Below are positions 1-64,000 of a stretch of 64,000 nt of DNA, piece after piece (positions within the stretch are counted from its first letter, which is position 1; each line of letters opens with the position of its first letter). The DNA comes from Candidatus Vecturithrix granuli. GTDB taxonomy: Bacteria > Moduliflexota > Moduliflexia > Moduliflexales > Moduliflexaceae. The stretch spans positions 478,245-542,244 of the forward strand of contig DF820467.1 in the NCBI GenBank assembly GCA_000739535.1, given 5' to 3'. The position numbers and the translations under genes were made by a program. Below the pieces are notes generated by a model. That model saw only the letters and a program-made list of their open reading frames with translations, was not told the DNA's origin and searched no databases.

Positions 1-84
1 AAAGAGCTAACACAGTTAAAAACAATGTATAATATCTGACTTTTTTATATGAGTGCGTAATGTGAGTAAGTAATGATGAATATC

Positions 85-137
85 TTCTTTGAAGAATGCT
101 GTTTCGGGAACTTCGAAGACTCATTCCCGAAACAATG
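85..137. repeat. Palindromic repeat, family B
   Basis: A short palindrome (TTCTTTGAAGAA, 85-96) is followed by a longer hairpin with arms GTTTCGGGA (101-109) and TCCCGAAAC (125-133). A close relative lies near 19177-19230 in the opposite orientation, and related GTTGTTTCG/CGAAACAAC arms occur near 54268-54308. It sits downstream of the minus-strand histidine kinase and could act as a transcript end. I see no gene in bases 1-150. Confidence 0.6.
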
Positions 138-150
138 TGATGACAGACCT

Positions 151-1617
151 TTAGTCTTGTTGCTCGACCTCCTGCTGTTCCTCCTTTTCAAGAAGAAACT
201 CACCAATATATTTCAGGATCAGATCGAAACGATATTCATCGACAAATCCCTTGATTTTCTTCACGAATTGGGGATATTGCACCTGCAAGGTGTTCATCTG
301 ATTCAATTGATCAACAAAGTTCTGGATATCTGTTCTCAAAGCGAAGTCATAAAGTCGCTTGAGGATTTTTTGCGGGGGCGCAGGTTCTGATGTTTTAGAG
401 TATTTAACAAATTCCTCTGCCTCCTGTGGCTGCGTGATCTGTGTTTGAGTTTGAGCACGATCCGGTTCACAGTGGAATACGATGCTCACGGTGGTTCCTT
501 GACCGATCTTACTATCAATTGAGAGAACCCCGCCTTCTAATTGCGCCAATAAATAGCAAATAATCAGGCCCAGGCCGGTGCCTTGCTGTTCATGTCGTTT
601 GCGTTCGAACTGCATATAGGCGCCGATCCTTGTAATTTGTTCGTTGGTCATGCCATGCCCCTGATCGCTGATGCTGAGAATGCACAAATGCCCATTCACA
701 ATTGTTTTGATACGTACGGGAGTCCCCGGTTCAGAGAATTTAAAGGCATTATCAAGCAGTTCAAACAGGATTTTTTCGAAATTATCCGGAGAGATACGAA
801 TGCAAGCGGGCGATAATTCCAGAGTTAAGTCGTCTTCTCGCCGAACTTTTGCGGCTTTCTTGCGAGCAATGGCCGTGATCAACGTCATGGCTTCGACCGT
901 CATCTCGCTTTGCCACGTCCATTTTTCATGCGGCGTATAGCGCAACAATTTTAAATTTGCATATAATAGCGCATTTTCAACCAGGTGGTTCAATCGCTCT
1001 CCGCCCTCATAAATCCCCTGAGCATATTTCACAATTTTCGTTGGTTCGAGCAGGGTCGTCTGATTCATGAGTAACTGCGCAAAACCAAGAATCGTGCTCA
1101 AGGGAGTTCGTAATTCATGCGGCAGGGTAATACTCAAATTCAGCCGGAGATCTTCCTGGATTTTCCGTTCGCGCTCCAATAGTTCTTGTAGTTCATAGTT
1201 CTTACGCTGCAAATCCCGTTGTAAGCGTTGAATTGTCAGGTGGGCTTTGACACGCGCAAGCACTTCTTCATATTGAAAAGGCTTAGTGATATAATCCACC
1301 GCCCCGAGTTCAAAACCTTTGATTTTATCAACCGTATCGGTAAGCGCGCTCATAAAAATGACCGGAATATCTTTGGTATCTGGGCTTTGTTTTAGTCGTT
1401 GACAAGTTTCAAAACCATCCAGGCCAGGCATGAGAATATCCAGCAGGATCAGATCAGGAAGCTTGCGTTGCAGCAATTCCACGGCTTTTTCGCCATCTTG
1501 TTTGAGCAAGACGGTAAATCCGAATTCCGTTAAATAATCGGAGAGCACTTCTAAATTCGCGGGATTATCATCGACCGCTAAAATTGTCGCCCCTTTTACC
1601 TCATCTATGGTGAGCAT
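151..1617 (-). CDS. Response regulator-histidine kinase hybrid
   Basis: This is a soluble two-component hybrid of 488 residues. An N-terminal receiver domain (about 10-130, acceptor Asp in LILLDILMPG) comes before a short coiled coil. A HisKA dimerisation domain follows with phospho-acceptor His in LPHELRTPLS (about 165), then a HATPase domain with the N-box around NAFKFSEPG and the G-box GTGLGLII. The last 90 residues form a helical tail (LKRLYDFAL...FVKKIKGF) that resembles the tail of the larger kinase immediately upstream. There is no transmembrane segment, so it probably acts in the cytoplasm, possibly receiving phosphate from or signalling to that neighbour. An AAAGGA ribosome site precedes the start at 1617. 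The specific signal cannot be inferred. Confidence 0.9.
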   Translation of the reverse strand: MLTIDEVKGATILAVDDNPANLEVLSDYLTEFGFTVLLKQDGEKAVELLQRKLPDLILLDILMPGLDGFETCQRLKQSPDTKDIPVIFMSALTDTVDKIKGFELGAVDYITKPFQYEEVLARVKAHLTIQRLQRDLQRKNYELQELLERERKIQEDLRLNLSITLPHELRTPLSTILGFAQLLMNQTTLLEPTKIVKYAQGIYEGGERLNHLVENALLYANLKLLRYTPHEKWTWQSEMTVEAMTLITAIARKKAAKVRREDDLTLELSPACIRISPDNFEKILFELLDNAFKFSEPGTPVRIKTIVNGHLCILSISDQGHGMTNEQITRIGAYMQFERKRHEQQGTGLGLIICYLLAQLEGGVLSIDSKIGQGTTVSIVFHCEPDRAQTQTQITQPQEAEEFVKYSKTSEPAPPQKILKRLYDFALRTDIQNFVDQLNQMNTLQVQYPQFVKKIKGFVDEYRFDLILKYIGEFLLEKEEQQEVEQQD

Positions 1618-1642
1618 AGCTTTTTTCCTTTATAAATCTATG

Positions 1643-1695
1643 TTCGTAGTAAATGCTTCAGCGGTGCATAAGGTCGCTAAAGCGACTACTACGAA
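1643..1695. repeat. Palindromic repeat, family A
   Basis: Inverted repeat with outer arms TTCGTAGT and ACTACGAA enclosing GCTTCAGCG and CGCTAAAGCG units. It lies between the two histidine kinase genes. Related copies are at 9252-9320, inside the STAND gene at 13696-13806, and as a half copy near 19155-19175. Confidence 0.65.
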
Positions 1696-1706
1696 ACTGA
1701 TTGTCA

Positions 1707-4700
1707 TCACATGTGTGGGTCGTGAGAGTCATCAACGATATAGACCTCAAGAAATTCGCAGATCGCTTCATCAGCGAGTTCCATGGCGAATTGACGAATT
1801 TTTTTGACAAAATTTGCGTACTCCGGATTGGTTTGCTCAAGCTGATCCAGATAAGTTCGTAATGCTTTAAAATTGCCATCTTGCGCAAAATCGTACAGGA
1901 CATTGAGTTCTAATGTGGGAGGAATTGTCAGTATATCATCTTTCTCCCGCTCTTCGGGCGAACGCTGGGTATCCTGATTGCGCGAATCTTCCCCCTCTTC
2001 ATAGATCCATTCCAAGTTTAAATGTGCTGCAATTTTTTCGATAACGTCCTGAATTTGTAACGGTTTTGACAGATAATCATCACATCCGAATTCTGAGCGG
2101 ATGCGTTCTGGTGAAATCAGCGTACTGGCAGAGACCGCGATAATTTTCGTCTGACTCAAGCGTCCCGGGATGTTACGGATTTGTCGAGTCGCTTCAAAAC
2201 CATCCATCACCGGCATGATCAAATCCATAAAAATAAGGTCTGGCTGAAAGACAAGAGCTTTTTGCAGGGCATCACGGCCATCAATCGCTTCCTGTACGCA
2301 AAATCCCAGAGGTTCTAATAAATTCATCAGAAGGGAGCGATTACCCGTTTTGTCATCCACGACTAAAATTTTCGGGTGCTGGTCAGTCCTGAGGGGAAGT
2401 TTGAAACCCATGAGACGCCGATCTTTTGATTCTAAAGCGCCCGTCCATTCCCCAGTTTCCGGAAATGTAAGTTCAAACCAGAACCGAGAACCTTGCCCCT
2501 CGGTGCTGGCGATATACAATTCTCCGCCCATCAAGCGGACAAGCTGGCGGCTAATGGTCAATCCCAGGCCTGTCCCTTCAACTGTGCGTAAATGTTTACC
2601 GACTTGTTTAAAAGCTGAAAAAATTTCTTCATATTGTTCCTGCGCAATACCAATGCCGGTATCTTCAATTGAAAATTGCAGACAACAGATTGAGGACGCA
2701 TGTTCACTCTTCACTTGATCGCTTTTAATTTTTTTGACACAAAATATGACGCTCCCGACCTCTGTAAATTTGACCGCATTACCAAGCAAATTGAGTAAAA
2801 TTTGACTTAACCGTTTTTCATCAGCGTAAATAGCGACCGGTAAATCCGGGCTGCTCTCGAATTGAAACGTTAAACCTTTCTTTTCAGCCTGAATGCGGAT
2901 CATCTCAACAATGTCGTGCAAAAACGCTGGAAAGGCGAAGTATGAGCATGTCAGTTCGATCTTTTGCGCTTCGATTTTCGAGAGATCTAAAATATCATTA
3001 ATCAAATTCAAGAGGTGTTTACCGCTGCGTTCGATCACATCAAGACCATTCTGTTGAAATTCCGTCAAGTTTTTCTTCATCTTGAGAATCTGAGCATATC
3101 CCAGAATGCCATTGAGCGGGGTCCGCAATTCGTGACTCATGTTGGCAAGAAAGAGACTTTTGGCGTCATTCGCCGCTTCAGCCGCCTCTTTCGCCTGCCG
3201 TAACTCATCTTCCATCTGTTTTCGCCTGGTAATATCATGGTTCAATCCGATAATTCCGATGATATTGCCCTGCACGTCGCGTAAGGGAACTTTGGTTGTG
3301 AGAAACCAGACTAGTTCGCCAGTTTTCCGATCAACCAATTGCTCTTCCTGGTCAATAATCGGCTGACCAGATGTCATAATATGCTGCTCTTCTCTATAGG
3401 TTTTCTCCGCCAGGTCTCGCGCAAATAAATCAAAATCGGTTTTTCCAATCAACTCCTCCAATGCATTGAATTGCAACGAACGTACACTGGACGTATTGGC
3501 AAGCACAAAACGGCTTTCTCTGTCTTTCACATAAATATATTCAGGCAGATTGTTGATCATGGTGCGCAACAGATTCCGTTCCTGAATGAGCGCCTCTTCC
3601 GCACGTTGACGTTCGTCAATTTCTTGTGATAAGCGGGTATTGCTCTGGGAAAGTTCCCGGGTTCGATCAATAACCATTTTCTCAAGGTTTTGGTTAGAAA
3701 TGTCTAATTCGTGATGAGCCTCAAACACCTCTTGCCCCATCGTATTGAAGGCCTCCGCTAAAGCGGCAATTTCATCGTGCGTTGTAATCTGAATCGTCTC
3801 AAAGGTTTTCTTTTCCTTGAGTTGTGAGACCAGGGTCATGATGCTGCGGATCAGATCATGAATCGGAATTGTCATACGCTTTGCCAGATAATAGGCCTGT
3901 CCGCCCCCAAGCAATAAGGTGAGCACTAAAATCAGCATAATGGTTCTAAGAAATTGGGTGATTTCGCGCTCAATTTCGCGCACCGGAATAGCGGCGCATA
4001 TTTTCCAACCCAGGAAGGGAGAGGTATAAAAAAATGTGTAATAGGCTTGCCCTTGATCGAATAGAGCAACATTCCCCTGGCTGCGAGTCATGATCGCATG
4101 AAACGCCATTAATCCGGCGTCTTCATAATGGGAAAACCGCCGCTCTTGCAGAGGGTGAGAAAGGATTATTCCCTGGTCGTCAAGTAAAAAAAGATACCCC
4201 TCTTGCTCAATCGGAATACGTGAGACGATGGTTGTCAGATCGTGTAACGTAATATCCATGCCGACCACGCCATACATCTTATTGTGACTATCCACCATCG
4301 CTTTAACGATTCCGATATTAATATCATCTGTGGTCACTGACTTATAAGGAGCGGTTCGTATCACCTTGTCTGGTTGGCCGGCTGCCAGTTGATACCAGGG
4401 ACGTTGTCTGGGATCGTACTGGGTTGGGCTGAGACGTGGATGTGATCTGACAAAGGCCCCGTTTTCCCTCCCCATGTAAACGGAGTTGACGTAGGGATGG
4501 TGCTTACGGTAGTTCGCAAAGATGTCAATAATCCTTTGCTCGCGTTCCTCGATGTTGTAAGTAAAGGTCTGTTCATCAGCCTGAAGGAAACTGGTAAAGT
4601 CTTCATCCTGGCGCGTACTCACAATCGGATCGCTCGCAAGCGTTTCCACATCGCTGCCGACTTCTTGCAGAAAGGTGGACAACGTGATGTCAATTTGTAC

Positions 4701-4838
4701 CAGTTGGGCAAGGATCGAGTCTGAAATTGCGCGAAATTTCTGAGCCTTCAAGGACAGATTGACATATACGCCAATAACAAGCAGTGGGACGAGTCCAACG
4801 AGCAGAAAACTCACCAATAATTTACGTTGTAATTTCAT
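1707..4838 (-). CDS. Membrane hybrid sensor histidine kinase (Cache-HAMP-PAS-HisKA-HATPase-REC)
   Basis: A 1043-residue sensor. A transmembrane segment at about 8-28 and another at about 297-317 flank a periplasmic double-Cache-like domain (RSHPRLSPTQYDPRQRPWY is typical). HAMP follows (about 318-375), a coiled coil, a PAS domain (about 428-545), and HisKA with phospho-acceptor His in NMSHELRTPLNGILG. The HATPase domain carries the N-box NLLGNAVKFTE and G-box EGTGLGLTIS, and a receiver domain has Asp in LIFMDLIMPVMDG. A C-terminal helical tail resembles the tail of the downstream hybrid kinase. Family knowledge suggests that small-molecule binding outside the cell controls autophosphorylation and internal phosphorelay. 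The ligand is unknown. With the downstream kinase it may form one signalling module. Confidence 0.92.
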   Translation of the reverse strand: MKLQRKLLVSFLLVGLVPLLVIGVYVNLSLKAQKFRAISDSILAQLVQIDITLSTFLQEVGSDVETLASDPIVSTRQDEDFTSFLQADEQTFTYNIEEREQRIIDIFANYRKHHPYVNSVYMGRENGAFVRSHPRLSPTQYDPRQRPWYQLAAGQPDKVIRTAPYKSVTTDDINIGIVKAMVDSHNKMYGVVGMDITLHDLTTIVSRIPIEQEGYLFLLDDQGIILSHPLQERRFSHYEDAGLMAFHAIMTRSQGNVALFDQGQAYYTFFYTSPFLGWKICAAIPVREIEREITQFLRTIMLILVLTLLLGGGQAYYLAKRMTIPIHDLIRSIMTLVSQLKEKKTFETIQITTHDEIAALAEAFNTMGQEVFEAHHELDISNQNLEKMVIDRTRELSQSNTRLSQEIDERQRAEEALIQERNLLRTMINNLPEYIYVKDRESRFVLANTSSVRSLQFNALEELIGKTDFDLFARDLAEKTYREEQHIMTSGQPIIDQEEQLVDRKTGELVWFLTTKVPLRDVQGNIIGIIGLNHDITRRKQMEDELRQAKEAAEAANDAKSLFLANMSHELRTPLNGILGYAQILKMKKNLTEFQQNGLDVIERSGKHLLNLINDILDLSKIEAQKIELTCSYFAFPAFLHDIVEMIRIQAEKKGLTFQFESSPDLPVAIYADEKRLSQILLNLLGNAVKFTEVGSVIFCVKKIKSDQVKSEHASSICCLQFSIEDTGIGIAQEQYEEIFSAFKQVGKHLRTVEGTGLGLTISRQLVRLMGGELYIASTEGQGSRFWFELTFPETGEWTGALESKDRRLMGFKLPLRTDQHPKILVVDDKTGNRSLLMNLLEPLGFCVQEAIDGRDALQKALVFQPDLIFMDLIMPVMDGFEATRQIRNIPGRLSQTKIIAVSASTLISPERIRSEFGCDDYLSKPLQIQDVIEKIAAHLNLEWIYEEGEDSRNQDTQRSPEEREKDDILTIPPTLELNVLYDFAQDGNFKALRTYLDQLEQTNPEYANFVKKIRQFAMELADEAICEFLEVYIVDDSHDPHM

Positions 4839-4873
4839 CGCAACATCAACGCATTATGAAAGGTCGTGGATTG

Positions 4874-4906
4874 AAAAACCAGGTTTCTTGAAGAAACCTG
4901 GTTTTT
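4874..4906. terminator. Terminator-like hairpin, family E repeat
   Basis: Perfect 16-bp stem AAAAACCAGGTTTCTT / AAGAAACCTGGTTTTT with a one-base spacer. It lies just upstream of the kinase start and 20 bases past the stop of the minus-strand GH4 gene, so it fits a terminator for that gene. Similar hairpins recur at 25808-25844, 41683-41716 and 54185-54216. Confidence 0.6.
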
Positions 4907-4925
4907 AGAATATACCGCAATTGAA

Positions 4926-6299
4926 TTAGACAAATTCCGGTAGGTATTCCGCTTGAATGTCAAGCATATAGTCTAACATTTTTCTTGCGTTCACGGCAGA
5001 ACCTACCAAGGGATCAAGTAGCAATGCTTGATACAGAAGATGCTTTGATCGCTGTTGATATGCTTCAACCAGCAATTGTTGAATAGAGTGTTGCAAGCGA
5101 ATCTGGGCGGCAAAGGCTTCCGGCAAGCTTCCGACAAATTCGGGGTGAACGCCCTGGGCATCAACTACCGCCGGAACTTCGATACAGGCGTCGCGAGCCA
5201 GATTTTCAATATAGCCTTCGGTATTCAGCACGTTCACTGAGGCCCGCCACATTTTCCGATCCAGAACAAGATCGCCAATTACCGGCACGGCTAATTCGCC
5301 GGAGAGCTTCAAGACCTTCTCATCTGGCATTCTGCGGCCATAGAGATAATCGTCATCCACCTCTAAAATATCGCTATCGAGCAGGGTACCGACATCAATC
5401 TTGTGCTGCCAGGCGCGAAAAGCGGTCCAGGAATTGACGATATCCTCACGTTGTAACACCCTGCGTTTCTCAATGCCGAATTCCCATTGCAATCCGTTGA
5501 ATTCATGGGCGTAGCCGATGTATTCGCCAATATGGTTGGCATGTCCATAGCCAAGTATGCCAAAAGTCTCCCACATAAAGCGCACTAAAGGCTGTAGGAT
5601 ATCCAGGTTGGCATTGATTCTACGGGTGAACTCCGGGATCAGATCTTGCCCGGTTGCCTTGTCAACAATGCGGTAGAAGGTGTAAAAATGATTCATTCCG
5701 GCGGTGCGAATATCCAGTTCTTCCAGGGGACGATCAAAGATTTTGCCGACCAATCGCTGAAAATTGTGGAACCCATGACACAAACCGATAGCCCTGATCT
5801 TTGTGAGTTTCAGAATCGCAGTCAAAATCCGGGCTTCCGGGTTGGTGAAATTGAGGAGATAGGTTTCCGGACAAAGTTGTTCAATATCGCGCAAAATCGG
5901 AAAGATGAGTTTGTAATTGCGGAGGGCATGAAAAAGAGCGCCAGGTCCGCCATTCTCGCCATACACATGACGAAAACCAAAGGACAGGGGAATACGGAAA
6001 TCTTGTTCCCACAGATCCATGCGGCCAATCGCCACTGATAACAACACGAAATCTGCTCCTGGCAGGGCTTCCTCTCGATTTGTGGTTGCCCAAAATTTAA
6101 CAGGCGAACCAGTGACCTCAACGCAGCGCTGCGCATAGTTCAGGATGGTTTGCAGACGCTGCGCATGAATATCCACCAATACGGTCTCAATATCTACGGT
6201 TTGCGATAATTCGGCGTCTAACACCAGATCGTGAATCAGTCCGCGGCTGAATTCTTTACTGCCAGCGCCGATTAAGACGATTTTTAGCTGTTTTTTCAT
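4926..6299 (-). CDS. Glycoside hydrolase family 4 (alpha-galactosidase / alpha-glucuronidase type)
   Basis: GH4 enzymes cleave glycosides by an unusual redox-elimination mechanism that needs NAD+ and a divalent metal. The 457-residue product opens with the Rossmann motif IVLIGAGSKEFSRG. It has the NFTNPEARI segment and the metal-binding Cys and His in GLCHGFHN and GMNHFYTF. These are hallmarks of the MelA/LplD branch, which acts on unphosphorylated alpha-galactosides or glucuronides. The start at 6299 is preferred over 6359 because the extra 20 residues (MDFASLRALREN...) fall in a repeat and match nothing in the family. It stands alone, with no sugar transporter adjacent. Exact substrate cannot be told. 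Confidence 0.88.
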   Translation of the reverse strand: MKKQLKIVLIGAGSKEFSRGLIHDLVLDAELSQTVDIETVLVDIHAQRLQTILNYAQRCVEVTGSPVKFWATTNREEALPGADFVLLSVAIGRMDLWEQDFRIPLSFGFRHVYGENGGPGALFHALRNYKLIFPILRDIEQLCPETYLLNFTNPEARILTAILKLTKIRAIGLCHGFHNFQRLVGKIFDRPLEELDIRTAGMNHFYTFYRIVDKATGQDLIPEFTRRINANLDILQPLVRFMWETFGILGYGHANHIGEYIGYAHEFNGLQWEFGIEKRRVLQREDIVNSWTAFRAWQHKIDVGTLLDSDILEVDDDYLYGRRMPDEKVLKLSGELAVPVIGDLVLDRKMWRASVNVLNTEGYIENLARDACIEVPAVVDAQGVHPEFVGSLPEAFAAQIRLQHSIQQLLVEAYQQRSKHLLYQALLLDPLVGSAVNARKMLDYMLDIQAEYLPEFV

Positions 6300-6321
6300 A
6301 CGCAAATAACAATAATTTTTT

Positions 6322-6404
6322 GAATTTTCTCGCAAAGCCCGCAAAGACGCAAAGTCCATAAAACTACATTCTTTGCGAACTTTGCGGGCTTTGCGAGAGA
6401 ATTC
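6322..6404. repeat. Palindromic repeat, family D
   Basis: Inverted repeat with arms GAATTTTCTCGCAAAGCCCG... (6322-6346) and its complement (6380-6404), followed by AAACGAAATTAT. A second copy with the same arm sequence and the same flanking AAACGAAATT lies at 12201-12269. Intergenic between the GH4 and DMT transporter genes. Confidence 0.7.
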
Positions 6405-6461
6405 AAACGAAATTATCCATAATCGCTTTGTAGGTATTTATCGTTCATTTATACGACAATA

Positions 6462-7409
6462 TCATGTATCTTCGCTAATCTTGGCTGGCGCAGATTTTGG
6501 TCTGGAAAGAAATGGCAACACTGTCAGAAGATGCTCAAGCGTCAGGTGAAATTGCGAGAGCAACATACCGGCGAGCATGAGGGTGCACCCAATCAAACCG
6601 CGCAGCGACAGGGTTTCTCCGAGCATCAGACAGCCTCCGATGGCCGCAAACACCGATTCCAAGCTGAGAATAATGGCGGCATGAGCAGGGTGAGCGTTGC
6701 GTTGGGCGACGACTTGCAGGGTATAGGCCACGCCCACCGAAAAGAGACCGCCGTATAAAATCGGGATTGTCGCGTTGAAAATACTCTGAAGCGCCATCTC
6801 TTCCGTGACAGCCGCAGTCAGCAGACTCAGGAAGGAGCAAGTCATAAACTGAAAGCAGGCGAGTTGCAGGGAATCCACTTTGCGCGCCAGCCAGCCGATC
6901 AATTGCACATGTCCAGCCCAAAAGAAAGCTCCGATGAACACCAGGAAATCGCCAAAGGCGATTGTAAAACCTCCGGTGATGCTCAACAAGTACATCCCTG
7001 CTGCGGCAAGCATCGCTCCAAGCCAGGTACCTGCGCAGGCGTGCTGTTTCCAGAGAAGCCCCATAATCGGCACAAGAACGACATACAATCCGGTAATAAA
7101 TCCGGCTTTACCGGCCGTCGTGTAAATGATGCCCACTTGTTGCAGCGACGCTCCGATAAACAAGGCTCCTCCCGCCAGCAAGCCTCCCAAAATCGCGGGT
7201 TTCAGGGAATTTTGCTGAAATGCCATCGCCTGCTTACGATTGATGTAAAGCAGCGGCAGCAGCGACAATCCCCCTAAAGCAAATCGAACGCCGTTAAAGG
7301 TAAAGGGCCCGACATACTCCATACCCACACGCTGGGCGACAAAGGCAAAACCCCAAATAATTGCAGTGAGCAGGAGCAACGCATCAGATTGTAATGTTCG
7401 TGTATTCAT
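6462..7409 (-). CDS. EamA/DMT-family membrane transporter
   Basis: A 315-residue protein with about ten hydrophobic segments arranged as two EamA repeats. The first begins LLLLTAIIWGFAFVAQRVGM and the second is marked by the VFAAIGGCLMLGETLSLRG segment typical of this superfamily. Members export amino acids, metabolites or drugs across the inner membrane, and the substrate is not predictable here. The start at 7409 is chosen because AAAAGGAAAAAAC lies directly upstream. A longer frame to 7565 adds a polar 52-residue stretch unlike the family. The gene diverges from the radical SAM gene at 7615. Confidence 0.88.
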   Translation of the reverse strand: MNTRTLQSDALLLLTAIIWGFAFVAQRVGMEYVGPFTFNGVRFALGGLSLLPLLYINRKQAMAFQQNSLKPAILGGLLAGGALFIGASLQQVGIIYTTAGKAGFITGLYVVLVPIMGLLWKQHACAGTWLGAMLAAAGMYLLSITGGFTIAFGDFLVFIGAFFWAGHVQLIGWLARKVDSLQLACFQFMTCSFLSLLTAAVTEEMALQSIFNATIPILYGGLFSVGVAYTLQVVAQRNAHPAHAAIILSLESVFAAIGGCLMLGETLSLRGLIGCTLMLAGMLLSQFHLTLEHLLTVLPFLSRPKSAPAKISEDT

Positions 7410-7614
7410 TGTTTTTTCCTTTTGGGTCAATGAAGAGTTTATGAACAAGGCTATAGATTGAGAGTTTATGAAAACGTCAAGTGAAATTCCAGTGAATTTA
7501 TTTCTTAGACTTTGTGTTCTCTCCTTGACTTTTTTGAGCGTGTCGCAAACAGAAAGATAGAGCATGGTTCACGGTCCTTGACACTGGTAAAAACCGGGTT
7601 TTTTCTTCGAACGA

Positions 7615-9012
7615 ATGATGAGCATAAAATGCCATACGTCTCATAGATTATTGCTGATTAATCCGTGGATTTACGATTTTGCCGCTTTTGATCTCTGGAT
7701 GAAACCGATAGGACTGTTGTATCTGGCCGGTTGGCTGCGTCAATACGGCTATACGATTGATTGGCTCGATTGTCTGGATCGCTATGACCCGGAGTTGTTG
7801 CGCTTACAGGGGCTTTCTGCGCCCAGAGTCAAAGCTTATGGCGTGGGGAAATTTTTCCGACAGGCCATACCCAAACCGCCTATCCTCGCGGAGATGCCGT
7901 TTCCATATAGTCGTTATGGCATCTCGGAAGATATTTTTAGGGCCAGGCTTCACCGCATCCCGCGCCCGGATGCGGTGATAGTTACCTCGATCATGACCTA
8001 CTGGTATCCGGCTGTATTTCGAGTAATTGAACTGGTCAAACAGCACTTTCCCGGCGTTCCGGTGATTTTGGGCGGCATCTACGCCGCGTTGTGTCCGCGC
8101 CATGCTACAGCCCATTCACACGCTGATTACGTACTTCAAGAACGCGATCCTGTCCGCATCATTCAGTTTTTCGATGAACTGACCGGTTTTCGCCATCCAC
8201 GAGATTCAAGGTCGGCGTCGCTGTGTGAAGTGTACCCGGCCTTTGATCTCTACGAGCATCTGGATTACGGATGTCTGCTGACATCCCTGGGATGTCCGTA
8301 TCGCTGCACATACTGCGCGTCACATTTACTGTCGCCTCAATTTACCCAAAGAGAGCCTGAAGCCGTTTTTCAGGAACTTCTGTATTGGCATCGCGCCAGG
8401 CAGATTCAGGATTTTGCGTTGTATGACGACGCCTTGCTGGTTAATGCTTCAACTCACCTTGAACCGCTTCTGAAACAGGTCATTGACGCTGATTTGCCTA
8501 TCAGATTTCATACTCCCAATGGCGTACATGCCCGCTATATCACAGAGCGCACGGCGGATTTGATGTTTCGTTCCGGCTTTACGACGCTGCGCTTAAGTTT
8601 GGAAACAACCGAACCTACGCGCCAGCAGGCGACCGGAGGAAAAGTGACCGGCGCTGAATTCGAACAAGCGGTGAACGCCTTAAAACACGCCGGATTTCAG
8701 GGGAAACAGATCGGAGTATATTTATTTGTCGGACTGCCCGGTCAGGATCTGCGGGAGGCCCGGGACACCATTCACTATGTTCACGGTCTGGGGCTGCTTG
8801 CAAATCTCTGTGAATATTCGCCGATTCCAGGGACGCCGGACTGGAATGTGTTAGCGTCGCAAGGCTATGTGGAGCCGGAGGATGATCCGCTTATTCACAA
8901 CAACAGCGTGTTCTTGTATTTGCGCGAACGGCACAATTTTGAACAGATTCAGATACTCAAGAATCTGGTCAAAGCCGGCAACCAACGCATAAAAGCTCAG
9001 ATACAGGGGTAA
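7615..9012 (+). CDS. B12-binding-domain radical SAM protein
   Basis: The 465-residue product has an N-terminal cobalamin-binding-like Rossmann region (LLLINPWIYDFAAFDLWMKP, about 12-170). A radical SAM core follows with the CxxxCxxC cluster motif in GCPYRCTYCAS near residue 230. A later segment, LRLSLETTEPTRQQATGG, fits the SAM-binding barrel. Such proteins carry out radical methylation or other rearrangements with S-adenosylmethionine, an iron-sulfur cluster and often cobalamin. The N-terminal half lacks an obvious DxHxxG base-off motif, so B12 may not be bound. The gene stands alone and the substrate is unknown. Confidence 0.87.
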   Translation: MMSIKCHTSHRLLLINPWIYDFAAFDLWMKPIGLLYLAGWLRQYGYTIDWLDCLDRYDPELLRLQGLSAPRVKAYGVGKFFRQAIPKPPILAEMPFPYSRYGISEDIFRARLHRIPRPDAVIVTSIMTYWYPAVFRVIELVKQHFPGVPVILGGIYAALCPRHATAHSHADYVLQERDPVRIIQFFDELTGFRHPRDSRSASLCEVYPAFDLYEHLDYGCLLTSLGCPYRCTYCASHLLSPQFTQREPEAVFQELLYWHRARQIQDFALYDDALLVNASTHLEPLLKQVIDADLPIRFHTPNGVHARYITERTADLMFRSGFTTLRLSLETTEPTRQQATGGKVTGAEFEQAVNALKHAGFQGKQIGVYLFVGLPGQDLREARDTIHYVHGLGLLANLCEYSPIPGTPDWNVLASQGYVEPEDDPLIHNNSVFLYLRERHNFEQIQILKNLVKAGNQRIKAQIQG

Positions 9013-9014
9013 GC

Positions 9015-9103
9015 TTAGGCTTTTTCGTCTAACCACGCTTCAGCCGTCGCTTTATCATGAAAGGTGCCTTTTACCATCCCGCTTTTCGTTGACCACCTCT
9101 CTA
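9015..9103 (-). pseudogene. C-terminal remnant of an unidentified protein
   Basis: Reading the minus strand to the stop at 9015 gives an in-frame peptide ending SGMVKGTFHDKATAEAWLDEKA, which looks like the end of a real protein. Upstream of 9103 the frame runs straight into the nested palindromic repeat, and no start or body is present. It appears to be a gene end left after a repeat-associated deletion. The family is not recognised. Confidence 0.35.
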
Positions 9104-9230
9104 AGAAGCTGTTTTAAAAGTCCATGCAACGGGCATTTCGAGAGGGGTGAACAGGAGTGTCAAAGCTCTGCTTTGACAGCGAAAGCAGAGCTTTCGCACT
9201 CCTCACCTGCAAACTTTTAAAACAGCTTCT
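9104..9230. repeat. Nested palindromic element with family C core
   Basis: Outer arms AGAAGCTGTTTTAAAAGT (9104-9121) and ACTTTTAAAACAGCTTCT (9213-9230) are a perfect 18-bp inverted repeat. Inside is a family C core, 9153-9203, starting AGGAGTGTCAAAGC and ending TTTCGCACTCCT, itself made of two small hairpins. Other family C copies are at 59383-59433 and 59780-59859. Confidence 0.75.
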
Positions 9231-9251
9231 CAGGTATTTATCGGAAATAAG

Positions 9252-9320
9252 GTTCGTAGTCAACGCTTTAGCGAGTTGTTTCAGGCATTTTCAGGAACGC
9301 TGAAGCGTTCACTACGAGCC
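9252..9320. repeat. Palindromic repeat, family A
   Basis: Arms TTCGTAGTCAACGCTTTAGCG and AACGCTGAAGCGTTCACTACGA enclose a TTTCAGGCATTTTCAGGAA spacer. It is located just past the stop of the imidazolonepropionase gene and may serve as its transcript end. Confidence 0.65.
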
Positions 9321-9336
9321 AATTATGATGCTCAAT

Positions 9337-10581
9337 TTATGTCTGGCGTTCCATCACAATTTTGCCGTTTTTGATCACACGGTTGACATGGTTGACTCCA
9401 AAATGATACAGAAAGTATTGGTAGTTTGGAACATTGAGAATAATGATGTCAGCTTTTTTCCCGACTTCCAGGCTGCCGATCTCATGGAAGCGTCGAATCG
9501 AACGCGCCGCCTGTGCCGTGACTCCCAGAATCGCTTCGGCCGGCGTCATTTTCATCTGGGTGCAGGCAATCGTCATGATCAGGGGCAGAGCTTCCGTCAT
9601 GCACGATCCAGGGTTGCAGCCTGTACCAAGCGCCACCCTGACCCCGGCTTCAAGCATACGGCGGGCCGGAGCGTAGCGCACAAAGGCCGTAAAAAATGGC
9701 ACGCCGGGCAGTAATTCCGCAATGACATCACTTTCTGCTAATTTTTCGATGCCGCGATCGCTGATCATTAACAGGTGAGAAGCGGCGGCAACCTGCATTT
9801 CTGCCGCAAATTCCGCGGCTTTAAATGGACTAAAGGCATCGGCGTACATCCGCGCCTCAAGCCCGTATTGCCGCCCCACTTCCAAAATATGCCGCGTTTC
9901 TTCAAGCGAGTACGTGTCAATATCACAGAAGACGCCGCAAAATTCCGCCAGCTTTTCTTCGGCGACTCTCGGAATCATTTCGGAAGTCATCAGATCAATA
10001 TAGTCTTTTTTCTTGTTTTTATATTCGGAAGGCACTTCAAGCGCCATGAAGGTTGGCACAAGATCAATCGGATGAGTGTCTTGTAATTCTTTGATTGTCT
10101 GGAGGATTTTGATTTCATCTTTCGTTGTCAGTCCATATCCGCTTTTGGCTTCTATCGTCGTTGTTCCCCGGCGCAGCATACGATCCAGGCGTTTATAGGC
10201 GAGGTTATAGAGTTCTTCTTTACTGGCCGCGTTCGTTGCAAGCATGGTGCTGCCTATGCCGCCTTCAGTAATCGCAATATCACGGTATGCCCGTCCTAAC
10301 AGCCGATCCGCAAATTCCTTTTCCCGAGACCCGGCGAACACCACATGCGTGTGCGGATCAATCAAGCCCGGCATGACCACTTTACTCGAAGCATCAATGA
10401 CAATATCCGGGTGAAGTCCCTCGGGTAAATCTTCTGTTTTGCCAACCCAGGCGATTCGGTCTTTTTCAATCACGACTGCTCCGTTTTCAATAATTCCCAG
10501 AGCGGCTCTCGGATCAGTTTGAATTTTATCAACCCGTGACACGGTAAGTAATTGTGCCGCATTCTTGATGATTTTTCTCAT
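9337..10581 (-). CDS. hutI: Imidazolonepropionase
   Basis: HutI hydrolyses 4-imidazolone-5-propanoate to N-formimino-L-glutamate, the third step of histidine breakdown. The 414-residue sequence has the amidohydrolase metal site PGLIDPHTHVVFAGSREKEF, the GGIGSTMLATNAAS loop, the KSGYGL segment and the ALGTGCNPGSCMTEALPL segment diagnostic of HutI rather than generic amidohydrolases. Length is normal for the family (about 400-420). No hutH, hutU or formiminoglutamate-processing gene lies nearby, so the gene is separated from the rest of the pathway. It is flanked by a family A repeat. Confidence 0.95.
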   Translation of the reverse strand: MRKIIKNAAQLLTVSRVDKIQTDPRAALGIIENGAVVIEKDRIAWVGKTEDLPEGLHPDIVIDASSKVVMPGLIDPHTHVVFAGSREKEFADRLLGRAYRDIAITEGGIGSTMLATNAASKEELYNLAYKRLDRMLRRGTTTIEAKSGYGLTTKDEIKILQTIKELQDTHPIDLVPTFMALEVPSEYKNKKKDYIDLMTSEMIPRVAEEKLAEFCGVFCDIDTYSLEETRHILEVGRQYGLEARMYADAFSPFKAAEFAAEMQVAAASHLLMISDRGIEKLAESDVIAELLPGVPFFTAFVRYAPARRMLEAGVRVALGTGCNPGSCMTEALPLIMTIACTQMKMTPAEAILGVTAQAARSIRRFHEIGSLEVGKKADIIILNVPNYQYFLYHFGVNHVNRVIKNGKIVMERQT

Positions 10582-10704
10582 ACGCCCCTATCCTCGTCAT
10601 GCAAACAGAGTTAATTTTTTACGCCCCTTCCAGGCAACGCATCCTTTTTAGCCAATAAAAAATCATTCGGTAAAATTTTGTCAAATAAAATTTCTGCATG
10701 TTGG

Positions 10705-12063
10705 CTAAAGATTGTTGTAATACTTGAGGAATTGGTCTTTCTTGCCTGGAGGGATTTTGAGGACAAAATTGTGTGGAAGCGGCGACTTTGATTGAATCAC
10801 AGTGCGTTTTAGCTCGCGATTTAGCATGACAAATGTCTCTTCCGGGATTGATAAATTCTTGACCAGATCTTTCACATAGATTTTTTGCGTCACCGGCACC
10901 TTTTCATATTCGAGAGGAGTAAGCTGCTCAATTGGTCCCAAATAGCGTTTATAGTCATACATGATATGCGCGGCGGCCACAAATTCGGCGTAATAATTGC
11001 GTGAATAAAAGCCGAAGCTCGATCCTTGATATTCGCGCACAATTTTGCCCAGATCGGTGGTTTTTACCTGTTTGACGGCGTTTAAGACTCCGGCAGTGCC
11101 GTGATTGTACGCCGTAATGGCCAGGGGCCAGGAGCCGAAAATGTCATAATTGGCTTTCAACAGACGAGCCGCAGAATTGGCGGATTTGAACGGATCGTAG
11201 CGTTCATCCACCTGGGCATTGATGCGAAGGCCATACATTTTTGCGGTCGCCGGCATAAATTGCCAGACTCCGGCTGCTCCGGCAGAGGAATAGGCGCTCT
11301 GCTTGAAATAGGACTCGACCAAAGAAAGCCAGATGAGTTCTCGCGGAAGATCATGCTTCTGAAAAATTTGCTCGAATTGTTCCTGATACAGACCGGCCCG
11401 CTCAACAGCTTTGACAAAATGGTCGCGCTGCCCGCTCTGGAGCCGAAAATGCTGAGAAGCGGCCTTGCGAAATTTCTGCGGATCCGGGATATTCTCAAAA
11501 AGCTTATAGACCCGGGCTTCATCGCCGGATAACGAGTGCAACTGGTCCTTGCGCTGTTTACGATCAAGCTCCAATAAAATGTGTTTATATTTTTGGATGT
11601 GGGCGTTAATCCCTGGCGATGTCTGTGTGTCCACCACCTCGTAAATGACCTGAAAATACCAGCTGTCATACAGGATGACCTGGCTGCTCGTATAACGAGC
11701 AAACACATCTTTCCAAAATGCGACATGGTGTTGCAATTCGTCCGGGATGGGAAAAACCTGTTCAAACTCTTTGAGAATTCCGGGCCAGAAAAGCTTGACT
11801 GGTAGAGAAGCATGGTGTAGAGCGTTATCGCCAAAGCGCGGAAAAATTCCCATGACAATCACAATGGTCGCAAGGAGAATCGGCGCCCAAAACCAGCGCA
11901 ATTGGCAATAAATGCGGCGGCGCAGATACCAGGGACAGGAGAGTGCGATGACCTCAGCGAGGACGATGACGCCGATCCTTTTGATCATCGCCATCCATCG
12001 CCGCCAGGCGTCGCTTGCTGTGAACACACATATTTGCTCGGACAGGTTATGTAAGTGTTTCAT
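10705..12063 (-). CDS. Lytic murein transglycosylase with C-terminal LysM-like region
   Basis: This enzyme likely cleaves peptidoglycan glycan strands. A hydrophobic segment near residues 30-60 would anchor or export it. The catalytic SLT domain includes the Glu in LPRELIWLSLVESYFKQSAYS, then SSAGAAGVWQFMPATAKMYGL and AITAYNHGTAGVLNAV, the standard MltD-like motifs. The last 70 residues (KIYVKDLVKNLSIPEETFVMLN...) resemble a LysM-type wall-binding region. The start at 12063 (MKHLHNLSEQ) is preferred. The longer frame to 12096 begins inside a repeat. Confidence 0.88.
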   Translation of the reverse strand: MKHLHNLSEQICVFTASDAWRRWMAMIKRIGVIVLAEVIALSCPWYLRRRIYCQLRWFWAPILLATIVIVMGIFPRFGDNALHHASLPVKLFWPGILKEFEQVFPIPDELQHHVAFWKDVFARYTSSQVILYDSWYFQVIYEVVDTQTSPGINAHIQKYKHILLELDRKQRKDQLHSLSGDEARVYKLFENIPDPQKFRKAASQHFRLQSGQRDHFVKAVERAGLYQEQFEQIFQKHDLPRELIWLSLVESYFKQSAYSSAGAAGVWQFMPATAKMYGLRINAQVDERYDPFKSANSAARLLKANYDIFGSWPLAITAYNHGTAGVLNAVKQVKTTDLGKIVREYQGSSFGFYSRNYYAEFVAAAHIMYDYKRYLGPIEQLTPLEYEKVPVTQKIYVKDLVKNLSIPEETFVMLNRELKRTVIQSKSPLPHNFVLKIPPGKKDQFLKYYNNL

Positions 12064-12074
12064 AGATTTCCAGG

Positions 12075-12109
12075 CAGAACCCCCGGGTTGCCTCAAGAAA
12101 CCTGGGGTT
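12075..12109. repeat. Degenerate family E hairpin
   Basis: The sequence AACCCCCGGGTTGCC...GAAACCTGGGGTT resembles the family E hairpin but its arms pair imperfectly. Together with the family D copy at 12201-12269 it fills much of the 360-base divergent spacer between the transglycosylase and STAND genes. I saw no small gene there. Confidence 0.4.
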
Positions 12110-12200
12110 GAGAATCTCCGAAAACTTCAGGACAGGCATTTGCCAGGGCCTACTTTCTGTGAGACGTGAAAAGGGAAGGAAGGCTTAATTTTTAAAATCC

Positions 12201-12269
12201 TTTTCTCGCAAAGCCCACAAAGTTCGCAAAGGATTCATCTTCAAGGACTTTGCGAGCTTTGCGAGAAAA
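12201..12269. repeat. Palindromic repeat, family D
   Basis: Arms TTTTCTCGCAAAGCCCACAA... and TTTGCGAGCTTTGCGAGAAAA, followed by AAACGAAATTCTTCATAAT. It matches the copy at 6322-6404 both in its arms and in its flank. It lies in the divergent spacer about 150 bases upstream of the STAND gene. Confidence 0.7.
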
Positions 12270-12422
12270 ATCAAACGAAATTCTTCATAATTTTTACTTC
12301 ATTCATCATGTTTTTAACACCTGTTTCAAAAAATGCTTGACGGGTTCCTTTGTTCTTCGCTAAATAACTACAAGAATCACATAGAAGAAAGAATATTCTG
12401 ATTTTTAAGGAGGGCGTACATC

Positions 12423-15161
12423 ATGGCGATATTGGATATTCTTGACATCATTCCGCAAAGCCTGAAACAGCAGGTGGTTGATACGCTGGTGGATTTTGTG
12501 TCTGGCGAAGCCAAAAAATATGTCAGCGGCGAAATCGCAAATAAGATTAGGTCGCTGCGCTCTGATGCGGCGTTTCATCGCACTTTTGAAAAAGGACTGC
12601 AACAGGCGGTCAAACGCTTTATTGCCGAGTATGAAGCGCAAGATGAAGATCTCGTCGCGGCGCTTCAGGCTGACCGGACATTTCTTGCCAACGCGCAGGT
12701 GCAGAAAGCCATGCTGACCATGCTCAGAAAGCCGGGAACCTATCTGGCAGAAGAACGGGAGAAACTTGCACAGTCCTTTGATTCCGTGCTGCCGAAGCGC
12801 AAGAATCGCGAGCGCGTGGATCAAGCCGTGACCTATTTCCTGCGCTGCCTGGTCGAAGAACTCTGGCATCTGCCGGAACTGCTGCCGGTGTATAGTCTGC
12901 AATTTCAACGCCTGAACGCCGAAGCTGCGCAGCAGCAAGTGGCCTTGCAAAAAGCGCAATTGCAAGCATTGACCGGATTGGGCGAAGGCGTCCGTACTGC
13001 CCTGCTGCAATTGACCGACGCCATCGGCGAACAGAAAGCCTTGCCCGCTGGCGGGAGATATGCCCTGCCCGAACGCCCGAAAGTCTATCACAATCTGCCG
13101 CAGCCCGATTATGGCCGCTTTATCGGCAGAGAAGCGGAACTGGCGCAAGTCGAAAAAATCCTGCGCCCCTATCCGCATTCACAACACGCGCTTGTCACCA
13201 TTGACGGCATCGGCGGCATCGGCAAGAGTGCGTTGGCCCTGGAAATCGGACATCGCTTCTTGCGGCAATTCGACGATCTACCGGCCGAAGAACGCTTTGA
13301 GGCCATTATCTGGGCCAGCGCAAAGCAGACAATTTTGACAGCCGAAGGCATCAGCACGCGCCGCCAGATTTTGCGAACTTTAGACGATATTTACAACGCC
13401 CTCGCGGTCGGCTTGCAGCGCGAAGACATCACCCGCGCGCGCAAAGAAGACCAGGATGAAGTCGTGCGCCGCGCCCTGACGCGCCAGCGTACGCTGTTGC
13501 TTGTGGATAACCTGGAAACGGTGGATGACGAGGCCGTGCTGAATTTCCTGCGCGAACTCCCGGCCCCGACTAAAGCCATCGTCACCACGCGCCACCGCCT
13601 GGATGTCGCTTATCCTGTGCGCTTAACCGGCATGCCCTGGGACGACGCCAGCCAATTGATTGAGCAGGAATGTGCGAAGAAAGGCGTCACATTAGACGTT
13701 TGTAGTCATCGCTTCAGCGATGTTCCGCCAGACGCTCGTAGTCATCGCTTTAGCGATGCTTCTTCAAACGCTGAAGTGTTTACTACAAACGTGGTTACTA
13801 CGAACGGGAATGCCCGCCGCCTTTTTGAGCGCACCGGCGGCGTGCCCTTAGCCATGGTGTGGAGCATTGCGCAGATGGGTATGGGCTACGGTGTGGAAAC
13901 AGTCCTGAACCGGCTTGGTCAGCCGGCCGGCGACATTGCCCGCTTCTGTTTCGAAGGCGCGGTGGAACAGATTAAAAACCGGCCAGCTCACAAACTGCTG
14001 ATGGTGCTCTCCCTGTGCGCCGACAGCGCCAGCCGCGAATCCCTCGGCTATGCGACGGGGTTGCCGGAATTAGACCGCGATGATGGATTGGTAAAATTGG
14101 AAAAACTCTCATTGGTCAACAAATCCGGCGACCGGTTCAGTCTGCTGCCCTTGACCAAGCAATATGCAGCAGCGGAGTTTGAAAAATCAGAGAAGAAGGA
14201 GCTACTGAGGGAGAAGTGGATTGAATATTTTAGTAAATTGACTAAAGAATATAGCATTGAATACTGGAATTGGAAGAATTATAGTTGGTTACAAAACGAA
14301 GGGGATAACCTTCTTTCAATTATTGATTGGACTGTAGCTGCTGAGCAAGGAGATATTGCTTTACTATTTACACGTGCTACGATGTTCTATCTGGATAGAA
14401 CAGGTCAGTGGACGAAATTATTTGACTATGGAGAACAACTTTACAGTATTGCCCAATCTTTGCAAAATAAGCGCATTTGGGCGTGGATTTGTCATCTTTG
14501 GTTAGCGTATTTTTATGTGGAACGAGGAAATCATGAGCGGGCAGAGGCTGTCGCTAGACAGAGTTTATTATTATATCAAGAGCTAAATGATGTTAAGGGA
14601 ACGTGTTTTGCTTTAAATGATCTTGGACGTGTTTACAGAGTAAGAGGCAAATATGAAACTGCTCAAGACATTTACACGCAATCAATGAATTTAGCAAAAC
14701 GTAATGATTTTGGTGATGGAATGGCAGCTGCTCACTTTGAATTAGGGAAACTGGCACGAGATCGTGAACAATGGGAAAATTCCAAAACTCATTTTGAAGC
14801 CGTTATTGAATGGTGTGAGAAACATGAAGAGGAAGCAGATTTAGATATTGCACTTTTAATGATGGCTATCGGAAATTTGGGATGGGTTGAGTTTAATCTT
14901 GGTCATTCTGAGCATGGTAAACTCCTTATGGAGCGGAGTTTATCATTTTTTCAAGGTGTAGGAGGAGGAAAGGCAAGTATGACCACATTACATTGGCGGT
15001 TGGCAAATATTGAAAAGACTTTCCGTAATTCCGAAAAAGCCTTACAACATGCCCAGGAAGCCTATTTCTGGGCAGAACGTTTGGGTATGGTGCGCGAGCT
15101 TGAGGGCGCGCGGGCCTTGCTGGCGGAACTCGAACAGGCGCAGCCGGCCGCCGGGAATTGA
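12423..15161 (+). CDS. STAND NTPase (NB-ARC) with TPR repeats
   Basis: A 912-residue signal-transduction ATPase of the NB-ARC type. Residues 1-220 form a helical N-terminal domain of unknown function. Then come FIGREAELAQVEKIL, Walker A (IDGIGGIGKSALALEIG, about 262), Walker B-like TLLLVDNLETVDD and a sensor TTRHR. The C-terminal half (about 600-900) is TPR-like (HLWLAYFYVERGNHERAEAV, FALNDLGRVYRVRGKYETAQ). Proteins of this plan oligomerise when the repeats sense a trigger, and several are antiviral. That role here is inference. A family A repeat encodes residues 425-461 without breaking the frame. The TPR part is visibly AT-richer than the front, suggesting module exchange. AAGGAGGG precedes the start. 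Confidence 0.88.
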   Translation: MAILDILDIIPQSLKQQVVDTLVDFVSGEAKKYVSGEIANKIRSLRSDAAFHRTFEKGLQQAVKRFIAEYEAQDEDLVAALQADRTFLANAQVQKAMLTMLRKPGTYLAEEREKLAQSFDSVLPKRKNRERVDQAVTYFLRCLVEELWHLPELLPVYSLQFQRLNAEAAQQQVALQKAQLQALTGLGEGVRTALLQLTDAIGEQKALPAGGRYALPERPKVYHNLPQPDYGRFIGREAELAQVEKILRPYPHSQHALVTIDGIGGIGKSALALEIGHRFLRQFDDLPAEERFEAIIWASAKQTILTAEGISTRRQILRTLDDIYNALAVGLQREDITRARKEDQDEVVRRALTRQRTLLLVDNLETVDDEAVLNFLRELPAPTKAIVTTRHRLDVAYPVRLTGMPWDDASQLIEQECAKKGVTLDVCSHRFSDVPPDARSHRFSDASSNAEVFTTNVVTTNGNARRLFERTGGVPLAMVWSIAQMGMGYGVETVLNRLGQPAGDIARFCFEGAVEQIKNRPAHKLLMVLSLCADSASRESLGYATGLPELDRDDGLVKLEKLSLVNKSGDRFSLLPLTKQYAAAEFEKSEKKELLREKWIEYFSKLTKEYSIEYWNWKNYSWLQNEGDNLLSIIDWTVAAEQGDIALLFTRATMFYLDRTGQWTKLFDYGEQLYSIAQSLQNKRIWAWICHLWLAYFYVERGNHERAEAVARQSLLLYQELNDVKGTCFALNDLGRVYRVRGKYETAQDIYTQSMNLAKRNDFGDGMAAAHFELGKLARDREQWENSKTHFEAVIEWCEKHEEEADLDIALLMMAIGNLGWVEFNLGHSEHGKLLMERSLSFFQGVGGGKASMTTLHWRLANIEKTFRNSEKALQHAQEAYFWAERLGMVRELEGARALLAELEQAQPAAGN
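13696..13806. repeat. Family A palindromic repeat inside the STAND coding sequence
   Basis: Outer arms ACGTTTGTAGT (13696-13706) and ACTACAAACGT (13782-13792) flank two direct copies of GTAGTCATCGCTTYAGCGATG and one inverted unit. The same units form intergenic repeats at 1643 and 9252. Here they are translated as VCSHRFSDVPPDARSHRFSD and the residues that follow, between the NB-ARC core and the next conserved segment, with no stop or frameshift. Confidence 0.8.
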
Positions 15162-15180
15162 ACGACGGGAGGGAGGAACA

Positions 15181-15507
15181 ATGGCAGCAAAGAGTATGAC
15201 CTTATTGGAAGACATGAACCTGCTCATTCAGGAAGGCGTTTATCGAGACCGCGAAACGCTCCTTCAGGATGCCATGCGGGCGCTCCTGAGAAGTAAACCT
15301 GAACTGCGCAGCCAATTAGCGCTGGCGCTCTACAAACGGAGAAATGTCACGCTGGCGCGGGCCTCTGAAATTGCAGGGGTTGATCAAGAAAATTTTAAGG
15401 AATTGCTGCGCGAAGCCGGGGTAAGCTATCGTATTGAGCCGGTCGGGGAAGCGCTTGAACGTGAAGTTGAACAACTGCTCCGATTCCAGGATAGGGGAAG
15501 AGCCTGA
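15181..15507 (+). CDS. UPF0175-like antitoxin
   Basis: A 108-residue protein. An N-terminal part (LLIQEGVYRDRETLLQDAMRALL) looks like the dimerising ribbon/helix region of UPF0175-type antitoxins. An HTH-like segment follows (NVTLARASEIAGVDQENFKELLREAGV). Such proteins usually neutralise a PIN-domain partner and repress their own promoter. GGGAGGGAGGAACA just before 15181 fixes the start, which lies 19 bases past the STAND stop. The next gene, a PIN-like toxin, begins inside its stop codon (TGATG). Confidence 0.75.
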   Translation: MAAKSMTLLEDMNLLIQEGVYRDRETLLQDAMRALLRSKPELRSQLALALYKRRNVTLARASEIAGVDQENFKELLREAGVSYRIEPVGEALEREVEQLLRFQDRGRA

Positions 15508-16025
15508 TGTTGATCATTGATACCGATATTTTAAGCATGTTTGCAAAAGCTGGCGCGCTTGATGTGCTCGTGATGTTTTTCGGAAAAGACCAGATTGGCA
15601 TGACGCCCGCCATCGCTGATGAAATCGCGGTACCCCTGCAATATGGCTATGATTTTCCATCGCAAATTCTCGCTATCATTCCCGTGGTTTCCATCAATCG
15701 AAACATCGCAGAAAACACGGTGAAATTCGGGCTGAGCAGCACAAAACTTGGCAGAGGTGAACGAGAGGCGATCGCGTTTTGTCAGGCTGAGAACGCGTGT
15801 TTTGCGACGAATGACGTGGTTGCGCGAAAATTTGCTCAGGAACAAGGCGTCAATGTTTTTTCTTTACAGGCGATTTTGCGAGCGCTCTGGGTAAGCGGGG
15901 TTAAAACGAAGGCGGATGTCCACATCTTGCTCCAGCGCATAAAATTGGCAGATGCTTTAGAAGTTCCGGCAGCCATAGAAGATGAGATATTCAGAGAAAA
16001 TGCAACGAACCATCTGCAAGAATAG
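15507..16025 (+). CDS. PIN-domain-like toxin
   Basis: A 172-residue PIN-like ribonuclease candidate. It starts MLIIDTDILSMFAKAG with the first acidic residue of the PIN site. It continues with LGRGEREAIAFC (conserved Glu) and NACFATNDVVARKFAQEQGV (conserved Asp), as in DUF3368-type partners of UPF0175. It overlaps the upstream antitoxin stop by one base (TGATG), which implies translational coupling. Function as an RNase toxin is inferred from family and pairing. It appears intact, unlike the second PIN fragment downstream. Confidence 0.78.
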   Translation: MLIIDTDILSMFAKAGALDVLVMFFGKDQIGMTPAIADEIAVPLQYGYDFPSQILAIIPVVSINRNIAENTVKFGLSSTKLGRGEREAIAFCQAENACFATNDVVARKFAQEQGVNVFSLQAILRALWVSGVKTKADVHILLQRIKLADALEVPAAIEDEIFRENATNHLQE

Positions 16026-16057
16026 AGAGGCAACTCGTATTTTTCGACAGAGCACTC

Positions 16058-16229
16058 AGGCATGTTACACGAATTAGAAGGCGCGCGGGCCTTGCTGGCG
16101 GGACTCGACCAGGCGCAGGCTGCCGCCGGCGCAGGGGAACGACAGGGATTTCCCATGAGCAAGGCTTGTGCATCCTCGCTGCTTATGAGAAATTCAGAAG
16201 GAATAATATCAACACATGCGTATCCATGA
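16058..16229 (+). pseudogene. Duplicated 3' end of a STAND-TPR gene
   Basis: Bases from about 16058 encode GMLHELEGARALLAGLDQAQ, nearly the same as GMVRELEGARALLAELEQAQ at the C-terminus of the STAND protein (15085-15150). The DNA is similar too, including GGCGCGCGGGCCTTGCTGGCGG in both copies apart from flanking changes. The frame then drifts to a stop at 16229 with no homologous body. It is either a local duplication of the gene end or the last trace of a second STAND gene. Confidence 0.7.
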
Positions 16230-16264
16230 ATGTCTTGAACACATTGATGGACTGCGTGAGAGAA

Positions 16265-16564
16265 ATGATGGTACTTGAAACAGAAGCCAAAGAGGATGGA
16301 ATCTTAATTGTCAAAACCCCGAAATCCTTATGGGGAAAAAAAGTGAAGGTCCAGGTGCATGAATTACGGCGCAAAACCAAATCGCGGAAAGCTGTTGCCA
16401 GATCGAAATCAGCGCCAGTGACGAAAGAACAAAAGCATCAGGCAAGTTTAGCTCAGTGGGAAAAAATCAAGGCGATTTTGCAAGAAATTGATCAACTCAC
16501 GCTTCCTCAACGAACAATAGAGGAAATTCTCCATGATCTGCACGAATTCAGGGAATCACTATGA
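16265..16564 (+). CDS. Putative antitoxin, AbrB/DUF2281-like
   Basis: About 99 residues. The front part (MVLETEAKEDGILIVKTPKS, then LWGKKVKVQVHEL) resembles the short beta-rich DNA-binding end of antitoxins. A basic linker and a helical tail (LPQRTIEEILHDLHEFRESL) follow. Its stop overlaps the ATG of a PIN-type reading frame as ATGA, the usual antitoxin-toxin arrangement. The partner toxin is broken. The start could be 16265 or 16268. A longer frame from 16166 contains the duplicated-end debris and is less likely. Confidence 0.55.
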   Translation: MMVLETEAKEDGILIVKTPKSLWGKKVKVQVHELRRKTKSRKAVARSKSAPVTKEQKHQASLAQWEKIKAILQEIDQLTLPQRTIEEILHDLHEFRESL

Positions 16565-16815
16565 AATTCGCTTATATTGATTCATGTATCTATATGGTCT
16601 GATGCAACAATATCGTCAATTAATTGAAAAATTATCCGGAACTGTTCCATGATACCCAACGAATTGTGCAAACCGAAGCACTGAAAATCATTGATGCGTT
16701 GCATGTCGCACTTGCGAGCCATGATCTGTTTGTGTCCAGCGACCCGCACTTTCGTCATTTAAACACTGTAACGCCTTATTGGATTGATTTGAGCGGACAT
16801 GTCCCTTCACAGTAA
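16561..16815 (+). pseudogene. PIN-domain toxin, internally deleted
   Basis: The frame opens MKFAYIDSCIYMV, a good PIN N-terminus with its acidic residue, then stops at 16602. From about 16624 a second frame gives EALKIIDALHVALASHDLFV followed by SSDPHFRHLNTV, the PIN C-terminus with conserved Asp residues. The middle (roughly 80 residues) is missing. It is coupled by ATGA to the upstream antitoxin-like gene. The toxin should be inactive. Confidence 0.75.
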
Positions 16816-16850
16816 ACGTGAAGACATCCTGAAACAAAGGTGTCACCGTG

Positions 16851-16875
16851 CGCGCCGGAGTTACTCTCCGGCGCG
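16851..16875. terminator. Terminator-like hairpin
   Basis: Perfect stem CGCGCCGGAG / CTCCGGCGCG with loop TTACT, between the converging PIN remnant and aminotransferase genes. There is no long T tract, so it may be a weak or bidirectional terminator. Confidence 0.55.
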
Positions 16876-16891
16876 ATAAGAGGCGTGAAAC

Positions 16892-18244
16892 TCAGACGCG
16901 AGCCTGCTCAATGGCGCTGGCAAACACTTCCAATCCTTCCTGCACGGCTTCTTCAGTGATGATGAGCGGAGGCGCGATTTTGACGGTTGCGCCGCCAACC
17001 GGAGAGAAAAAGAGTAAGCCCTGTTCAAAGGCATGTTGCACGATTTTCGTCGCTAACGCTCTATCCGGTTCTTTGGTTCCTGGTTTGACAATCAGCAATC
17101 CGTACACCAGGCCGCGCCCCTGCACAATGCCGATAATATCGGATTTCTGCTGTTGAATATGGTATAAACCGGCTTGCATGACTTTCCCGACTTTTTCAGC
17201 ATTCTCGACCAGGTGTTCATTGAGAATCAGATCAATATTGGCCAGGGCTGCGGCGCAGCAGATCGGGTTGCCGGTATGGGTGCTGGTCATCGCGCCGGGC
17301 GGATAGATGTCCATCACCCTGGAATTTCCTAAGACCGCTGAAAGCGGAAGCGAACTGCTAATCCCTTTGCCGCAGCAGATCAGATCCGCCTCAACCCCGT
17401 AATGCTCGAAGCCGAAGAATTTCCCGGTGCGGCCAAATCCGGCTTGCACTTCGTCGAAGATCAGCAGTGCGTCATGCTGCGTACACCACTGGCGTAAGCG
17501 TTGAATATAGTCTTGCGGCGCAAAGCAAGCGGTTGCGCCCTGGTAGGTTTCTAAGATGACTCCGGCGACGTGGTCAGGATCAATGTCGCGTATTGCCAAA
17601 TCGGCTTCAAAATCCTCAAACGTGAGGTTTTCATGATAATAACCGTCGGGAAATGGTAACTGAATAATGTCAGGGTCAGGGTGAGTGATCCAGGTCTTTA
17701 AACCCGGCATCCCGCCCATCATCTGCGCGCCTAACGTGCGGCCATGAAACGCATCTTCAAAGGAAATGATGACATTCTTTTCTTTACCGCCGTGCTGATG
17801 GCCGTAGGTTCGGGCGAGTTTGAGCGCGTTTTCTGTGGCTTCCGCGCCGGTTGTTAAAAGAAAAGCTTTGTCCATATTTGCCGGCGCAAGATTTACCAGT
17901 TTTTCCGCGAGTAACGAACGCACTTCACTGGGAAAGCAGTAATTGTGCAATAACCCGTGCTCGGCTTGCTGGATAATGGCGTCGCGCACTTCGCGCCGTC
18001 CATGTCCGGCATTAGTGACCAATACGCCTGAACTCCAATCCAGCCACATATTGCCGAATTTATCATACACTTGCAGCTCTTCAGCCCGATCCCAGACAAT
18101 CGGCGGTTGTCCGGTCATGGAACGCGGTTCATATTTTTGTAATCGTTCCAGGATAGGAAGCGATTCCGGCACAGGAATTTTGGTAACGATACGGCGATAT
18201 TTGGTATTGATATGAGGAACTTCTTTAGGTTCTAATGAATACAT
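16892..18244 (-). CDS. Class III pyridoxal-phosphate aminotransferase (GabT-like)
   Basis: A 450-residue omega-aminotransferase. Motifs are GHGRREVRDAI, TTGAEATENALKLAR (PLP phosphate loop), FEDAFHGRTLGAQMMGG, LLIFDEVQAGFGRTGKFFGFE (cofactor Asp) and LICCGKGISSSLPLSAVLG with the Schiff-base Lys. It resembles 4-aminobutyrate aminotransferases but substrate is not certain. The start at 18244 follows AAAGGAATCTC. An alternative ATG at 18268 overlaps the upstream permease stop. It is the last gene of a run transcribed from the ABC binding-protein gene, so it may process an imported amino compound. Confidence 0.88.
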   Translation of the reverse strand: MYSLEPKEVPHINTKYRRIVTKIPVPESLPILERLQKYEPRSMTGQPPIVWDRAEELQVYDKFGNMWLDWSSGVLVTNAGHGRREVRDAIIQQAEHGLLHNYCFPSEVRSLLAEKLVNLAPANMDKAFLLTTGAEATENALKLARTYGHQHGGKEKNVIISFEDAFHGRTLGAQMMGGMPGLKTWITHPDPDIIQLPFPDGYYHENLTFEDFEADLAIRDIDPDHVAGVILETYQGATACFAPQDYIQRLRQWCTQHDALLIFDEVQAGFGRTGKFFGFEHYGVEADLICCGKGISSSLPLSAVLGNSRVMDIYPPGAMTSTHTGNPICCAAALANIDLILNEHLVENAEKVGKVMQAGLYHIQQQKSDIIGIVQGRGLVYGLLIVKPGTKEPDRALATKIVQHAFEQGLLFFSPVGGATVKIAPPLIITEEAVQEGLEVFASAIEQARV

Positions 18245-18267
18245 GAGATTCCTTTCGCGGCTGATCA

Positions 18268-19104
18268 TTATTTTATTGCTCCGGCAACGAGGCCGCTGAC
18301 AATATAACGTTGGAAAAAGATGATAAAGATAAACGCAGGCAGACTGGCAATCATTGCGCCTGCGCCCATGTGATTCCAGGAGACAAACATATCGGCGATA
18401 AAATCGCTGGCGCCGACCGAGAGGTTTTTCGCGGCGGGTGTGGGGGCCAGGATCAGGTTAAACATAAATTCATTCCAGGTGCCCATGAACGCAATAATGC
18501 CAGTGGCCGCAATACCGGGGAAAGCCAGGGGAAAAATAATTTTACGAAATGATTGAAAACGGGTACAGCCGTCAATTTTGGCGGCTTCATCCAGTTCTCT
18601 GGGCAATACATCAAAAAAACCCAGCATAATCCAGATCGAAAAAGGCAGCCACATGTAGGTATTCACAAGAATCTGAGCATGTAAGGTATCAATAAACTGA
18701 ATGCCAAACCAATTCTCAAGTTTGCCAAATAAAATAAAAAATGGGACAATCAGACTGATGGGCGGAAAGACTCGGCTGCCGATAATGATATATCGCCAGA
18801 ATTTGTTGCCGAAAAAATGAAAACGACTGAAACCATAAGCGGAAACAGATCCCAGGATCACGCAGAAAAAGGTTGTCGCCAGGGAAATCATAATGGTGTT
18901 AAAGGTATAGCGAAAATAGGGACGGGTGGTAAAAATTTCTACATAATTTCGAAATGTGGGCTGTTGGGGAATCAGCGTGGGTTTGGCCGAATAAACTTCG
19001 ATATCAATTTTTACTGAGGTCACAAACATCCAATAGATCGGAAACAGGTTCACCAGTAAAAAGATCCCAAGAATCGTATAAGCAAGTGCTTGATGTCGTT
19101 TCAT
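18268..19104 (-). CDS. ABC transporter permease, MalG/CUT1 type
   Basis: A 278-residue inner-membrane permease with six predicted helices. The cytoplasmic EAA loop is ELDEAAKIDGCTRFQSFRKIIFPLAFPG, the docking site for the ATPase. Family CUT1 permeases of this size are the MalG-like subunit and work with a MalF-like partner, which is the next upstream gene. The stop overlaps a possible start of the aminotransferase. No ATPase gene is present in the cluster, so a shared MsmX-type ATPase encoded elsewhere is likely. Confidence 0.9.
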   Translation of the reverse strand: MKRHQALAYTILGIFLLVNLFPIYWMFVTSVKIDIEVYSAKPTLIPQQPTFRNYVEIFTTRPYFRYTFNTIMISLATTFFCVILGSVSAYGFSRFHFFGNKFWRYIIIGSRVFPPISLIVPFFILFGKLENWFGIQFIDTLHAQILVNTYMWLPFSIWIMLGFFDVLPRELDEAAKIDGCTRFQSFRKIIFPLAFPGIAATGIIAFMGTWNEFMFNLILAPTPAAKNLSVGASDFIADMFVSWNHMGAGAMIASLPAFIFIIFFQRYIVSGLVAGAIK

Positions 19105-19120
19105 AAGAAAACGCTATCTT

Positions 19121-19293
19121 GCCCGCGAAACACACGAAACATGCGAAAAAGTTTATAGTAAACGCTTTAGCGTTGTTGTTTCGGGAATTTCGAAGACTCA
19201 TTTCCGAAACAACATTCTTCAAAGAATATGTTTCTAATCTTTGCTTATTCTTTATTCATGTAATTTTCGCGTGTTCCGCGTGTTTCGTGGGCC
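19121..19293. repeat. Nested inverted repeats between two permease genes
   Basis: Outer arms at 19121-19149 (GCCCGCGAAACACACGAAAC and on) and 19264-19293 pair imperfectly. Inside are a half family A unit (ATAGTAAACGCTTTAGCGTT) and an inverted family B copy (TGTTTCGGGAATTTCGAAG... to AAAGAATATG). The whole 196-base spacer inside the operon is repeat. Confidence 0.65.
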
Positions 19294-19300
19294 AAAATTC

Positions 19301-20230
19301 TTACTCCGTCTCAGTTCGAAAGATGTAGGTAAAAAATGCTACAATGCCAAACGAGATGATGACCATGATCACGGAAAGTGCGCTGGCGTAGCCCAGTTGG
19401 AGTTCTCGAAAGGCTTTTTCGTAAATATAGGTTACCATCATCTCCGTTGATTCACCAGGCCCCCCTCCGGTTAAGGTAAACACAATATCAAAGGTTCGGA
19501 AGGCAAAAATGGTGGCAATCATGAGTGAACTCATCATCGCTGGTTTCAAAAATTGAAAAGTGATATAGCGAAAGCGGTCAATGACACTCGCCCCGTCAAT
19601 CGCCGAGGCTTCATAAAGCTCATCCGGGACACTCTGTAAACCGGCTAATAAAATAACCATGATAAACGGGATCACCGTCCAGGCATGAACTAATGCGAGA
19701 ACTTCCATGGTAAATGACGGACTGGACAACCAGGCCACAGGTCTTCTGAGAATCCCAGCCGATACCAGGATTTGATTGAGAACGCCGTTGGTATCATTCA
19801 AAATCCATTTCCACATCAGAGTCGCCACGACCGGAGGAATACCCCAGGGCCAGAGATTAAAGGTGCGAAACAGTCCGGTGTATCTGGTAATCTCATTCAA
19901 AGCCAGCGCGATGATTAACGCGCCGAGAAACGCAGAGCCAATCCCGATCAACACATATTCCCCGGAATGCTTCAGATACAGATAAAAGGTGCTGTTGTGT
20001 AAAATGGCAGTGTAATTTTGTAGCCCCACAAACGTCGGGGTCATGGTAATGTCAAATTCACAAAAGCTCAGATAAACCACATATCCGACAGGCATCACCA
20101 CAATGAGCGATAATAAAATAATGCTGGGCGACACCAGAAGATAACCATATTTGGCTTCAGAAAGATTATCAATACGTTGAAACAGCGATTGAAAAATGTT
20201 ATTTACCGATTGTATGAATTGCTTTACCAT
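19301..20230 (-). CDS. ABC transporter permease, MalF/UgpA type
   Basis: A 309-residue integral-membrane permease with an extra N-terminal helix, as expected for the MalF-like subunit. The EAA motif is ELYEASAIDGASVIDRFRYITFQFLKP, followed by FDIVFTLTGGGPGESTEMMVTYIYEKAF, strongly typical of CUT1 sugar importers. It pairs with the permease at 18268-19104. The gene is separated from the binding-protein gene upstream by a spacer rich in hairpins. Confidence 0.92.
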   Translation of the reverse strand: MVKQFIQSVNNIFQSLFQRIDNLSEAKYGYLLVSPSIILLSLIVVMPVGYVVYLSFCEFDITMTPTFVGLQNYTAILHNSTFYLYLKHSGEYVLIGIGSAFLGALIIALALNEITRYTGLFRTFNLWPWGIPPVVATLMWKWILNDTNGVLNQILVSAGILRRPVAWLSSPSFTMEVLALVHAWTVIPFIMVILLAGLQSVPDELYEASAIDGASVIDRFRYITFQFLKPAMMSSLMIATIFAFRTFDIVFTLTGGGPGESTEMMVTYIYEKAFRELQLGYASALSVIMVIISFGIVAFFTYIFRTETE

Positions 20231-20285
20231 GATAATGTTGAGATGAACGTGTTTGTGGTTTAGTTCGGCTCAATACGATGCTTCA

Positions 20286-20429
20286 GGGGGAAAGAAACAT
20301 TCCTTTCCCCCGTTTAGGCTTCAGAGCTGTTAAGTTCTACGAATAGTTGTCATCTCGACTCCGCTCGATGACCGGAACACCGCACGTCGAGCGAAGTCGA
20401 GACGACCTATTTGATGAGAACTTAACAGC
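20286..20429. repeat. Hairpin-rich spacer after the binding-protein gene
   Basis: Two structures occur. GGGGGAAAGAAACATTCCTTTCCCCC (20286-20311) is a terminator-like hairpin. A nested element has arms GCTGTTAAGTTCT (20326-20338) and AGAACTTAACAGC (20417-20429) around CTCGACTCCGCTCGA and CGTCGAGCGAAGTCGAG palindromes. Placed between the binding protein and its permease, they may lower permease expression, as hairpins between malE and malF do. Confidence 0.65.
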
Positions 20430-20471
20430 CCTGCGTTTAGGCTTTTGCTTTTACCCTTAGCCTTTTACCTC

Positions 20472-21827
20472 TTACCACGTCTGTTTCAGGACTTCATCTA
20501 CTTTCTTTTGGGCGTCATCCATCGCCTGCTGCGCCGTCTTTTGTCCGGTCAAAGCGTTTTGGAGTTCCTGAATTACCGATTTATAGGCCGCGCCCTGATT
20601 CAGATAGAGATCAACAACCGTATCTTTAAGCGCTTCCTCAACAATGGCATAATACGGAACTTCCTGCGATTTCGGATCAGAATAGGCCGGCAGATGGAAA
20701 ATATCATTATTTTCCATGGCAAATTCATTCACCTGGGCCGGCCAACTGCGATACCAATCTAACCAGCCAAAAGCCGCGGTTTTATGTTGCGAGAACTTGC
20801 TGACCGCCCATCCATTCCAATGCATGACTAATGTTGCAGGGCCGCCTTCTTTGGCTAATGGCTGCGGAGCTACAGCAAAGTCATCTTTAATTGGCGATTC
20901 ATTGGCCGCACAGCGGGCATACAGATAAGTGGGATCAATGACCATCGCGATATTTCCGGACAGGAACAGGTCGGCGACATCGCCATGCTGATAGGCTGTC
21001 ACGCCTTCAGGCACGACTTTCCACTCATTGCGCATCTTGACCAGACGTTCAACATATTGCACGGTGGCCGGATCGTTCCATTTGACCTTGCCGGTGTCCT
21101 GATAGTTGTCAGGATTCACGCCAAGCAGCAATGAACCGGCTTTTAACGTCAAAGCTCCGTCAAGCACACCGCCGCCCCTGAACGCATAGCCCCATTGATC
21201 AATGGTTCCGTCGCCGTCTTTATCAAGGGTGAGTTTTTGAACCATCTCATCAAATTCAGCCCAGGTTTTCGGAGGCGCATCGTAGCCCGCTGCTTTCAAC
21301 ATGCTTGGGCGATAATACAGCATATCCACAATGCGTCCGACTTGTGGGGTGCTGTAATGATGGCCGTCAATAATTGCGCCTCGCAATCCGGAAGAATAGA
21401 GATTTAAACTTTCTTCATCCCACAGAAAATCAACTGGTTCCAACCAGCCAGCTTTGGCAAAGTTAACGAAAATGGTTTCGTCTAAGGGCACAATATCAAC
21501 GGCCGGAGAACGAGCTATGAAAAGCGCCTGAAGCTTTGGCTGCATCTGCTCATCCGGCGTGCCGACAAAATTAATTTTTACTCTGGTCATCCTGGCATAT
21601 TCTTCCCCATTCAGAGCGGTCGCCGGATCATACTCGAGATCTCCCCAATTATACGCCGTCAATTCTGTGCTCCCATCAGCTTTGATGGCATCCAATAACC
21701 CTTCCGGCAGCTTATACTCGGGTGTTGAGATGCGTGGAACAATCGGTCCCCATTGTACATCAGCCGCAAAGGCTGACACAGCCAAAAGACACGTCAACAT
21801 AGCAATCATGACGAATGCGCGCTTCAT
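20472..21827 (-). CDS. Extracellular solute-binding protein, family 1 (sugar ABC)
   Basis: A 451-residue periplasmic binding protein with signal peptide MKRAFVMIAMLTCLLAVSAF, likely cleaved after AFA. Features of the family are DEQMQPKLQALFIARSPAVDIVPLD, the LYYRPSMLKAAGYDAPPKTW segment and FLSGNIAMVIDPTYLY. It would deliver a sugar or similar polyol to the two downstream permeases. AGGGAGGGAGAGACATT upstream of 21827 fixes the start. The frame extends upstream to 21923 without support. Substrate unknown. Confidence 0.92.
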   Translation of the reverse strand: MKRAFVMIAMLTCLLAVSAFAADVQWGPIVPRISTPEYKLPEGLLDAIKADGSTELTAYNWGDLEYDPATALNGEEYARMTRVKINFVGTPDEQMQPKLQALFIARSPAVDIVPLDETIFVNFAKAGWLEPVDFLWDEESLNLYSSGLRGAIIDGHHYSTPQVGRIVDMLYYRPSMLKAAGYDAPPKTWAEFDEMVQKLTLDKDGDGTIDQWGYAFRGGGVLDGALTLKAGSLLLGVNPDNYQDTGKVKWNDPATVQYVERLVKMRNEWKVVPEGVTAYQHGDVADLFLSGNIAMVIDPTYLYARCAANESPIKDDFAVAPQPLAKEGGPATLVMHWNGWAVSKFSQHKTAAFGWLDWYRSWPAQVNEFAMENNDIFHLPAYSDPKSQEVPYYAIVEEALKDTVVDLYLNQGAAYKSVIQELQNALTGQKTAQQAMDDAQKKVDEVLKQTW

Positions 21828-21994
21828 AATGTCTCTCCCTCCCTTGAGGTGAAGTGGCATAACAAGAACCCAGTTATGCACTTCGTCTGTTGAAAACAAA
21901 ACATTCTGTAGTACAAACGACAAAAAGAGTGTGAGTGTGAAGAGTTTTCATTGTCAAGTTTTTTCAAAAGAGTTTATACGCGACCCAAACAAAT

Positions 21995-23257
21995 TTATGC
22001 TGTTCCCGTTCCGCACCAGTCAATAAGGAAGCCAAGTAAAGCTTCGGCGGCTAACAAGATGTCATCTACTTTGACTTTTTCATGATGAGAATGCGCATCG
22101 GCGATATTTCCAGGGCCAAACACCAGAGTTGGCATCTTGCCTTTGATAGCATACAAACGGGCGTCACAACTTACATCCAGGCCGCACACATCCGGGCGCA
22201 AGCCGATCTGTTCACAGGAGTTTTTGAGGGTTGTCACGAGCGGATGATCAAAAGAGGATTCAAAGGCTTCATTGTGCAGTTTGGGGAAATCCAACGTATA
22301 ATGTTCCTGAATCCAGGGATCAGCAAGAGCTTGAATGGTCTGGTGCAATTCCTGTTTGATCAGCGCGAGGTTTTTATTTGGTAAAAATCCGACCCCGCCT
22401 TCAATCGTGACATGTCCCGCGACAGTAGAGGGATATTCACCGCCATGAATCGTGCCAATATTGACCTGCACGGGCTGTTGATATTTTTCAAATCCCGGAT
22501 AGCCCTTGCTCTCCTGAATGAGTTGTTGTTCATACGCTCGCAATGCTTGAATGATTTTTATCCCTTTTTCGATAGCATTGACACCCTCGGTAATTTTGCC
22601 CATGTGCACCGATTTGCCTTCTACCTGTATTCGAAACCATAATGCACCCCGATTGGAGGGATGAATGTGAAGCTCTGTGGCTTCCATGACAATGACGCCA
22701 TCGGCAGGAGGACTATGAAGAACGCAGGCTAACGCGCCATTCCCTCCGGATTCTTCTTCTACGACCAGTTGCACGTCAAGGTTTCCCAGGAGTTTTATAC
22801 CTAAATCGTGCAGACATTTCAATACCAAAAATAAGACAGCAATTCCGCCTTTGTCGTCGCAGGCCCCGCGTCCGCAAATAAACCCATGCTCTTCTTTTCC
22901 TGAAAACGCGTCTGCATAAGATTCGTCAGCCGGAACAGTATCGGTATGCGCCTGCAAGATAATGCTCCGTCCCTGCCCCTGCCCTGGTTTGCAAATCACC
23001 AGGTTGTACTGTCCGGTATGATCCATTTCGTGATCTTTGTGCGTATAGTCAGGATCAGTTTTCAGCGCATTGGTCAAAAATACATGCCTCATGTCTCCAA
23101 AATTTTGAAACGCTTGTTCCAAATAAGTCATGATCTCCTGTTCCTGCCCTGAAAAACTTGGAATCTGAATTAAGCGGGTTAAGAATGTTTTCGCGGCGTC
23201 TTTGTGCTGTTGCAGGTAGCGATGAATCTGTTTTTGAAGCGTCTCGTTATACATCAA
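21995..23257 (-). CDS. M20 family metallopeptidase (ArgE/DapE-like)
   Basis: A 420-residue dinuclear-zinc hydrolase. Metal and catalytic motifs are ILQAHTDTVPADE (His and Asp), GRGACDDKGGIAVL (bridging Asp), LVVEEESGGNGAL (catalytic and metal Glu) and a late HSHHEKVKVDD (metal His). The dimerisation domain lies in the middle. Relatives deacylate N-acylated amino acids or cleave dipeptides. The sequence does not distinguish acetylornithine deacetylase from succinyl-diaminopimelate desuccinylase or a peptidase. A hairpin at about 21850-21883 (GAAGTGGCATAAC / GTTATGCACTTC) lies beyond its stop. Confidence 0.88.
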   Translation of the reverse strand: MMYNETLQKQIHRYLQQHKDAAKTFLTRLIQIPSFSGQEQEIMTYLEQAFQNFGDMRHVFLTNALKTDPDYTHKDHEMDHTGQYNLVICKPGQGQGRSIILQAHTDTVPADESYADAFSGKEEHGFICGRGACDDKGGIAVLFLVLKCLHDLGIKLLGNLDVQLVVEEESGGNGALACVLHSPPADGVIVMEATELHIHPSNRGALWFRIQVEGKSVHMGKITEGVNAIEKGIKIIQALRAYEQQLIQESKGYPGFEKYQQPVQVNIGTIHGGEYPSTVAGHVTIEGGVGFLPNKNLALIKQELHQTIQALADPWIQEHYTLDFPKLHNEAFESSFDHPLVTTLKNSCEQIGLRPDVCGLDVSCDARLYAIKGKMPTLVFGPGNIADAHSHHEKVKVDDILLAAEALLGFLIDWCGTGTA

Positions 23258-23480
23258 AGTAGCTCCTTTTTTGGTGACTGTTCATAGTATGGCTCGATAT
23301 TCCATTTGGGGGATTATTTCGAGAGGACAGCGCATGTCAAGGAAAAATACGGTATGGTCTGTTCAGCAAGAGTAATTTTTTATTGACACATCTTGATAGT
23401 CTCAATAGGCTTTTGTCCTGCATTGGCAAAGATTCGTATAATAACCTTGTGAATTATGTTACGATACCATATAACAGAAG

Positions 23481-25793
23481 ATGGCTTTTGTTATGTATGG
23501 CAACGTCATGGCAATGAAGATGAAGAAGACGATAGGAGTCGTTCTGAGCGCGATTAGTTTTGTGATGATCTGTTTTTTACCTGGAGTTTGGGGGCAGCCT
23601 GTGGAACAGGTATCGCCAGAGACGGAACAACAATCTGAAGTAACACCGTTAAAAGACGTATATCCGAAAGTCGGATTGGTTCTGAGCGGCGGCGGCGCGC
23701 GCGGATTTGCGCATATTGGCGCAATTAAGGTGTTGGAAGAATTGGGGATGCCCATTGATTATGTCGTGGGAACAAGTATGGGAAGTATTGTCGGCGGCCT
23801 GTACGCGAGCGGATATTCTGCTCGGGAACTGGCTCAAATCATTGAAGAAGTGAATTGGGAAGATATTTTTTCTGACACGCCGCCGCGTAACCTCTGGTCG
23901 TATCAGAAAAAACGGGAGGCGTCGAAATATATTTTTGGAGTTGATTTTGACTTGAAAAAAGGGTTTGTGATACCGCAAGGCTTGACCAGCGGACAGAAAA
24001 TTTCAAATTTGATGGCCTTTTTGACGCTGCCGGTTGCTGATATTGAGGATTTTGATGATTTTCCCATTCCATATCGGGCGGTGGCCGCAGACATTGTTAC
24101 CGGGGAAGAAGTGGTATTAGGCCATGGCTCTTTACCGGAAGCCATGCGAGCCAGCATGGCTGTACCTGGCGCTTTTACCCCGGTGAAGATTGAAAATCAT
24201 TTATTGGTTGATGGAGGGATTGTGAATAATCTGCCGGTAGATGTCGCTAAACAGATGGGGGCGGATATCATCATCGCGGTTGATATTTCAAGTCCGTTGA
24301 AAGGCCAGGAAGAATTGGGAAATCCGATTTCTATTTTAGGCCAGATGATCGGCCTGCAAATGTTAAAAATTACTGAGGCGCAGCAGAAAATGGCGGATGT
24401 GTTGATTGTTCCCGATTTAGGGAACTACTCCTCAGTAAGTTTTGGGAGTTCCCAGCAAATCAGCGCCCTGGGGGAAGAGTACACCCGTATGAAAATTGAC
24501 GAACTCCAGGCCTTGCTCGACCGTATTCGTAAAACCCGTCCCGCCAGTCGAAGTGTGCCTACCAGCGCTATTCAAACGCTGGAGAATCTCTTTATCGAAG
24601 ATATTGAAATCGAAGGAAATACGCGCTATAATGAATCAATTCTCTTAAAACAACTTCACAAACAAATCGGCGATACGTTGATGCCTGATTTGCTGGAAGA
24701 ACGGATTACAGAGCTTTTCAGCACTGGCGATTATGAAACCGTGAAATTCACGCTGGCTCCGGGGAAAGAACAAGGGAAAATTCTGAAACTGTGGCTTGAA
24801 GAACGTCGCAAAAATTTGCACCAATTGCGGTTCGGAATGAATTATGAATCGCGTTTTGATGATGCTGAATCAGATAAAATGATTTTCCTGGTCAACAGCA
24901 CCTTCAATAAACTGACAGGACGAGGGTCATATTGGTCGAACGATTTACAATTTGTGAATGTGACCAAATTTGACAGTGAATACTTTCAACCCTTGGGCAA
25001 AGGGTTTTTCATTACGCCGTACTTGTACGATCATGATGATTATCAAATTATCTATGAACACGAAGAATCTGTGGCCCGCTACGATAGAACTGAACGGGGG
25101 ATCGGTGTTCATCTTGGCACGTTTATTTATCGTATTGGAGAAGTATCGGTGGGATTCCTGCTAGAAGATCTCGATGTATCCCCAAGTACAGCCGTTGATC
25201 CTGAGTTTTTTCAGGATTATAATGAAACGCTCACCAGCCTGACATTCAGATCCCACGTTGATCATCTGGATACGTTTCCGTTTCCGCATTCCGGAACACT
25301 TTTGAATGTTGATTACCAATTAGCCCTGGAGGATTTAGGGGGAGATGCTCATTTTCACCGCTTGTTGCTGGATTATTGGAAATATTTTGCCTTGAGTGAT
25401 CGCAATACATTAGGATTTCGTTTCCAGGCCGGAACGGATTTTGATTCTAAAATCAGAGAATATAAATATTTTGTGCTGGGCGGTAACGACTCGTTTGCCG
25501 GATATAAAGTCGAGGAATTGCGAGGCGCGCATCTCGGAGCAGTCAATCTGGAATATCGCTATCGCCTGAACGAATTGCCTTCCGCAGTCGGCGGTGGAAT
25601 TTTTCTCGTTGCCAACGGCAGTATTGGAAATGCCTGGAAAACGCTTGATGAAATCGAAGACGATTTCTCTTTAGAATACGGGGGTAGTTTCGGAATCGGA
25701 GTTGACACGGTTCTTGGCCCTGTGCGAGCTGATTTCGCCATAGGGAAAAGCGGCCGACGGATTATTTACTTAAATATCGGGTATAAATTCTAG
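23481..25793 (+). CDS. Patatin-like phospholipase with POTRA and Omp85-type barrel
   Basis: A 770-residue fusion. After a signal peptide (KTIGVVLSAISFVMICFLPG) comes a patatin domain with oxyanion loop SGGGARGFAHIGAIKVLEEL, nucleophile serine in VGTSMGS and catalytic Asp in VDGGIVNNLP. A POTRA-like unit (IEDIEIEGNTRYNESILLKQL) leads to a long beta-barrel ending IIYLNIGYKF with the terminal Phe typical of outer-membrane proteins. Relatives such as PlpD are type Vd secreted lipases or remain in the outer membrane. An internal ATG at 23514 or 23520 may be the true start, since it puts the signal peptide closer to the N-terminus. Confidence 0.92.
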   Translation: MAFVMYGNVMAMKMKKTIGVVLSAISFVMICFLPGVWGQPVEQVSPETEQQSEVTPLKDVYPKVGLVLSGGGARGFAHIGAIKVLEELGMPIDYVVGTSMGSIVGGLYASGYSARELAQIIEEVNWEDIFSDTPPRNLWSYQKKREASKYIFGVDFDLKKGFVIPQGLTSGQKISNLMAFLTLPVADIEDFDDFPIPYRAVAADIVTGEEVVLGHGSLPEAMRASMAVPGAFTPVKIENHLLVDGGIVNNLPVDVAKQMGADIIIAVDISSPLKGQEELGNPISILGQMIGLQMLKITEAQQKMADVLIVPDLGNYSSVSFGSSQQISALGEEYTRMKIDELQALLDRIRKTRPASRSVPTSAIQTLENLFIEDIEIEGNTRYNESILLKQLHKQIGDTLMPDLLEERITELFSTGDYETVKFTLAPGKEQGKILKLWLEERRKNLHQLRFGMNYESRFDDAESDKMIFLVNSTFNKLTGRGSYWSNDLQFVNVTKFDSEYFQPLGKGFFITPYLYDHDDYQIIYEHEESVARYDRTERGIGVHLGTFIYRIGEVSVGFLLEDLDVSPSTAVDPEFFQDYNETLTSLTFRSHVDHLDTFPFPHSGTLLNVDYQLALEDLGGDAHFHRLLLDYWKYFALSDRNTLGFRFQAGTDFDSKIREYKYFVLGGNDSFAGYKVEELRGAHLGAVNLEYRYRLNELPSAVGGGIFLVANGSIGNAWKTLDEIEDDFSLEYGGSFGIGVDTVLGPVRADFAIGKSGRRIIYLNIGYKF

Positions 25794-25807
25794 GGCACGT
25801 GGTGCGT

Positions 25808-25844
25808 TCAGAAACCGGGTTTTTCCAAAAAACCCGGTTTCTGA
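25808..25844. terminator. Bidirectional terminator hairpin, family E
   Basis: Perfect 17-bp stem TCAGAAACCGGGTTTTT / AAAAACCCGGTTTCTGA with loop CCA, placed between the convergent patatin gene and the sigma-region-4-like gene. T and A tracts within the stem would serve as a terminator for both directions. Confidence 0.8.
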
Positions 25845-25851
25845 AGAATAT

Positions 25852-26466
25852 TCAGGCCATTTCTATAATGGATGCTGAGGCGTAATCGCGATAGTCAGGA
25901 ATCCGTTCCCGAAAGGGTTCTATCTGATTCAGACGGCTATGGTGCCGCATCCTTTGCAGTGCCCGATCTTGAATCTGACGAATGCGCTCGCGCGTACAAG
26001 CGTAAATCCGGCTCACTTCTTCCAGAGTTAATCCGACTTTCTGATCAATGAGTCCCATCACGCGGTAGCGCACCAGAATACAATTGAAGGCATAACGACC
26101 TTTGACGCCCGTCGGATTTGACCAGTATTGACAGGCTTTATACGGACAGGAATGTTGGGTATTGTCATCAATCACCTCTTCGACAGGCAAAAATAAGATG
26201 GCGTCGCGTTCAGACCGAGGACATCCATACTGAATTGGAGCCCATCCTGTCCCGGTTTTACGCTGCAATTGTTCTTTCTGTCCAAATCGCAGAGCAAACA
26301 AATCAATATAAATATTTTTCCCTTCGCCTTTCGTGAGGGAAAATGGCTGCTGTTTATTCCGTTGCAAATAGATCGTAGATTCACTATCCTGATATACCAT
26401 AGTTTTGCGTTGCAAATGTTCAACAACTGTCAAAAAACGAATGGTTCCATCGGGTTGTAAAATCAT
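25852..26466 (-). CDS. Sigma-70 region 4-like DNA-binding protein
   Basis: A 204-residue protein with no region 2 for -10 recognition. The only recognisable part is a sigma region-4 helix-turn-helix (VGLTLEEVSRIYACTRERIR, then QIQDRALQRMRH) near residues 145-180. In front of it lie cysteines in YGCPRSERD, SCPYKACQYW and FNC that could bind metal or a thiol cofactor. The N-terminal 80 residues are beta-rich and unassigned. It probably binds DNA as an activator or anti-sigma-like regulator rather than as a full sigma factor. It is a single gene. Confidence 0.7.
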   Translation of the reverse strand: MILQPDGTIRFLTVVEHLQRKTMVYQDSESTIYLQRNKQQPFSLTKGEGKNIYIDLFALRFGQKEQLQRKTGTGWAPIQYGCPRSERDAILFLPVEEVIDDNTQHSCPYKACQYWSNPTGVKGRYAFNCILVRYRVMGLIDQKVGLTLEEVSRIYACTRERIRQIQDRALQRMRHHSRLNQIEPFRERIPDYRDYASASIIEMA

Positions 26467-26597
26467 AAGACATCACCTCGAATCATTTTCGTCAAATTAT
26501 CTCGTATTGTCTGTATAATAGTGCTACTTTCTCTATTTGTCAAGCCAATGAAGAAGAAAGTGTAAGGAAGGATGATGGAGGCCAGAAGCATGAGCAA

Positions 26598-26623
26598 ACA
26601 AGCGTTTGTGCAAACGCTTGTTT
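26598..26623. terminator. Hairpin downstream of trxB
   Basis: Palindrome AACAAGCGTTTG/CAAACGCTTGTT with a two-base loop lies 50 bases past the trxB stop. It could end the trxB transcript, though no long U tract follows. An operator for the gene starting at 26466 is a second possibility. Confidence 0.45.
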
Positions 26624-26673
26624 ACGTTTCTTATGCTACCAATCAGCGCTATCTGATTGAGGTTTAAAGGCGG

Positions 26674-27594
26674 TTACCCTTCTTCAGCTTCCAGGAAACG
26701 CTCGACCTCAAGCGCAGCCATGCAGCCGGAACCTGCGGCGGTAATCGCCTGGCGGTATTTGGAATCTTGCACATCTCCGGCCGCAAATACTCCGGGGACG
26801 CTGGTTGCGGTGTTTTTGTTCTGCGTGATGATATAGCCTTGCGCATCAAGCTCGAGCTGTCCTTGCACCAATGTGGTATTCGGGACATGGCCGATTGCCA
26901 GAAAAAAGCCATCGCAGGGCATGTCTGTCACGTCATTTGTCTTTACATTTCGCAACCGCACGCCCGTCACTTTCGCTTCCCCTAAAATATCTTCAACCAC
27001 GCTATTCCAGATGAATTGAATTTTTTCATTTTTAAAGGCGCGTTCTTGCATAATTTTAGAAGCTCGTAATTCATCGCGCCGATGCACCACCGAAACTTTC
27101 GTAGCAAAGCGCGTGAGGAATATGGCTTCCTCCATAGCCGAATCGCCGCCGCCAACCATGACAATTTCTTTGCCGGTATAGAAAAATCCATCGCAGGTTG
27201 CACAGGTTGAAACTCCGTGACCCAGTAAACGTTTTTCCGCCTCCAGCCCTAACATTCTGGCATTCGCTCCGGTTGCAAAAATCACAGTTCTGGCTTCATG
27301 CACTTCCCCTTCAACTGTCACGTGAAACGGGCGTTGCAACAGATTGATTGCTTCAACATCTTTTTGCACCAATCTGGCCTGAAAACGTTGAGCCTGGGCG
27401 CGCATTTCTTCCATCAACTCCGGGCCGCTAATCCCTTCTTCAAATCCAGGAAAATTTTCAATTTCGGTCGTCGTCATGAGCTGCCCGCCATACTGATACC
27501 CCTCAAATACGAGCGGATTCAAATTTGCGCGCGCTGTGTAAATGGCGGCCGTCAGTCCTGCCGGTCCTGACCCGATAATAATCACATTTTCCAT
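26674..27594 (-). CDS. trxB: Thioredoxin reductase
   Basis: The enzyme reduces thioredoxin with NADPH through FAD and a redox disulfide. The 306-residue product has FAD motif VIIIGSGPAGLTAAIYTARA, the active-site CATCDG, NADPH motif MVGGGDSAMEEAIFL and the C-terminal FAAGDVQDSKYRQAITAAGSG. Length is normal. The ribosome site AGGAGG sits 9 bases before the ATG at 27594 but only 3 before an ATG at 27600, so 27594 is chosen. Flanking genes are unrelated, and a thioredoxin gene is not in view. Confidence 0.96.
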   Translation of the reverse strand: MENVIIIGSGPAGLTAAIYTARANLNPLVFEGYQYGGQLMTTTEIENFPGFEEGISGPELMEEMRAQAQRFQARLVQKDVEAINLLQRPFHVTVEGEVHEARTVIFATGANARMLGLEAEKRLLGHGVSTCATCDGFFYTGKEIVMVGGGDSAMEEAIFLTRFATKVSVVHRRDELRASKIMQERAFKNEKIQFIWNSVVEDILGEAKVTGVRLRNVKTNDVTDMPCDGFFLAIGHVPNTTLVQGQLELDAQGYIITQNKNTATSVPGVFAAGDVQDSKYRQAITAAGSGCMAALEVERFLEAEEG

Positions 27595-27623
27595 AAGCAT
27601 TTGCCTCCTTTTGGTTTTTTCAG

Positions 27624-28748
27624 TTATTCCTGCGGAATATATAATTGAAATTGCCCTTTGTGCACATACATCTTTCGATACTCTTTGACTACATCGCCCA
27701 CATCAGAAAATGTAATTTTGCCTGTGACCCCGGGAAAATCACGAATCTGAGCCAGGGCGTCACGGATCGCCTGACGATCTGTGCCCGCTTGTTGAATGGC
27801 ATACACGAGTAGGTTCATGGAATCATAGGCCACGGCGGCAAAAACATTGGGGGTTTGCTGATAGCGTTCTTCAAAACCTTGGACAAATTTTTGCACTTCT
27901 GGACGCGGTTCCTGAGGAAAAAAGACGCAACTGGTGAAAACCCCTTCAACAGCATCCTCCCCAAGTTCGAGAAATTTCGGAGAATACAACGACCCGGCAC
28001 CCATCACCGTTATATCATTCCACCCAAGTTTCTGGCGCTGTTTGCTAATCAGAGCGCCGTCATTATACATGGAAGCCAGGTAGAGCAAATCCGGGTTGAG
28101 AGCTTGAAATTTTGTGAGAATCGCAGTAAAATCCGTGGTGCCGTCGAAATACGCCTCCTGGGCGACAATTTCGGCTCCCAACCGGTTAATTTCCGCGACA
28201 AAATGATCGCGCATTGCAATGCCCCAGTCGTTATTGACATACAGAAACGCAATCCGCGTTTTGCCCAGGGTTTCCACCGCAAATCGCGCCATAAACGGCC
28301 CTTCTTCCGTTTGTCTTCCTGCAATGCTAAAGCTATACGGGCTGCCCGGTGCAAAGTCGGGGTGGGTTGACGTTGGGGCTAATTGTACCATCCCGGCGCG
28401 ATGATAAATGGGTTGCGCCGCTAAACTGCACGTACTGGTAAAATCTCCGATTTGAGCCACGATCCGCGAATCCGACGTGAACTTCTGCGCCAGCGTTGCC
28501 GACTCTTTGGGAACGCCTTTGCTATCGCCGATCACTAATTCTACCGGACGACCATGAATGCCTCCGACTGTATTAATCTCATCCAGGGCAAGCGTAATCG
28601 CCCGGGTAAAGTTTTCCCCATATTCAGCATAATTGCCTGTAATTGGGGCAGAAAGTGCAATATAAATCGGGTCTTGAGCAAAAACGGTCCCTTGACTCAC
28701 CCCGATACACACCACGACAACAAGTAATCTAGTAATAAATGTCAACAT
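27624..28748 (-). CDS. Branched-chain amino-acid-type ABC substrate-binding protein
   Basis: A 374-residue type I periplasmic binding protein (LivK/Peripla_BP_6). After signal peptide MLTFITRLLVVVVCIGVSQG it shows APITGNYAEYGENFTRAITLALDEIN, VELVIGDSKGVPKESATLAQKF, and LAPTSTHPDFAPGSPYSF. It would bind an amino acid or similar ligand. No permease or ATPase gene is beside it, so it either feeds a transporter encoded elsewhere or serves sensing. GGAGG five bases upstream fixes the start at 28748. Confidence 0.9.
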   Translation of the reverse strand: MLTFITRLLVVVVCIGVSQGTVFAQDPIYIALSAPITGNYAEYGENFTRAITLALDEINTVGGIHGRPVELVIGDSKGVPKESATLAQKFTSDSRIVAQIGDFTSTCSLAAQPIYHRAGMVQLAPTSTHPDFAPGSPYSFSIAGRQTEEGPFMARFAVETLGKTRIAFLYVNNDWGIAMRDHFVAEINRLGAEIVAQEAYFDGTTDFTAILTKFQALNPDLLYLASMYNDGALISKQRQKLGWNDITVMGAGSLYSPKFLELGEDAVEGVFTSCVFFPQEPRPEVQKFVQGFEERYQQTPNVFAAVAYDSMNLLVYAIQQAGTDRQAIRDALAQIRDFPGVTGKITFSDVGDVVKEYRKMYVHKGQFQLYIPQE

Positions 28749-28995
28749 AATTTCCTCCATATATGTTCAACAAATAAGTTAGACATTACATGTCTATGAT
28801 ACTCTTGACATCGAACAAACAACTATAACATCAAAGCAGGATGTCAAGACATTTTTTTCAAGCAAAAATCAAGAACAGGAGTTCAGTTCTTTTTGTATCA
28901 GGGATGCCGAGCGAACAATGGGCTACAGTGGACACACAGGAGCGACAGGGAAAAGAGGTGTATATAGGTATGGTTTGGGTATCTGAGGCATCACG

Positions 28996-31053
28996 TTAGT
29001 TCCAGGTAATGTCATTGATATGGACATAGCCATTGAGATCCATATCGATCAGATGAATAGTGATGTTAATCGCTGTCACCCCTGATATTTCTGCCGGTTG
29101 GCTGAAGGTGACTGTTCCCCGGTCTTCTGGTGTTCTGGTATAACGTTGCGTCCCCCAATAGGTGCGCTGTTGGTCTGACCAGGTCATGACCAGAATGTCA
29201 GCGATGCCGGTATTACAAATTGTGACTGCGATCTGTTTCAGGGAAAGAGAGGGGAGATGGATAATAATACGCGCCGGATTGATGCGGGCTGATCTGGCAA
29301 AAGTATCGGGAGTTCCATCAAAAATCGCCTGAAGATCGCCAATATCAAAGTGTGGATGTTGGATTTCCAGGGCTTTTCCCTGTACAACGATTGAATGAGT
29401 TTGGAGTTGTCTGCGTTTCTTTTCTTCTGCTTGAAACCATTCGGTAAATTCAGATTTCCGTTCAAGTTGGAGAATCTGAATGAAAGGTTTCTCATTTATA
29501 TCATTCAGGAAGACAATCTCTTTTTTAGTAATCGGACACCCGGTGGCCTCGATCCTGTCGAAAAAATCAAATGGCACAATTGAGACGGTATTTTCCACAC
29601 CATGCGTTGTTCGACAGATTTCAGCGGGGTCTGTGATTGAAGTTTTATGCGCAGCATCTTTTTGCAGGTAAAAAGGGATAAAGATCTGACCTGCATTAAA
29701 CAGATCGGGAGATACCTGAATGTGTTCATAAGGCGCGTGATGTTTGTTAATCCATCCAAAAACCTGGGGAGCGCCCATTTGTACCCCATGAAATCCATAG
29801 TTCTGATAGGCATGAGGGGCAACTGTAAACACATACTGTTTGAACCAGAATGCATATATGAACAGACCTGACATGAGAAGCAGAGACGTCGCAAACTTCA
29901 CACGCGGCCAGCGTTGTAAGTGGTGAAAACACCACCCTATGCCTATCAACGCAAAGATAAGCATAAAAATGCCAGCAGGCATTCCGCGTACATGATTCAA
30001 TTCTACAAGTGAGACTGGAAATGCAGAGGCCAGCCAGAGAGCAAGTACCGTGCGATGAGGAAATTTCCGAGCAGAGAAGACGAGCAAGCCAAGACCAAGA
30101 CCGGTAAAAGGCAAGGTGGGGAGAAACAGTTGCGGCAGTGAGGGAATCAGGTGACGTTCGTGGGCATGTATATGTGGCATGCTTTCCCAGTTATACCAGA
30201 ATGCCGGATTTAACCCGCGGACATAGTTCGCGGCTATGTGCGTGAGTTGCTGCCCTATTGTGTCATGGTTCTGTGTATATGATTTGAGTGATGTAAAGCG
30301 TTTCATAGCGATCTCAGGGTTGGTCCAGTGTAAGTAAATATAGGGAGAAAGCAAGAGCAAGAGCAGAAGAACTCCGGCCAAAAATCGTCGCCAGGAACGA
30401 AAATGCTCACGAAAATTGACAAGAAAGAGCAGCAAAAGCGAAACGACAAACCATCCTCGTCCGGCGGTATAAGTATAAAACGTAATCGCCCCGCATAACG
30501 AGGCTGGAAACACATAGAGCCAATGCGAGGTAAAGGCCAGCAGATAACACAGACCGAACGCCAGAAAAAAAGATGTCGCCATAATGTATTCAAAGCCTGT
30601 TCGACTGTGCAGAAACCAGACCGGACTTATTGCAAAGACGGCAAAGGCCAACCAGGCTGATGGTAATTGAAATATATAACGAATCAAGAGATAGACCACT
30701 AGCACCCCAACAAGGCTCAGACAGGCCGTTGTGAATCGGACAGCAAATTCATTCAGCCCAAACAGCCAAATAGACGGAATCTGAACATAGATTGATAAGG
30801 AAAGGCAATAATCGCCTAAGCCTTTAAAAAAAACAGGCCAGGGGATGCCATCGCTGCTTGCACCGGTTGTCAAAATCGAGTAGGCTTCAACGCCGTGAAC
30901 CGCTTCATCGCAAAAGAAATATAGGGGAAAATCAGTGAGTTTTTCAAAAATCAGCCCGAGATAGAGTAAGCATGACAAGAGAACAAGAAGGATTTCCTGT
31001 TTATATTTCAGTCTCCAATATATACGCAAAAGTTTTCTATGGAATCTCTTCAT
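28996..31053 (-). CDS. Multi-pass membrane glycosyltransferase-like protein (PMT/ArnT type)
   Basis: A 685-residue protein with about ten or more transmembrane helices. The first periplasmic loop contains FPLYFFCDEAVHGVEAYSIL, which fits the catalytic acidic motif of GT-C enzymes using lipid-linked sugars. A soluble C-terminal domain of about 200 residues is beta-rich and ends in DMDLNGYVHINDITWN. It may glycosylate an exported protein or glycan. The start at 31053 lies inside the upstream gene, so the two are translationally coupled (17-base overlap). A longer frame to 31173 is out of phase with the upstream gene and unlikely. Confidence 0.75.
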   Translation of the reverse strand: MKRFHRKLLRIYWRLKYKQEILLVLLSCLLYLGLIFEKLTDFPLYFFCDEAVHGVEAYSILTTGASSDGIPWPVFFKGLGDYCLSLSIYVQIPSIWLFGLNEFAVRFTTACLSLVGVLVVYLLIRYIFQLPSAWLAFAVFAISPVWFLHSRTGFEYIMATSFFLAFGLCYLLAFTSHWLYVFPASLCGAITFYTYTAGRGWFVVSLLLLFLVNFREHFRSWRRFLAGVLLLLLLLSPYIYLHWTNPEIAMKRFTSLKSYTQNHDTIGQQLTHIAANYVRGLNPAFWYNWESMPHIHAHERHLIPSLPQLFLPTLPFTGLGLGLLVFSARKFPHRTVLALWLASAFPVSLVELNHVRGMPAGIFMLIFALIGIGWCFHHLQRWPRVKFATSLLLMSGLFIYAFWFKQYVFTVAPHAYQNYGFHGVQMGAPQVFGWINKHHAPYEHIQVSPDLFNAGQIFIPFYLQKDAAHKTSITDPAEICRTTHGVENTVSIVPFDFFDRIEATGCPITKKEIVFLNDINEKPFIQILQLERKSEFTEWFQAEEKKRRQLQTHSIVVQGKALEIQHPHFDIGDLQAIFDGTPDTFARSARINPARIIIHLPSLSLKQIAVTICNTGIADILVMTWSDQQRTYWGTQRYTRTPEDRGTVTFSQPAEISGVTAINITIHLIDMDLNGYVHINDITWN

Positions 31054-32626
31054 GATGAGATGTATCTGGTGTCGAGAAATACGTTGTAACAACCCATCGC
31101 TCGCCAGGTTGGCTCTGTTTTCGAAAACGAGAAGATAGAAATGGGTGGGGAGTGAAAAACTCGGGCGGCGCATCCCTGTCCGTCACAATGGCGATGGATT
31201 GATTGGTCTGAAGATCGTTCTCCATCTCGATGGGTATTGGTAGATGATTGAGAATATAGCGTATGTTCGGATGATAGCGGGTATAATATCGGACCGCATC
31301 ACGGCCCCAGCCTTCAATGAGATACACCTTTGAGACAGTTTGCGCCTGTTGTAAGGCTTCACGGGCAACCGCTGCAGGTAAGCCGCTATCCAGACGCAGT
31401 AAACTATCGAGAGGAATTTTTCGAAAGAGATGATTGGTTTCCCCTCCTACAACCGCCAACAGAAAGATTACCGCGACGATGTTGAAACTGCGGGGAGGCA
31501 ACATTAATGAGACCCATTCAGCCACTCGCCATAATCCACAGATGGCAAGAAACATCACTATCGGAAACAGAGCAAAATGATGCTTGAGTTGAGGCCCGCC
31601 CAGTGCGAGCATCGCCGTTCCCAGTAGCCAGATGCACAGCACAAGTTGTTGAAATCCGAAGCTCGATTTTTTGAATGTCAAAGAGTTCCAAACTCCCAGA
31701 ATAAAACACGGGGCCAGAAAAATGGAGAGTGTCTGACGATTGTAAGCCGTATGCGTCACCTCAATGAGAAAATCGCCGCCTGGTTTGAAATAAACCGGGA
31801 GCAGCAGCGACGAAACAAAATGAGATGCATATTTCCTGAATACTTCGGCCCAATTTCCGCCTAACACATAACTTCCGCGAAAAATGGTAAAATGAAATGA
31901 CGTCTGGCTGATCAACAGCAAACCTGCGATGCAGCAGAGCGTAAGAATACAACTGAGCAGAGGATATCTCCATGCTCTTCTTGCAAAATAACGTGAGGAG
32001 AATGATTGAAACACAGCCCAGAGGCCAAGCGACAGATATATGGCAACGATGATAAATTTAAACGAGGTGTAAGTCCAAAAGGCAAACGTCAAAACCACAG
32101 GAAGAATCAGCCAATACAGAACATTACGGCGATGTGTTTGAGACGTCTTCAACGCCTGGTATAACACCAGGAGAATCAGACAGGACCAGAGCATGGAAAT
32201 CCCATTTCTGGTGAGAATCCGGTTAAAAAAATTTGCATACGACGCTCCTCCCAACAAGATAGCTCCATACAATGCAAAAGATGTCTGTTGAAAATGGGCT
32301 TGCAAGAGGCGAAAAAACAAATAACATGCACCAGCATGACACAGGGCAAAAAATAGGTGCAGAAAGATCAAAGAATGACCTGAAATGCTCATGATCGCAA
32401 GGTTGACATACGGCACCAGGGATTCAATGAGCGTAACATTTCCACCCTGATAATTCGGAGCAAAAAAATACACGCGATCAGTAGGTAAATCTTCTGATAC
32501 CAGGAGTTCTATGGCTTCATCATTGATGACCCCGGTCTTAGGAATCGTCTCTGAGAAGGCAAAGGTAAAACAAAAACAGACGATGAATAAGGAAGTCGAG
32601 ATGATATGAGAAGAGATGGGTTTCAT
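31037..32626 (-). CDS. Multi-pass membrane protein, GT-C-like
   Basis: A 529-residue inner-membrane protein with roughly ten hydrophobic helices. It has a first loop holding INDEAIELLVSEDLPTDRVY and a soluble tail (QAQTVSKVYLIEGWGRDAVR, then YYTRYHPNIRY). The layout mirrors GT-C glycosyltransferases such as dolichyl-phosphate-dependent enzymes, but I cannot point to a certain catalytic motif. It overlaps the following gene, another GT-C-like protein, and lies next to a serpin gene and a PEP-CTERM surface protein gene. A link to surface glycosylation is inference. Confidence 0.65.
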   Translation of the reverse strand: MKPISSHIISTSLFIVCFCFTFAFSETIPKTGVINDEAIELLVSEDLPTDRVYFFAPNYQGGNVTLIESLVPYVNLAIMSISGHSLIFLHLFFALCHAGACYLFFRLLQAHFQQTSFALYGAILLGGASYANFFNRILTRNGISMLWSCLILLVLYQALKTSQTHRRNVLYWLILPVVLTFAFWTYTSFKFIIVAIYLSLGLWAVFQSFSSRYFARRAWRYPLLSCILTLCCIAGLLLISQTSFHFTIFRGSYVLGGNWAEVFRKYASHFVSSLLLPVYFKPGGDFLIEVTHTAYNRQTLSIFLAPCFILGVWNSLTFKKSSFGFQQLVLCIWLLGTAMLALGGPQLKHHFALFPIVMFLAICGLWRVAEWVSLMLPPRSFNIVAVIFLLAVVGGETNHLFRKIPLDSLLRLDSGLPAAVAREALQQAQTVSKVYLIEGWGRDAVRYYTRYHPNIRYILNHLPIPIEMENDLQTNQSIAIVTDRDAPPEFFTPHPFLSSRFRKQSQPGERWVVTTYFSTPDTSHHEEIP

Positions 32627-32682
32627 GAGTATTTCTCAGATTGCAGCGATGGCATCGCTTGACGCAATGCCATCGCTTGATA

Positions 32683-33918
32683 TCAGGAGGCAGGGTTCAT
32701 GATTTTTCCAATGAAGAGAATACTCCCACTCTGATTATCACGAATCAGGAAGAGAAAGGGATGATCCGCCCTGAACACCGGAATCGGCTGAGGTTCCGCT
32801 ACAGAAGTGACGCCAATAATCACAGCAGTCGCTGCTGCCACTTCGGTGCCTTCTTCGTTGACTTCGACAAAGGCTTTGTGAATCACGTCGGAAATGCTCA
32901 GCGACTTGCTCGCTTCCATTCCGGAAAAATCCGCTTGTTCGGAGAATGCTGTGCACATGCCCATGGCTTTGAGAGTATCTGACAGGCTGAATTGCGAGGT
33001 CAGCGTAAATTTTGGCAAAAATACCTCGACTTCGCGCAAAGAGCTTTGGTCAATCCAACGTATCAAATCCTCAAATGTGAGTTGAGTTTCCATCTCCACA
33101 AGGCCGTCCTTTGTTCTCGGTAAGAGCACGACCATTGAAATCTCTTCTCCGGCATACGGCAGTTGCAATACCTGAATCCTCTCATCTTCTGCATATTTAA
33201 AAGAGTCTTTGCGGTGCATCATCAAGAGCTTTGTTTCTTTTTCAGGATTTAGCCAGAAGGATTCCTCTTGAGTCTCTTCTTTATCGAATTGTGCGGCCCA
33301 GTCGCCTTTAAAATAGATCGCATTGGTCAACACGAGGCGAGTCAGATTGCTAAGGGTTCCCGGCGCCAGCAGATCTTTGATTTTTTGATTAGTCTGCTCT
33401 GCAACCCAGGCATTAATGTCTGCGCGGACATTTTCATAAGCTTCTTGAAAATTGACTTGAAATAGACCTGCCTGATAGTATTCTTTGACAACATCCAAAA
33501 ATGCGTCAAGGAGGTCAAAATCCTCTTGGATCCAGAGCGCGTTCGCAATCTTGAAGACAACATTGCCACTCTCTTGCACATTCTGAAACTGTGTTGCAAG
33601 GTTCGCAAATGCCAGGTGCAGTGCATCTTGTTCTAATTGGAAATGGAACGTTTCTGCCATTTGGGTCGCTGTTTCTCCCCGCGCCCCGGCATAAGTCATG
33701 GCTATCGCGCTCGAAATGCTGTACGGAGAGAAAAAGAGATTTCCGTCAGGTGTACGTAACTTCTGATATAACTGTAGTGCAAACCTGTTGTTGCCTTCCA
33801 CGAGTTGATCTACTGCCAGTTCTTCGCTGGCGATTGCCGTTGATGAGGAACCCCCGATGAAAATAATCAATTGCAGTCCACAGATGAAAACTCTGAAAAT
33901 ATACTGAGTTAAACGCAT
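32683..33918 (-). CDS. Secreted serpin (serine protease inhibitor)
   Basis: A 411-residue serpin with an N-terminal signal segment (YIFRVFICGLQLIIFIGG). Family signatures include NLFFSPYSISSAIAMTYAGA, LTNAIYFKGDWAAQFDKE and the C-terminal FRADHPFLFLIRD. The hinge before the reactive loop, EEGTEVAAATAV, has small residues as in inhibitory serpins. Counting from the hinge by analogy with antitrypsin puts the scissile bond near VT-SV, so P1 would be Thr. It probably traps proteases outside or in the periplasm. GGGAGGAAAGCT fixes the start at 33918. Confidence 0.95.
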   Translation of the reverse strand: MRLTQYIFRVFICGLQLIIFIGGSSSTAIASEELAVDQLVEGNNRFALQLYQKLRTPDGNLFFSPYSISSAIAMTYAGARGETATQMAETFHFQLEQDALHLAFANLATQFQNVQESGNVVFKIANALWIQEDFDLLDAFLDVVKEYYQAGLFQVNFQEAYENVRADINAWVAEQTNQKIKDLLAPGTLSNLTRLVLTNAIYFKGDWAAQFDKEETQEESFWLNPEKETKLLMMHRKDSFKYAEDERIQVLQLPYAGEEISMVVLLPRTKDGLVEMETQLTFEDLIRWIDQSSLREVEVFLPKFTLTSQFSLSDTLKAMGMCTAFSEQADFSGMEASKSLSISDVIHKAFVEVNEEGTEVAAATAVIIGVTSVAEPQPIPVFRADHPFLFLIRDNQSGSILFIGKIMNPAS

Positions 33919-34060
33919 AGCTTTCCTCCCTGTCAATAAAAGTTTCGTCCCGTAGTTCCCCCCGCTTCGGTGTAATGCCTGAAGGCAGAACTACAAACAC
34001 GTTCCAATCCAGATGATGCCATCTAACATAACCGTAGTATCAAAATCCGTCAAGACAAAA

Positions 34061-34096
34061 AAACGCGGCAGGAAACAATTGCTTCCTGCCGCGTTT
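34061..34096. terminator. Rho-independent terminator
   Basis: Perfect 14-bp stem AAACGCGGCAGGAA / TTCCTGCCGCGTTT with an eight-base loop. On the minus strand it is followed by a T run, so it ends the PEP-CTERM gene transcript. Confidence 0.85.
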
Positions 34097-34126
34097 TCTT
34101 GTTATGATTCGACTTAGAAACTACCG

Positions 34127-37015
34127 TTATCGTTTTCGACGAACGTAGTGAATTCCCAGGATTCCAAGACCGATTAGCACGAGGGTGCCAGGTTCAGGAA
34201 CAGCGGCCGTGGCTCCGGGGTGGACTACGGCAATACCTTCAATTGCAGTGCCCCAGTTATCCATGAACGTTCCGAATCCGGTGCCCAGATCAATACTGAA
34301 AAGGCTATTTTGAAGGTCGGATGCTCCGTAAAGAATATCATCCACAAAAGTTAACGCTCCAACCTGCCCATAACCGATCTGGCCGATATACTGAATACTG
34401 CTGTCAAACAGGTTATCCAGGCCGTTCATGACGTTAATGCGAAACAATGAACTGTTCTCCGCATTGGTATCGCTTGCATAGAGTAACCCATCTTTGTATG
34501 CCAGACCTGCTACATTGGTCAACCCTAAGTCGCTGAGGTTGGTACTGGAGATCAGATTGCCATTCATGTCAATCACAAGCAAAGAATGAGTGTTGTTATC
34601 CATGGCATAGAATACGCCGTCGCCGTATTCTATGGAATCAATATCCGTTCCGCTGAAAGGCTGTCCGATTTTTTCAATCGTGATCTCCGTTGTATCATGG
34701 TTCAGCGTAAATTTATACAGTTGACTGGTACCTTCCGGATTCTCAAACGATTGAATCCCGTAATATGTGCCTTCGCTGACATAAACGAGGCTGTCGATTT
34801 CATCCGGCACTTTCTGCGCTTCAACCCGTTGGCGTTCACCAGAATCCATGATGACTATTTCAAAAGCTTTCGGGAAGGATTTCTCTTTGGTCGCTGTATT
34901 ATAAATCTCAAAACGATCCAGATCATCATTAATACCGATTAGCAAGACATCTTGTTTCGGCGTTTCCGGCGTCTGCGGAGCAATCACTGTTGTCTCGACC
35001 GAGGCTGTATTATTCTCAAGATTCGAATCACCAGGGCGTTCCGGCGACACGGTCGCTGTATTCGTGATCGTTCCGGCTTGCCCGACTTTGACCTGGACTT
35101 CAACTGTCGCACTCTGGAGATAATTGATCGCTCCCAGATCGCAAGCAACGCTTTGATCACAAGAGCCCTGACTTGGAATGACGGATAGCAGGGTCACACC
35201 TGCCGGGAGAGCGTCGGTCAATTTCACGCCACGTCCCTCGTAAACTTGCGAGTTTTGTGGGCCATTGTTCGTGACTGTAATCATATAGGTGAGCGTGTCG
35301 CCAACTTCCGCCTGCGCTGGAGCAGTTTTGGTCACAGATAAATCTGACTGCCAGGGCGCTTTGTACCAGTGATCCCAGTTTTGATCATCGCAGGGGCCGC
35401 TGATCCACAAGGTGACGTGCGATTCATACGTACCATAACCATCTAAACTCGGCGCGCCCCACTGTCCTTGAGACGGATAGGGAATATCGATATTGTACGT
35501 CCCTCCGGAAGTAAACTCGCCTTCACCTTTATTATAAACCATCGTCCCCTCTTCATACCCTGCCATAAGTTCCGTGACTTTACTGTGGTCGGTCGGGAAC
35601 GACAGCTGCCAGCGATATGTCACCGGGAAGGTGATATTTTCCAGATTGACCGTAATCGTATCAGTTTCTCCGTTTTGGTTCGTCCACCACGCCGTATTCC
35701 CCTCGTCGCTTGTCCAGGGATTGCCATCGCTGACTGCTGAAATACCATTTAAGAATAATTCGCACGATGGTTCCGCTGGCGGCTGCGGGGCGGATTCACA
35801 ATTCGGACCAGTAATATTGCCGATGGCATAGGTTGATCCGGCTTTGGCTAACACTTCGACGATATCTTCAGGGTAATCACTATCTAGCGTGAAACTGAAA
35901 TTTCCACTCGTAAATTTGTCAGCCAAATCCCATTTAATGCCAATAAACCCTGTGCTGCCGTCTGTCCCCTGGGAAAAACCTGTAGTTGGGGTATAGCCAG
36001 TAATATGGTTCAGACAGGAACTAATGCCTAAATCCCAATGGCTCAGGCTTCTGCCTTTGAGTTCTTCGACCTTGTATGTCCAGGTATTACCATCGCGTTC
36101 CACAAAGGTAATTTTATATTGAGAATCTTTATTATCATTTAACTTAATTACCACGCTGTCAATCTCCCCGGTAAACGGCACGTGGTTTTGCTGCATCATC
36201 CCATTCCACGACGCGGCAATAATTGTACCCCAAATCACGCCTTGTGGGTTATTGACTACGGCGAATGGTGCCAGGACACTGCCCCGCACAGCGATTCCGC
36301 TCAGTTGCAAAGTTGTGGCCTGATAAAAGTTGTATAACGTCGTATTCTGAAAAGACGTTAAGGACTCCATGCTCATATTCTTTAATCCCGCGCTTGCGCC
36401 TGAAATATTGAAGAGCACAGTCGCTCCTGTCGGAATATTTTCCACAATAAAGGTATTCGCACTCAAGATTTTTGTTCCGTTCAAATTGAACACCTGAAGC
36501 GCACTCGTTCCATCGCCAATCAGATAGAATCCCCCGCTCCATCGTTCTTCAACCTTTCCATTGGCAGGTAATTGAGCGAGTTGGGCTGAGAGTGATCGCA
36601 GATAGGTTTTTTCGGCAGTGAAATCAATCGGCACTGGCTCGCCAGCGATTAATTGAGCTCCCGCTGCTAATCCACTGATCACCGAAGAGCTTACTCCTGC
36701 GGCGCTGCCGCCGACAAGAATATTGCCATAGTACACCCTGCCGTTCGTAAATGTTAAGTTTCCACCAACAATCAACGTATCAACATATTTAGCGACTTCT
36801 GCGGGGGTGAGTTTATCCGCCACACTATAACTGCTGACCGTCATATTGCCACCGACGGCGACACGGCCTTCGGCGTCTGAGGTACAAGCGTAATCGCCGA
36901 AAATAAAGGTGTTAAACTCGCCTGCCGTTCCTAAAACACTTGCCCCTGCTAACATTGGTAAAAAACTCACGAATGCCATGAGAAAGACTACAAAAAACAG
37001 ACAATATCGTTTCAT
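34127..37015 (-). CDS. Choice-of-anchor A, DUF11 and PEP-CTERM surface protein
   Basis: A 962-residue exported protein. Signal peptide at 1-26, then a choice-of-anchor A domain (LGTAGEFNTFIFGDYACTSD and RVAVGGNMTV) to about 290. A middle beta region follows, then a DUF11/isopeptide-type domain (SDLSVTKTAPAQAEVGDTLT to TATVSPERPGDSNLENNTAS). Next is a beta-propeller-like stretch, and the protein ends PEPGTLVLIGLGILG followed by basic residues. The last piece is a PEP-CTERM sorting signal cleaved by an exosortase, usually in organisms that make extracellular polysaccharide. The exosortase is not in this window. It sits next to a serpin and two GT-C-like genes. Confidence 0.93.
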   Translation of the reverse strand: MKRYCLFFVVFLMAFVSFLPMLAGASVLGTAGEFNTFIFGDYACTSDAEGRVAVGGNMTVSSYSVADKLTPAEVAKYVDTLIVGGNLTFTNGRVYYGNILVGGSAAGVSSSVISGLAAGAQLIAGEPVPIDFTAEKTYLRSLSAQLAQLPANGKVEERWSGGFYLIGDGTSALQVFNLNGTKILSANTFIVENIPTGATVLFNISGASAGLKNMSMESLTSFQNTTLYNFYQATTLQLSGIAVRGSVLAPFAVVNNPQGVIWGTIIAASWNGMMQQNHVPFTGEIDSVVIKLNDNKDSQYKITFVERDGNTWTYKVEELKGRSLSHWDLGISSCLNHITGYTPTTGFSQGTDGSTGFIGIKWDLADKFTSGNFSFTLDSDYPEDIVEVLAKAGSTYAIGNITGPNCESAPQPPAEPSCELFLNGISAVSDGNPWTSDEGNTAWWTNQNGETDTITVNLENITFPVTYRWQLSFPTDHSKVTELMAGYEEGTMVYNKGEGEFTSGGTYNIDIPYPSQGQWGAPSLDGYGTYESHVTLWISGPCDDQNWDHWYKAPWQSDLSVTKTAPAQAEVGDTLTYMITVTNNGPQNSQVYEGRGVKLTDALPAGVTLLSVIPSQGSCDQSVACDLGAINYLQSATVEVQVKVGQAGTITNTATVSPERPGDSNLENNTASVETTVIAPQTPETPKQDVLLIGINDDLDRFEIYNTATKEKSFPKAFEIVIMDSGERQRVEAQKVPDEIDSLVYVSEGTYYGIQSFENPEGTSQLYKFTLNHDTTEITIEKIGQPFSGTDIDSIEYGDGVFYAMDNNTHSLLVIDMNGNLISSTNLSDLGLTNVAGLAYKDGLLYASDTNAENSSLFRINVMNGLDNLFDSSIQYIGQIGYGQVGALTFVDDILYGASDLQNSLFSIDLGTGFGTFMDNWGTAIEGIAVVHPGATAAVPEPGTLVLIGLGILGIHYVRRKR

Positions 37016-37105
37016 AAGTTATGGACTCCTCTTGAAAGTGAAATAAATGAATGTTATTGATACAATTACCATCGCCAGGGCATGTTTACTCTTCTTTACA
37101 TGAAA

Positions 37106-37128
37106 AAACCGGCTTTAAAAGCCGGTTT
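37106..37128. repeat. Short palindrome, family E-like
   Basis: AAACCGGCTTT / AAAGCCGGTTT with a one-base centre, 90 bases upstream of the PEP-CTERM gene. The gap from 37016 to 37662 holds no gene I can support. It contains this hairpin and the three 18-mers described separately. Confidence 0.5.
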
Positions 37129-37386
37129 CCAAGCATCGTTGTTCTCCATCGCTCTGGCAACCCGGCTATCTTATATTTTTCTAAGACCCGTGGCTTTCCG
37201 TCCCATTTTCACAAATGGTTTGGCTTTATCTACCGAAACTGTTCTTTTTGAACAATGATTAATGCACTTATCATGCCAACATCGGGAAAAAATCCATACA
37301 ACGTGCTAATCCCTTGAAAAGACAAGCGTAAGAGATCAATAGGGCGTAATGATTGACATAAAAAAACCTTGAAAAATTCTTAAAAA

Positions 37387-37575
37387 TGTAAAAAAAACCG
37401 ACACCCATCAGGGAGAAGCTCAATCTTTCTACGAGATAACATGAGGAATTATGTCCTGTTAGCGTTCATCACCAATATGTAAAATTTTTCGACATGGCCT
37501 AAGACCAAGTTTTTTAAAAAAGCTTGAAAACACGAAGATTTCCCGATTTTTATGAGATGTAAAAATTTCCGACAC
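37387..37575. repeat. Three direct 18-bp repeats, possible insertion-sequence end
   Basis: TGTAAAAAAAACCGACAC (37387), TGTAAAATTTTTCGACAT (37478) and TGTAAAAATTTCCGACAC (37558) share the frame TGTAAAA....CGACA and are spaced 91 and 80 bases apart. Reverse-complemented they start TGTCGG...TTTTACA, like the multiple transposase-binding repeats at IS21-family ends. No transposase gene lies near. Confidence 0.5.
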
Positions 37576-37662
37576 CCCATGATTGATAAGCCAGAGCTCA
37601 ATCAGAAAGCCCGTAAGCTCTGTGGACACAGTGGTGAAACTTACTTCAAGCCAGAAAAAGAA

Positions 37663-38298
37663 TTATGTAAAATAGGAGTGGTACCGACAATGCGGCTCTT
37701 GCTGAAGTTCAAGAATACTATATAGATGATTTTGATGTTCATCATACATCAGCAATGGAATTAATTCAGTGTCCATCGTCGTGCGAATTTCGGTTGCACT
37801 ATATTCATCGTACTCGACAATCGCCAGAATAGCGGCAACATAACAACCGAGCGCATGTAAATTGTTATAAACCGCTCGTAATAAATCCAGACGAACGGAC
37901 ACTTCAACAAAAATGATCAACGCACAACCGGTGGGCCATTGTTCCATGTATAATTCAAAACTGTCCGGATCGACGACAAGCTTTTTCCAACATAACCTGG
38001 GATGATCGAGTTTTTCGACCACATCCTGAGCAATTTTCCCGGTCGGGAACTCATGTTCGACATAGTTTTCAAGATATTCAAGCGTCACAAGAACATGCTT
38101 TTCAGGATGCTCGTGTAAAAAGGTCGTCCAGAATCCTGTCAGAATTGTCTGCATGGACTGCCGGGCTTCTTCGGTGTTCCAGGATCCTGTGTAAATCCAG
38201 CGGTCGCTGAAACGATTGGTGTCAATCAGAAAATCGCCATAGCGAATGGTCTTTTTGATAATGCTCTTCAGGGAATTGAATGCTGTTTCAGAAGTCAT
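37663..38298 (-). CDS. Degenerate orotate phosphoribosyltransferase-like protein
   Basis: A 211-residue protein of uncertain function. Its opening, SLKSIIKKTIRYGDFLIDTN followed by RFSDRWIYTGSW, resembles the hood of orotate phosphoribosyltransferase (KYGEF.L.SG..S.YYID). CALIIFVEVSVRLDLLRAVY, then NNLHALGCYVAAILAIVEYDE, aligns by eye with the PRPP-loop region (VxVxDDVITTG...GA.V....VDRE). However, the two catalytic Asp residues and the TTG are absent. It is probably a non-enzymatic or altered descendant of a phosphoribosyltransferase. The start at 38298 overlaps the upstream stop as ATGA, so the two are coupled. Confidence 0.55.
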   Translation of the reverse strand: MTSETAFNSLKSIIKKTIRYGDFLIDTNRFSDRWIYTGSWNTEEARQSMQTILTGFWTTFLHEHPEKHVLVTLEYLENYVEHEFPTGKIAQDVVEKLDHPRLCWKKLVVDPDSFELYMEQWPTGCALIIFVEVSVRLDLLRAVYNNLHALGCYVAAILAIVEYDEYSATEIRTTMDTELIPLLMYDEHQNHLYSILELQQEPHCRYHSYFT

Positions 38299-38870
38299 AG
38301 TACTTTTCCGTAAATCATACTCCAACGGATCGTTGGATCGATTTCTTTCAGCGTATCGCGTGAAGCTAACACTTTGTATTGCTCTGGACGAAACCCCCAT
38401 GTGCTGCCCACATGGTGGACATTAGGACCTAAGAAGGCGATAATTTGCTGAACCTGTTCGCGGTGCTCTTGCAGAAACTGAGCAATATGCGGGGTAACGG
38501 AACCAATGAGCACAACCTCTCCCTGTTCGCTCCATTTGGCATTCCACTCTTTTGCCAGATGTTGAAGAACTTTGAGAGCAGATGCATGGGTAGAAGGGAT
38601 GGAAAGCAGGCTCCATCCAGCTTCTTTGGGCAGCCAAAAATGGGAAATAAAATCGGATAGAATAGTCATCATATCAGATTCATGGAGCAGTTTAGCAAAA
38701 TCCAGATCGATATTGGTCCAGAAATTGGCTTCCAGCAATTTGATCGCCGGCTTCCCCAATTTTTGTCGGGTAGCAAGAATATCTTCATAAATTAAATTTT
38801 CGAGAATGGAAAGCAAGGTTTCTTTCTCAAATGGCAGCCAAACAGGTTCAATATGATCGCATTGATTCAT
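38295..38870 (-). CDS. Conserved-looking hypothetical, coupled to PRTase-like gene
   Basis: A 191-residue cytoplasmic protein that I do not recognise. It is mixed alpha/beta with a segment GEVVLIGSVTPHIAQFLQEH that could be a Rossmann-type strand-loop-helix. AGGAAGACATT before 38870 is a good ribosome site. Its stop overlaps the next start as ATGA, indicating that the two products are made together and may form one complex. A nicotinamidase-like gene diverges upstream of it. Confidence 0.6.
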   Translation of the reverse strand: MNQCDHIEPVWLPFEKETLLSILENLIYEDILATRQKLGKPAIKLLEANFWTNIDLDFAKLLHESDMMTILSDFISHFWLPKEAGWSLLSIPSTHASALKVLQHLAKEWNAKWSEQGEVVLIGSVTPHIAQFLQEHREQVQQIIAFLGPNVHHVGSTWGFRPEQYKVLASRDTLKEIDPTIRWSMIYGKVL

Positions 38871-39086
38871 AATGTCTTCCTATACATTTCATCAGAGTTT
38901 CCCGGAACCGAAAAATCAGGGGGCATGAACATTTTTTACATCAGATAAACAAATATAGCATACGTAAAAAATAATAATATGTCAAGGGAAAAGGCAGTAG
39001 AGAATTGTTTAAGATGATGAGAGAACTTCTACTTAAGAAAAAACACGCTTAGAAACTTCTTGCATATTTCTGGCGCTCCGATATAT

Positions 39087-39188
39087 TAGACATTATCGCA
39101 AATAAACACGGCATTGGGTCAATTCCCCTCCCAGGAGGGGAATTTGGACGATTTCGTTGCATAAAAATTTTATTCGCGATAATGTCTA
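39087..39188. mobile_element. MITE-like element with 20-bp terminal inverted repeats
   Basis: Arms TAGACATTATCGCAAATAAA (39087-39106) and TTTATTCGCGATAATGTCTA (39169-39188) match at 19 of 20 positions. Each arm ends in TA, the target duplicated by Tc1/IS630-type elements. In the centre a perfect 10-bp palindrome AATTCCCCTC/GAGGGGAATT surrounds CCAG. No protein is encoded, so it would need a transposase in trans. It occupies the divergent spacer before the hydrolase gene. Confidence 0.65.
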
Positions 39189-39256
39189 TTGGTAATAAGG
39201 ATTATTCATAAAAAGGATTCCTGACTATTGTCTAAAAATAAAATGAGGAAGAGATT

Positions 39257-40096
39257 ATGGCAACAAAAAAATCTCCTGAGGTTCTCTTTTTAATTGTCGA
39301 CCCTCAAAATTCCTTTTGTCACCCGATTGAAGGAGAATTGTATGTAAAGGGGGCTGAAAAAGATATGACGCGTTTGGCGCAATTAATTGACCGGCTGTCC
39401 TCTCAGATTGATGCCATGTATGTCACTCTGGATACGCATCACGAATTAGATGTAGCGCACCCGATTTTTTGGCTGAATACTCACGGGGAACATCCGGCCC
39501 CATTTACACTTATCTCAAAACAGGATGTGATCACCGGGGTGTGGCAGCCTTTTGATCCACACTCACCCAGCCCGCCGTTTACGACATTGCAGGAGCGCAT
39601 GGTCGAGTATGTAACTAAATTAGAACAAAATGGACGCTATCAACTCACAATTTGGCCGCCTCATTGCCGCATCGGAACTCCCGGCCACAATGTGTACGAA
39701 CCCCTGCGTGAAGTTTTACGTCGGTGGGAACTCAGCCAGTATAAAACGATACAGTACATCATGAAAGGGAGCAATTTGTTTACGGAGCATTATTCAGTCG
39801 TACAAGCTGATGTTCCAGATCCAAACGACCCGTCAACTCAATTAAACATTGACCTGATTCATACACTTGAACAGGCCAAGATGCTTGTGTTTAGCGGAGA
39901 AGCCTCATCGCACTGTGTTGCGAATACGGTACGTGATATCGTTCAACATTTTCATCAAGATGCTATCAGCAAATGTATTTTGCTCAAAGATGCGATGAGT
40001 CCGGTTCCCGGATTTGAATCTTTTGCCGAGGATTTTTTTCAGGAAATGACCGCTCGCGGCATGAAAATTATAACAACCGCTGATTTTTCTGTGTAG
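39257..40096 (+). CDS. Isochorismatase/nicotinamidase-family cysteine hydrolase
   Basis: A 279-residue hydrolase. It begins VLFLIVDPQNSFCHP with the catalytic Asp. WPPHCRIGTPGHNVY corresponds to the conserved WP.HC..GT.G region of nicotinamidases, and SGEASSHCVANTV contains the nucleophile Cys. It is longer than a typical PncA (about 200 residues), with extra segments after residue 60 and near 180. Nicotinamide deamidation is a reasonable guess but other amide substrates are possible. It diverges from the degenerate phosphoribosyltransferase pair. Confidence 0.8.
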   Translation: MATKKSPEVLFLIVDPQNSFCHPIEGELYVKGAEKDMTRLAQLIDRLSSQIDAMYVTLDTHHELDVAHPIFWLNTHGEHPAPFTLISKQDVITGVWQPFDPHSPSPPFTTLQERMVEYVTKLEQNGRYQLTIWPPHCRIGTPGHNVYEPLREVLRRWELSQYKTIQYIMKGSNLFTEHYSVVQADVPDPNDPSTQLNIDLIHTLEQAKMLVFSGEASSHCVANTVRDIVQHFHQDAISKCILLKDAMSPVPGFESFAEDFFQEMTARGMKIITTADFSV

Positions 40097-40192
40097 CCCT
40101 GAATTGCCCCAGAAAATTTGAGACCTTATCCCTGGCAAGGTTTGGAATTTTGCCAGGGATTAAGAGTCCTGTGAAAGTAATAGCTGTCCCTG

Positions 40193-40888
40193 TTATTTTT
40201 TATACAAGAAGTGCCCTGCCAGGACCAGCACAATGATCATGCTTAAAATCCCGATAGAGGCATACGGGCCAAATTCTGCGGCGCGTTGGTGTAATTTTTG
40301 GAGCAGGAAAGCCCAACTAATGATTGCCATGTACGCGCCGCCAAGCACAACGCCAATCGTCAGCCAGGGGCGGAGATTGAGCAAAAACCCAATCACACAG
40401 CCTACGGCTGAACCGGTCATCCAAAAGGGGATCCAGACGAACACAAATAATCCGAGCAGACCGTAGCGATGAATAACGTCACGGTGGGTTTCAGCAGCAT
40501 GGTGGATGTGATCCATCATGTTTTTGAGACGATTGATAATGAGCAGTTTTCGCCAACTGAATACAAACAATGGGTAGAACAAGAGCACCTGAATCGTTTC
40601 AATGAGAAGGTTCATCGAAACAACAATGTAATGCCCGAAACCCATTGCATAGCCAAACGACATTCCTGCAGCTCTGCCAAACACGATATGCGTAACTGTC
40701 ATGGCAGCAAAAATATGGGCCTGATTCGGATTCCACAACCCGTTGGCTGTCAGCCAGAGCAGATAGAGCAGACTCAAGAAAACCCCTGCCAGGAAAATAT
40801 GGCCTTCAGCACTGGACAGAAGGATGGCGCGCACTCTTCGAAAATAGGATATGTTCAGATGATTTTTGCAGGATCGAGGTATGTGCAT
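40193..40888 (-). CDS. Small multidrug-export-family membrane protein (putative)
   Basis: A 231-residue protein with about five transmembrane helices. The stretch HRYGLLGLFVFVWIPFWMTG followed by SAVGCVIGFLLNL resembles the YGLLGLFLFVAIPLPGTGAW core of the Sm_multidrug_ex family. The conserved Pro and Gly sites are partly kept (IPFWMTGSAVG). Substrate and direction of transport are unknown. Its start overlaps the stop of the upstream TerB gene as TAATG, so it is coupled to it. Confidence 0.65.
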   Translation of the reverse strand: MHIPRSCKNHLNISYFRRVRAILLSSAEGHIFLAGVFLSLLYLLWLTANGLWNPNQAHIFAAMTVTHIVFGRAAGMSFGYAMGFGHYIVVSMNLLIETIQVLLFYPLFVFSWRKLLIINRLKNMMDHIHHAAETHRDVIHRYGLLGLFVFVWIPFWMTGSAVGCVIGFLLNLRPWLTIGVVLGGAYMAIISWAFLLQKLHQRAAEFGPYASIGILSMIIVLVLAGHFLYKK

Positions 40889-41538
40889 TATTCTCTATCG
40901 TCTTTCGTTCTGATTTTATTGAAGAGCCAGCGAATTCCAAAATAATTCCCAGGCCTGAGTAAATGAGCGATGCCTGTTCCAGATTCCTTTCCCCATGTCG
41001 CCCGCCCGCTTGTCAAGTTTTTTGTCCTGAGATGATCCACGAATCCGGAAAGGGTGATGGCTTCCACTGGAATTCCGGCCTGGATTAAAATAGAGGAGGT
41101 GTGATTGGCGAGATAATCTGTCTCATCAGCGGTCATTGAAAAAAGCGATTTGAGATATTCATCAACAGCATGAATCTGTTCAGAAGAGATTTCCAGTTTC
41201 GCAGCAATATTATGAATTTCTTCTCTCTCTGCCGGAGAAATACGCCCGTCTGCATACGCCATACATAACATGTCTGTCAACAGTGTAAATTTCAAGTCGG
41301 TGTGAGTTAATCGAGACAGCGTTGCCTGTCCATCCAGTATTGACGGATCTCCGATAGTACCTAGTATTACCCCGATCCCAACTTCTCCGATCCCGATGCT
41401 TTCACAGAATTCGCGCAGGATGGAAATTTCGTCATCACTCATGACGCCATCCGCTACGGCAATTGAAGCCACAAGGCAGAGATAATCTATTTTTTGATCT
41501 TCAGGATAGTTTTTTAAAGGATGTATTGACCCATTCAT
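40888..41538 (-). CDS. TerB-family (tellurite-resistance-like) protein
   Basis: A 216-residue protein with a tandem acidic helical repeat: YLCLVASIAVADGVMSDDEI and LLTDMLCMAYADGRISPAER. The A.ADG.(I/M)...E signature is that of TerB. TerB proteins bind metal ions and link membrane complexes to stress responses. Its gene is coupled to a membrane protein downstream, and a TerB-like segment also ends the nearby pseudokinase. The tail beyond residue 150 is not recognised. Confidence 0.82.
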   Translation of the reverse strand: MNGSIHPLKNYPEDQKIDYLCLVASIAVADGVMSDDEISILREFCESIGIGEVGIGVILGTIGDPSILDGQATLSRLTHTDLKFTLLTDMLCMAYADGRISPAEREEIHNIAAKLEISSEQIHAVDEYLKSLFSMTADETDYLANHTSSILIQAGIPVEAITLSGFVDHLRTKNLTSGRATWGKESGTGIAHLLRPGNYFGIRWLFNKIRTKDDRE

Positions 41539-41620
41539 ACGGCAATCCTCATTTTTAAAATCGCATTGATCAAGAGTTCAGAAAAAACATTATTTACAAA
41601 AATGACAAGGAGATTTTAAA

Positions 41621-41734
41621 ATGTCAATCGAAAAAATACACATCCCAAAAGTAAGTGCTGGTTCAAAATTTTTCGGGTATGTAAAAGCCAGGTTTCTTCA
41701 AAGAAACCTGGCTTTTCATCCTGAAAATTTATGA
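41621..41734 (+). CDS. Small ORF truncated by a family E hairpin
   Basis: A 37-codon frame starting MSIEKIHIPKVSAGSKFFGY after a strong ribosome site (AAGGAG, nine bases upstream). Its last third is encoded by the family E hairpin at 41683-41716. Either it is a real small protein with a hairpin in the message, or the front of a longer gene cut by repeat insertion. I cannot match it to a family. Confidence 0.35.
   Translation: MSIEKIHIPKVSAGSKFFGYVKARFLQRNLAFHPENL
41683..41716. repeat. Family E hairpin
   Basis: Perfect 16-bp stem AAAAGCCAGGTTTCTT / AAGAAACCTGGCTTTT with loop CA. It lies between the TerB gene and the divergently transcribed glycosyltransferase. Confidence 0.7.
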
Positions 41735-41836
41735 TCATGTACTTTTATGTATGCCGAAACGGAAATTTCTACATGCATTCAGATATTTTTCTGAACGAAA
41801 TGATAATTTCACACTATTACATGGGAGTAAAGGAAC

Positions 41837-42961
41837 ATGAAAATTGGAATTGACGCCAGAAAAATTCGAGATTTCGGAATCGGAATCCATCTGGAAAATT
41901 TGATTCGATATATTCCTGAGCATGATGCAGAAAATGAATATATCATCTTTCATTATCCTGGCGATGAAACCCGAATTCCCCAAACAGGCCCAAATATCCG
42001 GCTTGTTCCGGATCACTCGCCCAAATATTCTTTGCAAGAACTTGTTGTACTCCCGGTCAAAATGCGACGGCAGAGGCTTGATCTGTTTCATGCCCCCCAT
42101 TATACCTTACCGCCGTTTCGTCCCTGTAAAGCTGTCGTCACCATTCATGATGCGATTCATTTACGCTTTCCAGAATACCTGCCGCATCCGGCCGCCTATT
42201 ATTACGCGAAGTGGATGATGTGGGCGGCGGCAAAAAGCGCCAGAAAAGTAATTACGGTTTCGGAATGTTCAAAACGCGATTTGATCACGTATTTACACAT
42301 TCCTCCCACAAAGATCGAAGTCGTGTATAATGGCATTGAAGTCTGCGATCAATCTCTGCTGCATGACTCCAAACCATGTCAATCCGTGTTAGATCGCTTT
42401 GAAATTCACTGTTCGTATCTCCTCTATTTCGGGAATTTCATGCCCCATAAAAATTTAGAGACATTGATCAAAGCCTATGGCATTTTGAAACGCCGTTATC
42501 AGATTCCCCAATGTCTTGTATTGGCAGGGAAAAATGATCGACTCAAAGAGACGCTTCACACACTCATCCAACAAGAACAAGTGGCACAGGATGTCATTCT
42601 GACCGGCGTTGTCGAAGAGGCGTGGAAGTCGTCGTTGTATGCCTGCGCTGATCTGTTTGTGTATCCGTCGCTGTACGAAGGATTCGGACTCCAGACTCTT
42701 GAAGCCATGGCGCACCAGATTCCGGTGGTGATCACAGATATTGCGGCCCTGACAGAAATTGTCGGAGAGGCGGCTGTGCGCTGCGACCCTCGTTCTGCGG
42801 AAAATATGGCTGAAGCCATCTATGCGGTGCTATCGAATCCCACACTCAAAGCATCGCTGATCGATAAAGGTAATGTACGAGTACAGGCCTTTTCCTGGCG
42901 AGCTATGGCGAGAAAGACGGTGGAAATCTATCACTCCGTATTACAGGAGGCACAGCAGTAG
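41837..42961 (+). CDS. GT4-family glycosyltransferase
   Basis: A 374-residue GT-B enzyme that transfers a sugar from a nucleotide donor with retention. N-terminal half: KIGIDARKIRDFGIGIHLEN and VVTIHDAIHLRFPEYLPHPA. C-terminal half: YLLYFGNFMPHKNLETLIKA and the donor-binding FVYPSLYEGFGLQTLEAMAH with the E-x7-E-type pair. It likely acts on the cytoplasmic face in polysaccharide or lipid-linked glycan assembly. No other glycan gene is adjacent. Acceptor unknown. Confidence 0.93.
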   Translation: MKIGIDARKIRDFGIGIHLENLIRYIPEHDAENEYIIFHYPGDETRIPQTGPNIRLVPDHSPKYSLQELVVLPVKMRRQRLDLFHAPHYTLPPFRPCKAVVTIHDAIHLRFPEYLPHPAAYYYAKWMMWAAAKSARKVITVSECSKRDLITYLHIPPTKIEVVYNGIEVCDQSLLHDSKPCQSVLDRFEIHCSYLLYFGNFMPHKNLETLIKAYGILKRRYQIPQCLVLAGKNDRLKETLHTLIQQEQVAQDVILTGVVEEAWKSSLYACADLFVYPSLYEGFGLQTLEAMAHQIPVVITDIAALTEIVGEAAVRCDPRSAENMAEAIYAVLSNPTLKASLIDKGNVRVQAFSWRAMARKTVEIYHSVLQEAQQ

Positions 42962-42965
42962 CTTG

Positions 42966-43375
42966 TTATAAGTTTCTTTTGATACTGCTGTTTGAAATAA
43001 GAACAAAATATCCGAGTAGACAGGCTAATGTGCCAACACTCAGTGAGAAAATATAAAAAACACCTTCTCTTCTATAAATGTTTTGATACAAGTCTAATAA
43101 ATAATCATACGTATTTGCTGAAAATATTAATAATGGCGGAGCCAAAATAACCGCTATTAATATTTTGTAGGAGCGTCTATAGTTTTTCGAATTCGGAACC
43201 AAATAAAGAGCAATGGCAGGAATTACTGCACCAATAATGAGTATAACAGTTGCCCCCAGGGTACTGGGCCGAGTTTGTAGTCTGGATAAAATTGTTGCTG
43301 TAAAATAAAAAAAACGCCAACAGATAGCAGATAAATTGTGCTTAGCTTGATAAAAATTTCCACTATTTTATTCAT
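42966..43375 (-). pseudogene. Small membrane protein, frameshifted at a G run
   Basis: The frame from 43375 (MNKIVEIFIKLSTIYLLSVG) has an N-terminal helix and runs to a stop at 43223. A second frame gives LGATVILIIGAVIPAIALYL, then continues through three more hydrophobic segments to 42966. Adding one G to the five-G run at 43253-43257 joins them (…VPWGATVILIIG). The four-helix protein is therefore broken by a single deletion or a sequencing indel. It overlaps the pseudokinase stop by eight bases and belongs to its operon. Function unknown. Confidence 0.7.
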
Positions 43376-44750
43376 TTGATTGACATAACAAGGCTTTGAG
43401 TTCTTGTTTGACCTCCTCTTCGGCCTGGCGAGATTCTGCCACGCTAATGTGAAGTTCCTGCTGCTTGTGGGTGAGAAAGTCGGCTTCTTGCGGCGTAATT
43501 GTTCCATCAGCCCATGCCATCAGTAGATAATCTTTATAGGCCGCAAGATCATCTTCATGCGCTTCTTGGCGTTCAAATCCTTTGTACCAGCCCAGCAATT
43601 CCTCACCGATTGCCCGCATATTGGCGTAGCGCTGCTCTGGCTTTTGGGCAAGGCAATGTTGAATCAAAAGCCGAATTTCTGAGGGGAGGAGCGTTTCATC
43701 ATATTGTAAAGGCTGCTCATGGTGTATAAAGGCTTTTATTTGTTGCAGGCGAAAAGGGGTACGCCCCACAAACATCTCATACAAAATCACGCCAAACGAG
43801 TAGATATTTGAGGCGATGGTTAGGGCCTGTCCCTGGAAAAATTCCGGAGGGATATACAGATATTTGTAAGGATTATCGGTTTTTTGCAGGCGCATGAAAG
43901 AATCCGGCGCGCGAAAGGCGATAATTTTCAGATGACCTTGCCTGGTAAGCAGAATGTGTTCGGGCGTCAGCGCGTGATGAATAATCCCCTTGTTATGAGC
44001 CTGATGAAGCCCGTTAATTAATTGAATCGCCAGATAGATGATCATTTTTGGAGCGAGCGCGCCCTTCAAACGCAGGGTATGGCGTAAGTTCTGCCCGTCA
44101 ACGTATTCCATTGTAATCTGTCCCTGTAACTCATCAATGTCATAAATTCGCACAATATTCGGATGAGCCAACGCTGTTCGTTCTTTCATTTGCTGGAGAT
44201 ACACCGCGCGATCAGGATAATCGGCGTTGATCTGTTTAAGCGCAATCGTTCGTTCTAACAACTTGTCGCGCACGCGATAAATTCTTGAATGACGACCTTC
44301 GTGCAGGGTTGCAAGCATTTCATAACGCTCTTCACCCGCCATGATCACTGTAGCAGCCTCTGCCTTCTGGTCTGAAACCTGAGACTTTGACGACTTCAGC
44401 ATTGGAGAGTCCGACAGTCCGGGAGAATCCAGAGCGCGAATCCGTTCCTGCACATCACGGTAATTATAATCGAACCGCATCAGGCGTTCGTAGGTTTTGC
44501 GGGCCAGCGGAATCATATTCAATTGCTGATAACATTCCGCCAGATGATAGTAGGCTTCTTTCCGGTATTTTTTCGACGAGGTGGCTGTCTTGAGATAAGC
44601 GATCGCATTTTCATAGCGTCCGCTTTCCATTTCCTCGATGCCGATTTCATATTCGGCCTGTTTTTCAGTCTCCGGATCGGTCCTCGCCTCAAAGAGTGAA
44701 CGCCATTCTTGCTGTGATGCTTTTAAATAGTCTGATAATGATTTAAACAT
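43368..44750 (-). CDS. TPR-pseudokinase-TerB-like protein
   Basis: A 460-residue protein. Residues 25-110 are TPR-like (AIAYLKTATSSKKYRKEAYY). Residues 145-400 are a Ser/Thr kinase fold: TIALKQI keeps the ATP-anchoring Lys and MKERTALAHPNIVRIYDI keeps the helix-C Glu. The rest of the active site is lost. HRDLKPEN reads HHALTPEH and DFG reads AFR, and the Gly loop reads HEGRHSR. It should not phosphorylate, but could act as a scaffold. The end (DYLLMAWADGTITPQEADFL) is TerB-like. It lies with M48 and YbjQ genes. Confidence 0.85.
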   Translation of the reverse strand: MFKSLSDYLKASQQEWRSLFEARTDPETEKQAEYEIGIEEMESGRYENAIAYLKTATSSKKYRKEAYYHLAECYQQLNMIPLARKTYERLMRFDYNYRDVQERIRALDSPGLSDSPMLKSSKSQVSDQKAEAATVIMAGEERYEMLATLHEGRHSRIYRVRDKLLERTIALKQINADYPDRAVYLQQMKERTALAHPNIVRIYDIDELQGQITMEYVDGQNLRHTLRLKGALAPKMIIYLAIQLINGLHQAHNKGIIHHALTPEHILLTRQGHLKIIAFRAPDSFMRLQKTDNPYKYLYIPPEFFQGQALTIASNIYSFGVILYEMFVGRTPFRLQQIKAFIHHEQPLQYDETLLPSEIRLLIQHCLAQKPEQRYANMRAIGEELLGWYKGFERQEAHEDDLAAYKDYLLMAWADGTITPQEADFLTHKQQELHISVAESRQAEEEVKQELKALLCQSNE

Positions 44751-44758
44751 CAGTCGGT

Positions 44759-44872
44759 GTTTGAGTGTTTGAGTGTTTGAGTGTTTCAGTATTTGAGGTG
44801 TTTATGTATTCAACTATTTGAAAGAAAGCACCTAAATACTCAAATACTGAAACACTCAAATACTCAAACACA
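44759..44872. repeat. GTTTGAGT heptad/octad tract in a large inverted repeat
   Basis: Bases 44759-44801 are repeated GTTTGAGT-type units ending GTTTCAGTATTTGAGGTG. Bases 44829-44872 are their inverted counterparts (CACCTAAATACTCAAATACTG and on). The arms could fold into a 40-bp stem directly before the pseudokinase start at 44750, where no ribosome site is otherwise evident. Confidence 0.7.
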
Positions 44873-44875
44873 TTA

Positions 44876-45745
44876 TTAAAACCCCAGAATATCTCTTAAG
44901 GTCGTATTTTTTTGATTGGGAGGTTCTGGAATATCATGGAGTTGAACATTTAGCGGTATTTCTGCCTCGATAGCATAACCGAATTCCCGGATGTGCTGCT
45001 GTAAAGTAGCGATACGATCGCGCGGATAGGGGTGAGTAGAGAAAAAATAGGTCAGGCGGCTACGTCGGTCTTCCTCAGCCAGTTTTTCAAAAAATCCGGT
45101 TGCGCCGGCAATATGACCGTATTGCGTGTTGAGCGTCTCAAGGGCAAAGAGATCCGCCTGCGTTTCCTGACCCTGCGAAAAGCGCATTTCAATCGTCAGT
45201 AATGACTGCATCAGGAAATTTGTAAGCGTATTATCCAGACCAAACAAGAGACTTGACATCGCAATAAGTACAAGTCCGCGTCCCAATCCACGCAGATGAT
45301 CGCGATGGACGAAATGTCCAAGTTCGTGTGCTAAAATAAAGGCCAGTTCATTTTCTGAATCAAGTTCATTAAGTAACGCCGATAAAACCACGATATGCCC
45401 CCCTGGCAAGGCTAGCGCATTCGCCTGACTTGCTGGGATGAGGTGTACCTTATACTGTCCGGACTGAAGCGATGCGGTTTTGACGATCTGATCTGTCAGC
45501 GTTTGCAGAGCTCGTTCGGCCGAAGTTGACGGGTATGCCTCAAATGCGGAAGCATACAAACTACCTAAATGTTGTTCAAGACCTGATGGGAGGCGTGGTA
45601 CCACAAAATCAACCGCAAAACCGAGTACTATATAAACAATCACAAGGATCCCCAGTATTCCACCTAACAGCAGCAGCAGTTCCCATAGCGTTGATGAATG
45701 GGAAATATTGACATTTTCATGCAGAGCTTTCGGGGTATATTTCAT
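44876..45745 (-). CDS. M48-family membrane metalloprotease
   Basis: A 289-residue zinc protease with one N-terminal transmembrane segment (LWELLLLLGGILGILVIVYI). Active site ILAHELGHFVHRDH gives HExxH, with the further zinc ligand in ETQADLFALETL. The ALPGGHIVVLSALL segment and the end FFSTHPYPRDRIATLQQHI are typical. Likely a periplasmic quality-control protease of the HtpX/BepA/LoiP kind. The start at 45745 (MKYTPKALHENVN) is chosen because the longer frame overlaps the YbjQ gene. Confidence 0.9.
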   Translation of the reverse strand: MKYTPKALHENVNISHSSTLWELLLLLGGILGILVIVYIVLGFAVDFVVPRLPSGLEQHLGSLYASAFEAYPSTSAERALQTLTDQIVKTASLQSGQYKVHLIPASQANALALPGGHIVVLSALLNELDSENELAFILAHELGHFVHRDHLRGLGRGLVLIAMSSLLFGLDNTLTNFLMQSLLTIEMRFSQGQETQADLFALETLNTQYGHIAGATGFFEKLAEEDRRSRLTYFFSTHPYPRDRIATLQQHIREFGYAIEAEIPLNVQLHDIPEPPNQKNTTLRDILGF

Positions 45746-45752
45746 GACATAA

Positions 45753-46505
45753 TCACATTGGTTCGATATGGCAAATGGCCCCTGTTTGTTCAAAAAGGCG
45801 TTGATATTTTTGGGCGGTCTGGTGATCGAGATTGTCTTTAATCGTCAGTATCCGGCCGCTAAACAAATGCTCGCAACGTTCGACCGGCACTTTGTACAGT
45901 GCTGCCACCCGAGTTTTGACCTTCTGTAACTCCTGTCCCGCGGCAAGTTCACCGGAAAAGACGACTTTATAACGAAGTTCTGCGGGGGAACGCTGGGGTT
46001 CAACCGGCATTGCTGTGGATGGCTGCTCCTGGGAAACCTCAATGGGCGCAGTACGAGCAGAACCGCGTTTATAGGTTACAGCCGTGCCATACGCCAGCAC
46101 TTCAACGCTCCCGATGGTTTTACGCGCGCCTTTGCTGATTGAAGCGGTTTCAAGACGCATATTGAGAATAATATCGGCCCCTTTGGCCTCTGCTTTCATG
46201 CGTAGAATCGCCTCGCGCCTGGCTCGATCAACGAGGGTTTCATAGGATTTGACTCGCCCCCCGAAAAAATTGCGTAAGCCTGCCAGAAACCGTTTAAAAT
46301 AATCAACCGACACCACAACATTCCCCGCCACTAATTCGGCCCGGGCAACTTCTCTGGTCTCATCCAGCGCATGTTTTAATGTGACTACCGGAAGCGGCAG
46401 GAATTCTTGCTCTCGGGCGGCAATTGACCGATAATGCCTCGATTCCACAATCCTCCCCGAGACATAGCCCAACACAATCAGACACAGGAAAATAATCAGT
46501 TCCAT
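45753..46505 (-). CDS. Membrane-anchored YbjQ/UPF0145 protein
   Basis: A 250-residue protein. One N-terminal helix (LIIFLCLIVLGYVSGRIV) precedes a YbjQ domain (about 35-155). This holds the conserved ILRMKAEAKGADIILNMRLE and SVEVLAYGTAVT strands. Then comes an unassigned C-terminal 70 residues (ELRYKVVFSGELAAGQELQK). YbjQ proteins form pentamers and were proposed to bind metal, but their role is unproven. It follows a shorter YbjQ gene and precedes M48. CAGGAGGAAACA is a strong ribosome site. Confidence 0.85.
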   Translation of the reverse strand: MELIIFLCLIVLGYVSGRIVESRHYRSIAAREQEFLPLPVVTLKHALDETREVARAELVAGNVVVSVDYFKRFLAGLRNFFGGRVKSYETLVDRARREAILRMKAEAKGADIILNMRLETASISKGARKTIGSVEVLAYGTAVTYKRGSARTAPIEVSQEQPSTAMPVEPQRSPAELRYKVVFSGELAAGQELQKVKTRVAALYKVPVERCEHLFSGRILTIKDNLDHQTAQKYQRLFEQTGAICHIEPM

Positions 46506-46523
46506 TGTTTCCTCCTGCCAGGG

Positions 46524-46838
46524 TTATTGCACGCTGACTGCTGTGCCATATACATAAAGTTCTGCCGCCCCCTGAGCTACCGACGAGGTCGCATAGCGAA
46601 TGTTGACAATGGCATTAGCGCCCAATTGTTTCGCTTCTTGAATCATGCGGCTGGTCGCTTCCTGCCGCGACTCCTGAAGTAATTCTGTGTAGCCTTTCAT
46701 TTCACCGCCAACAATATTTTTTATTCCGGCCCAGATATCCTTACCAATATGTTTCGCGCGTACCGTACTCCCGGAGACGACGCCAAAATGTTCTACGATG
46801 GTTTTGCCGGGAACAGTTTCTAATGTGGTCAAGATCAT
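46524..46838 (-). CDS. YbjQ/UPF0145 family protein
   Basis: A 104-residue protein of full family length. It includes LTTLETVPGKTIVEHFGVVS, SRMIQEAKQLGANAIVNIRY and AELYVYGTAVSV. It lacks a membrane segment. AGGAGGAAATCGTGT precedes 46838. It begins the cluster that continues with the anchored YbjQ, M48 and pseudokinase genes, all on the minus strand with gaps of 7 to 125 bases. Confidence 0.92.
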   Translation of the reverse strand: MILTTLETVPGKTIVEHFGVVSGSTVRAKHIGKDIWAGIKNIVGGEMKGYTELLQESRQEATSRMIQEAKQLGANAIVNIRYATSSVAQGAAELYVYGTAVSVQ

Positions 46839-47058
46839 ACACGATTTCCTCCTGCAAGACGTTCTTGGATAGAGACTTCATAAAAATGTGAGATAGCAGC
46901 ATAAAGCATGTCAGAAGACCATTTCAAAGTCAAGTGAAACTTCATGGAAGAACCAATAAAAATTTGAACGCTCTCTTTTGACAACTGATGATCGGTTTCA
47001 TTCAGTAACATTCGAAATCTCCATTGTGGCTATCTTTGGCGGGGCCTGGTTGCCTCAC

Positions 47059-47238
47059 CTACTCCTGCTTTTGTCGGTTCAGTGGTGCTTTGTCATTTTC
47101 TTGCGATATTTTCTGAGGTGATTGCGATTGATACACCCCTAAGCGGGTTATTGCCAGAGAATCTTGCATACCTTTGGCCTGGTTTGCCAAAGATTCTGCG
47201 GTAGAGGCCAGTTCTTCAGCAAAACCTGGGTATTCATC
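47059..47238 (-). pseudogene. Chemoreceptor C-terminal remnant
   Basis: Reading minus to the stop at 47059 gives FAEELASTAESLANQAKGMQ, then QSPQKISQENDKAPLN. The start matches the very end of methyl-accepting chemotaxis proteins (EELA..AE.LA.QA..L). No signalling hairpin or earlier domain precedes it. The remainder of 46839-47341 has no gene I can support. Confidence 0.45.
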
Positions 47239-47341
47239 ATTCTTTTCCTTTTATGCGGTGAAAATACTGGCTATTGTGAAAGTTGACAAGAGTAAAATAA
47301 AATAATACTTTTTCTTTCCCACAATTGTCAATGTCTTTCTT

Positions 47342-48928
47342 TCAAATTTTGCCATGGGATTTGCTCTGTTTTTGTTGGCGTACCAGAGGGATTCCGAGTT
47401 TCAACATGCGATGGCGCAGAGTGTTTTGATGCAGCCCCAGGAGTTCCGCTGCGCCGCCCGGTCCACTGATTTTCCAATCGGTATATGTTAACGCACTCTT
47501 GATATGCGCGGCCATCGCCTCATCAAGCGAGACCGGAGGAGAATCTGTCGGTGTTGTTCTGAAAGCTGGGGCCGCTGTCGGAACAATATCGCCAGGATAT
47601 ATGCGCAGCGCCCCGCCGCGATGCCGGATCAGGGCGCGCTCGATCACATTTTCCAGCTCGCGTACATTGCCAGGCCAGTGATACGCTGCCAGCCGTGCAA
47701 AGGTTCCTGCTTCAATTTCCGGAACGGGCAGAATCATCTCTTCGGCTTTTTTCTTGAGAAAATACAGGGTTAAATCGGAAAGATCCTCAGGCCGTTGTCT
47801 AAGAGGGGGGATAAAAATCGGAAACACATTTAAGCGGAACCACAAATCTTCTCTGAATCTTCCTTGTTTGACCATCTCCGGGAGATTACGATGAGTGGCA
47901 GCAATTACGCGTGTATCCACTCGGATCGGACGTGCGCCGCCGACGCGTTCAAATTCCTGGGTTTGCAGGACCCGCAACAGTCGTACCTGCGCCGGCAGCG
48001 GCAGTTCGCCGATCTCATCTAAAAAAATTGTGCCCCTGTTTGCACGTTCAAAATACCCTGTTTTTCGACTCATAGCTCCGGTGAAGGCCCCTTTCTCATA
48101 TCCGAATAACTCACTGTCGATCAGGTTTTCCGGAATCGCTCCGCAATTCAATTTGATAAATGCCTCATTCCGGCGAGTACTGGAAGCATGGATGGCATTG
48201 GCGATAACCTCCTTACCGGTCCCCGTTTCTCCCATTAACAATACCGGACTATTCAGGGCGCTGACTTCCTGCACCATTTCTATGACTTGCCGCAGACCAA
48301 ACTCGGCGCCGATAATTGTATGAGGCGCGCTCAATTCCTGACGAAGCAAACGGTTATCCTCCACCAGTGCATCTTTTATGGCAGAGATTTCGTGAAAACG
48401 CAGAGCATTCGAAAGGGCAATGGCAAACGGTTCGTTAAGCAGTGAGAATAAGGCTGTGTGTTCCTGAGTGAAACGATGACGACCCTGAGCCGCAATCGCC
48501 AGAATTCCCAGCCGTTCGTATTCCAATTCTAATCTCAACATGAAGAGTGAAACGTCCGGTGACGCCTGTTTAAAGCTCCCTGCAAATTGGTACAGATCTT
48601 GAAAGAGAGCATATTCAGCAGGGTGATTAATGATCGTCACCTTCTCCAGGTCACGCCACAATTTTCGAAGCTGTACGGCAGACTGGGGGTGGTTCTGGAA
48701 AAACTCTTGGGTCTCGAATCGATAGCTATCACCACACTGTCCCTCTATTACTTCAGCTACGAGTCCACCCTGCTTCAGCTCGAGGTCGAAAAAGATTAAC
48801 GAAAGGTCATAAATTGAGGGGAGTATATCTGTCAGATACAGATAACACCGCTGCAGGGCCATTTCGATGTCCAACGTGGAACAGATGCGAATTGTCATCT
48901 GTCGAAAAAATTCATTTTTGTCAATCAT
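47342..48928 (-). CDS. Sigma-54-dependent transcriptional activator (GAF-AAA-Fis)
   Basis: A 528-residue enhancer-binding protein. An N-terminal GAF-like sensor (about 1-190) leads to the AAA+ domain with Walker A GETGTGKEVIANAIHASS, the sigma-54-contacting GAFTGA, and Walker B GTIFLDEIGELP. A C-terminal Fis-type HTH follows (GGAAELLGLHQNTLRHRMLK). No receiver domain is present, so a small molecule rather than phosphorylation should control it. It diverges from an RND efflux operon whose spacer carries a sigma-54 promoter, so the pump is its probable target. Confidence 0.94.
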   Translation of the reverse strand: MIDKNEFFRQMTIRICSTLDIEMALQRCYLYLTDILPSIYDLSLIFFDLELKQGGLVAEVIEGQCGDSYRFETQEFFQNHPQSAVQLRKLWRDLEKVTIINHPAEYALFQDLYQFAGSFKQASPDVSLFMLRLELEYERLGILAIAAQGRHRFTQEHTALFSLLNEPFAIALSNALRFHEISAIKDALVEDNRLLRQELSAPHTIIGAEFGLRQVIEMVQEVSALNSPVLLMGETGTGKEVIANAIHASSTRRNEAFIKLNCGAIPENLIDSELFGYEKGAFTGAMSRKTGYFERANRGTIFLDEIGELPLPAQVRLLRVLQTQEFERVGGARPIRVDTRVIAATHRNLPEMVKQGRFREDLWFRLNVFPIFIPPLRQRPEDLSDLTLYFLKKKAEEMILPVPEIEAGTFARLAAYHWPGNVRELENVIERALIRHRGGALRIYPGDIVPTAAPAFRTTPTDSPPVSLDEAMAAHIKSALTYTDWKISGPGGAAELLGLHQNTLRHRMLKLGIPLVRQQKQSKSHGKI

Positions 48929-49029
48929 ACCGACCCCTTATCTTTACATTAAGTAGAAATCCTCACAAACTACAAATCCAATGCTTCACATTATGACACA
49001 CAATCCATCCTTCGATTGTTATGTCAATT

Positions 49030-49103
49030 TAAAACACTAAATATTGTGAATTAATATGAATTTTACCATATATCGTGTATCATTCACCGTATTTAGTGTT
49101 TTA
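49030..49103. promoter_or_regulatory. Perfect 14-bp inverted repeat, likely enhancer sites
   Basis: TAAAACACTAAATA (49030-49043) and its exact complement TATTTAGTGTTTTA (49090-49103), 46 bases apart. They lie about 50-120 bases upstream of the -24 element, where an activator dimer would bind, with AT-rich bendable DNA between. Binding by the activator at 47342 is inference. Confidence 0.7.
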
Positions 49104-49150
49104 TGAGATTATTTTGATAAGAACCCCTGTATTGCAAACCATGCCAGCGT

Positions 49151-49166
49151 TGGCACGGCCCTTGCT
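49151..49166 (+). promoter_or_regulatory. Sigma-54 promoter (-24/-12)
   Basis: TGGCACGGCCCTTGCT fits the consensus TGGCAC-N5-TTGCW in sequence and spacing. It points rightwards, 106 bases before the gene at 49272, and would drive the efflux operon. Confidence 0.85.
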
Positions 49167-49271
49167 ATTATAATACTATGATATATTCATGCTATGCACG
49201 ATACACATTATTAGGAACAGGGCTTCATATAAAGGCTCTTTATATGAAGCCCTGATTTATCGAAGAGAACA

Positions 49272-49583
49272 ATGATATGGATTGAAATTATTCATATCCG
49301 TAACTCGGATTCCACGTTGATGACGCTGGTACAAAGCTTAGCGAAAAGTATCCAGCGAAATCATAAAATTGAAGGAATGGCTGCCTTCAGAGTGTATTGT
49401 AACGTGACATTGTCATGGGATACATCTATCCACCTTCAGTGGACAGATGTTCCAGTGTCTCCCGAAGGCAGCATGTTAGGCAGGACGCTTGCTTATCAAT
49501 TTCGTCAACATACGATCGCTGTCAACCACTCCGTCTGGACGACGGTCGAAGAGCTCTCTTCACCGGACAGCGCAGGACAATGA
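49272..49583 (+). CDS. Small hypothetical protein, first gene of the sigma-54 operon
   Basis: A 103-residue soluble protein beginning MIWIEIIHIRNSDSTLMTLV. It is predicted alpha/beta with a beta-rich centre (YCNVTLSWDTSIHLQWTD). I do not recognise its family. It lies directly downstream of the sigma-54 promoter and 94 bases before the adaptor gene, so it is probably co-transcribed and may modify or sense in the pump pathway. The ribosome site is weak (GAAGAGAACA). Confidence 0.6.
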   Translation: MIWIEIIHIRNSDSTLMTLVQSLAKSIQRNHKIEGMAAFRVYCNVTLSWDTSIHLQWTDVPVSPEGSMLGRTLAYQFRQHTIAVNHSVWTTVEELSSPDSAGQ

Positions 49584-49676
49584 GAGAGTGAAACATGAAT
49601 GAATGGAGAATATACACTTACTTATTCAGAGAATAACGGGTGAATAATGTCTCTATACCATAGAGGAGAATTAACG

Positions 49677-51038
49677 ATGCAAAGACGACAAGCAACAAAG
49701 AGTTTAGAAAAAAGTGGGTATATCTTGAAATTACGACGTATTCCCTGGATGATTCTCGCACTGATATTTCTCTTTATGAGTATCCAGGGTTGCCAAAAGG
49801 AAGCGGTCTCTGAAAAACAGAACGATACGGTTAAACTCATCAAGCTGTATACGGTACGAGATGCCGCAAACGGGACCATACGACGGGAGTATCCCGGTGT
49901 CACCAAAGCCAGTCAAAGGGCCGAATTAGCCTTCCGAGTACCGGGGCAATTAATGGAATTCTCTGTTAAGGAAGGACAGCATGTTCATAAAGGAGAACTG
50001 CTCGCACGCCTCGATCAGCGGGATTATACCAACGTTGTCAAGCAAGCGTCATTCGCTTTACAAGCGGCGAGCGCAGAACTGAAAGCCATGCAGTCCGGGC
50101 GTCCTGAAGAGATCAGGCAACTGCAAGCGAATGTCAAAGCCACCCAGGCTCAACTGGACGAAGTGACAACGCGTTATAAACGCTATCAGCAATTATTCAC
50201 AGAGAAAGTGATTTCAAAACAACAGCTTGATGGAGTTAAAGCGGAATATGATGTTGCTCTGTCTTTGTTGGAAGCGGCTGAAGAAAAACTGAAACAAGCA
50301 GAACAGGGGGCGCGGCAGGAAGAGATCGAAGCCCAGCAGTCCAAGATCCGCATGTTGGAAGCCCAGTTACAGGATGCGACCAGTAAATTATCGGATACCG
50401 AGTTACACGCCCCTTTTGACGGCGTGGTGGGCAAAACCTTTGTGGAAAACTTTGAAAATATTCAAGCCAAACAGCCCATTGTATTGCTGCACGCCCTGTC
50501 TCAGCTTGAAGTCGTCGTGAGCATTCCGGAAGTGGATGTTGTCAGCGCCGGACGCCTGGGGGCCTCGCTTCAGGAAGTGATCGACGCGATACTTGGTGAA
50601 TTCGTCGCCGTTTTCCCAGCCTATCCGGATCGTACATTTCCGCTCACGCTGAAGGCCTACGAAACCGATCGGGATGCGGCCACTCAAACCTATCAGGTCA
50701 CGTTCACCATGGAACAGCCGGAAAATATGCAAATTATAGCCGGGATGAATGTGACCGTTCGAGGACAGATAAACAGCCAATGGTTAGGGGAGCAATCAAC
50801 CATCCTGATTCCTAGCAGTGCAGTTTTTGCCGATTCCTCCGGGCAAGCGAGTGTCTGGCTCGTCGATCCGGAAGTGCAGCGAGTAACACTTCAACCTGTT
50901 GAACTTGGCCTCTGGCATCAGGATATGATCGAGATTCTTACCGGCGTGAATGTGGGGGATACGCTAGCGATATCAGCGGTACAGAGCTTACAGAACGGCA
51001 TGAAAGTGAAGCAGATCCCTGATTTGGGGGAATTATAG
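49677..51038 (+). CDS. RND efflux periplasmic adaptor (membrane-fusion lipoprotein)
   Basis: A 453-residue HlyD/AcrA-type adaptor. The signal ends IQGC, a lipobox, so it is probably a lipoprotein. LAFRVPGQLMEFSVKEGQHV and KGELLARLDQRDYTNVV form the lipoyl half-motif. A long coiled coil (about 120-240) bears LQANVKATQAQLDEVTTRYK. ELHAPFDGVVGKTFVE is the second lipoyl half, and a beta-barrel with IPSSAVFADSSGQASVWLVD follows. It joins the RND pump to an outer-membrane duct, not encoded here. AGGAG eight bases upstream of 49677 fixes the start. Confidence 0.94.
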   Translation: MQRRQATKSLEKSGYILKLRRIPWMILALIFLFMSIQGCQKEAVSEKQNDTVKLIKLYTVRDAANGTIRREYPGVTKASQRAELAFRVPGQLMEFSVKEGQHVHKGELLARLDQRDYTNVVKQASFALQAASAELKAMQSGRPEEIRQLQANVKATQAQLDEVTTRYKRYQQLFTEKVISKQQLDGVKAEYDVALSLLEAAEEKLKQAEQGARQEEIEAQQSKIRMLEAQLQDATSKLSDTELHAPFDGVVGKTFVENFENIQAKQPIVLLHALSQLEVVVSIPEVDVVSAGRLGASLQEVIDAILGEFVAVFPAYPDRTFPLTLKAYETDRDAATQTYQVTFTMEQPENMQIIAGMNVTVRGQINSQWLGEQSTILIPSSAVFADSSGQASVWLVDPEVQRVTLQPVELGLWHQDMIEILTGVNVGDTLAISAVQSLQNGMKVKQIPDLGEL

Positions 51039-51043
51039 GAAGG

Positions 51044-52606
51044 GTGACAAATATGAATCTTGGAGAATTGGCTATTCGAAAAAAAACCAGTACCTTAGTC
51101 GTAACCGCATTTCTCATCGTCGGGGGAATGATGTCGTATTTTCAACTCGGACGTCTGGAAGACCCCGAATTTACGATAAAGGAAGCGATAATAGTGACAA
51201 CCTATCCTGGAGCGGCAGCCGAAGAGGTCGAGCGGGAAGTAACCGACGTGATTGAACGGGCTGTCCAGCAAATGGGAGAATTAAAAGAGATCTCCTCAAC
51301 CTCGCAACCAGAGCTATCGATCGTTCAAGCCACGATGAAAGATCGTAACGCCGGCGAAGAGTTAGAATTACTTTGGAATGAATTGCGCAATAAAGTAGGC
51401 GATGCTCAGGTTGAACTTCCCCCTGGGGCGGGGCCGTCAATTGTCAAGGACGATTTTGGCGACGTGTATGGCGTCTTTCTGGCCATTACCGGGCAGGGCT
51501 ACAGCTATCAGGAGTTAAAGCAAAGCGCGAAATATTTGCAGCGTGAATTACTGTTGGTCAAGAATGTCGCTCGCATTGAAATTTTTGGCGAACGGGATGA
51601 ACGCATCTATGTGGAAATGTCGCGTGACAAGTTGTCGCAATTCGGAATATCGCTGGAAATGGTTCTGGCTCTGCTATCGGCGAAGAATCTGGTGACTGAC
51701 GCCGGACAGGCCTATACAGCCGCGGAACGGATTCAACTCCGCCCAACAGGCAGCATTGATTCGGTCGAAGAAATGAGCAATTTGGTGATCAGTCAATTCA
51801 CTCCGGATGGAGATCGGGTTCTGCGTCTAGGGGATATTGCGACGGTGACGCGCGGCTATATGGACCCGCCGTCTACAATTTTCCGTGTAAACGGGCAGCC
51901 TGCAATCGGACTGGCTATATCAACTGTAAAAGGCGGAAATGTTGTGGATATGGGAAAAGATTTACAGCAATGCCTGGACACCTTGCTGCCGAACTTACCT
52001 TTTGGTATAGAACTCCACAAAATTGCCATGCAATCTGAAATCGTGACGTCTGCAATTAATGGCTTCATGATTAACCTGGCCGAGGCTGTGGCGATCGTGT
52101 TTGTGGTTCTGATGCTGGCGATGGGATTCCATTCCGGCGTATTGATTGGGGCCGTGCTGGTGATCACGATTGCCGGAACCCTGATCGGGATGAATATGCT
52201 TGGCATTCTGATGGAACGTATTTCGTTGGGCGCGCTCATTCTGGCCCTGGGTATGCTGGTGGACAATGCGATTGTGATCGCCGAGGGGATGATGTTCCGG
52301 CTGCGGCGAGGGGAGGCCATTCTGGAGTCTGTTCGTGTTGTAGTCGGACAAAATGCTTTACCGCTTGTTGGGGCGACGCTGGTTACAATCTTTGCCTTCG
52401 GCTCGGTTGGCGTCTCTGAAAGCACCGCAGGCGAGATGATGCATTCCTTGTTTGTGGTGATCGTCCTTTCATTATTGCTTAGCTGGGGAACGGCGGTGAC
52501 GATTACGCCGCTTTTCTGCACTTGGGCTTATAAACCGGATAAAGGCAGCACAGGAGATTATGATCTGTATCAGCACGGTTTTTTAAGGTGTACCGCAAAT
52601 TTTTGA
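51044..52606 (+). CDS. RND efflux transporter, N-terminal half (frame broken)
   Basis: The first 520 residues of an AcrB-type pump: TM1 (STLVVTAFLIVGGMMSYFQL), porter segments (PGAAAEEVEREVTDVIERAV) and TM2-6. TM4 carries LGMLVDNAIVIAEGM with the proton-relay Asp. The frame ends after TM6 region with a TGA at 52604. The second half continues in the -1 frame. The break is at GG T TTT TTA AGG (52577-52588). See the half at 52588 for the rest. Confidence 0.92.
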   Translation: MTNMNLGELAIRKKTSTLVVTAFLIVGGMMSYFQLGRLEDPEFTIKEAIIVTTYPGAAAEEVEREVTDVIERAVQQMGELKEISSTSQPELSIVQATMKDRNAGEELELLWNELRNKVGDAQVELPPGAGPSIVKDDFGDVYGVFLAITGQGYSYQELKQSAKYLQRELLLVKNVARIEIFGERDERIYVEMSRDKLSQFGISLEMVLALLSAKNLVTDAGQAYTAAERIQLRPTGSIDSVEEMSNLVISQFTPDGDRVLRLGDIATVTRGYMDPPSTIFRVNGQPAIGLAISTVKGGNVVDMGKDLQQCLDTLLPNLPFGIELHKIAMQSEIVTSAINGFMINLAEAVAIVFVVLMLAMGFHSGVLIGAVLVITIAGTLIGMNMLGILMERISLGALILALGMLVDNAIVIAEGMMFRLRRGEAILESVRVVVGQNALPLVGATLVTIFAFGSVGVSESTAGEMMHSLFVVIVLSLLLSWGTAVTITPLFCTWAYKPDKGSTGDYDLYQHGFLRCTANF

Positions 52607-54159
52607 TCGCAGTTCTCCGCCACCGCTGGCTGGTCATTTTTGTCATGCTGATCCTCTTAGCGGCGGCCGCGTTCGGATTTACCCGGCTCGGCGATGCGTT
52701 CTTTCCGGAGACCACCCGCGCTCAGTTTCAGATCGATGTCTGGCTGCCTGAAGGGACACAGATTTATGAGACCGAGCGGACGATACAACAGATTGAAGAC
52801 TATATACGCACGCTGGACCATGTCACCGATATTGCCTCAGCGATCGGCCGGGGAATGCCGCGCTTTCTTCTGTCCTATACCCCGAAGAGCCTGAATGCCA
52901 GCTATGCCTACCTTCTAGTCTCGGTGGATGATTATCAGCACATTAATAGCCTGAAACAGCAACTCCAAACGGATCTGGAAACGCGTTTTTCAGATATCGT
53001 TCCCGTTGTCTATAAGTTTAATTTTGGGCCTGGCCATTTCGCTGCAACCCCGATTGAGGCGCGTTTCAATGGACCAGACAAAAAAGTTTTACGGAAACTG
53101 GCGGAACAAGCGATGACAATCATGCACGAGGATGGGGGAATCGTCGGAATTCAACATGATTGGCGCGGTATGGCCAAAGCCTATCGCCCGATCTTGAATG
53201 AAGTGCCGGCCCAGAATCTTGGTATCGATCGCAGGGCTGTGGCAAACGTATTGGCAAGCGCGTTTGATGGGAGCACGGTTGGAGTCTATCGGGAAAACGA
53301 CGAATTGATCCCGATTGTCGCTCGAGCGCCTCAAAATGAACGTATCAACGGGCTGTCTGAAATACAAAATTTATGGATTTGGAGCCCGATTGCCGGACAG
53401 AATATCCCTTTGCAACAAGTGATGCTTGGCTATAAGACCTTTTTTGAAGACGGGCAGATCCGGCGCTTCGATCGAAAACGCGCGATTACGGTTTTGGGCG
53501 CGCCCGCCACTGAGATGGCCTCAACAGCCCTGGCCCGAATTCGTCCCCAAATTGAAGCTATCGAACTGCCGATAGGTTATTCCCTCAAATGGGCTGGAGA
53601 AATCAAAGATTCCCGCGAATCTCTGGAGTCGGTGCTGGTTCCATTTCCGATGTTCATGGTGTTGATGCTGCTGATCACGATTTTCCTCTTCAATGCCTTA
53701 CGTCCAGCCCTAATCATCTGGTTGTGCGTTCCACTGGCTATCATCGGGGTCGTGAGCGGATTGTTGGTTGCGGATCAGCCCTTGAATTTTGTCGCAGTGT
53801 TAGGCCTGCTGAGCCTGACCGGCATGTTGATCAAAAATGCAATTGTCCTGCTGGATCAGATCGAGCTGGAAATTCAATCCGGGAAATCCCGTTTCGAGGC
53901 AATTGTCGATTCCGGAGTCAGCCGGGCGCGGCCGGTGATGATGGCGGCCATGACCACTGTACTCGGTATGATTCCGCTTGTGTTCGACGCGTTTTTCGCG
54001 GCAATGGCGGTGACGATCATGACCGGGCTGACGTTTGCAGCGGTGTTGACCCTGGTGGTCGTCCCGGTGCTCTATTCGCTGTTTTATCACGTCAAACCGA
54101 ATGAGAGAACACTAAAACCTGAAAAGAAAACACTCGCAGCCGTAAGTAATTATCAATAA
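52588..54159 (+). CDS. RND efflux transporter, C-terminal half
   Basis: The remaining 523 residues: TM7 (LVIFVMLILLAAAAFGFTRL), the second porter (AFFPETTRAQFQIDVWLPEG) and TM8-12 with LLSLTGMLIKNAIVLLDQIE and AAMTTVLGMIPLVFDAFFAA. By itself it lacks a normal start. GTG at 52588 has no proper ribosome site, so it is best read as the continuation of the upstream frame through a -1 shift or an undone single-base deletion. Together the two halves are about 1040 residues, the normal RND length. Confidence 0.9.
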   Translation: MYRKFLIAVLRHRWLVIFVMLILLAAAAFGFTRLGDAFFPETTRAQFQIDVWLPEGTQIYETERTIQQIEDYIRTLDHVTDIASAIGRGMPRFLLSYTPKSLNASYAYLLVSVDDYQHINSLKQQLQTDLETRFSDIVPVVYKFNFGPGHFAATPIEARFNGPDKKVLRKLAEQAMTIMHEDGGIVGIQHDWRGMAKAYRPILNEVPAQNLGIDRRAVANVLASAFDGSTVGVYRENDELIPIVARAPQNERINGLSEIQNLWIWSPIAGQNIPLQQVMLGYKTFFEDGQIRRFDRKRAITVLGAPATEMASTALARIRPQIEAIELPIGYSLKWAGEIKDSRESLESVLVPFPMFMVLMLLITIFLFNALRPALIIWLCVPLAIIGVVSGLLVADQPLNFVAVLGLLSLTGMLIKNAIVLLDQIELEIQSGKSRFEAIVDSGVSRARPVMMAAMTTVLGMIPLVFDAFFAAMAVTIMTGLTFAAVLTLVVVPVLYSLFYHVKPNERTLKPEKKTLAAVSNYQ

Positions 54160-54184
54160 ATTTTTCTCAGTTTTGACTGGTCGA

Positions 54185-54216
54185 GAAATCGGGTTTTTTC
54201 GAAAAAACCCGGTTTC
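54185..54216. terminator. Bidirectional terminator hairpin, family E
   Basis: Arms GAAATCGGGTTTTTTC and GAAAAAACCCGGTTTC (15 of 16 pairs) between the convergent RND and chemoreceptor genes. Confidence 0.75.
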
Positions 54217-54313
54217 TGATGTGCAAAGAAATTATTCATAATTACTTATGACCTGATTTCGACAAGGAGTTGTTGTTTCGTGAAATCATTGCATAGCATT
54301 CCGAAACAACAAC

Positions 54314-55570
54314 TCAAATTTTGAACGCGCCCACGACTTCTTGCAAACGGTCGGCCAGGATGGCAAGTTCTTCAGCCGCTTTTTGCACATCAACCGCTTG
54401 CGTTGAAGAATCGTGTACCATGTTTGCGACATCGGTGATAGTACTGGCGATTTGGTTGCTGTCATTCGCCGTTTCAAAAATATGGCGCGAAATCTCATTG
54501 GCCGTGATGGACTGTTCTTCAACCGATACTCCGATTGAACGAGAAATGTCATGAATTTGCGTTGTAATATTCGCTATGTGCGTAATCGCGTTGACTGCGT
54601 TGCTGCTGCTGGTTTGAATGGCTTCGACGCGTTGGGTGACATTTTTCGCAGAAGCGGTAATTTCGCGCGACAGATCTTTCACCTCACTGGCGACGACTGC
54701 AAAACCCTTGCCGCTGTCGCCGGCTCGCGCGGCTTCAATGGTCGCATTTAAGGCCAGGAGATTCGTCTGCTGCGTAATGGTGGTAATCACGTTGATGATA
54801 TCGCCGATTTCCTGAGAACGGCCTTCCAGGTGGGTCATGGTGTTATTAGCAGTACTGGCCGTGTCCACCGCTGTTTTAACAATCTCTCGGACCTGGTTAA
54901 TATGCTGAGAAACTTCGCGGATACTGGCCGCAAACTCTTCCATGGCGGTTGAAATCTCATTCATATTTTTATTAATCTGTTGGCTATGGGAAGAAACAGT
55001 GTGCACCTGTCGCGAAGCCTGTTCAGCATTTGAGGCCATTTGTGCGCTAATTTGTGTCAACTTTTCCGAGGCCGAACGAAGCTGTGACGATTCTGCAATA
55101 ACGTGACAGACGTGCTGGCGCAGCGACTTCATATTCTGAAAGGCAATTCCCAGAAGATCATACTCATTTTTCGGCTGAAGCTCCCGGCTTAAGTCGCCTT
55201 GAGCAATATCAGTGGCAGCGGAAGCCATTTCTTGCAGATATGCCGACATGCGCTGAAACGCTTTTCCCAATTGATCTTGTGTACTTCGAGGAGTTACCTT
55301 ACGCCGTAAATCGCCTTCCGAGATGCTGAGGGCGACATCAGCGATCGCCTTGATATAGGCAATCATGGCTTCAAAGGCATGGGTAAAGGATCCGATTTCA
55401 TTGCGCGACCGGACAACAGGCAGGCGCACGTCAATATCTCCCTCGGCAATTTGCCTGGCAACCCGGGTCAGATGGCGCAGTGGAATGGTGATATTACTTC
55501 TGACTAAGGCCAATACGACAATACTTTCAACCGCCATAATCAGCAAGAAATTGATGATCACATTTGCCAT
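54314..55570 (-). CDS. Chemoreceptor, HAMP and signalling part
   Basis: A 418-residue part of a methyl-accepting chemotaxis protein: TM2 (VIINFLLIMAVESIVVLALV), HAMP (about 28-80), more HAMP-like repeats, then the MA domain with hairpin tip EIGDIINVITTITQQTNLLA followed by LNATIEAARAG. It should join CheA and CheW. It has no periplasmic sensor because a TAA at 55583 cuts it from its own N-terminal half, which is in the same reading frame. An ATG at 55570 lacks a ribosome site. Confidence 0.88.
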   Translation of the reverse strand: MANVIINFLLIMAVESIVVLALVRSNITIPLRHLTRVARQIAEGDIDVRLPVVRSRNEIGSFTHAFEAMIAYIKAIADVALSISEGDLRRKVTPRSTQDQLGKAFQRMSAYLQEMASAATDIAQGDLSRELQPKNEYDLLGIAFQNMKSLRQHVCHVIAESSQLRSASEKLTQISAQMASNAEQASRQVHTVSSHSQQINKNMNEISTAMEEFAASIREVSQHINQVREIVKTAVDTASTANNTMTHLEGRSQEIGDIINVITTITQQTNLLALNATIEAARAGDSGKGFAVVASEVKDLSREITASAKNVTQRVEAIQTSSSNAVNAITHIANITTQIHDISRSIGVSVEEQSITANEISRHIFETANDSNQIASTITDVANMVHDSSTQAVDVQKAAEELAILADRLQEVVGAFKI

Positions 55571-55582
55571 GGCTGCGTGAAT

Positions 55583-56026
55583 TTATTCAGTGCCAAATTG
55601 CCGCGAGAACACGACTTCGAGGGTTGCCAGCGTTTGTTCTGCATGCGTCAACTCTACAGTATGAACAATGTCTTCCAGATACTCCGATGGAGAAACTCTT
55701 TCTTCAAGAAAGTTGTTAATCTGCTGTGAATTCGGAAGTTTTCCGAAATAATGAGAAGGAACGTTCTGTTCGTCAATTTTGATAGCAAGAATATCCGGCG
55801 CACTTAAATAGGATTGAATCACATTGTCAATCCGTTCCCGTTCTAAATCAAACAACAGATTGCTGAGAATCAGAGCGAGCGATTTCATGGTATTTTCTTC
55901 TTTTTCTTGTAAAAACTCCGTATAGCGCTGCCACTGTTGATGTACCCCATACACCGCAAATAAGGCCATCACAACAAAGAGTACAACAGCGATCTGGAAG
56001 ACAAGTTTCGTTCCGATACGTTTCAT
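55583..56026 (-). CDS. Chemoreceptor, N-terminal sensor part
   Basis: A 147-residue frame: TM1 (KLVFQIAVVLFVVMALFAVY) and a small periplasmic region (ILSNLLFDLERERIDNVIQS). It ends FSRQFGTE before TAA. Twelve bases later (IHAA) the same frame continues into TM2 and HAMP of the chemoreceptor. The two are one gene with a nonsense codon, 569 residues in all. It is five bases downstream of the binding-protein gene, so both are co-transcribed and may sense the same ligand. Confidence 0.85.
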   Translation of the reverse strand: MKRIGTKLVFQIAVVLFVVMALFAVYGVHQQWQRYTEFLQEKEENTMKSLALILSNLLFDLERERIDNVIQSYLSAPDILAIKIDEQNVPSHYFGKLPNSQQINNFLEERVSPSEYLEDIVHTVELTHAEQTLATLEVVFSRQFGTE

Positions 56027-56031
56027 AACAA

Positions 56032-57288
56032 TTATTTCACCTGGATGCGGCTATTCATGTTTTTGACAAACTCTTCGACCGAATGTTCGCCCATCAGAAA
56101 TTTCACGGTTTCTTCATACCACATGTTGCTCAGGGCTTTTGCCCCCAGGAAGGGACAGGAAAAATATTGTGTGAAGGCTTCCTGAGTGTTGCGTTTTTGC
56201 GTTAATGCCCCATAGAGGGTGCCTGAAGGCAAATTCTCAACGATGACCGGATAAGGTCCTTGCACATGCTGTGCCCATAATAGCGCGGCTGTCGGCGTCA
56301 TTAAAAATTCCAGAAATTGTTTCGCCTCGGCCAGATGCTGGCTGTGCTTATTAATGCCGTATCCTGCGGCCCAGAACATCTCGTAAACGTCATTCCCTTT
56401 GCCCTGTTCAACCGTGAACCAGTCAAGCACGCCAACCTGACCTTGATCCCGTTCAGTCGCCCCAAATTTACTGTAAATCCAGGTGCCGCAGAAATTTATC
56501 GCCGCTCGTCCATCAGTCATGTCAAAGATTTTCTCAGGAAAGGTCTGGGAAAGCAGGGTGTCTTGATCATAACCTTGTGCATCAACGACCTGTTTCCAAA
56601 ATTCCAACGCTGCCACAATATCCGGATCCGAAAAATTGAGTTGCTCATTCAGTAATTGACTGATTTTTTCAGGTCCGGCAAATCTGAAAATAGCATTCAT
56701 CAACCCCACACCCCACATACAATCATCGCGCGTAGCAACCCCATCAGCAATTGGCGTTATTCCGGCCTCGCGGAGTTTTCGAATGATATCCAAAAATTCT
56801 GTACTGGTCAGTAACCGATCCGAGGGTAAGGTGATATTCGCTTGTTTGAAAAGATCTTTATTATAATAGATCGCATGAGAGACCCCTTCGATTGGGAGAA
56901 ACACATTGGCGTAGGTCCCAATATCCCCGAGCTGCCAATCAGGATATATTGGACTGGTCAATTTCAGATCACTCAAATCGGCCAGAGATCGGAGAATTCT
57001 GGGATGAGAAAACCCAATATCAATATAGGCAAGATCGGGTTCCGACGTATCAAAGGCAAACACAATCTTATCAACCAACTGATCTTTTTCCATCCAGACA
57101 ATTTCAACCTGAATGCCGGTTTCCTGTTCAAACGCTTCAATCACTGCATTCATGAAGTTGATTTTGATCGGCTCGCTGGCCCAATGACTCCAGAGAACCA
57201 ATTTTGTGGGTTGAGCCAGGATATCAGTGTGTGCCCAAAAGATCGCCAGGCTCACAATAAACAATACTATAAAAACTCTATTACGCAT
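56032..57288 (-). CDS. Extracellular solute-binding protein, family 1
   Basis: A 418-residue periplasmic protein with signal peptide FIVLFIVSLAIFWAHTDILA. Motifs include LVLWSHWASEPIKINFMNAV, YYNKDLFKQANITLPSDRLL and FEFLMTPTAALLWAQHVQG-like segments near the end. This matches carbohydrate-type binding proteins. There are no permease genes here, and a chemoreceptor gene follows at once. So it may act as the soluble ligand-recognition subunit for chemotaxis rather than import. The ligand is unknown. Confidence 0.88.
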   Translation of the reverse strand: MRNRVFIVLFIVSLAIFWAHTDILAQPTKLVLWSHWASEPIKINFMNAVIEAFEQETGIQVEIVWMEKDQLVDKIVFAFDTSEPDLAYIDIGFSHPRILRSLADLSDLKLTSPIYPDWQLGDIGTYANVFLPIEGVSHAIYYNKDLFKQANITLPSDRLLTSTEFLDIIRKLREAGITPIADGVATRDDCMWGVGLMNAIFRFAGPEKISQLLNEQLNFSDPDIVAALEFWKQVVDAQGYDQDTLLSQTFPEKIFDMTDGRAAINFCGTWIYSKFGATERDQGQVGVLDWFTVEQGKGNDVYEMFWAAGYGINKHSQHLAEAKQFLEFLMTPTAALLWAQHVQGPYPVIVENLPSGTLYGALTQKRNTQEAFTQYFSCPFLGAKALSNMWYEETVKFLMGEHSVEEFVKNMNSRIQVK

Positions 57289-57443
57289 ACGAACCTCCTA
57301 TTCTTGAAAATAATGTATCATTGACCAAAGATAGTAAAAGCGTCAGGTTGTAGCAGTGATATATAGAATTTTACAAAAAGAATGCAAGAATTATTTTTAC
57401 AATTTTTTCATCCTATGTCACTCAAAATTTTTCTTGACAATAG

Positions 57444-57455
57444 TTTGATGTCAAA
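57444..57455. promoter_or_regulatory. MarR operator overlapping its promoter
   Basis: TTTGATGTCAAA (arms TTTGA/TCAAA) lies between TTGACA at 57434 and a TTATAT -10 at about 57456. An identical 12-mer precedes the downstream oxidase gene at 57917. Repression by the MarR product is inferred. Confidence 0.75.
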
Positions 57456-57469
57456 TTATATGTCTCACT

Positions 57470-57898
57470 ATGATGAAAACAAATCATATTGTCGGGTTAA
57501 TTGCCAATATTCGTGAGAAAGCGCATCATTTTATTATTCAGGAACTTAAGGCGCACAATATTGAAGGATTGGTGCCTTCACATGGCGCAATTCTGTCTCA
57601 ACTCTATCATCAAGAAGAAAAAATCCCAATGGCAGAGTTGGCGAAACGAATTGATCGTGATAAATCCACCGTAACAACATTAGTAGATAAGTTGGTCGAG
57701 GTAGGGTATGTCCGAAAAGTGAAGGAACCAAATGACAGGCGCATGACTTACATTGTGCTCACCGAACAAGGCCAGTCTATAAAGCCTGTGATTCAGGCAA
57801 TTTCGCATAAAATGCTTGCGCAGCTTTATGCCGGGTTTTCTGATCTGGAAAAGGAGATGTTGGTGCGTTTACTGGAACGAATGTTGCAAAATATGTAA
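57470..57898 (+). CDS. MarR-family transcriptional regulator
   Basis: A 142-residue winged-helix repressor. LVPSHGAILSQLYHQEEKIP and MAELAKRIDRDKSTVTTLVD form the HTH, and VRKVKEPNDRRMTYIVLTEQG is the wing. MarR dimers typically release DNA when a phenolic or oxidising ligand binds. The -10 lies only about ten bases before the ATG at 57470 and no ribosome site is visible, so the message may be leaderless (or start at 57473). The TTTGATGTCAAA operator repeats before the next gene, implying shared control. Confidence 0.92.
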   Translation: MMKTNHIVGLIANIREKAHHFIIQELKAHNIEGLVPSHGAILSQLYHQEEKIPMAELAKRIDRDKSTVTTLVDKLVEVGYVRKVKEPNDRRMTYIVLTEQGQSIKPVIQAISHKMLAQLYAGFSDLEKEMLVRLLERMLQNM

Positions 57899-57916
57899 TT
57901 TTTTTTATGCAAATAA

Positions 57917-57928
57917 TTTGATGTCAAA
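57917..57928. promoter_or_regulatory. Second MarR operator copy
   Basis: TTTGATGTCAAA, identical to 57444-57455, with similar flanks (AATAA on the left and TTATA on the right). It is 28 bases before the start of the flavin-binding protein gene. Confidence 0.75.
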
Positions 57929-57955
57929 CTTTATAAAAGAACAAGGAGGAAAATT

Positions 57956-58366
57956 ATGAACGAAGTTTTTTCAATATTACAACAAAACCCGGTCGTCGGG
58001 TTTGCGACGGTTGATGAACATGGAAATCCTCAGGCACGAGCATTTCAGGTGATGTTGATTGAAGACGGGAAAATCTATTTTTGCACGGGCAGTGGAAAAT
58101 GTGTGTATCAGCAGATACAGACCCATCCGTACGTGGCATTTACGGTCACGTCGCCTCAATATGTTTCAGTTAGAGTAGAAGGCACAACACAATTTGTTGA
58201 CGATCTGGCCTTAAAGGAAAGGATCCTGGAAAAAAATCCTACGGTCAAAGCGATTTATCAATCTGCCGATAACCCGGTATTCAAAATCTTTTATCTCGAG
58301 CACGGCAAGGCTGAGATTTTCGATCTGTCAACGTTGCCTCCAAAACGGCAGAATTTCACGTTTTAG
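57956..58366 (+). CDS. Pyridoxamine 5'-phosphate oxidase-family protein
   Basis: A 136-residue split-beta-barrel flavin-binding protein. Features are VVGFATVDEHGNPQARAFQV and KIYFCTGSGKCVYQQIQTHP, which align with FMN-binding members of this family. Usual tasks are FMN- or F420-dependent reductions and small-molecule detoxification. AAGGAGGAAAATT precedes the ATG. It is co-regulated with the MarR gene by the same operator sequence, so its substrate may be the MarR ligand. Confidence 0.88.
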   Translation: MNEVFSILQQNPVVGFATVDEHGNPQARAFQVMLIEDGKIYFCTGSGKCVYQQIQTHPYVAFTVTSPQYVSVRVEGTTQFVDDLALKERILEKNPTVKAIYQSADNPVFKIFYLEHGKAEIFDLSTLPPKRQNFTF

Positions 58367-58429
58367 TAACAGTTGTTGCCCAAATAACCACGTTTCTTGA
58401 AGCAACTCGTGGGCTATCAAGATGTGTTT

Positions 58430-58468
58430 GCCAGGTTCGTCGTTCTCGTTTGGAACGACGAACCTGGC
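58430..58468. terminator. Bidirectional terminator hairpin
   Basis: Perfect 16-bp stem GCCAGGTTCGTCGTTC / GAACGACGAACCTGGC with a seven-base loop, between the convergent oxidase-like and aldo-keto reductase genes. A smaller palindrome, CCACG...CGTGG, lies at 58388-58413. Confidence 0.75.
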
Positions 58469-58474
58469 AGTTCG

Positions 58475-59371
58475 CTATCGGTGCATTTCGTAGCGCAGAG
58501 CCGGAACTGCGGCTTGTAGGGCACTGATTTCATCCGGACTGAGATCCGGTGCGTCAAGTACGCCCAGACAGTCGTCTAACTGCTGTTTGGTATGAATGCC
58601 CACCATCACCGTTGTAACTGCAGGCTGTTGGATCACAAACTTCAGGGCGGTCTGCGCCGGAGTTCGCTGCTCGCCGGAAAGCGACGCAATTGCCTGCGCC
58701 GCCGCAGTTACCGCTTCTTGCGAATGTCCCAGATAGGCGATAGCCGGCTTATTGACGAGCAATCCGTTTGCCACAGGGCCGCGTGCTAACACGCCAATCG
58801 AGTTTCGACGCAGCAAATCCAGACAGCATTCTTCCGGCCGCCGGTCGAGCAGGCTGTATTGTAGCATGACGCTTACAACCTGCGACCGCGCTACATACTC
58901 GCGGATCACATTCGGCCGGATTGAGGAAATCCCGTAATAGCGGATCTTCCCGGCTTGCTGTAACTGTTCGAAGGCTTCAATCGTTTCCTCAAACGGATCG
59001 TCAAGCGTGCCGCCGTGCAATTGATACAGGTCAATATAATCGGTGCGCAGACGTCTCAAGCTCTCTTCCACTGCTTGAAAAATATAGGCTTTGCTCGGAT
59101 TCCAATCCCAGCCGCTGCCATCGGCGCGCCATTGATTGCCTGCTTTCGTGGCGATATATACCTGCTGGCGACGATCTTGCAAGGCTTTACCGACCATCTC
59201 CTCGTTATAACCGTGTTGATATAAATCCGCCGTATCAAACAGCATAACGCCCCGATCTGCCGCTTCATTCAGTAAAGCGGTTGCTGCGTTTTGATCGTCG
59301 GCTAACGACATGCAGCCAAAACTGACGCCGCTGACCATCAACTCACTTTTGCCCAATTTTCTCATGTTCAT
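58475..59371 (-). CDS. Aldo/keto reductase
   Basis: A 298-residue NADPH-dependent oxidoreductase of the TIM-barrel family. Motifs are LMVSGVSFGCMSLADDQNAA, GVMLFDTADLYQHGYNEEMV (catalytic Asp and Tyr), IATKAGNQW (Lys), DYIDLYQLHG (His) and the end VIQQPAVTTVMVGIHTKQQL. It reduces an aldehyde or ketone of unknown identity. ATG at 59371 or 59365 could start it. Confidence 0.93.
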   Translation of the reverse strand: MNMRKLGKSELMVSGVSFGCMSLADDQNAATALLNEAADRGVMLFDTADLYQHGYNEEMVGKALQDRRQQVYIATKAGNQWRADGSGWDWNPSKAYIFQAVEESLRRLRTDYIDLYQLHGGTLDDPFEETIEAFEQLQQAGKIRYYGISSIRPNVIREYVARSQVVSVMLQYSLLDRRPEECCLDLLRRNSIGVLARGPVANGLLVNKPAIAYLGHSQEAVTAAAQAIASLSGEQRTPAQTALKFVIQQPAVTTVMVGIHTKQQLDDCLGVLDAPDLSPDEISALQAAVPALRYEMHR

Positions 59372-59382
59372 AATGTACCAGT

Positions 59383-59433
59383 TGGAGTGTCAAAGCTCGT
59401 CTTTGACAGCGAAAGTCGAGCTTTCGTACTCCA
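59383..59433. repeat. Palindromic repeat, family C
   Basis: TGGAGTGTCAAAGCTCGTC... to ...TTTCGTACTCCA: outer arms TGGAGT/ACTCCA plus two inner hairpins. Closely related to 9153-9203 and 59780-59859. Confidence 0.75.
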
Positions 59434-59483
59434 GCTTTTATAGACATTTTCACTCTATTGAAAGAGAATCAACAACTAATTGA

Positions 59484-59774
59484 ATGTCGTGCATTTTGAC
59501 AGGCTTGATAAACAATCATCTCTGTGTACGAGTGTTTGTTGATTGTTTCGGCATCCCCGAAGATCCTGCCACAGACAGTGGCAATGGATGCCTGGCCGGG
59601 TACCTGGTAAAACATCGCTACCTGGGGACGCCCCACATCAATTTGCACGTTGAACAAGGTTATGAAATCAAAAGGCCTTCGCTGCTTTTCCTGAAAGCAG
59701 AAGAAAATCAGGGGGAAATAACTATATCTGTTGGCGGCAAGGTCATCAAGATTGCGAAAGGAGAATTTATATAG
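59484..59774 (+). pseudogene. PhzF-family C-terminal fragment
   Basis: About 90 residues with FVDCFGIPEDPATDSGNGCL followed by AGYLVKHRYLG and EQGYEIKRPSLLFLKA, ending ISVGGKVIKIAKGEFI. These are the second-half motifs of PhzF-type epimerase/isomerases (GIPEDPATGSANG). The N-terminal domain with its catalytic Glu is missing. It is a truncated gene bordered on both sides by family C repeats. Confidence 0.75.
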
Positions 59775-59779
59775 ATTTT

Positions 59780-59859
59780 AGGAGTGTCAAAGCTCTGCTT
59801 TGACAGCGAAAGCAGAGCTTTCGCCCAGCAGGCAGCGAAAGCTCTGCTTTCGCACTCCT
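59780..59859. repeat. Palindromic repeat, family C, long form
   Basis: AGGAGTGTCAAAGCTCTGC... to ...TTTCGCACTCCT, with an additional GCGAAAGC unit. It touches the stop of the aminotransferase (59858-59860). Confidence 0.75.
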
Positions 59860-61012
59860 ACCGGGCGAGTATCGCTCTGAATGCCTCAATAAATGCTTCA
59901 AATTCAGGTTCAGTGATGCTCAGCGGCGGATCAATACGGAATAACGCTTTACGATTGCACACGATATAACCTTGCTCAAGGAGCGCGTTGAAAATGGCAT
60001 TCCCTACATCTTCATTCACAATATCCACGCCGAACATCAAGCCCCGGCCGCGCACAGCAAGAATGGTTTTTCCATCTACAAGCGATTGTAGTTGGGCGAG
60101 GAACTTCGCGCCTTTTTCAGCTGCTTGTGAAATCAAATCATTGTCTTGAATGGTCTGAATCACTTCTCTGGCGACTGCGGCGCCTAAGGGATCATTCTGG
60201 TGCGACTGGGCGTATTTAAAGGGTTTTATGTCCAATTCTTGCATTGTTTTCCGGTTGATTGCCGCAACGCTCACCGGATAGCCATTGCCAATCCCTTTGC
60301 CCATAGCCACCATATCCGGCTCTATATCATAATGCTGATAGCCAAACCATTTTCCTGTGCGTCCGATTCCGGTGGTCACGTCGTTTGTAATCACTTTCCC
60401 ATGATTCCTGTGAATAATGGTCACAATATTTTGGATCAGCAATTTGGGAGGGAATCTGACAAAACCGGAGGAACTTCCGGGCTCAAAAATGAAGTCGGAT
60501 ATATCAGCAGGAATAGCCTGTAATGCTTCGCAAGAAGGGTCGCAATACTCGTGTTTCTGGCAAGTTTGACAGGTGTTCCAGTTAAATATGTGCCAGCCCT
60601 CGGTTCTGTTAATCACGGAACTGTATGAGCCAAGATACGAATCGTGCAACGTCATAGACCGTTTTTTTCCGGTCAGGTGCTTCGCAATCTGGCGCGAGAT
60701 CTCAATAGCTTCACTGCCAGAACAGAGAAAGACGCACTTGCCGCCTTCAAAGTTCGTGATTGATAAAACTAATTTTGCGGCTTCTTGAAGAATGTGATTG
60801 GAATAGCAAAATCCGGCGTGCATAATGCAATCAATCTGTTTTTTGATTGTATCGTTGATTCGTGGATTCTTATGACCGATTGACGTGCACCAGACCCCTG
60901 ATTCCAAATCCATGTAGCGTTTTCCGGATTCATCGAACAAATAAATGCCCTGACTATCCACGATATTGGGAATCTTAAGCTCATGCCCTGTGCAATTGTA
61001 TATATTGTTCAT
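59858..61012 (-). CDS. Class III aminotransferase with cysteine-rich insert
   Basis: A 384-residue PLP enzyme. CSGSEAIEISRQIAKHLTGK is the phosphate loop, SDFIFEPGSSSGFVRFPPK and VITNDVTTGIGRTGKWFGYQ hold the cofactor-binding Asp, and VAMGKGIGNGYPVSVAAI holds the Schiff-base Lys. It is short for class III. It also carries CQTCQKHEYCDPSC near residue 150, which could bind zinc, or is an unusual loop. The Glu-Pro segment and gatekeeper residues are altered. Substrate unknown. It may be an acetylornithine- or GABA-type relative. Confidence 0.85.
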   Translation of the reverse strand: MNNIYNCTGHELKIPNIVDSQGIYLFDESGKRYMDLESGVWCTSIGHKNPRINDTIKKQIDCIMHAGFCYSNHILQEAAKLVLSITNFEGGKCVFLCSGSEAIEISRQIAKHLTGKKRSMTLHDSYLGSYSSVINRTEGWHIFNWNTCQTCQKHEYCDPSCEALQAIPADISDFIFEPGSSSGFVRFPPKLLIQNIVTIIHRNHGKVITNDVTTGIGRTGKWFGYQHYDIEPDMVAMGKGIGNGYPVSVAAINRKTMQELDIKPFKYAQSHQNDPLGAAVAREVIQTIQDNDLISQAAEKGAKFLAQLQSLVDGKTILAVRGRGLMFGVDIVNEDVGNAIFNALLEQGYIVCNRKALFRIDPPLSITEPEFEAFIEAFRAILAR

Positions 61013-61128
61013 CTTGTTCCCCCGTGAAAATGTAACACGAAATTATTCCCCTGATTTTTCTCTCATACGTGTGTCGAAAAGGAATTTCAACCTACATGTA
61101 ACGCGAAATTATTTTTCGCGTCCCGAAC

Positions 61129-61854
61129 TCACCTTACTTCTGATGTCTCTGTCTCTATCTGGGATTTTTCTAATTTCTGCACCTCTTCCTGGTGCAAATG
61201 ATATGTAAGGCATTGGAGTTCCGCGATCAGATCAACGGTTCTGACTTTGACTGAAGCCGGCACCAGCAATTGAACCGGGACAAAGTTGAGAATGGCATGA
61301 ATACCGGCATACACAAGGCGATCTGTGATCATCTGAGCGTTTTCGGCGGTGACAGCAAGAATAGCGATGTCAGGCGCATATTCCGCGACAACCTGTTCCA
61401 GGCGTTCCAACGGATAGAGCACAATCGGAGCGTTGACCATCGCAGCTTGTTGTTGTCGGATGTATTCACAGGCATTCAGATTCGCATCAAATGCGGCAAG
61501 GATCTCAAACTTATGCTGGCGCAATTCCGTATATTTAAGTAGGGCGGTCCCAAGTTTTCCTGCTCCAATCAGAATGGCTTTCCAGACTCTGGGACCGAAG
61601 GCATGATCAGTTAATCCCAGAATATGCAAAATTTGCTCTTTCAAGGTCGTGACAGGATAGCCCATCCCCCGGATGCCAAATTCGCCAAAAAACGCCAGAT
61701 CCTTTCGAACCTGGGCGGAATTCAACCCAAAGCGAGCCGCAAAATCTTTCGAAGAGATGGTTTTCATCTGCTCGCGTTCAAGTTCTTCCAGGCAGCGTTT
61801 ATAAATTGAAAGCCGGTAAATCGTGAATTCTGAGATGTTATCTGCAGTTTTCAT
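61129..61854 (-). CDS. rex: Redox-sensing repressor Rex
   Basis: A 241-residue NADH-sensing repressor. The winged helix (TISSKDFAARFGLNSAQVRK and DLAFFGEFGIRGMGYPV) is unmistakable. The NAD-binding fold follows with AILIGAGKLGTALLKY (GxGxxG) and IAILAVTAENAQ. Rex proteins repress fermentative or respiratory genes until NADH rises. Its targets cannot be listed. A 17-bp direct repeat TGTAACRCGAAATTATT lies at 61031 and 61097 between its end and the aminotransferase start. Confidence 0.95.
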   Translation of the reverse strand: MKTADNISEFTIYRLSIYKRCLEELEREQMKTISSKDFAARFGLNSAQVRKDLAFFGEFGIRGMGYPVTTLKEQILHILGLTDHAFGPRVWKAILIGAGKLGTALLKYTELRQHKFEILAAFDANLNACEYIRQQQAAMVNAPIVLYPLERLEQVVAEYAPDIAILAVTAENAQMITDRLVYAGIHAILNFVPVQLLVPASVKVRTVDLIAELQCLTYHLHQEEVQKLEKSQIETETSEVR

Positions 61855-61911
61855 GGGTCTTGAGGAAATGACAAGACGCCAGTTCCTGAGAAATAACGTC
61901 TTGCCGTCATG

Positions 61912-63315
61912 TTAGAGAATGTAACGACTTAAATCTTGATCCTCTGAAATATTCGCCAATTTCTCCTGCACGTATGCCGCATCAATCGTGACCACCTCTT
62001 GTTTCAACTCGGGCGCATCGAAAGAAAGCTCATCGAGCAGCCGTTCCATAATCGTGTGTAAACGCCGCGCTCCGATGTTTTCGGTGCGTTCATTGACCAG
62101 AGCGGCAATTTCGGCGATTCCGTCAATGGCATCCTCGGTAAATTTCAATTCAATGCCTTCGGTGCTCAGTAGGGCCTTATATTGCGTGATCAGCGCGTTT
62201 TGCGGTTCGCGCAGAATGCGGATAAAGTCTTCTTTATTCAAAGATCGGAGTTCCACTCGAATGGGAAACCGTCCCTGGAGTTCCGGGACTAAATCCGAAG
62301 GTTTCGCCACATGAAACGCTCCGGCCGCAATGAATAAGACATGATCCGTACGCACCATGCCATATTTGGTATTGACTGTCGATCCTTCGACAATCGGCAA
62401 TAAATCGCGTTGAACGCCTTCGCGGGAAACATCAGGGCCGGTTTTCGATTCGCGCCCCGCGATTTTATCAATTTCATCCAGGAAAATGATTCCAGCCTGC
62501 TCTACTCGTTGAACGGCCTGGTGAATGACTTCATCCATATCAATAAGCTTTTGCGCCTCTTCTTGCTCCAAAATTTTCCGCGCTTCCGCAATTTTCATTT
62601 TGCGCTTTTTGGTTTTTGACGGAAACAATCCGGGCGGGAGCATATCTTTAATATTAATATTTTCTTCCATGCCGGAACTGGAAAACACTTCGATCACTGG
62701 GCTGCTTTTGTCAAGTACTTCAAGCTCAACCACACGATCTTCAAACCGGCCTTCGTGCAGATATTTCCTGAGTTTCTCACGAGTGCTTGTTTTCGAGGGA
62801 TCAGGATTTTGCTCGTCTTTTTGCGCGCGTGACGGCGGCAGCAAAAGATCGAGCAAACGTTCTTCAGCGAGTTCTTTCGCTTTTTCCTCCACCTCGGCTT
62901 TTTTTTCTTCTTTCACCATGTTGACGCCCAATTCCATCAAATCACGAATCATGGATTCCACATCGCGTCCGACGTAGCCAACTTCGGTGAATTTTGACGC
63001 CTCAATTTTGAGGAAGGGCGATTGGGCAAGTTTCGCCAAGCGTCTGGCAATTTCTGTTTTGCCCACGCCGGTCGGTCCGATCATGATAATATTTTTCGGA
63101 GCGATTTCTTCGCGGAGTTCCGGATCAAGCTGCTGCCTCCGCCACCGGTTGCGCAAAGCAATTGCTACCGACCGTTTGGCCTCCTGCTGCCCGATGATAT
63201 ATTTATCAAGCTCGGCCACGATTTGTTTGGGAGTCAGGGAATGGCTTAACGCTTCACGCCGTTGGGCTTCTTCTTCTTGCCGGGCTTTCTCGATGAGTCC
63301 TGTTTTGATAATCAT
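61912..63315 (-). CDS. hslU: ATP-dependent protease ATPase subunit HslU
   Basis: A 467-residue AAA+ unfoldase of the HslUV proteasome-like protease. Motifs include [20 protein letters not shown], Walker [36 protein letters not shown] pore region, Walker [14 protein letters not shown], and sensor [20 protein letters not shown]. The end DLSRYIL would insert into HslV. The ATG at 63315 with GAGG nine bases away is preferred over GTG at 63330. It follows hslV by 18 bases. Confidence 0.97.
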
Positions 63316-63333
63316 AGGTTCATTCCTCACGTA

Positions 63334-63867
63334 TTATTCCTGAATTTCTTCAATCACCAAATTTTCGTTGGTATAAATACAAATAGACGCCGCGATCTTC
63401 ATAGCTTCTTCACAAATTTCGCGGGCGTTTAACTGAGAATGGGTAATCAGGGCTCTGGCGGCAGCAAGCGCGTAAGAGCCTCCGGAGCCAATGGCCAGAA
63501 TGTTATCGTCTGGTTCAATCACATCGCCGGTGCCTGAAATCAATAACGAACTCTTTTTATCAACTACGATGAGCATGGCTTCCAGACGCCGTAAAATTCT
63601 ATCAGTGCGCCAGTCCTTTGCCAGTTCAACGGCCGAACGTAAGAGATCGCCGTGGTATTCTTTCAATTTTCCTTCAAGACGTTCGAATAAGGAAAAGGCA
63701 TCCGCGGCCCCTCCGGCAAATCCGGCGATGATTTTATCATTGTACATGCGGCGCACTTTTTTGGCATGGTGCTTCATCACGGTTTCGCCAAATGAAACCT
63801 GACCATCGCCGGCCATGGCGACGCTGCCGTGATGTCGCACGGCAATAACTGTTGTTGAACGTATCAT
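63334..63867 (-). CDS. hslV: ATP-dependent protease peptidase subunit HslV
   Basis: A 177-residue peptidase. After a short propeptide (MIRS) comes [20 protein letters not shown], where the first Thr is the catalytic N-terminal residue. [20 protein letters not shown] and [15 protein letters not shown] are typical. It forms hexamer rings capped by HslU. AAGGAGAATGT precedes the ATG at 63867. That ATG overlaps the xerC stop as ATGA. Confidence 0.97.
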
Positions 63868-64000
63868 ACATTCTCCTTGTTCACTGTATTCGCTTTGGGA
63901 TGACTGTGATGATAGACATCCAGTAAGCTGTCAATATTCACATGGGTATAGCGTTGGGTGGTTGAAAGGCTACTATGACCTAAGAGTTCTTGAATAACCC
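63864..64000 (-). CDS. xerC: Tyrosine recombinase XerC, C-terminal end (partial)
   Basis: The last 44 codons of a gene that continues beyond the window. [20 protein letters not shown] holds the active-site His and Tyr of the tyrosine recombinases (HxxR…HY pattern, Tyr in QRYTH). XerC with its partner resolves chromosome dimers. Its TGA overlaps the hslV start as ATGA. The order xerC-hslV-hslU matches a known conserved cluster in Firmicutes. Gene name is by context and motif. Confidence 0.85.

Follow-up and report, generated by a model that had tools for sequence, protein, structure and literature searches.

A frame change at an in-phase T TTT TTA heptamer divides an RND permease gene of Candidatus Vecturithrix granuli, probably through a recent single-base indel

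The locus and its genomic setting

Candidatus Vecturithrix granuli is an uncultured wastewater bacterium represented by UASB270 (KSB3/Modulibacteria), a metagenome bin of 8,384,694 bases in 21 contigs that was sequenced on Illumina MiSeq to 38x average coverage; its assembly used SPAdes in only-assembler mode and filtering of homopolymer reads (PMC4312070). The stretch analyzed here, referred to as the window, comprises 64,000 nucleotides of this genome (C17:478245-542244). On its forward strand, a drug-efflux-type RND permease gene (PF00873) lies downstream of an apparently intact gene for the RND periplasmic adaptor, or membrane fusion, protein (49647..51038; NCBIfam TIGR01730 RND_mfp, E 2e-64, above the cut-off). 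The permease occupies two frames instead of one ORF of about 1030 codons. Its first half, in the zero frame, spans 51044..52606 (PF00873 profile 3-495, E 1e-75) and ends in RCTANF* past a T run; its second half, in the -1 frame, spans 52588..54159 (profile 516-1020, E 1e-70), with possible starts at GTG 52588 and TTG 52603. Seven intact, full-length RND permease paralogues are encoded elsewhere in the genome. The sole Rfam match in the window is a c-di-GMP-I-GGC riboswitch (RF03167) on the reverse strand (37152-37233, 68 bits).

Anatomy of the frame change

The junction reads CAG CAC GGT TTT TTA AGG TGT ACC GCA AAT TTT TGA, with GGT at 52577 and the zero-frame TGA at 52604-52606. In the -1 frame, a TGA at 52561-52563 is followed by open sequence from 52564 to 54159. 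The two frames thus share an open stretch of about 40 nt (52564..52603), the only one in which both are open and within which the frame change must lie. Homology narrows its position further: the zero frame fits through ...DLYQHG and the -1 frame from KVYRKFL... onward, which locates the change at the run of six T (52579-52584). This run forms part of a T TTT TTA heptamer (52579..52585) in phase with the zero frame. The original prediction, that the pump gene stops at 52604, continues in the -1 frame and is restored to its second half by a -1 shift alone across this in-phase heptamer, therefore stands in full.

The profile matches end at 495 and resume at 516, which puts the frame change in the cytoplasmic linker that joins the homologous transporter halves, between TM6 and TM7. 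Together, the two frames give full-length ACR_tran coverage (profile 3-495 plus 516-1020), and no further stop or frame change was found in either half. When the seven nearest homologues are used to define a set of invariant residues, 76 of 82 are kept in the first half and 55 of 60 in the second, or about 92%. This retention, combined with the lack of a second disabling change, argues that the break is recent (or tolerated).

Homologues across the junction

The 33 homologues checked, with identities reaching down to 24%, all span the junction in a single frame and without stops; four of them are 42-44% identical over nearly the whole length. None of the 33 carries T TTT TTA at this position, the nearest being only about 45% identical. 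A conserved slippery site is missing throughout this set. One distant homologue (24% identity), itself unbroken, carries an in-phase T TTT TTT close to the junction. A search of 59 related genomes, four genomes of the phylum, genome contigs, viral contigs and plasmids returned neither a close orthologue above 46% identity nor an unbroken allele in same-species or sister sequence.

Where half-length RND frames were examined in other genomes, the break lay at a different position or coincided with a contig end. Genes for RND permeases are split over two frames in two other genomes as well, away from the TM6-TM7 linker.

The heptamer and its surroundings

The heptamer satisfies the X_XXY_YYZ pattern of -1 frameshift sites, in phase, although such an occurrence is common by chance. 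Within genes in 1.26 Mb of the genome, in-phase T TTT TTA was counted 67 times, against 58.9 +/- 6.9 expected from codon shuffles. In-phase slippery heptamers are likewise not enriched at -1 overlaps between neighboring genes, where they were found in 5 of 105 cases as compared to 4 of 77 for the +1 frame; apart from the permease and a second candidate described below, the overlaps bearing such heptamers resembled ordinary neighbors within operons and were set aside. In the same 1.26 Mb, in-phase T TTT TTT is depleted within genes (78 versus 109.5 expected), and T TTT TTC and T TTT TTG lie above expectation.

Stimulatory elements were sought in both directions. Five folds, taken around the site and in the RNA that follows it, do not exceed dinucleotide shuffles in stability (z from -0.2 to +1.3, pseudoknots left out), in agreement with the earlier observation that no clear stem-loop follows the site. 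No Shine-Dalgarno (SD) stimulator occurs at the usual spacing: the nearest SD-like sequence, AGGAG (52552-52556), ends 22 nt before the heptamer. In dnaX, the SD stimulator is spaced by about 10 nt.

Interrupted genes elsewhere in the genome

Adjoining the broken pump gene, on the reverse strand, is a methyl-accepting chemotaxis receptor (MCP) gene (54314..56026) whose coding sequence is cut by an in-frame TAA (55583-55585). The stop falls between the sensor part and the TM2-HAMP-MCP part, the downstream piece carries the HAMP and MCPsignal domains, and the two pieces match successive parts of a single uninterrupted paralogue. A paralogue scan covering 2.46 Mb of the genome returned 14 candidate split pairs, from which manual reading retained about eight interrupted genes; most of the remaining candidates are apparently neighboring genes for homologous ABC transporter ATPases and were set aside by eye. 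On the strength of the scan and the MCP gene, interrupted genes are an ordinary feature of this genome. Those other than the permease have in-frame stops, or frame changes away from runs. Another chemotaxis receptor (C21:338107-339240) has an in-frame TAG inside its MCP signaling domain.

A second split at an in-phase slippery heptamer, A AAA AAG, raised the prospect of organism-wide use of such sites. This candidate was rejected, as the gene in question (C17:320576-321864) is an ushA-like remnant that lacks about 200 internal profile positions. It instead serves as a natural control, showing that slippery heptamers also occur where dead genes change frame. The surrounding region (C17:318816-324817) holds ushA-like 5'-nucleotidase genes in tandem, one intact, one the internally deleted remnant, and one carrying a +1 frame change.

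A recent indel as the probable origin

A recent single-base indel probably broke the permease gene, leaving a pseudogene or a within-population variant. Most simply, slipped-strand mispairing would have removed one T from the T run, converting NNT TTT TTT A to NNT TTT TTA, and the in-phase U_UUU_UUA would be a by-product of this loss. The broken gene would now make a truncated N-terminal half, and would be either a young pseudogene or an off variant in a population that the assembly happened to represent. We infer both the ancestral T run and the loss of function. Several hallmarks of a recent pseudogene are present, namely unbroken homologues, a single disruption, and two parts that are otherwise conserved. 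Among the three explanations first proposed (frameshifting, a one-T deletion in a T7 run, and a sequencing indel), the deletion is the best supported, considering the unbroken homologues and the conserved halves.

When an in-phase T7 run loses a T, the motif, the phase and the shift direction all arise together, so these are one fact and not three. The arrangement initially read as that of a -1 frameshift site is real and in phase, but it does not constitute independent evidence for frameshifting. Half of the exact T7 runs inside genes here (62 of 123) are in the phase where losing one T gives T TTT TTN, and in nine of these 62 the final base would be A.

Several observations count against an indel-derived pseudogene. 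The break lies in a short linker, the least harmful place for a split, which we estimate to make up about 3% of the length; both halves look undamaged; and a longer homopolymer in the same gene, A8 at 51079, is undisturbed. In addition, no unbroken allele was found in same-species or sister sequence to confirm the presumed length of the ancestral T run.

Alternative readings

Judged from sequence, the pump is unlikely to be functional still, whether by way of separately translated half-transporters, with re-initiation at the TTG, or by low-level -1 slippage. The first of these routes is quite unlikely. Under it, each half would be translated on its own, with coupled re-initiation at TTG 52603 or GTG 52588 giving the second, and the two would assemble as half-transporters in the manner of the separate SecD and SecF. 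Such a scheme would accord with a break that sits precisely where the TM6 half meets the TM7 half (profile 495 / 516), with a TTG that overlaps the TGA stop, and with the undamaged state of either half. However, neither start has a well-spaced SD sequence, as AAGG directly abuts the GTG and lies 15 nt from the TTG. Moreover, every homologue that crosses the linker is unbroken, and the half-length RND frames examined in other genomes do not share this breakpoint.

An error of sequencing or assembly in the T run, such that the real gene is unbroken, is very unlikely. The provenance of the sequence, a metagenome bin assembled in only-assembler mode with filtering of homopolymer reads, lends this explanation some weight, as does the recurrence of interrupted genes in the assembly. 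Against it stand the sequencing platform and depth, the lack of any N in the window, and the nature of the other interruptions, which consist of in-frame stops or of frame changes outside runs. Illumina MiSeq at such coverage rarely miscounts a six-base run. The sequencing indel first offered as an option is accordingly rendered improbable by the 38x MiSeq data and the N-free window, and keeps a small share of the probability. Separately, the metagenome bin may stand for one allele among several.

Low-level -1 slippage tolerated at U_UUU_UUA following an indel, which would supply a little full-length pump, is highly improbable. The in-phase heptamer would permit tandem slippage; however, a review describes U_UUU_UUA as much less shift-prone in Escherichia coli than A_AAA_AAG (PMC5009743), and no stimulator was found in the form of an SD sequence or a structure. 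Slippage during transcription has been surveyed in bacteria at runs of nine (PMC1088944), compared to the six present here. Slippage at this heptamer would also yield a different junction peptide than was predicted: the HIV U_UUU_UUA site gives 70-80% Leu (PMC5009743), and the main product would therefore be G-F-L-K. The predicted GFFKVYRKF holds only as a minor slippage product or for a gene with seven T.

Evolved programmed -1 frameshifting as a means of regulating the pump is almost certainly not at work, for it has the in-phase heptamer in its favor and nothing else, the heptamer being missing from all 33 homologues, slippery heptamers unenriched at -1 overlaps, the downstream RNA no more structured than shuffles, the AGGAG 22 nt upstream instead of about 10 nt as in dnaX, and the six-residue tail devoid of evident use.

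Implications

The permease gene is mainly a caution: a frame break that coincides with a slippery heptamer speaks only weakly for recoding, since the loss of a base from an in-phase homopolymer automatically gives both motif and phase. Were the pump functional after all, a frame change at a domain boundary would have been tolerated rather than destructive, and were both halves made, the locus would encode a natural split RND permease.

Comparison with known systems

Programmed -1 frameshifting in dnaX, IS elements and HIV gag-pol shares with the permease an in-phase X_XXY_YYZ heptamer. In contrast to those systems, the permease site is unconserved, has no stem-loop or pseudoknot that was found, a badly placed SD sequence, and a heptamer that is weak for bacteria. 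SecD and SecF, RND halves encoded as separate genes, present a parallel in that the split falls between two six-helix halves, whereas the second half of the permease is only putatively translated and its homologues are unsplit. MexK / TriC-type RND permeases (PDB 9xwg, 20yy, 6vej) and the plasmid-borne "efflux RND transporter permease subunit" of Vibrionaceae and Pseudoalteromonas belong to the same family and exhibit the same domain order across both halves; unlike the split permease, all are single uninterrupted ORFs.

The closest likeness is to the singleton frameshifted genes and pseudogenes of prokaryotes, with which the permease shares a Pfam-confirmed frame change, unbroken homologues and the lack of a conserved site (PMC3711429). 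Under that scheme, frame changes that are unclustered and lack a conserved site count as indel mutations or sequencing errors, not as programmed events (PMC3711429). The permease differs from these singletons only by a chance resemblance to a retroviral heptamer, and the locus looks like an ordinary gene that was recently broken.
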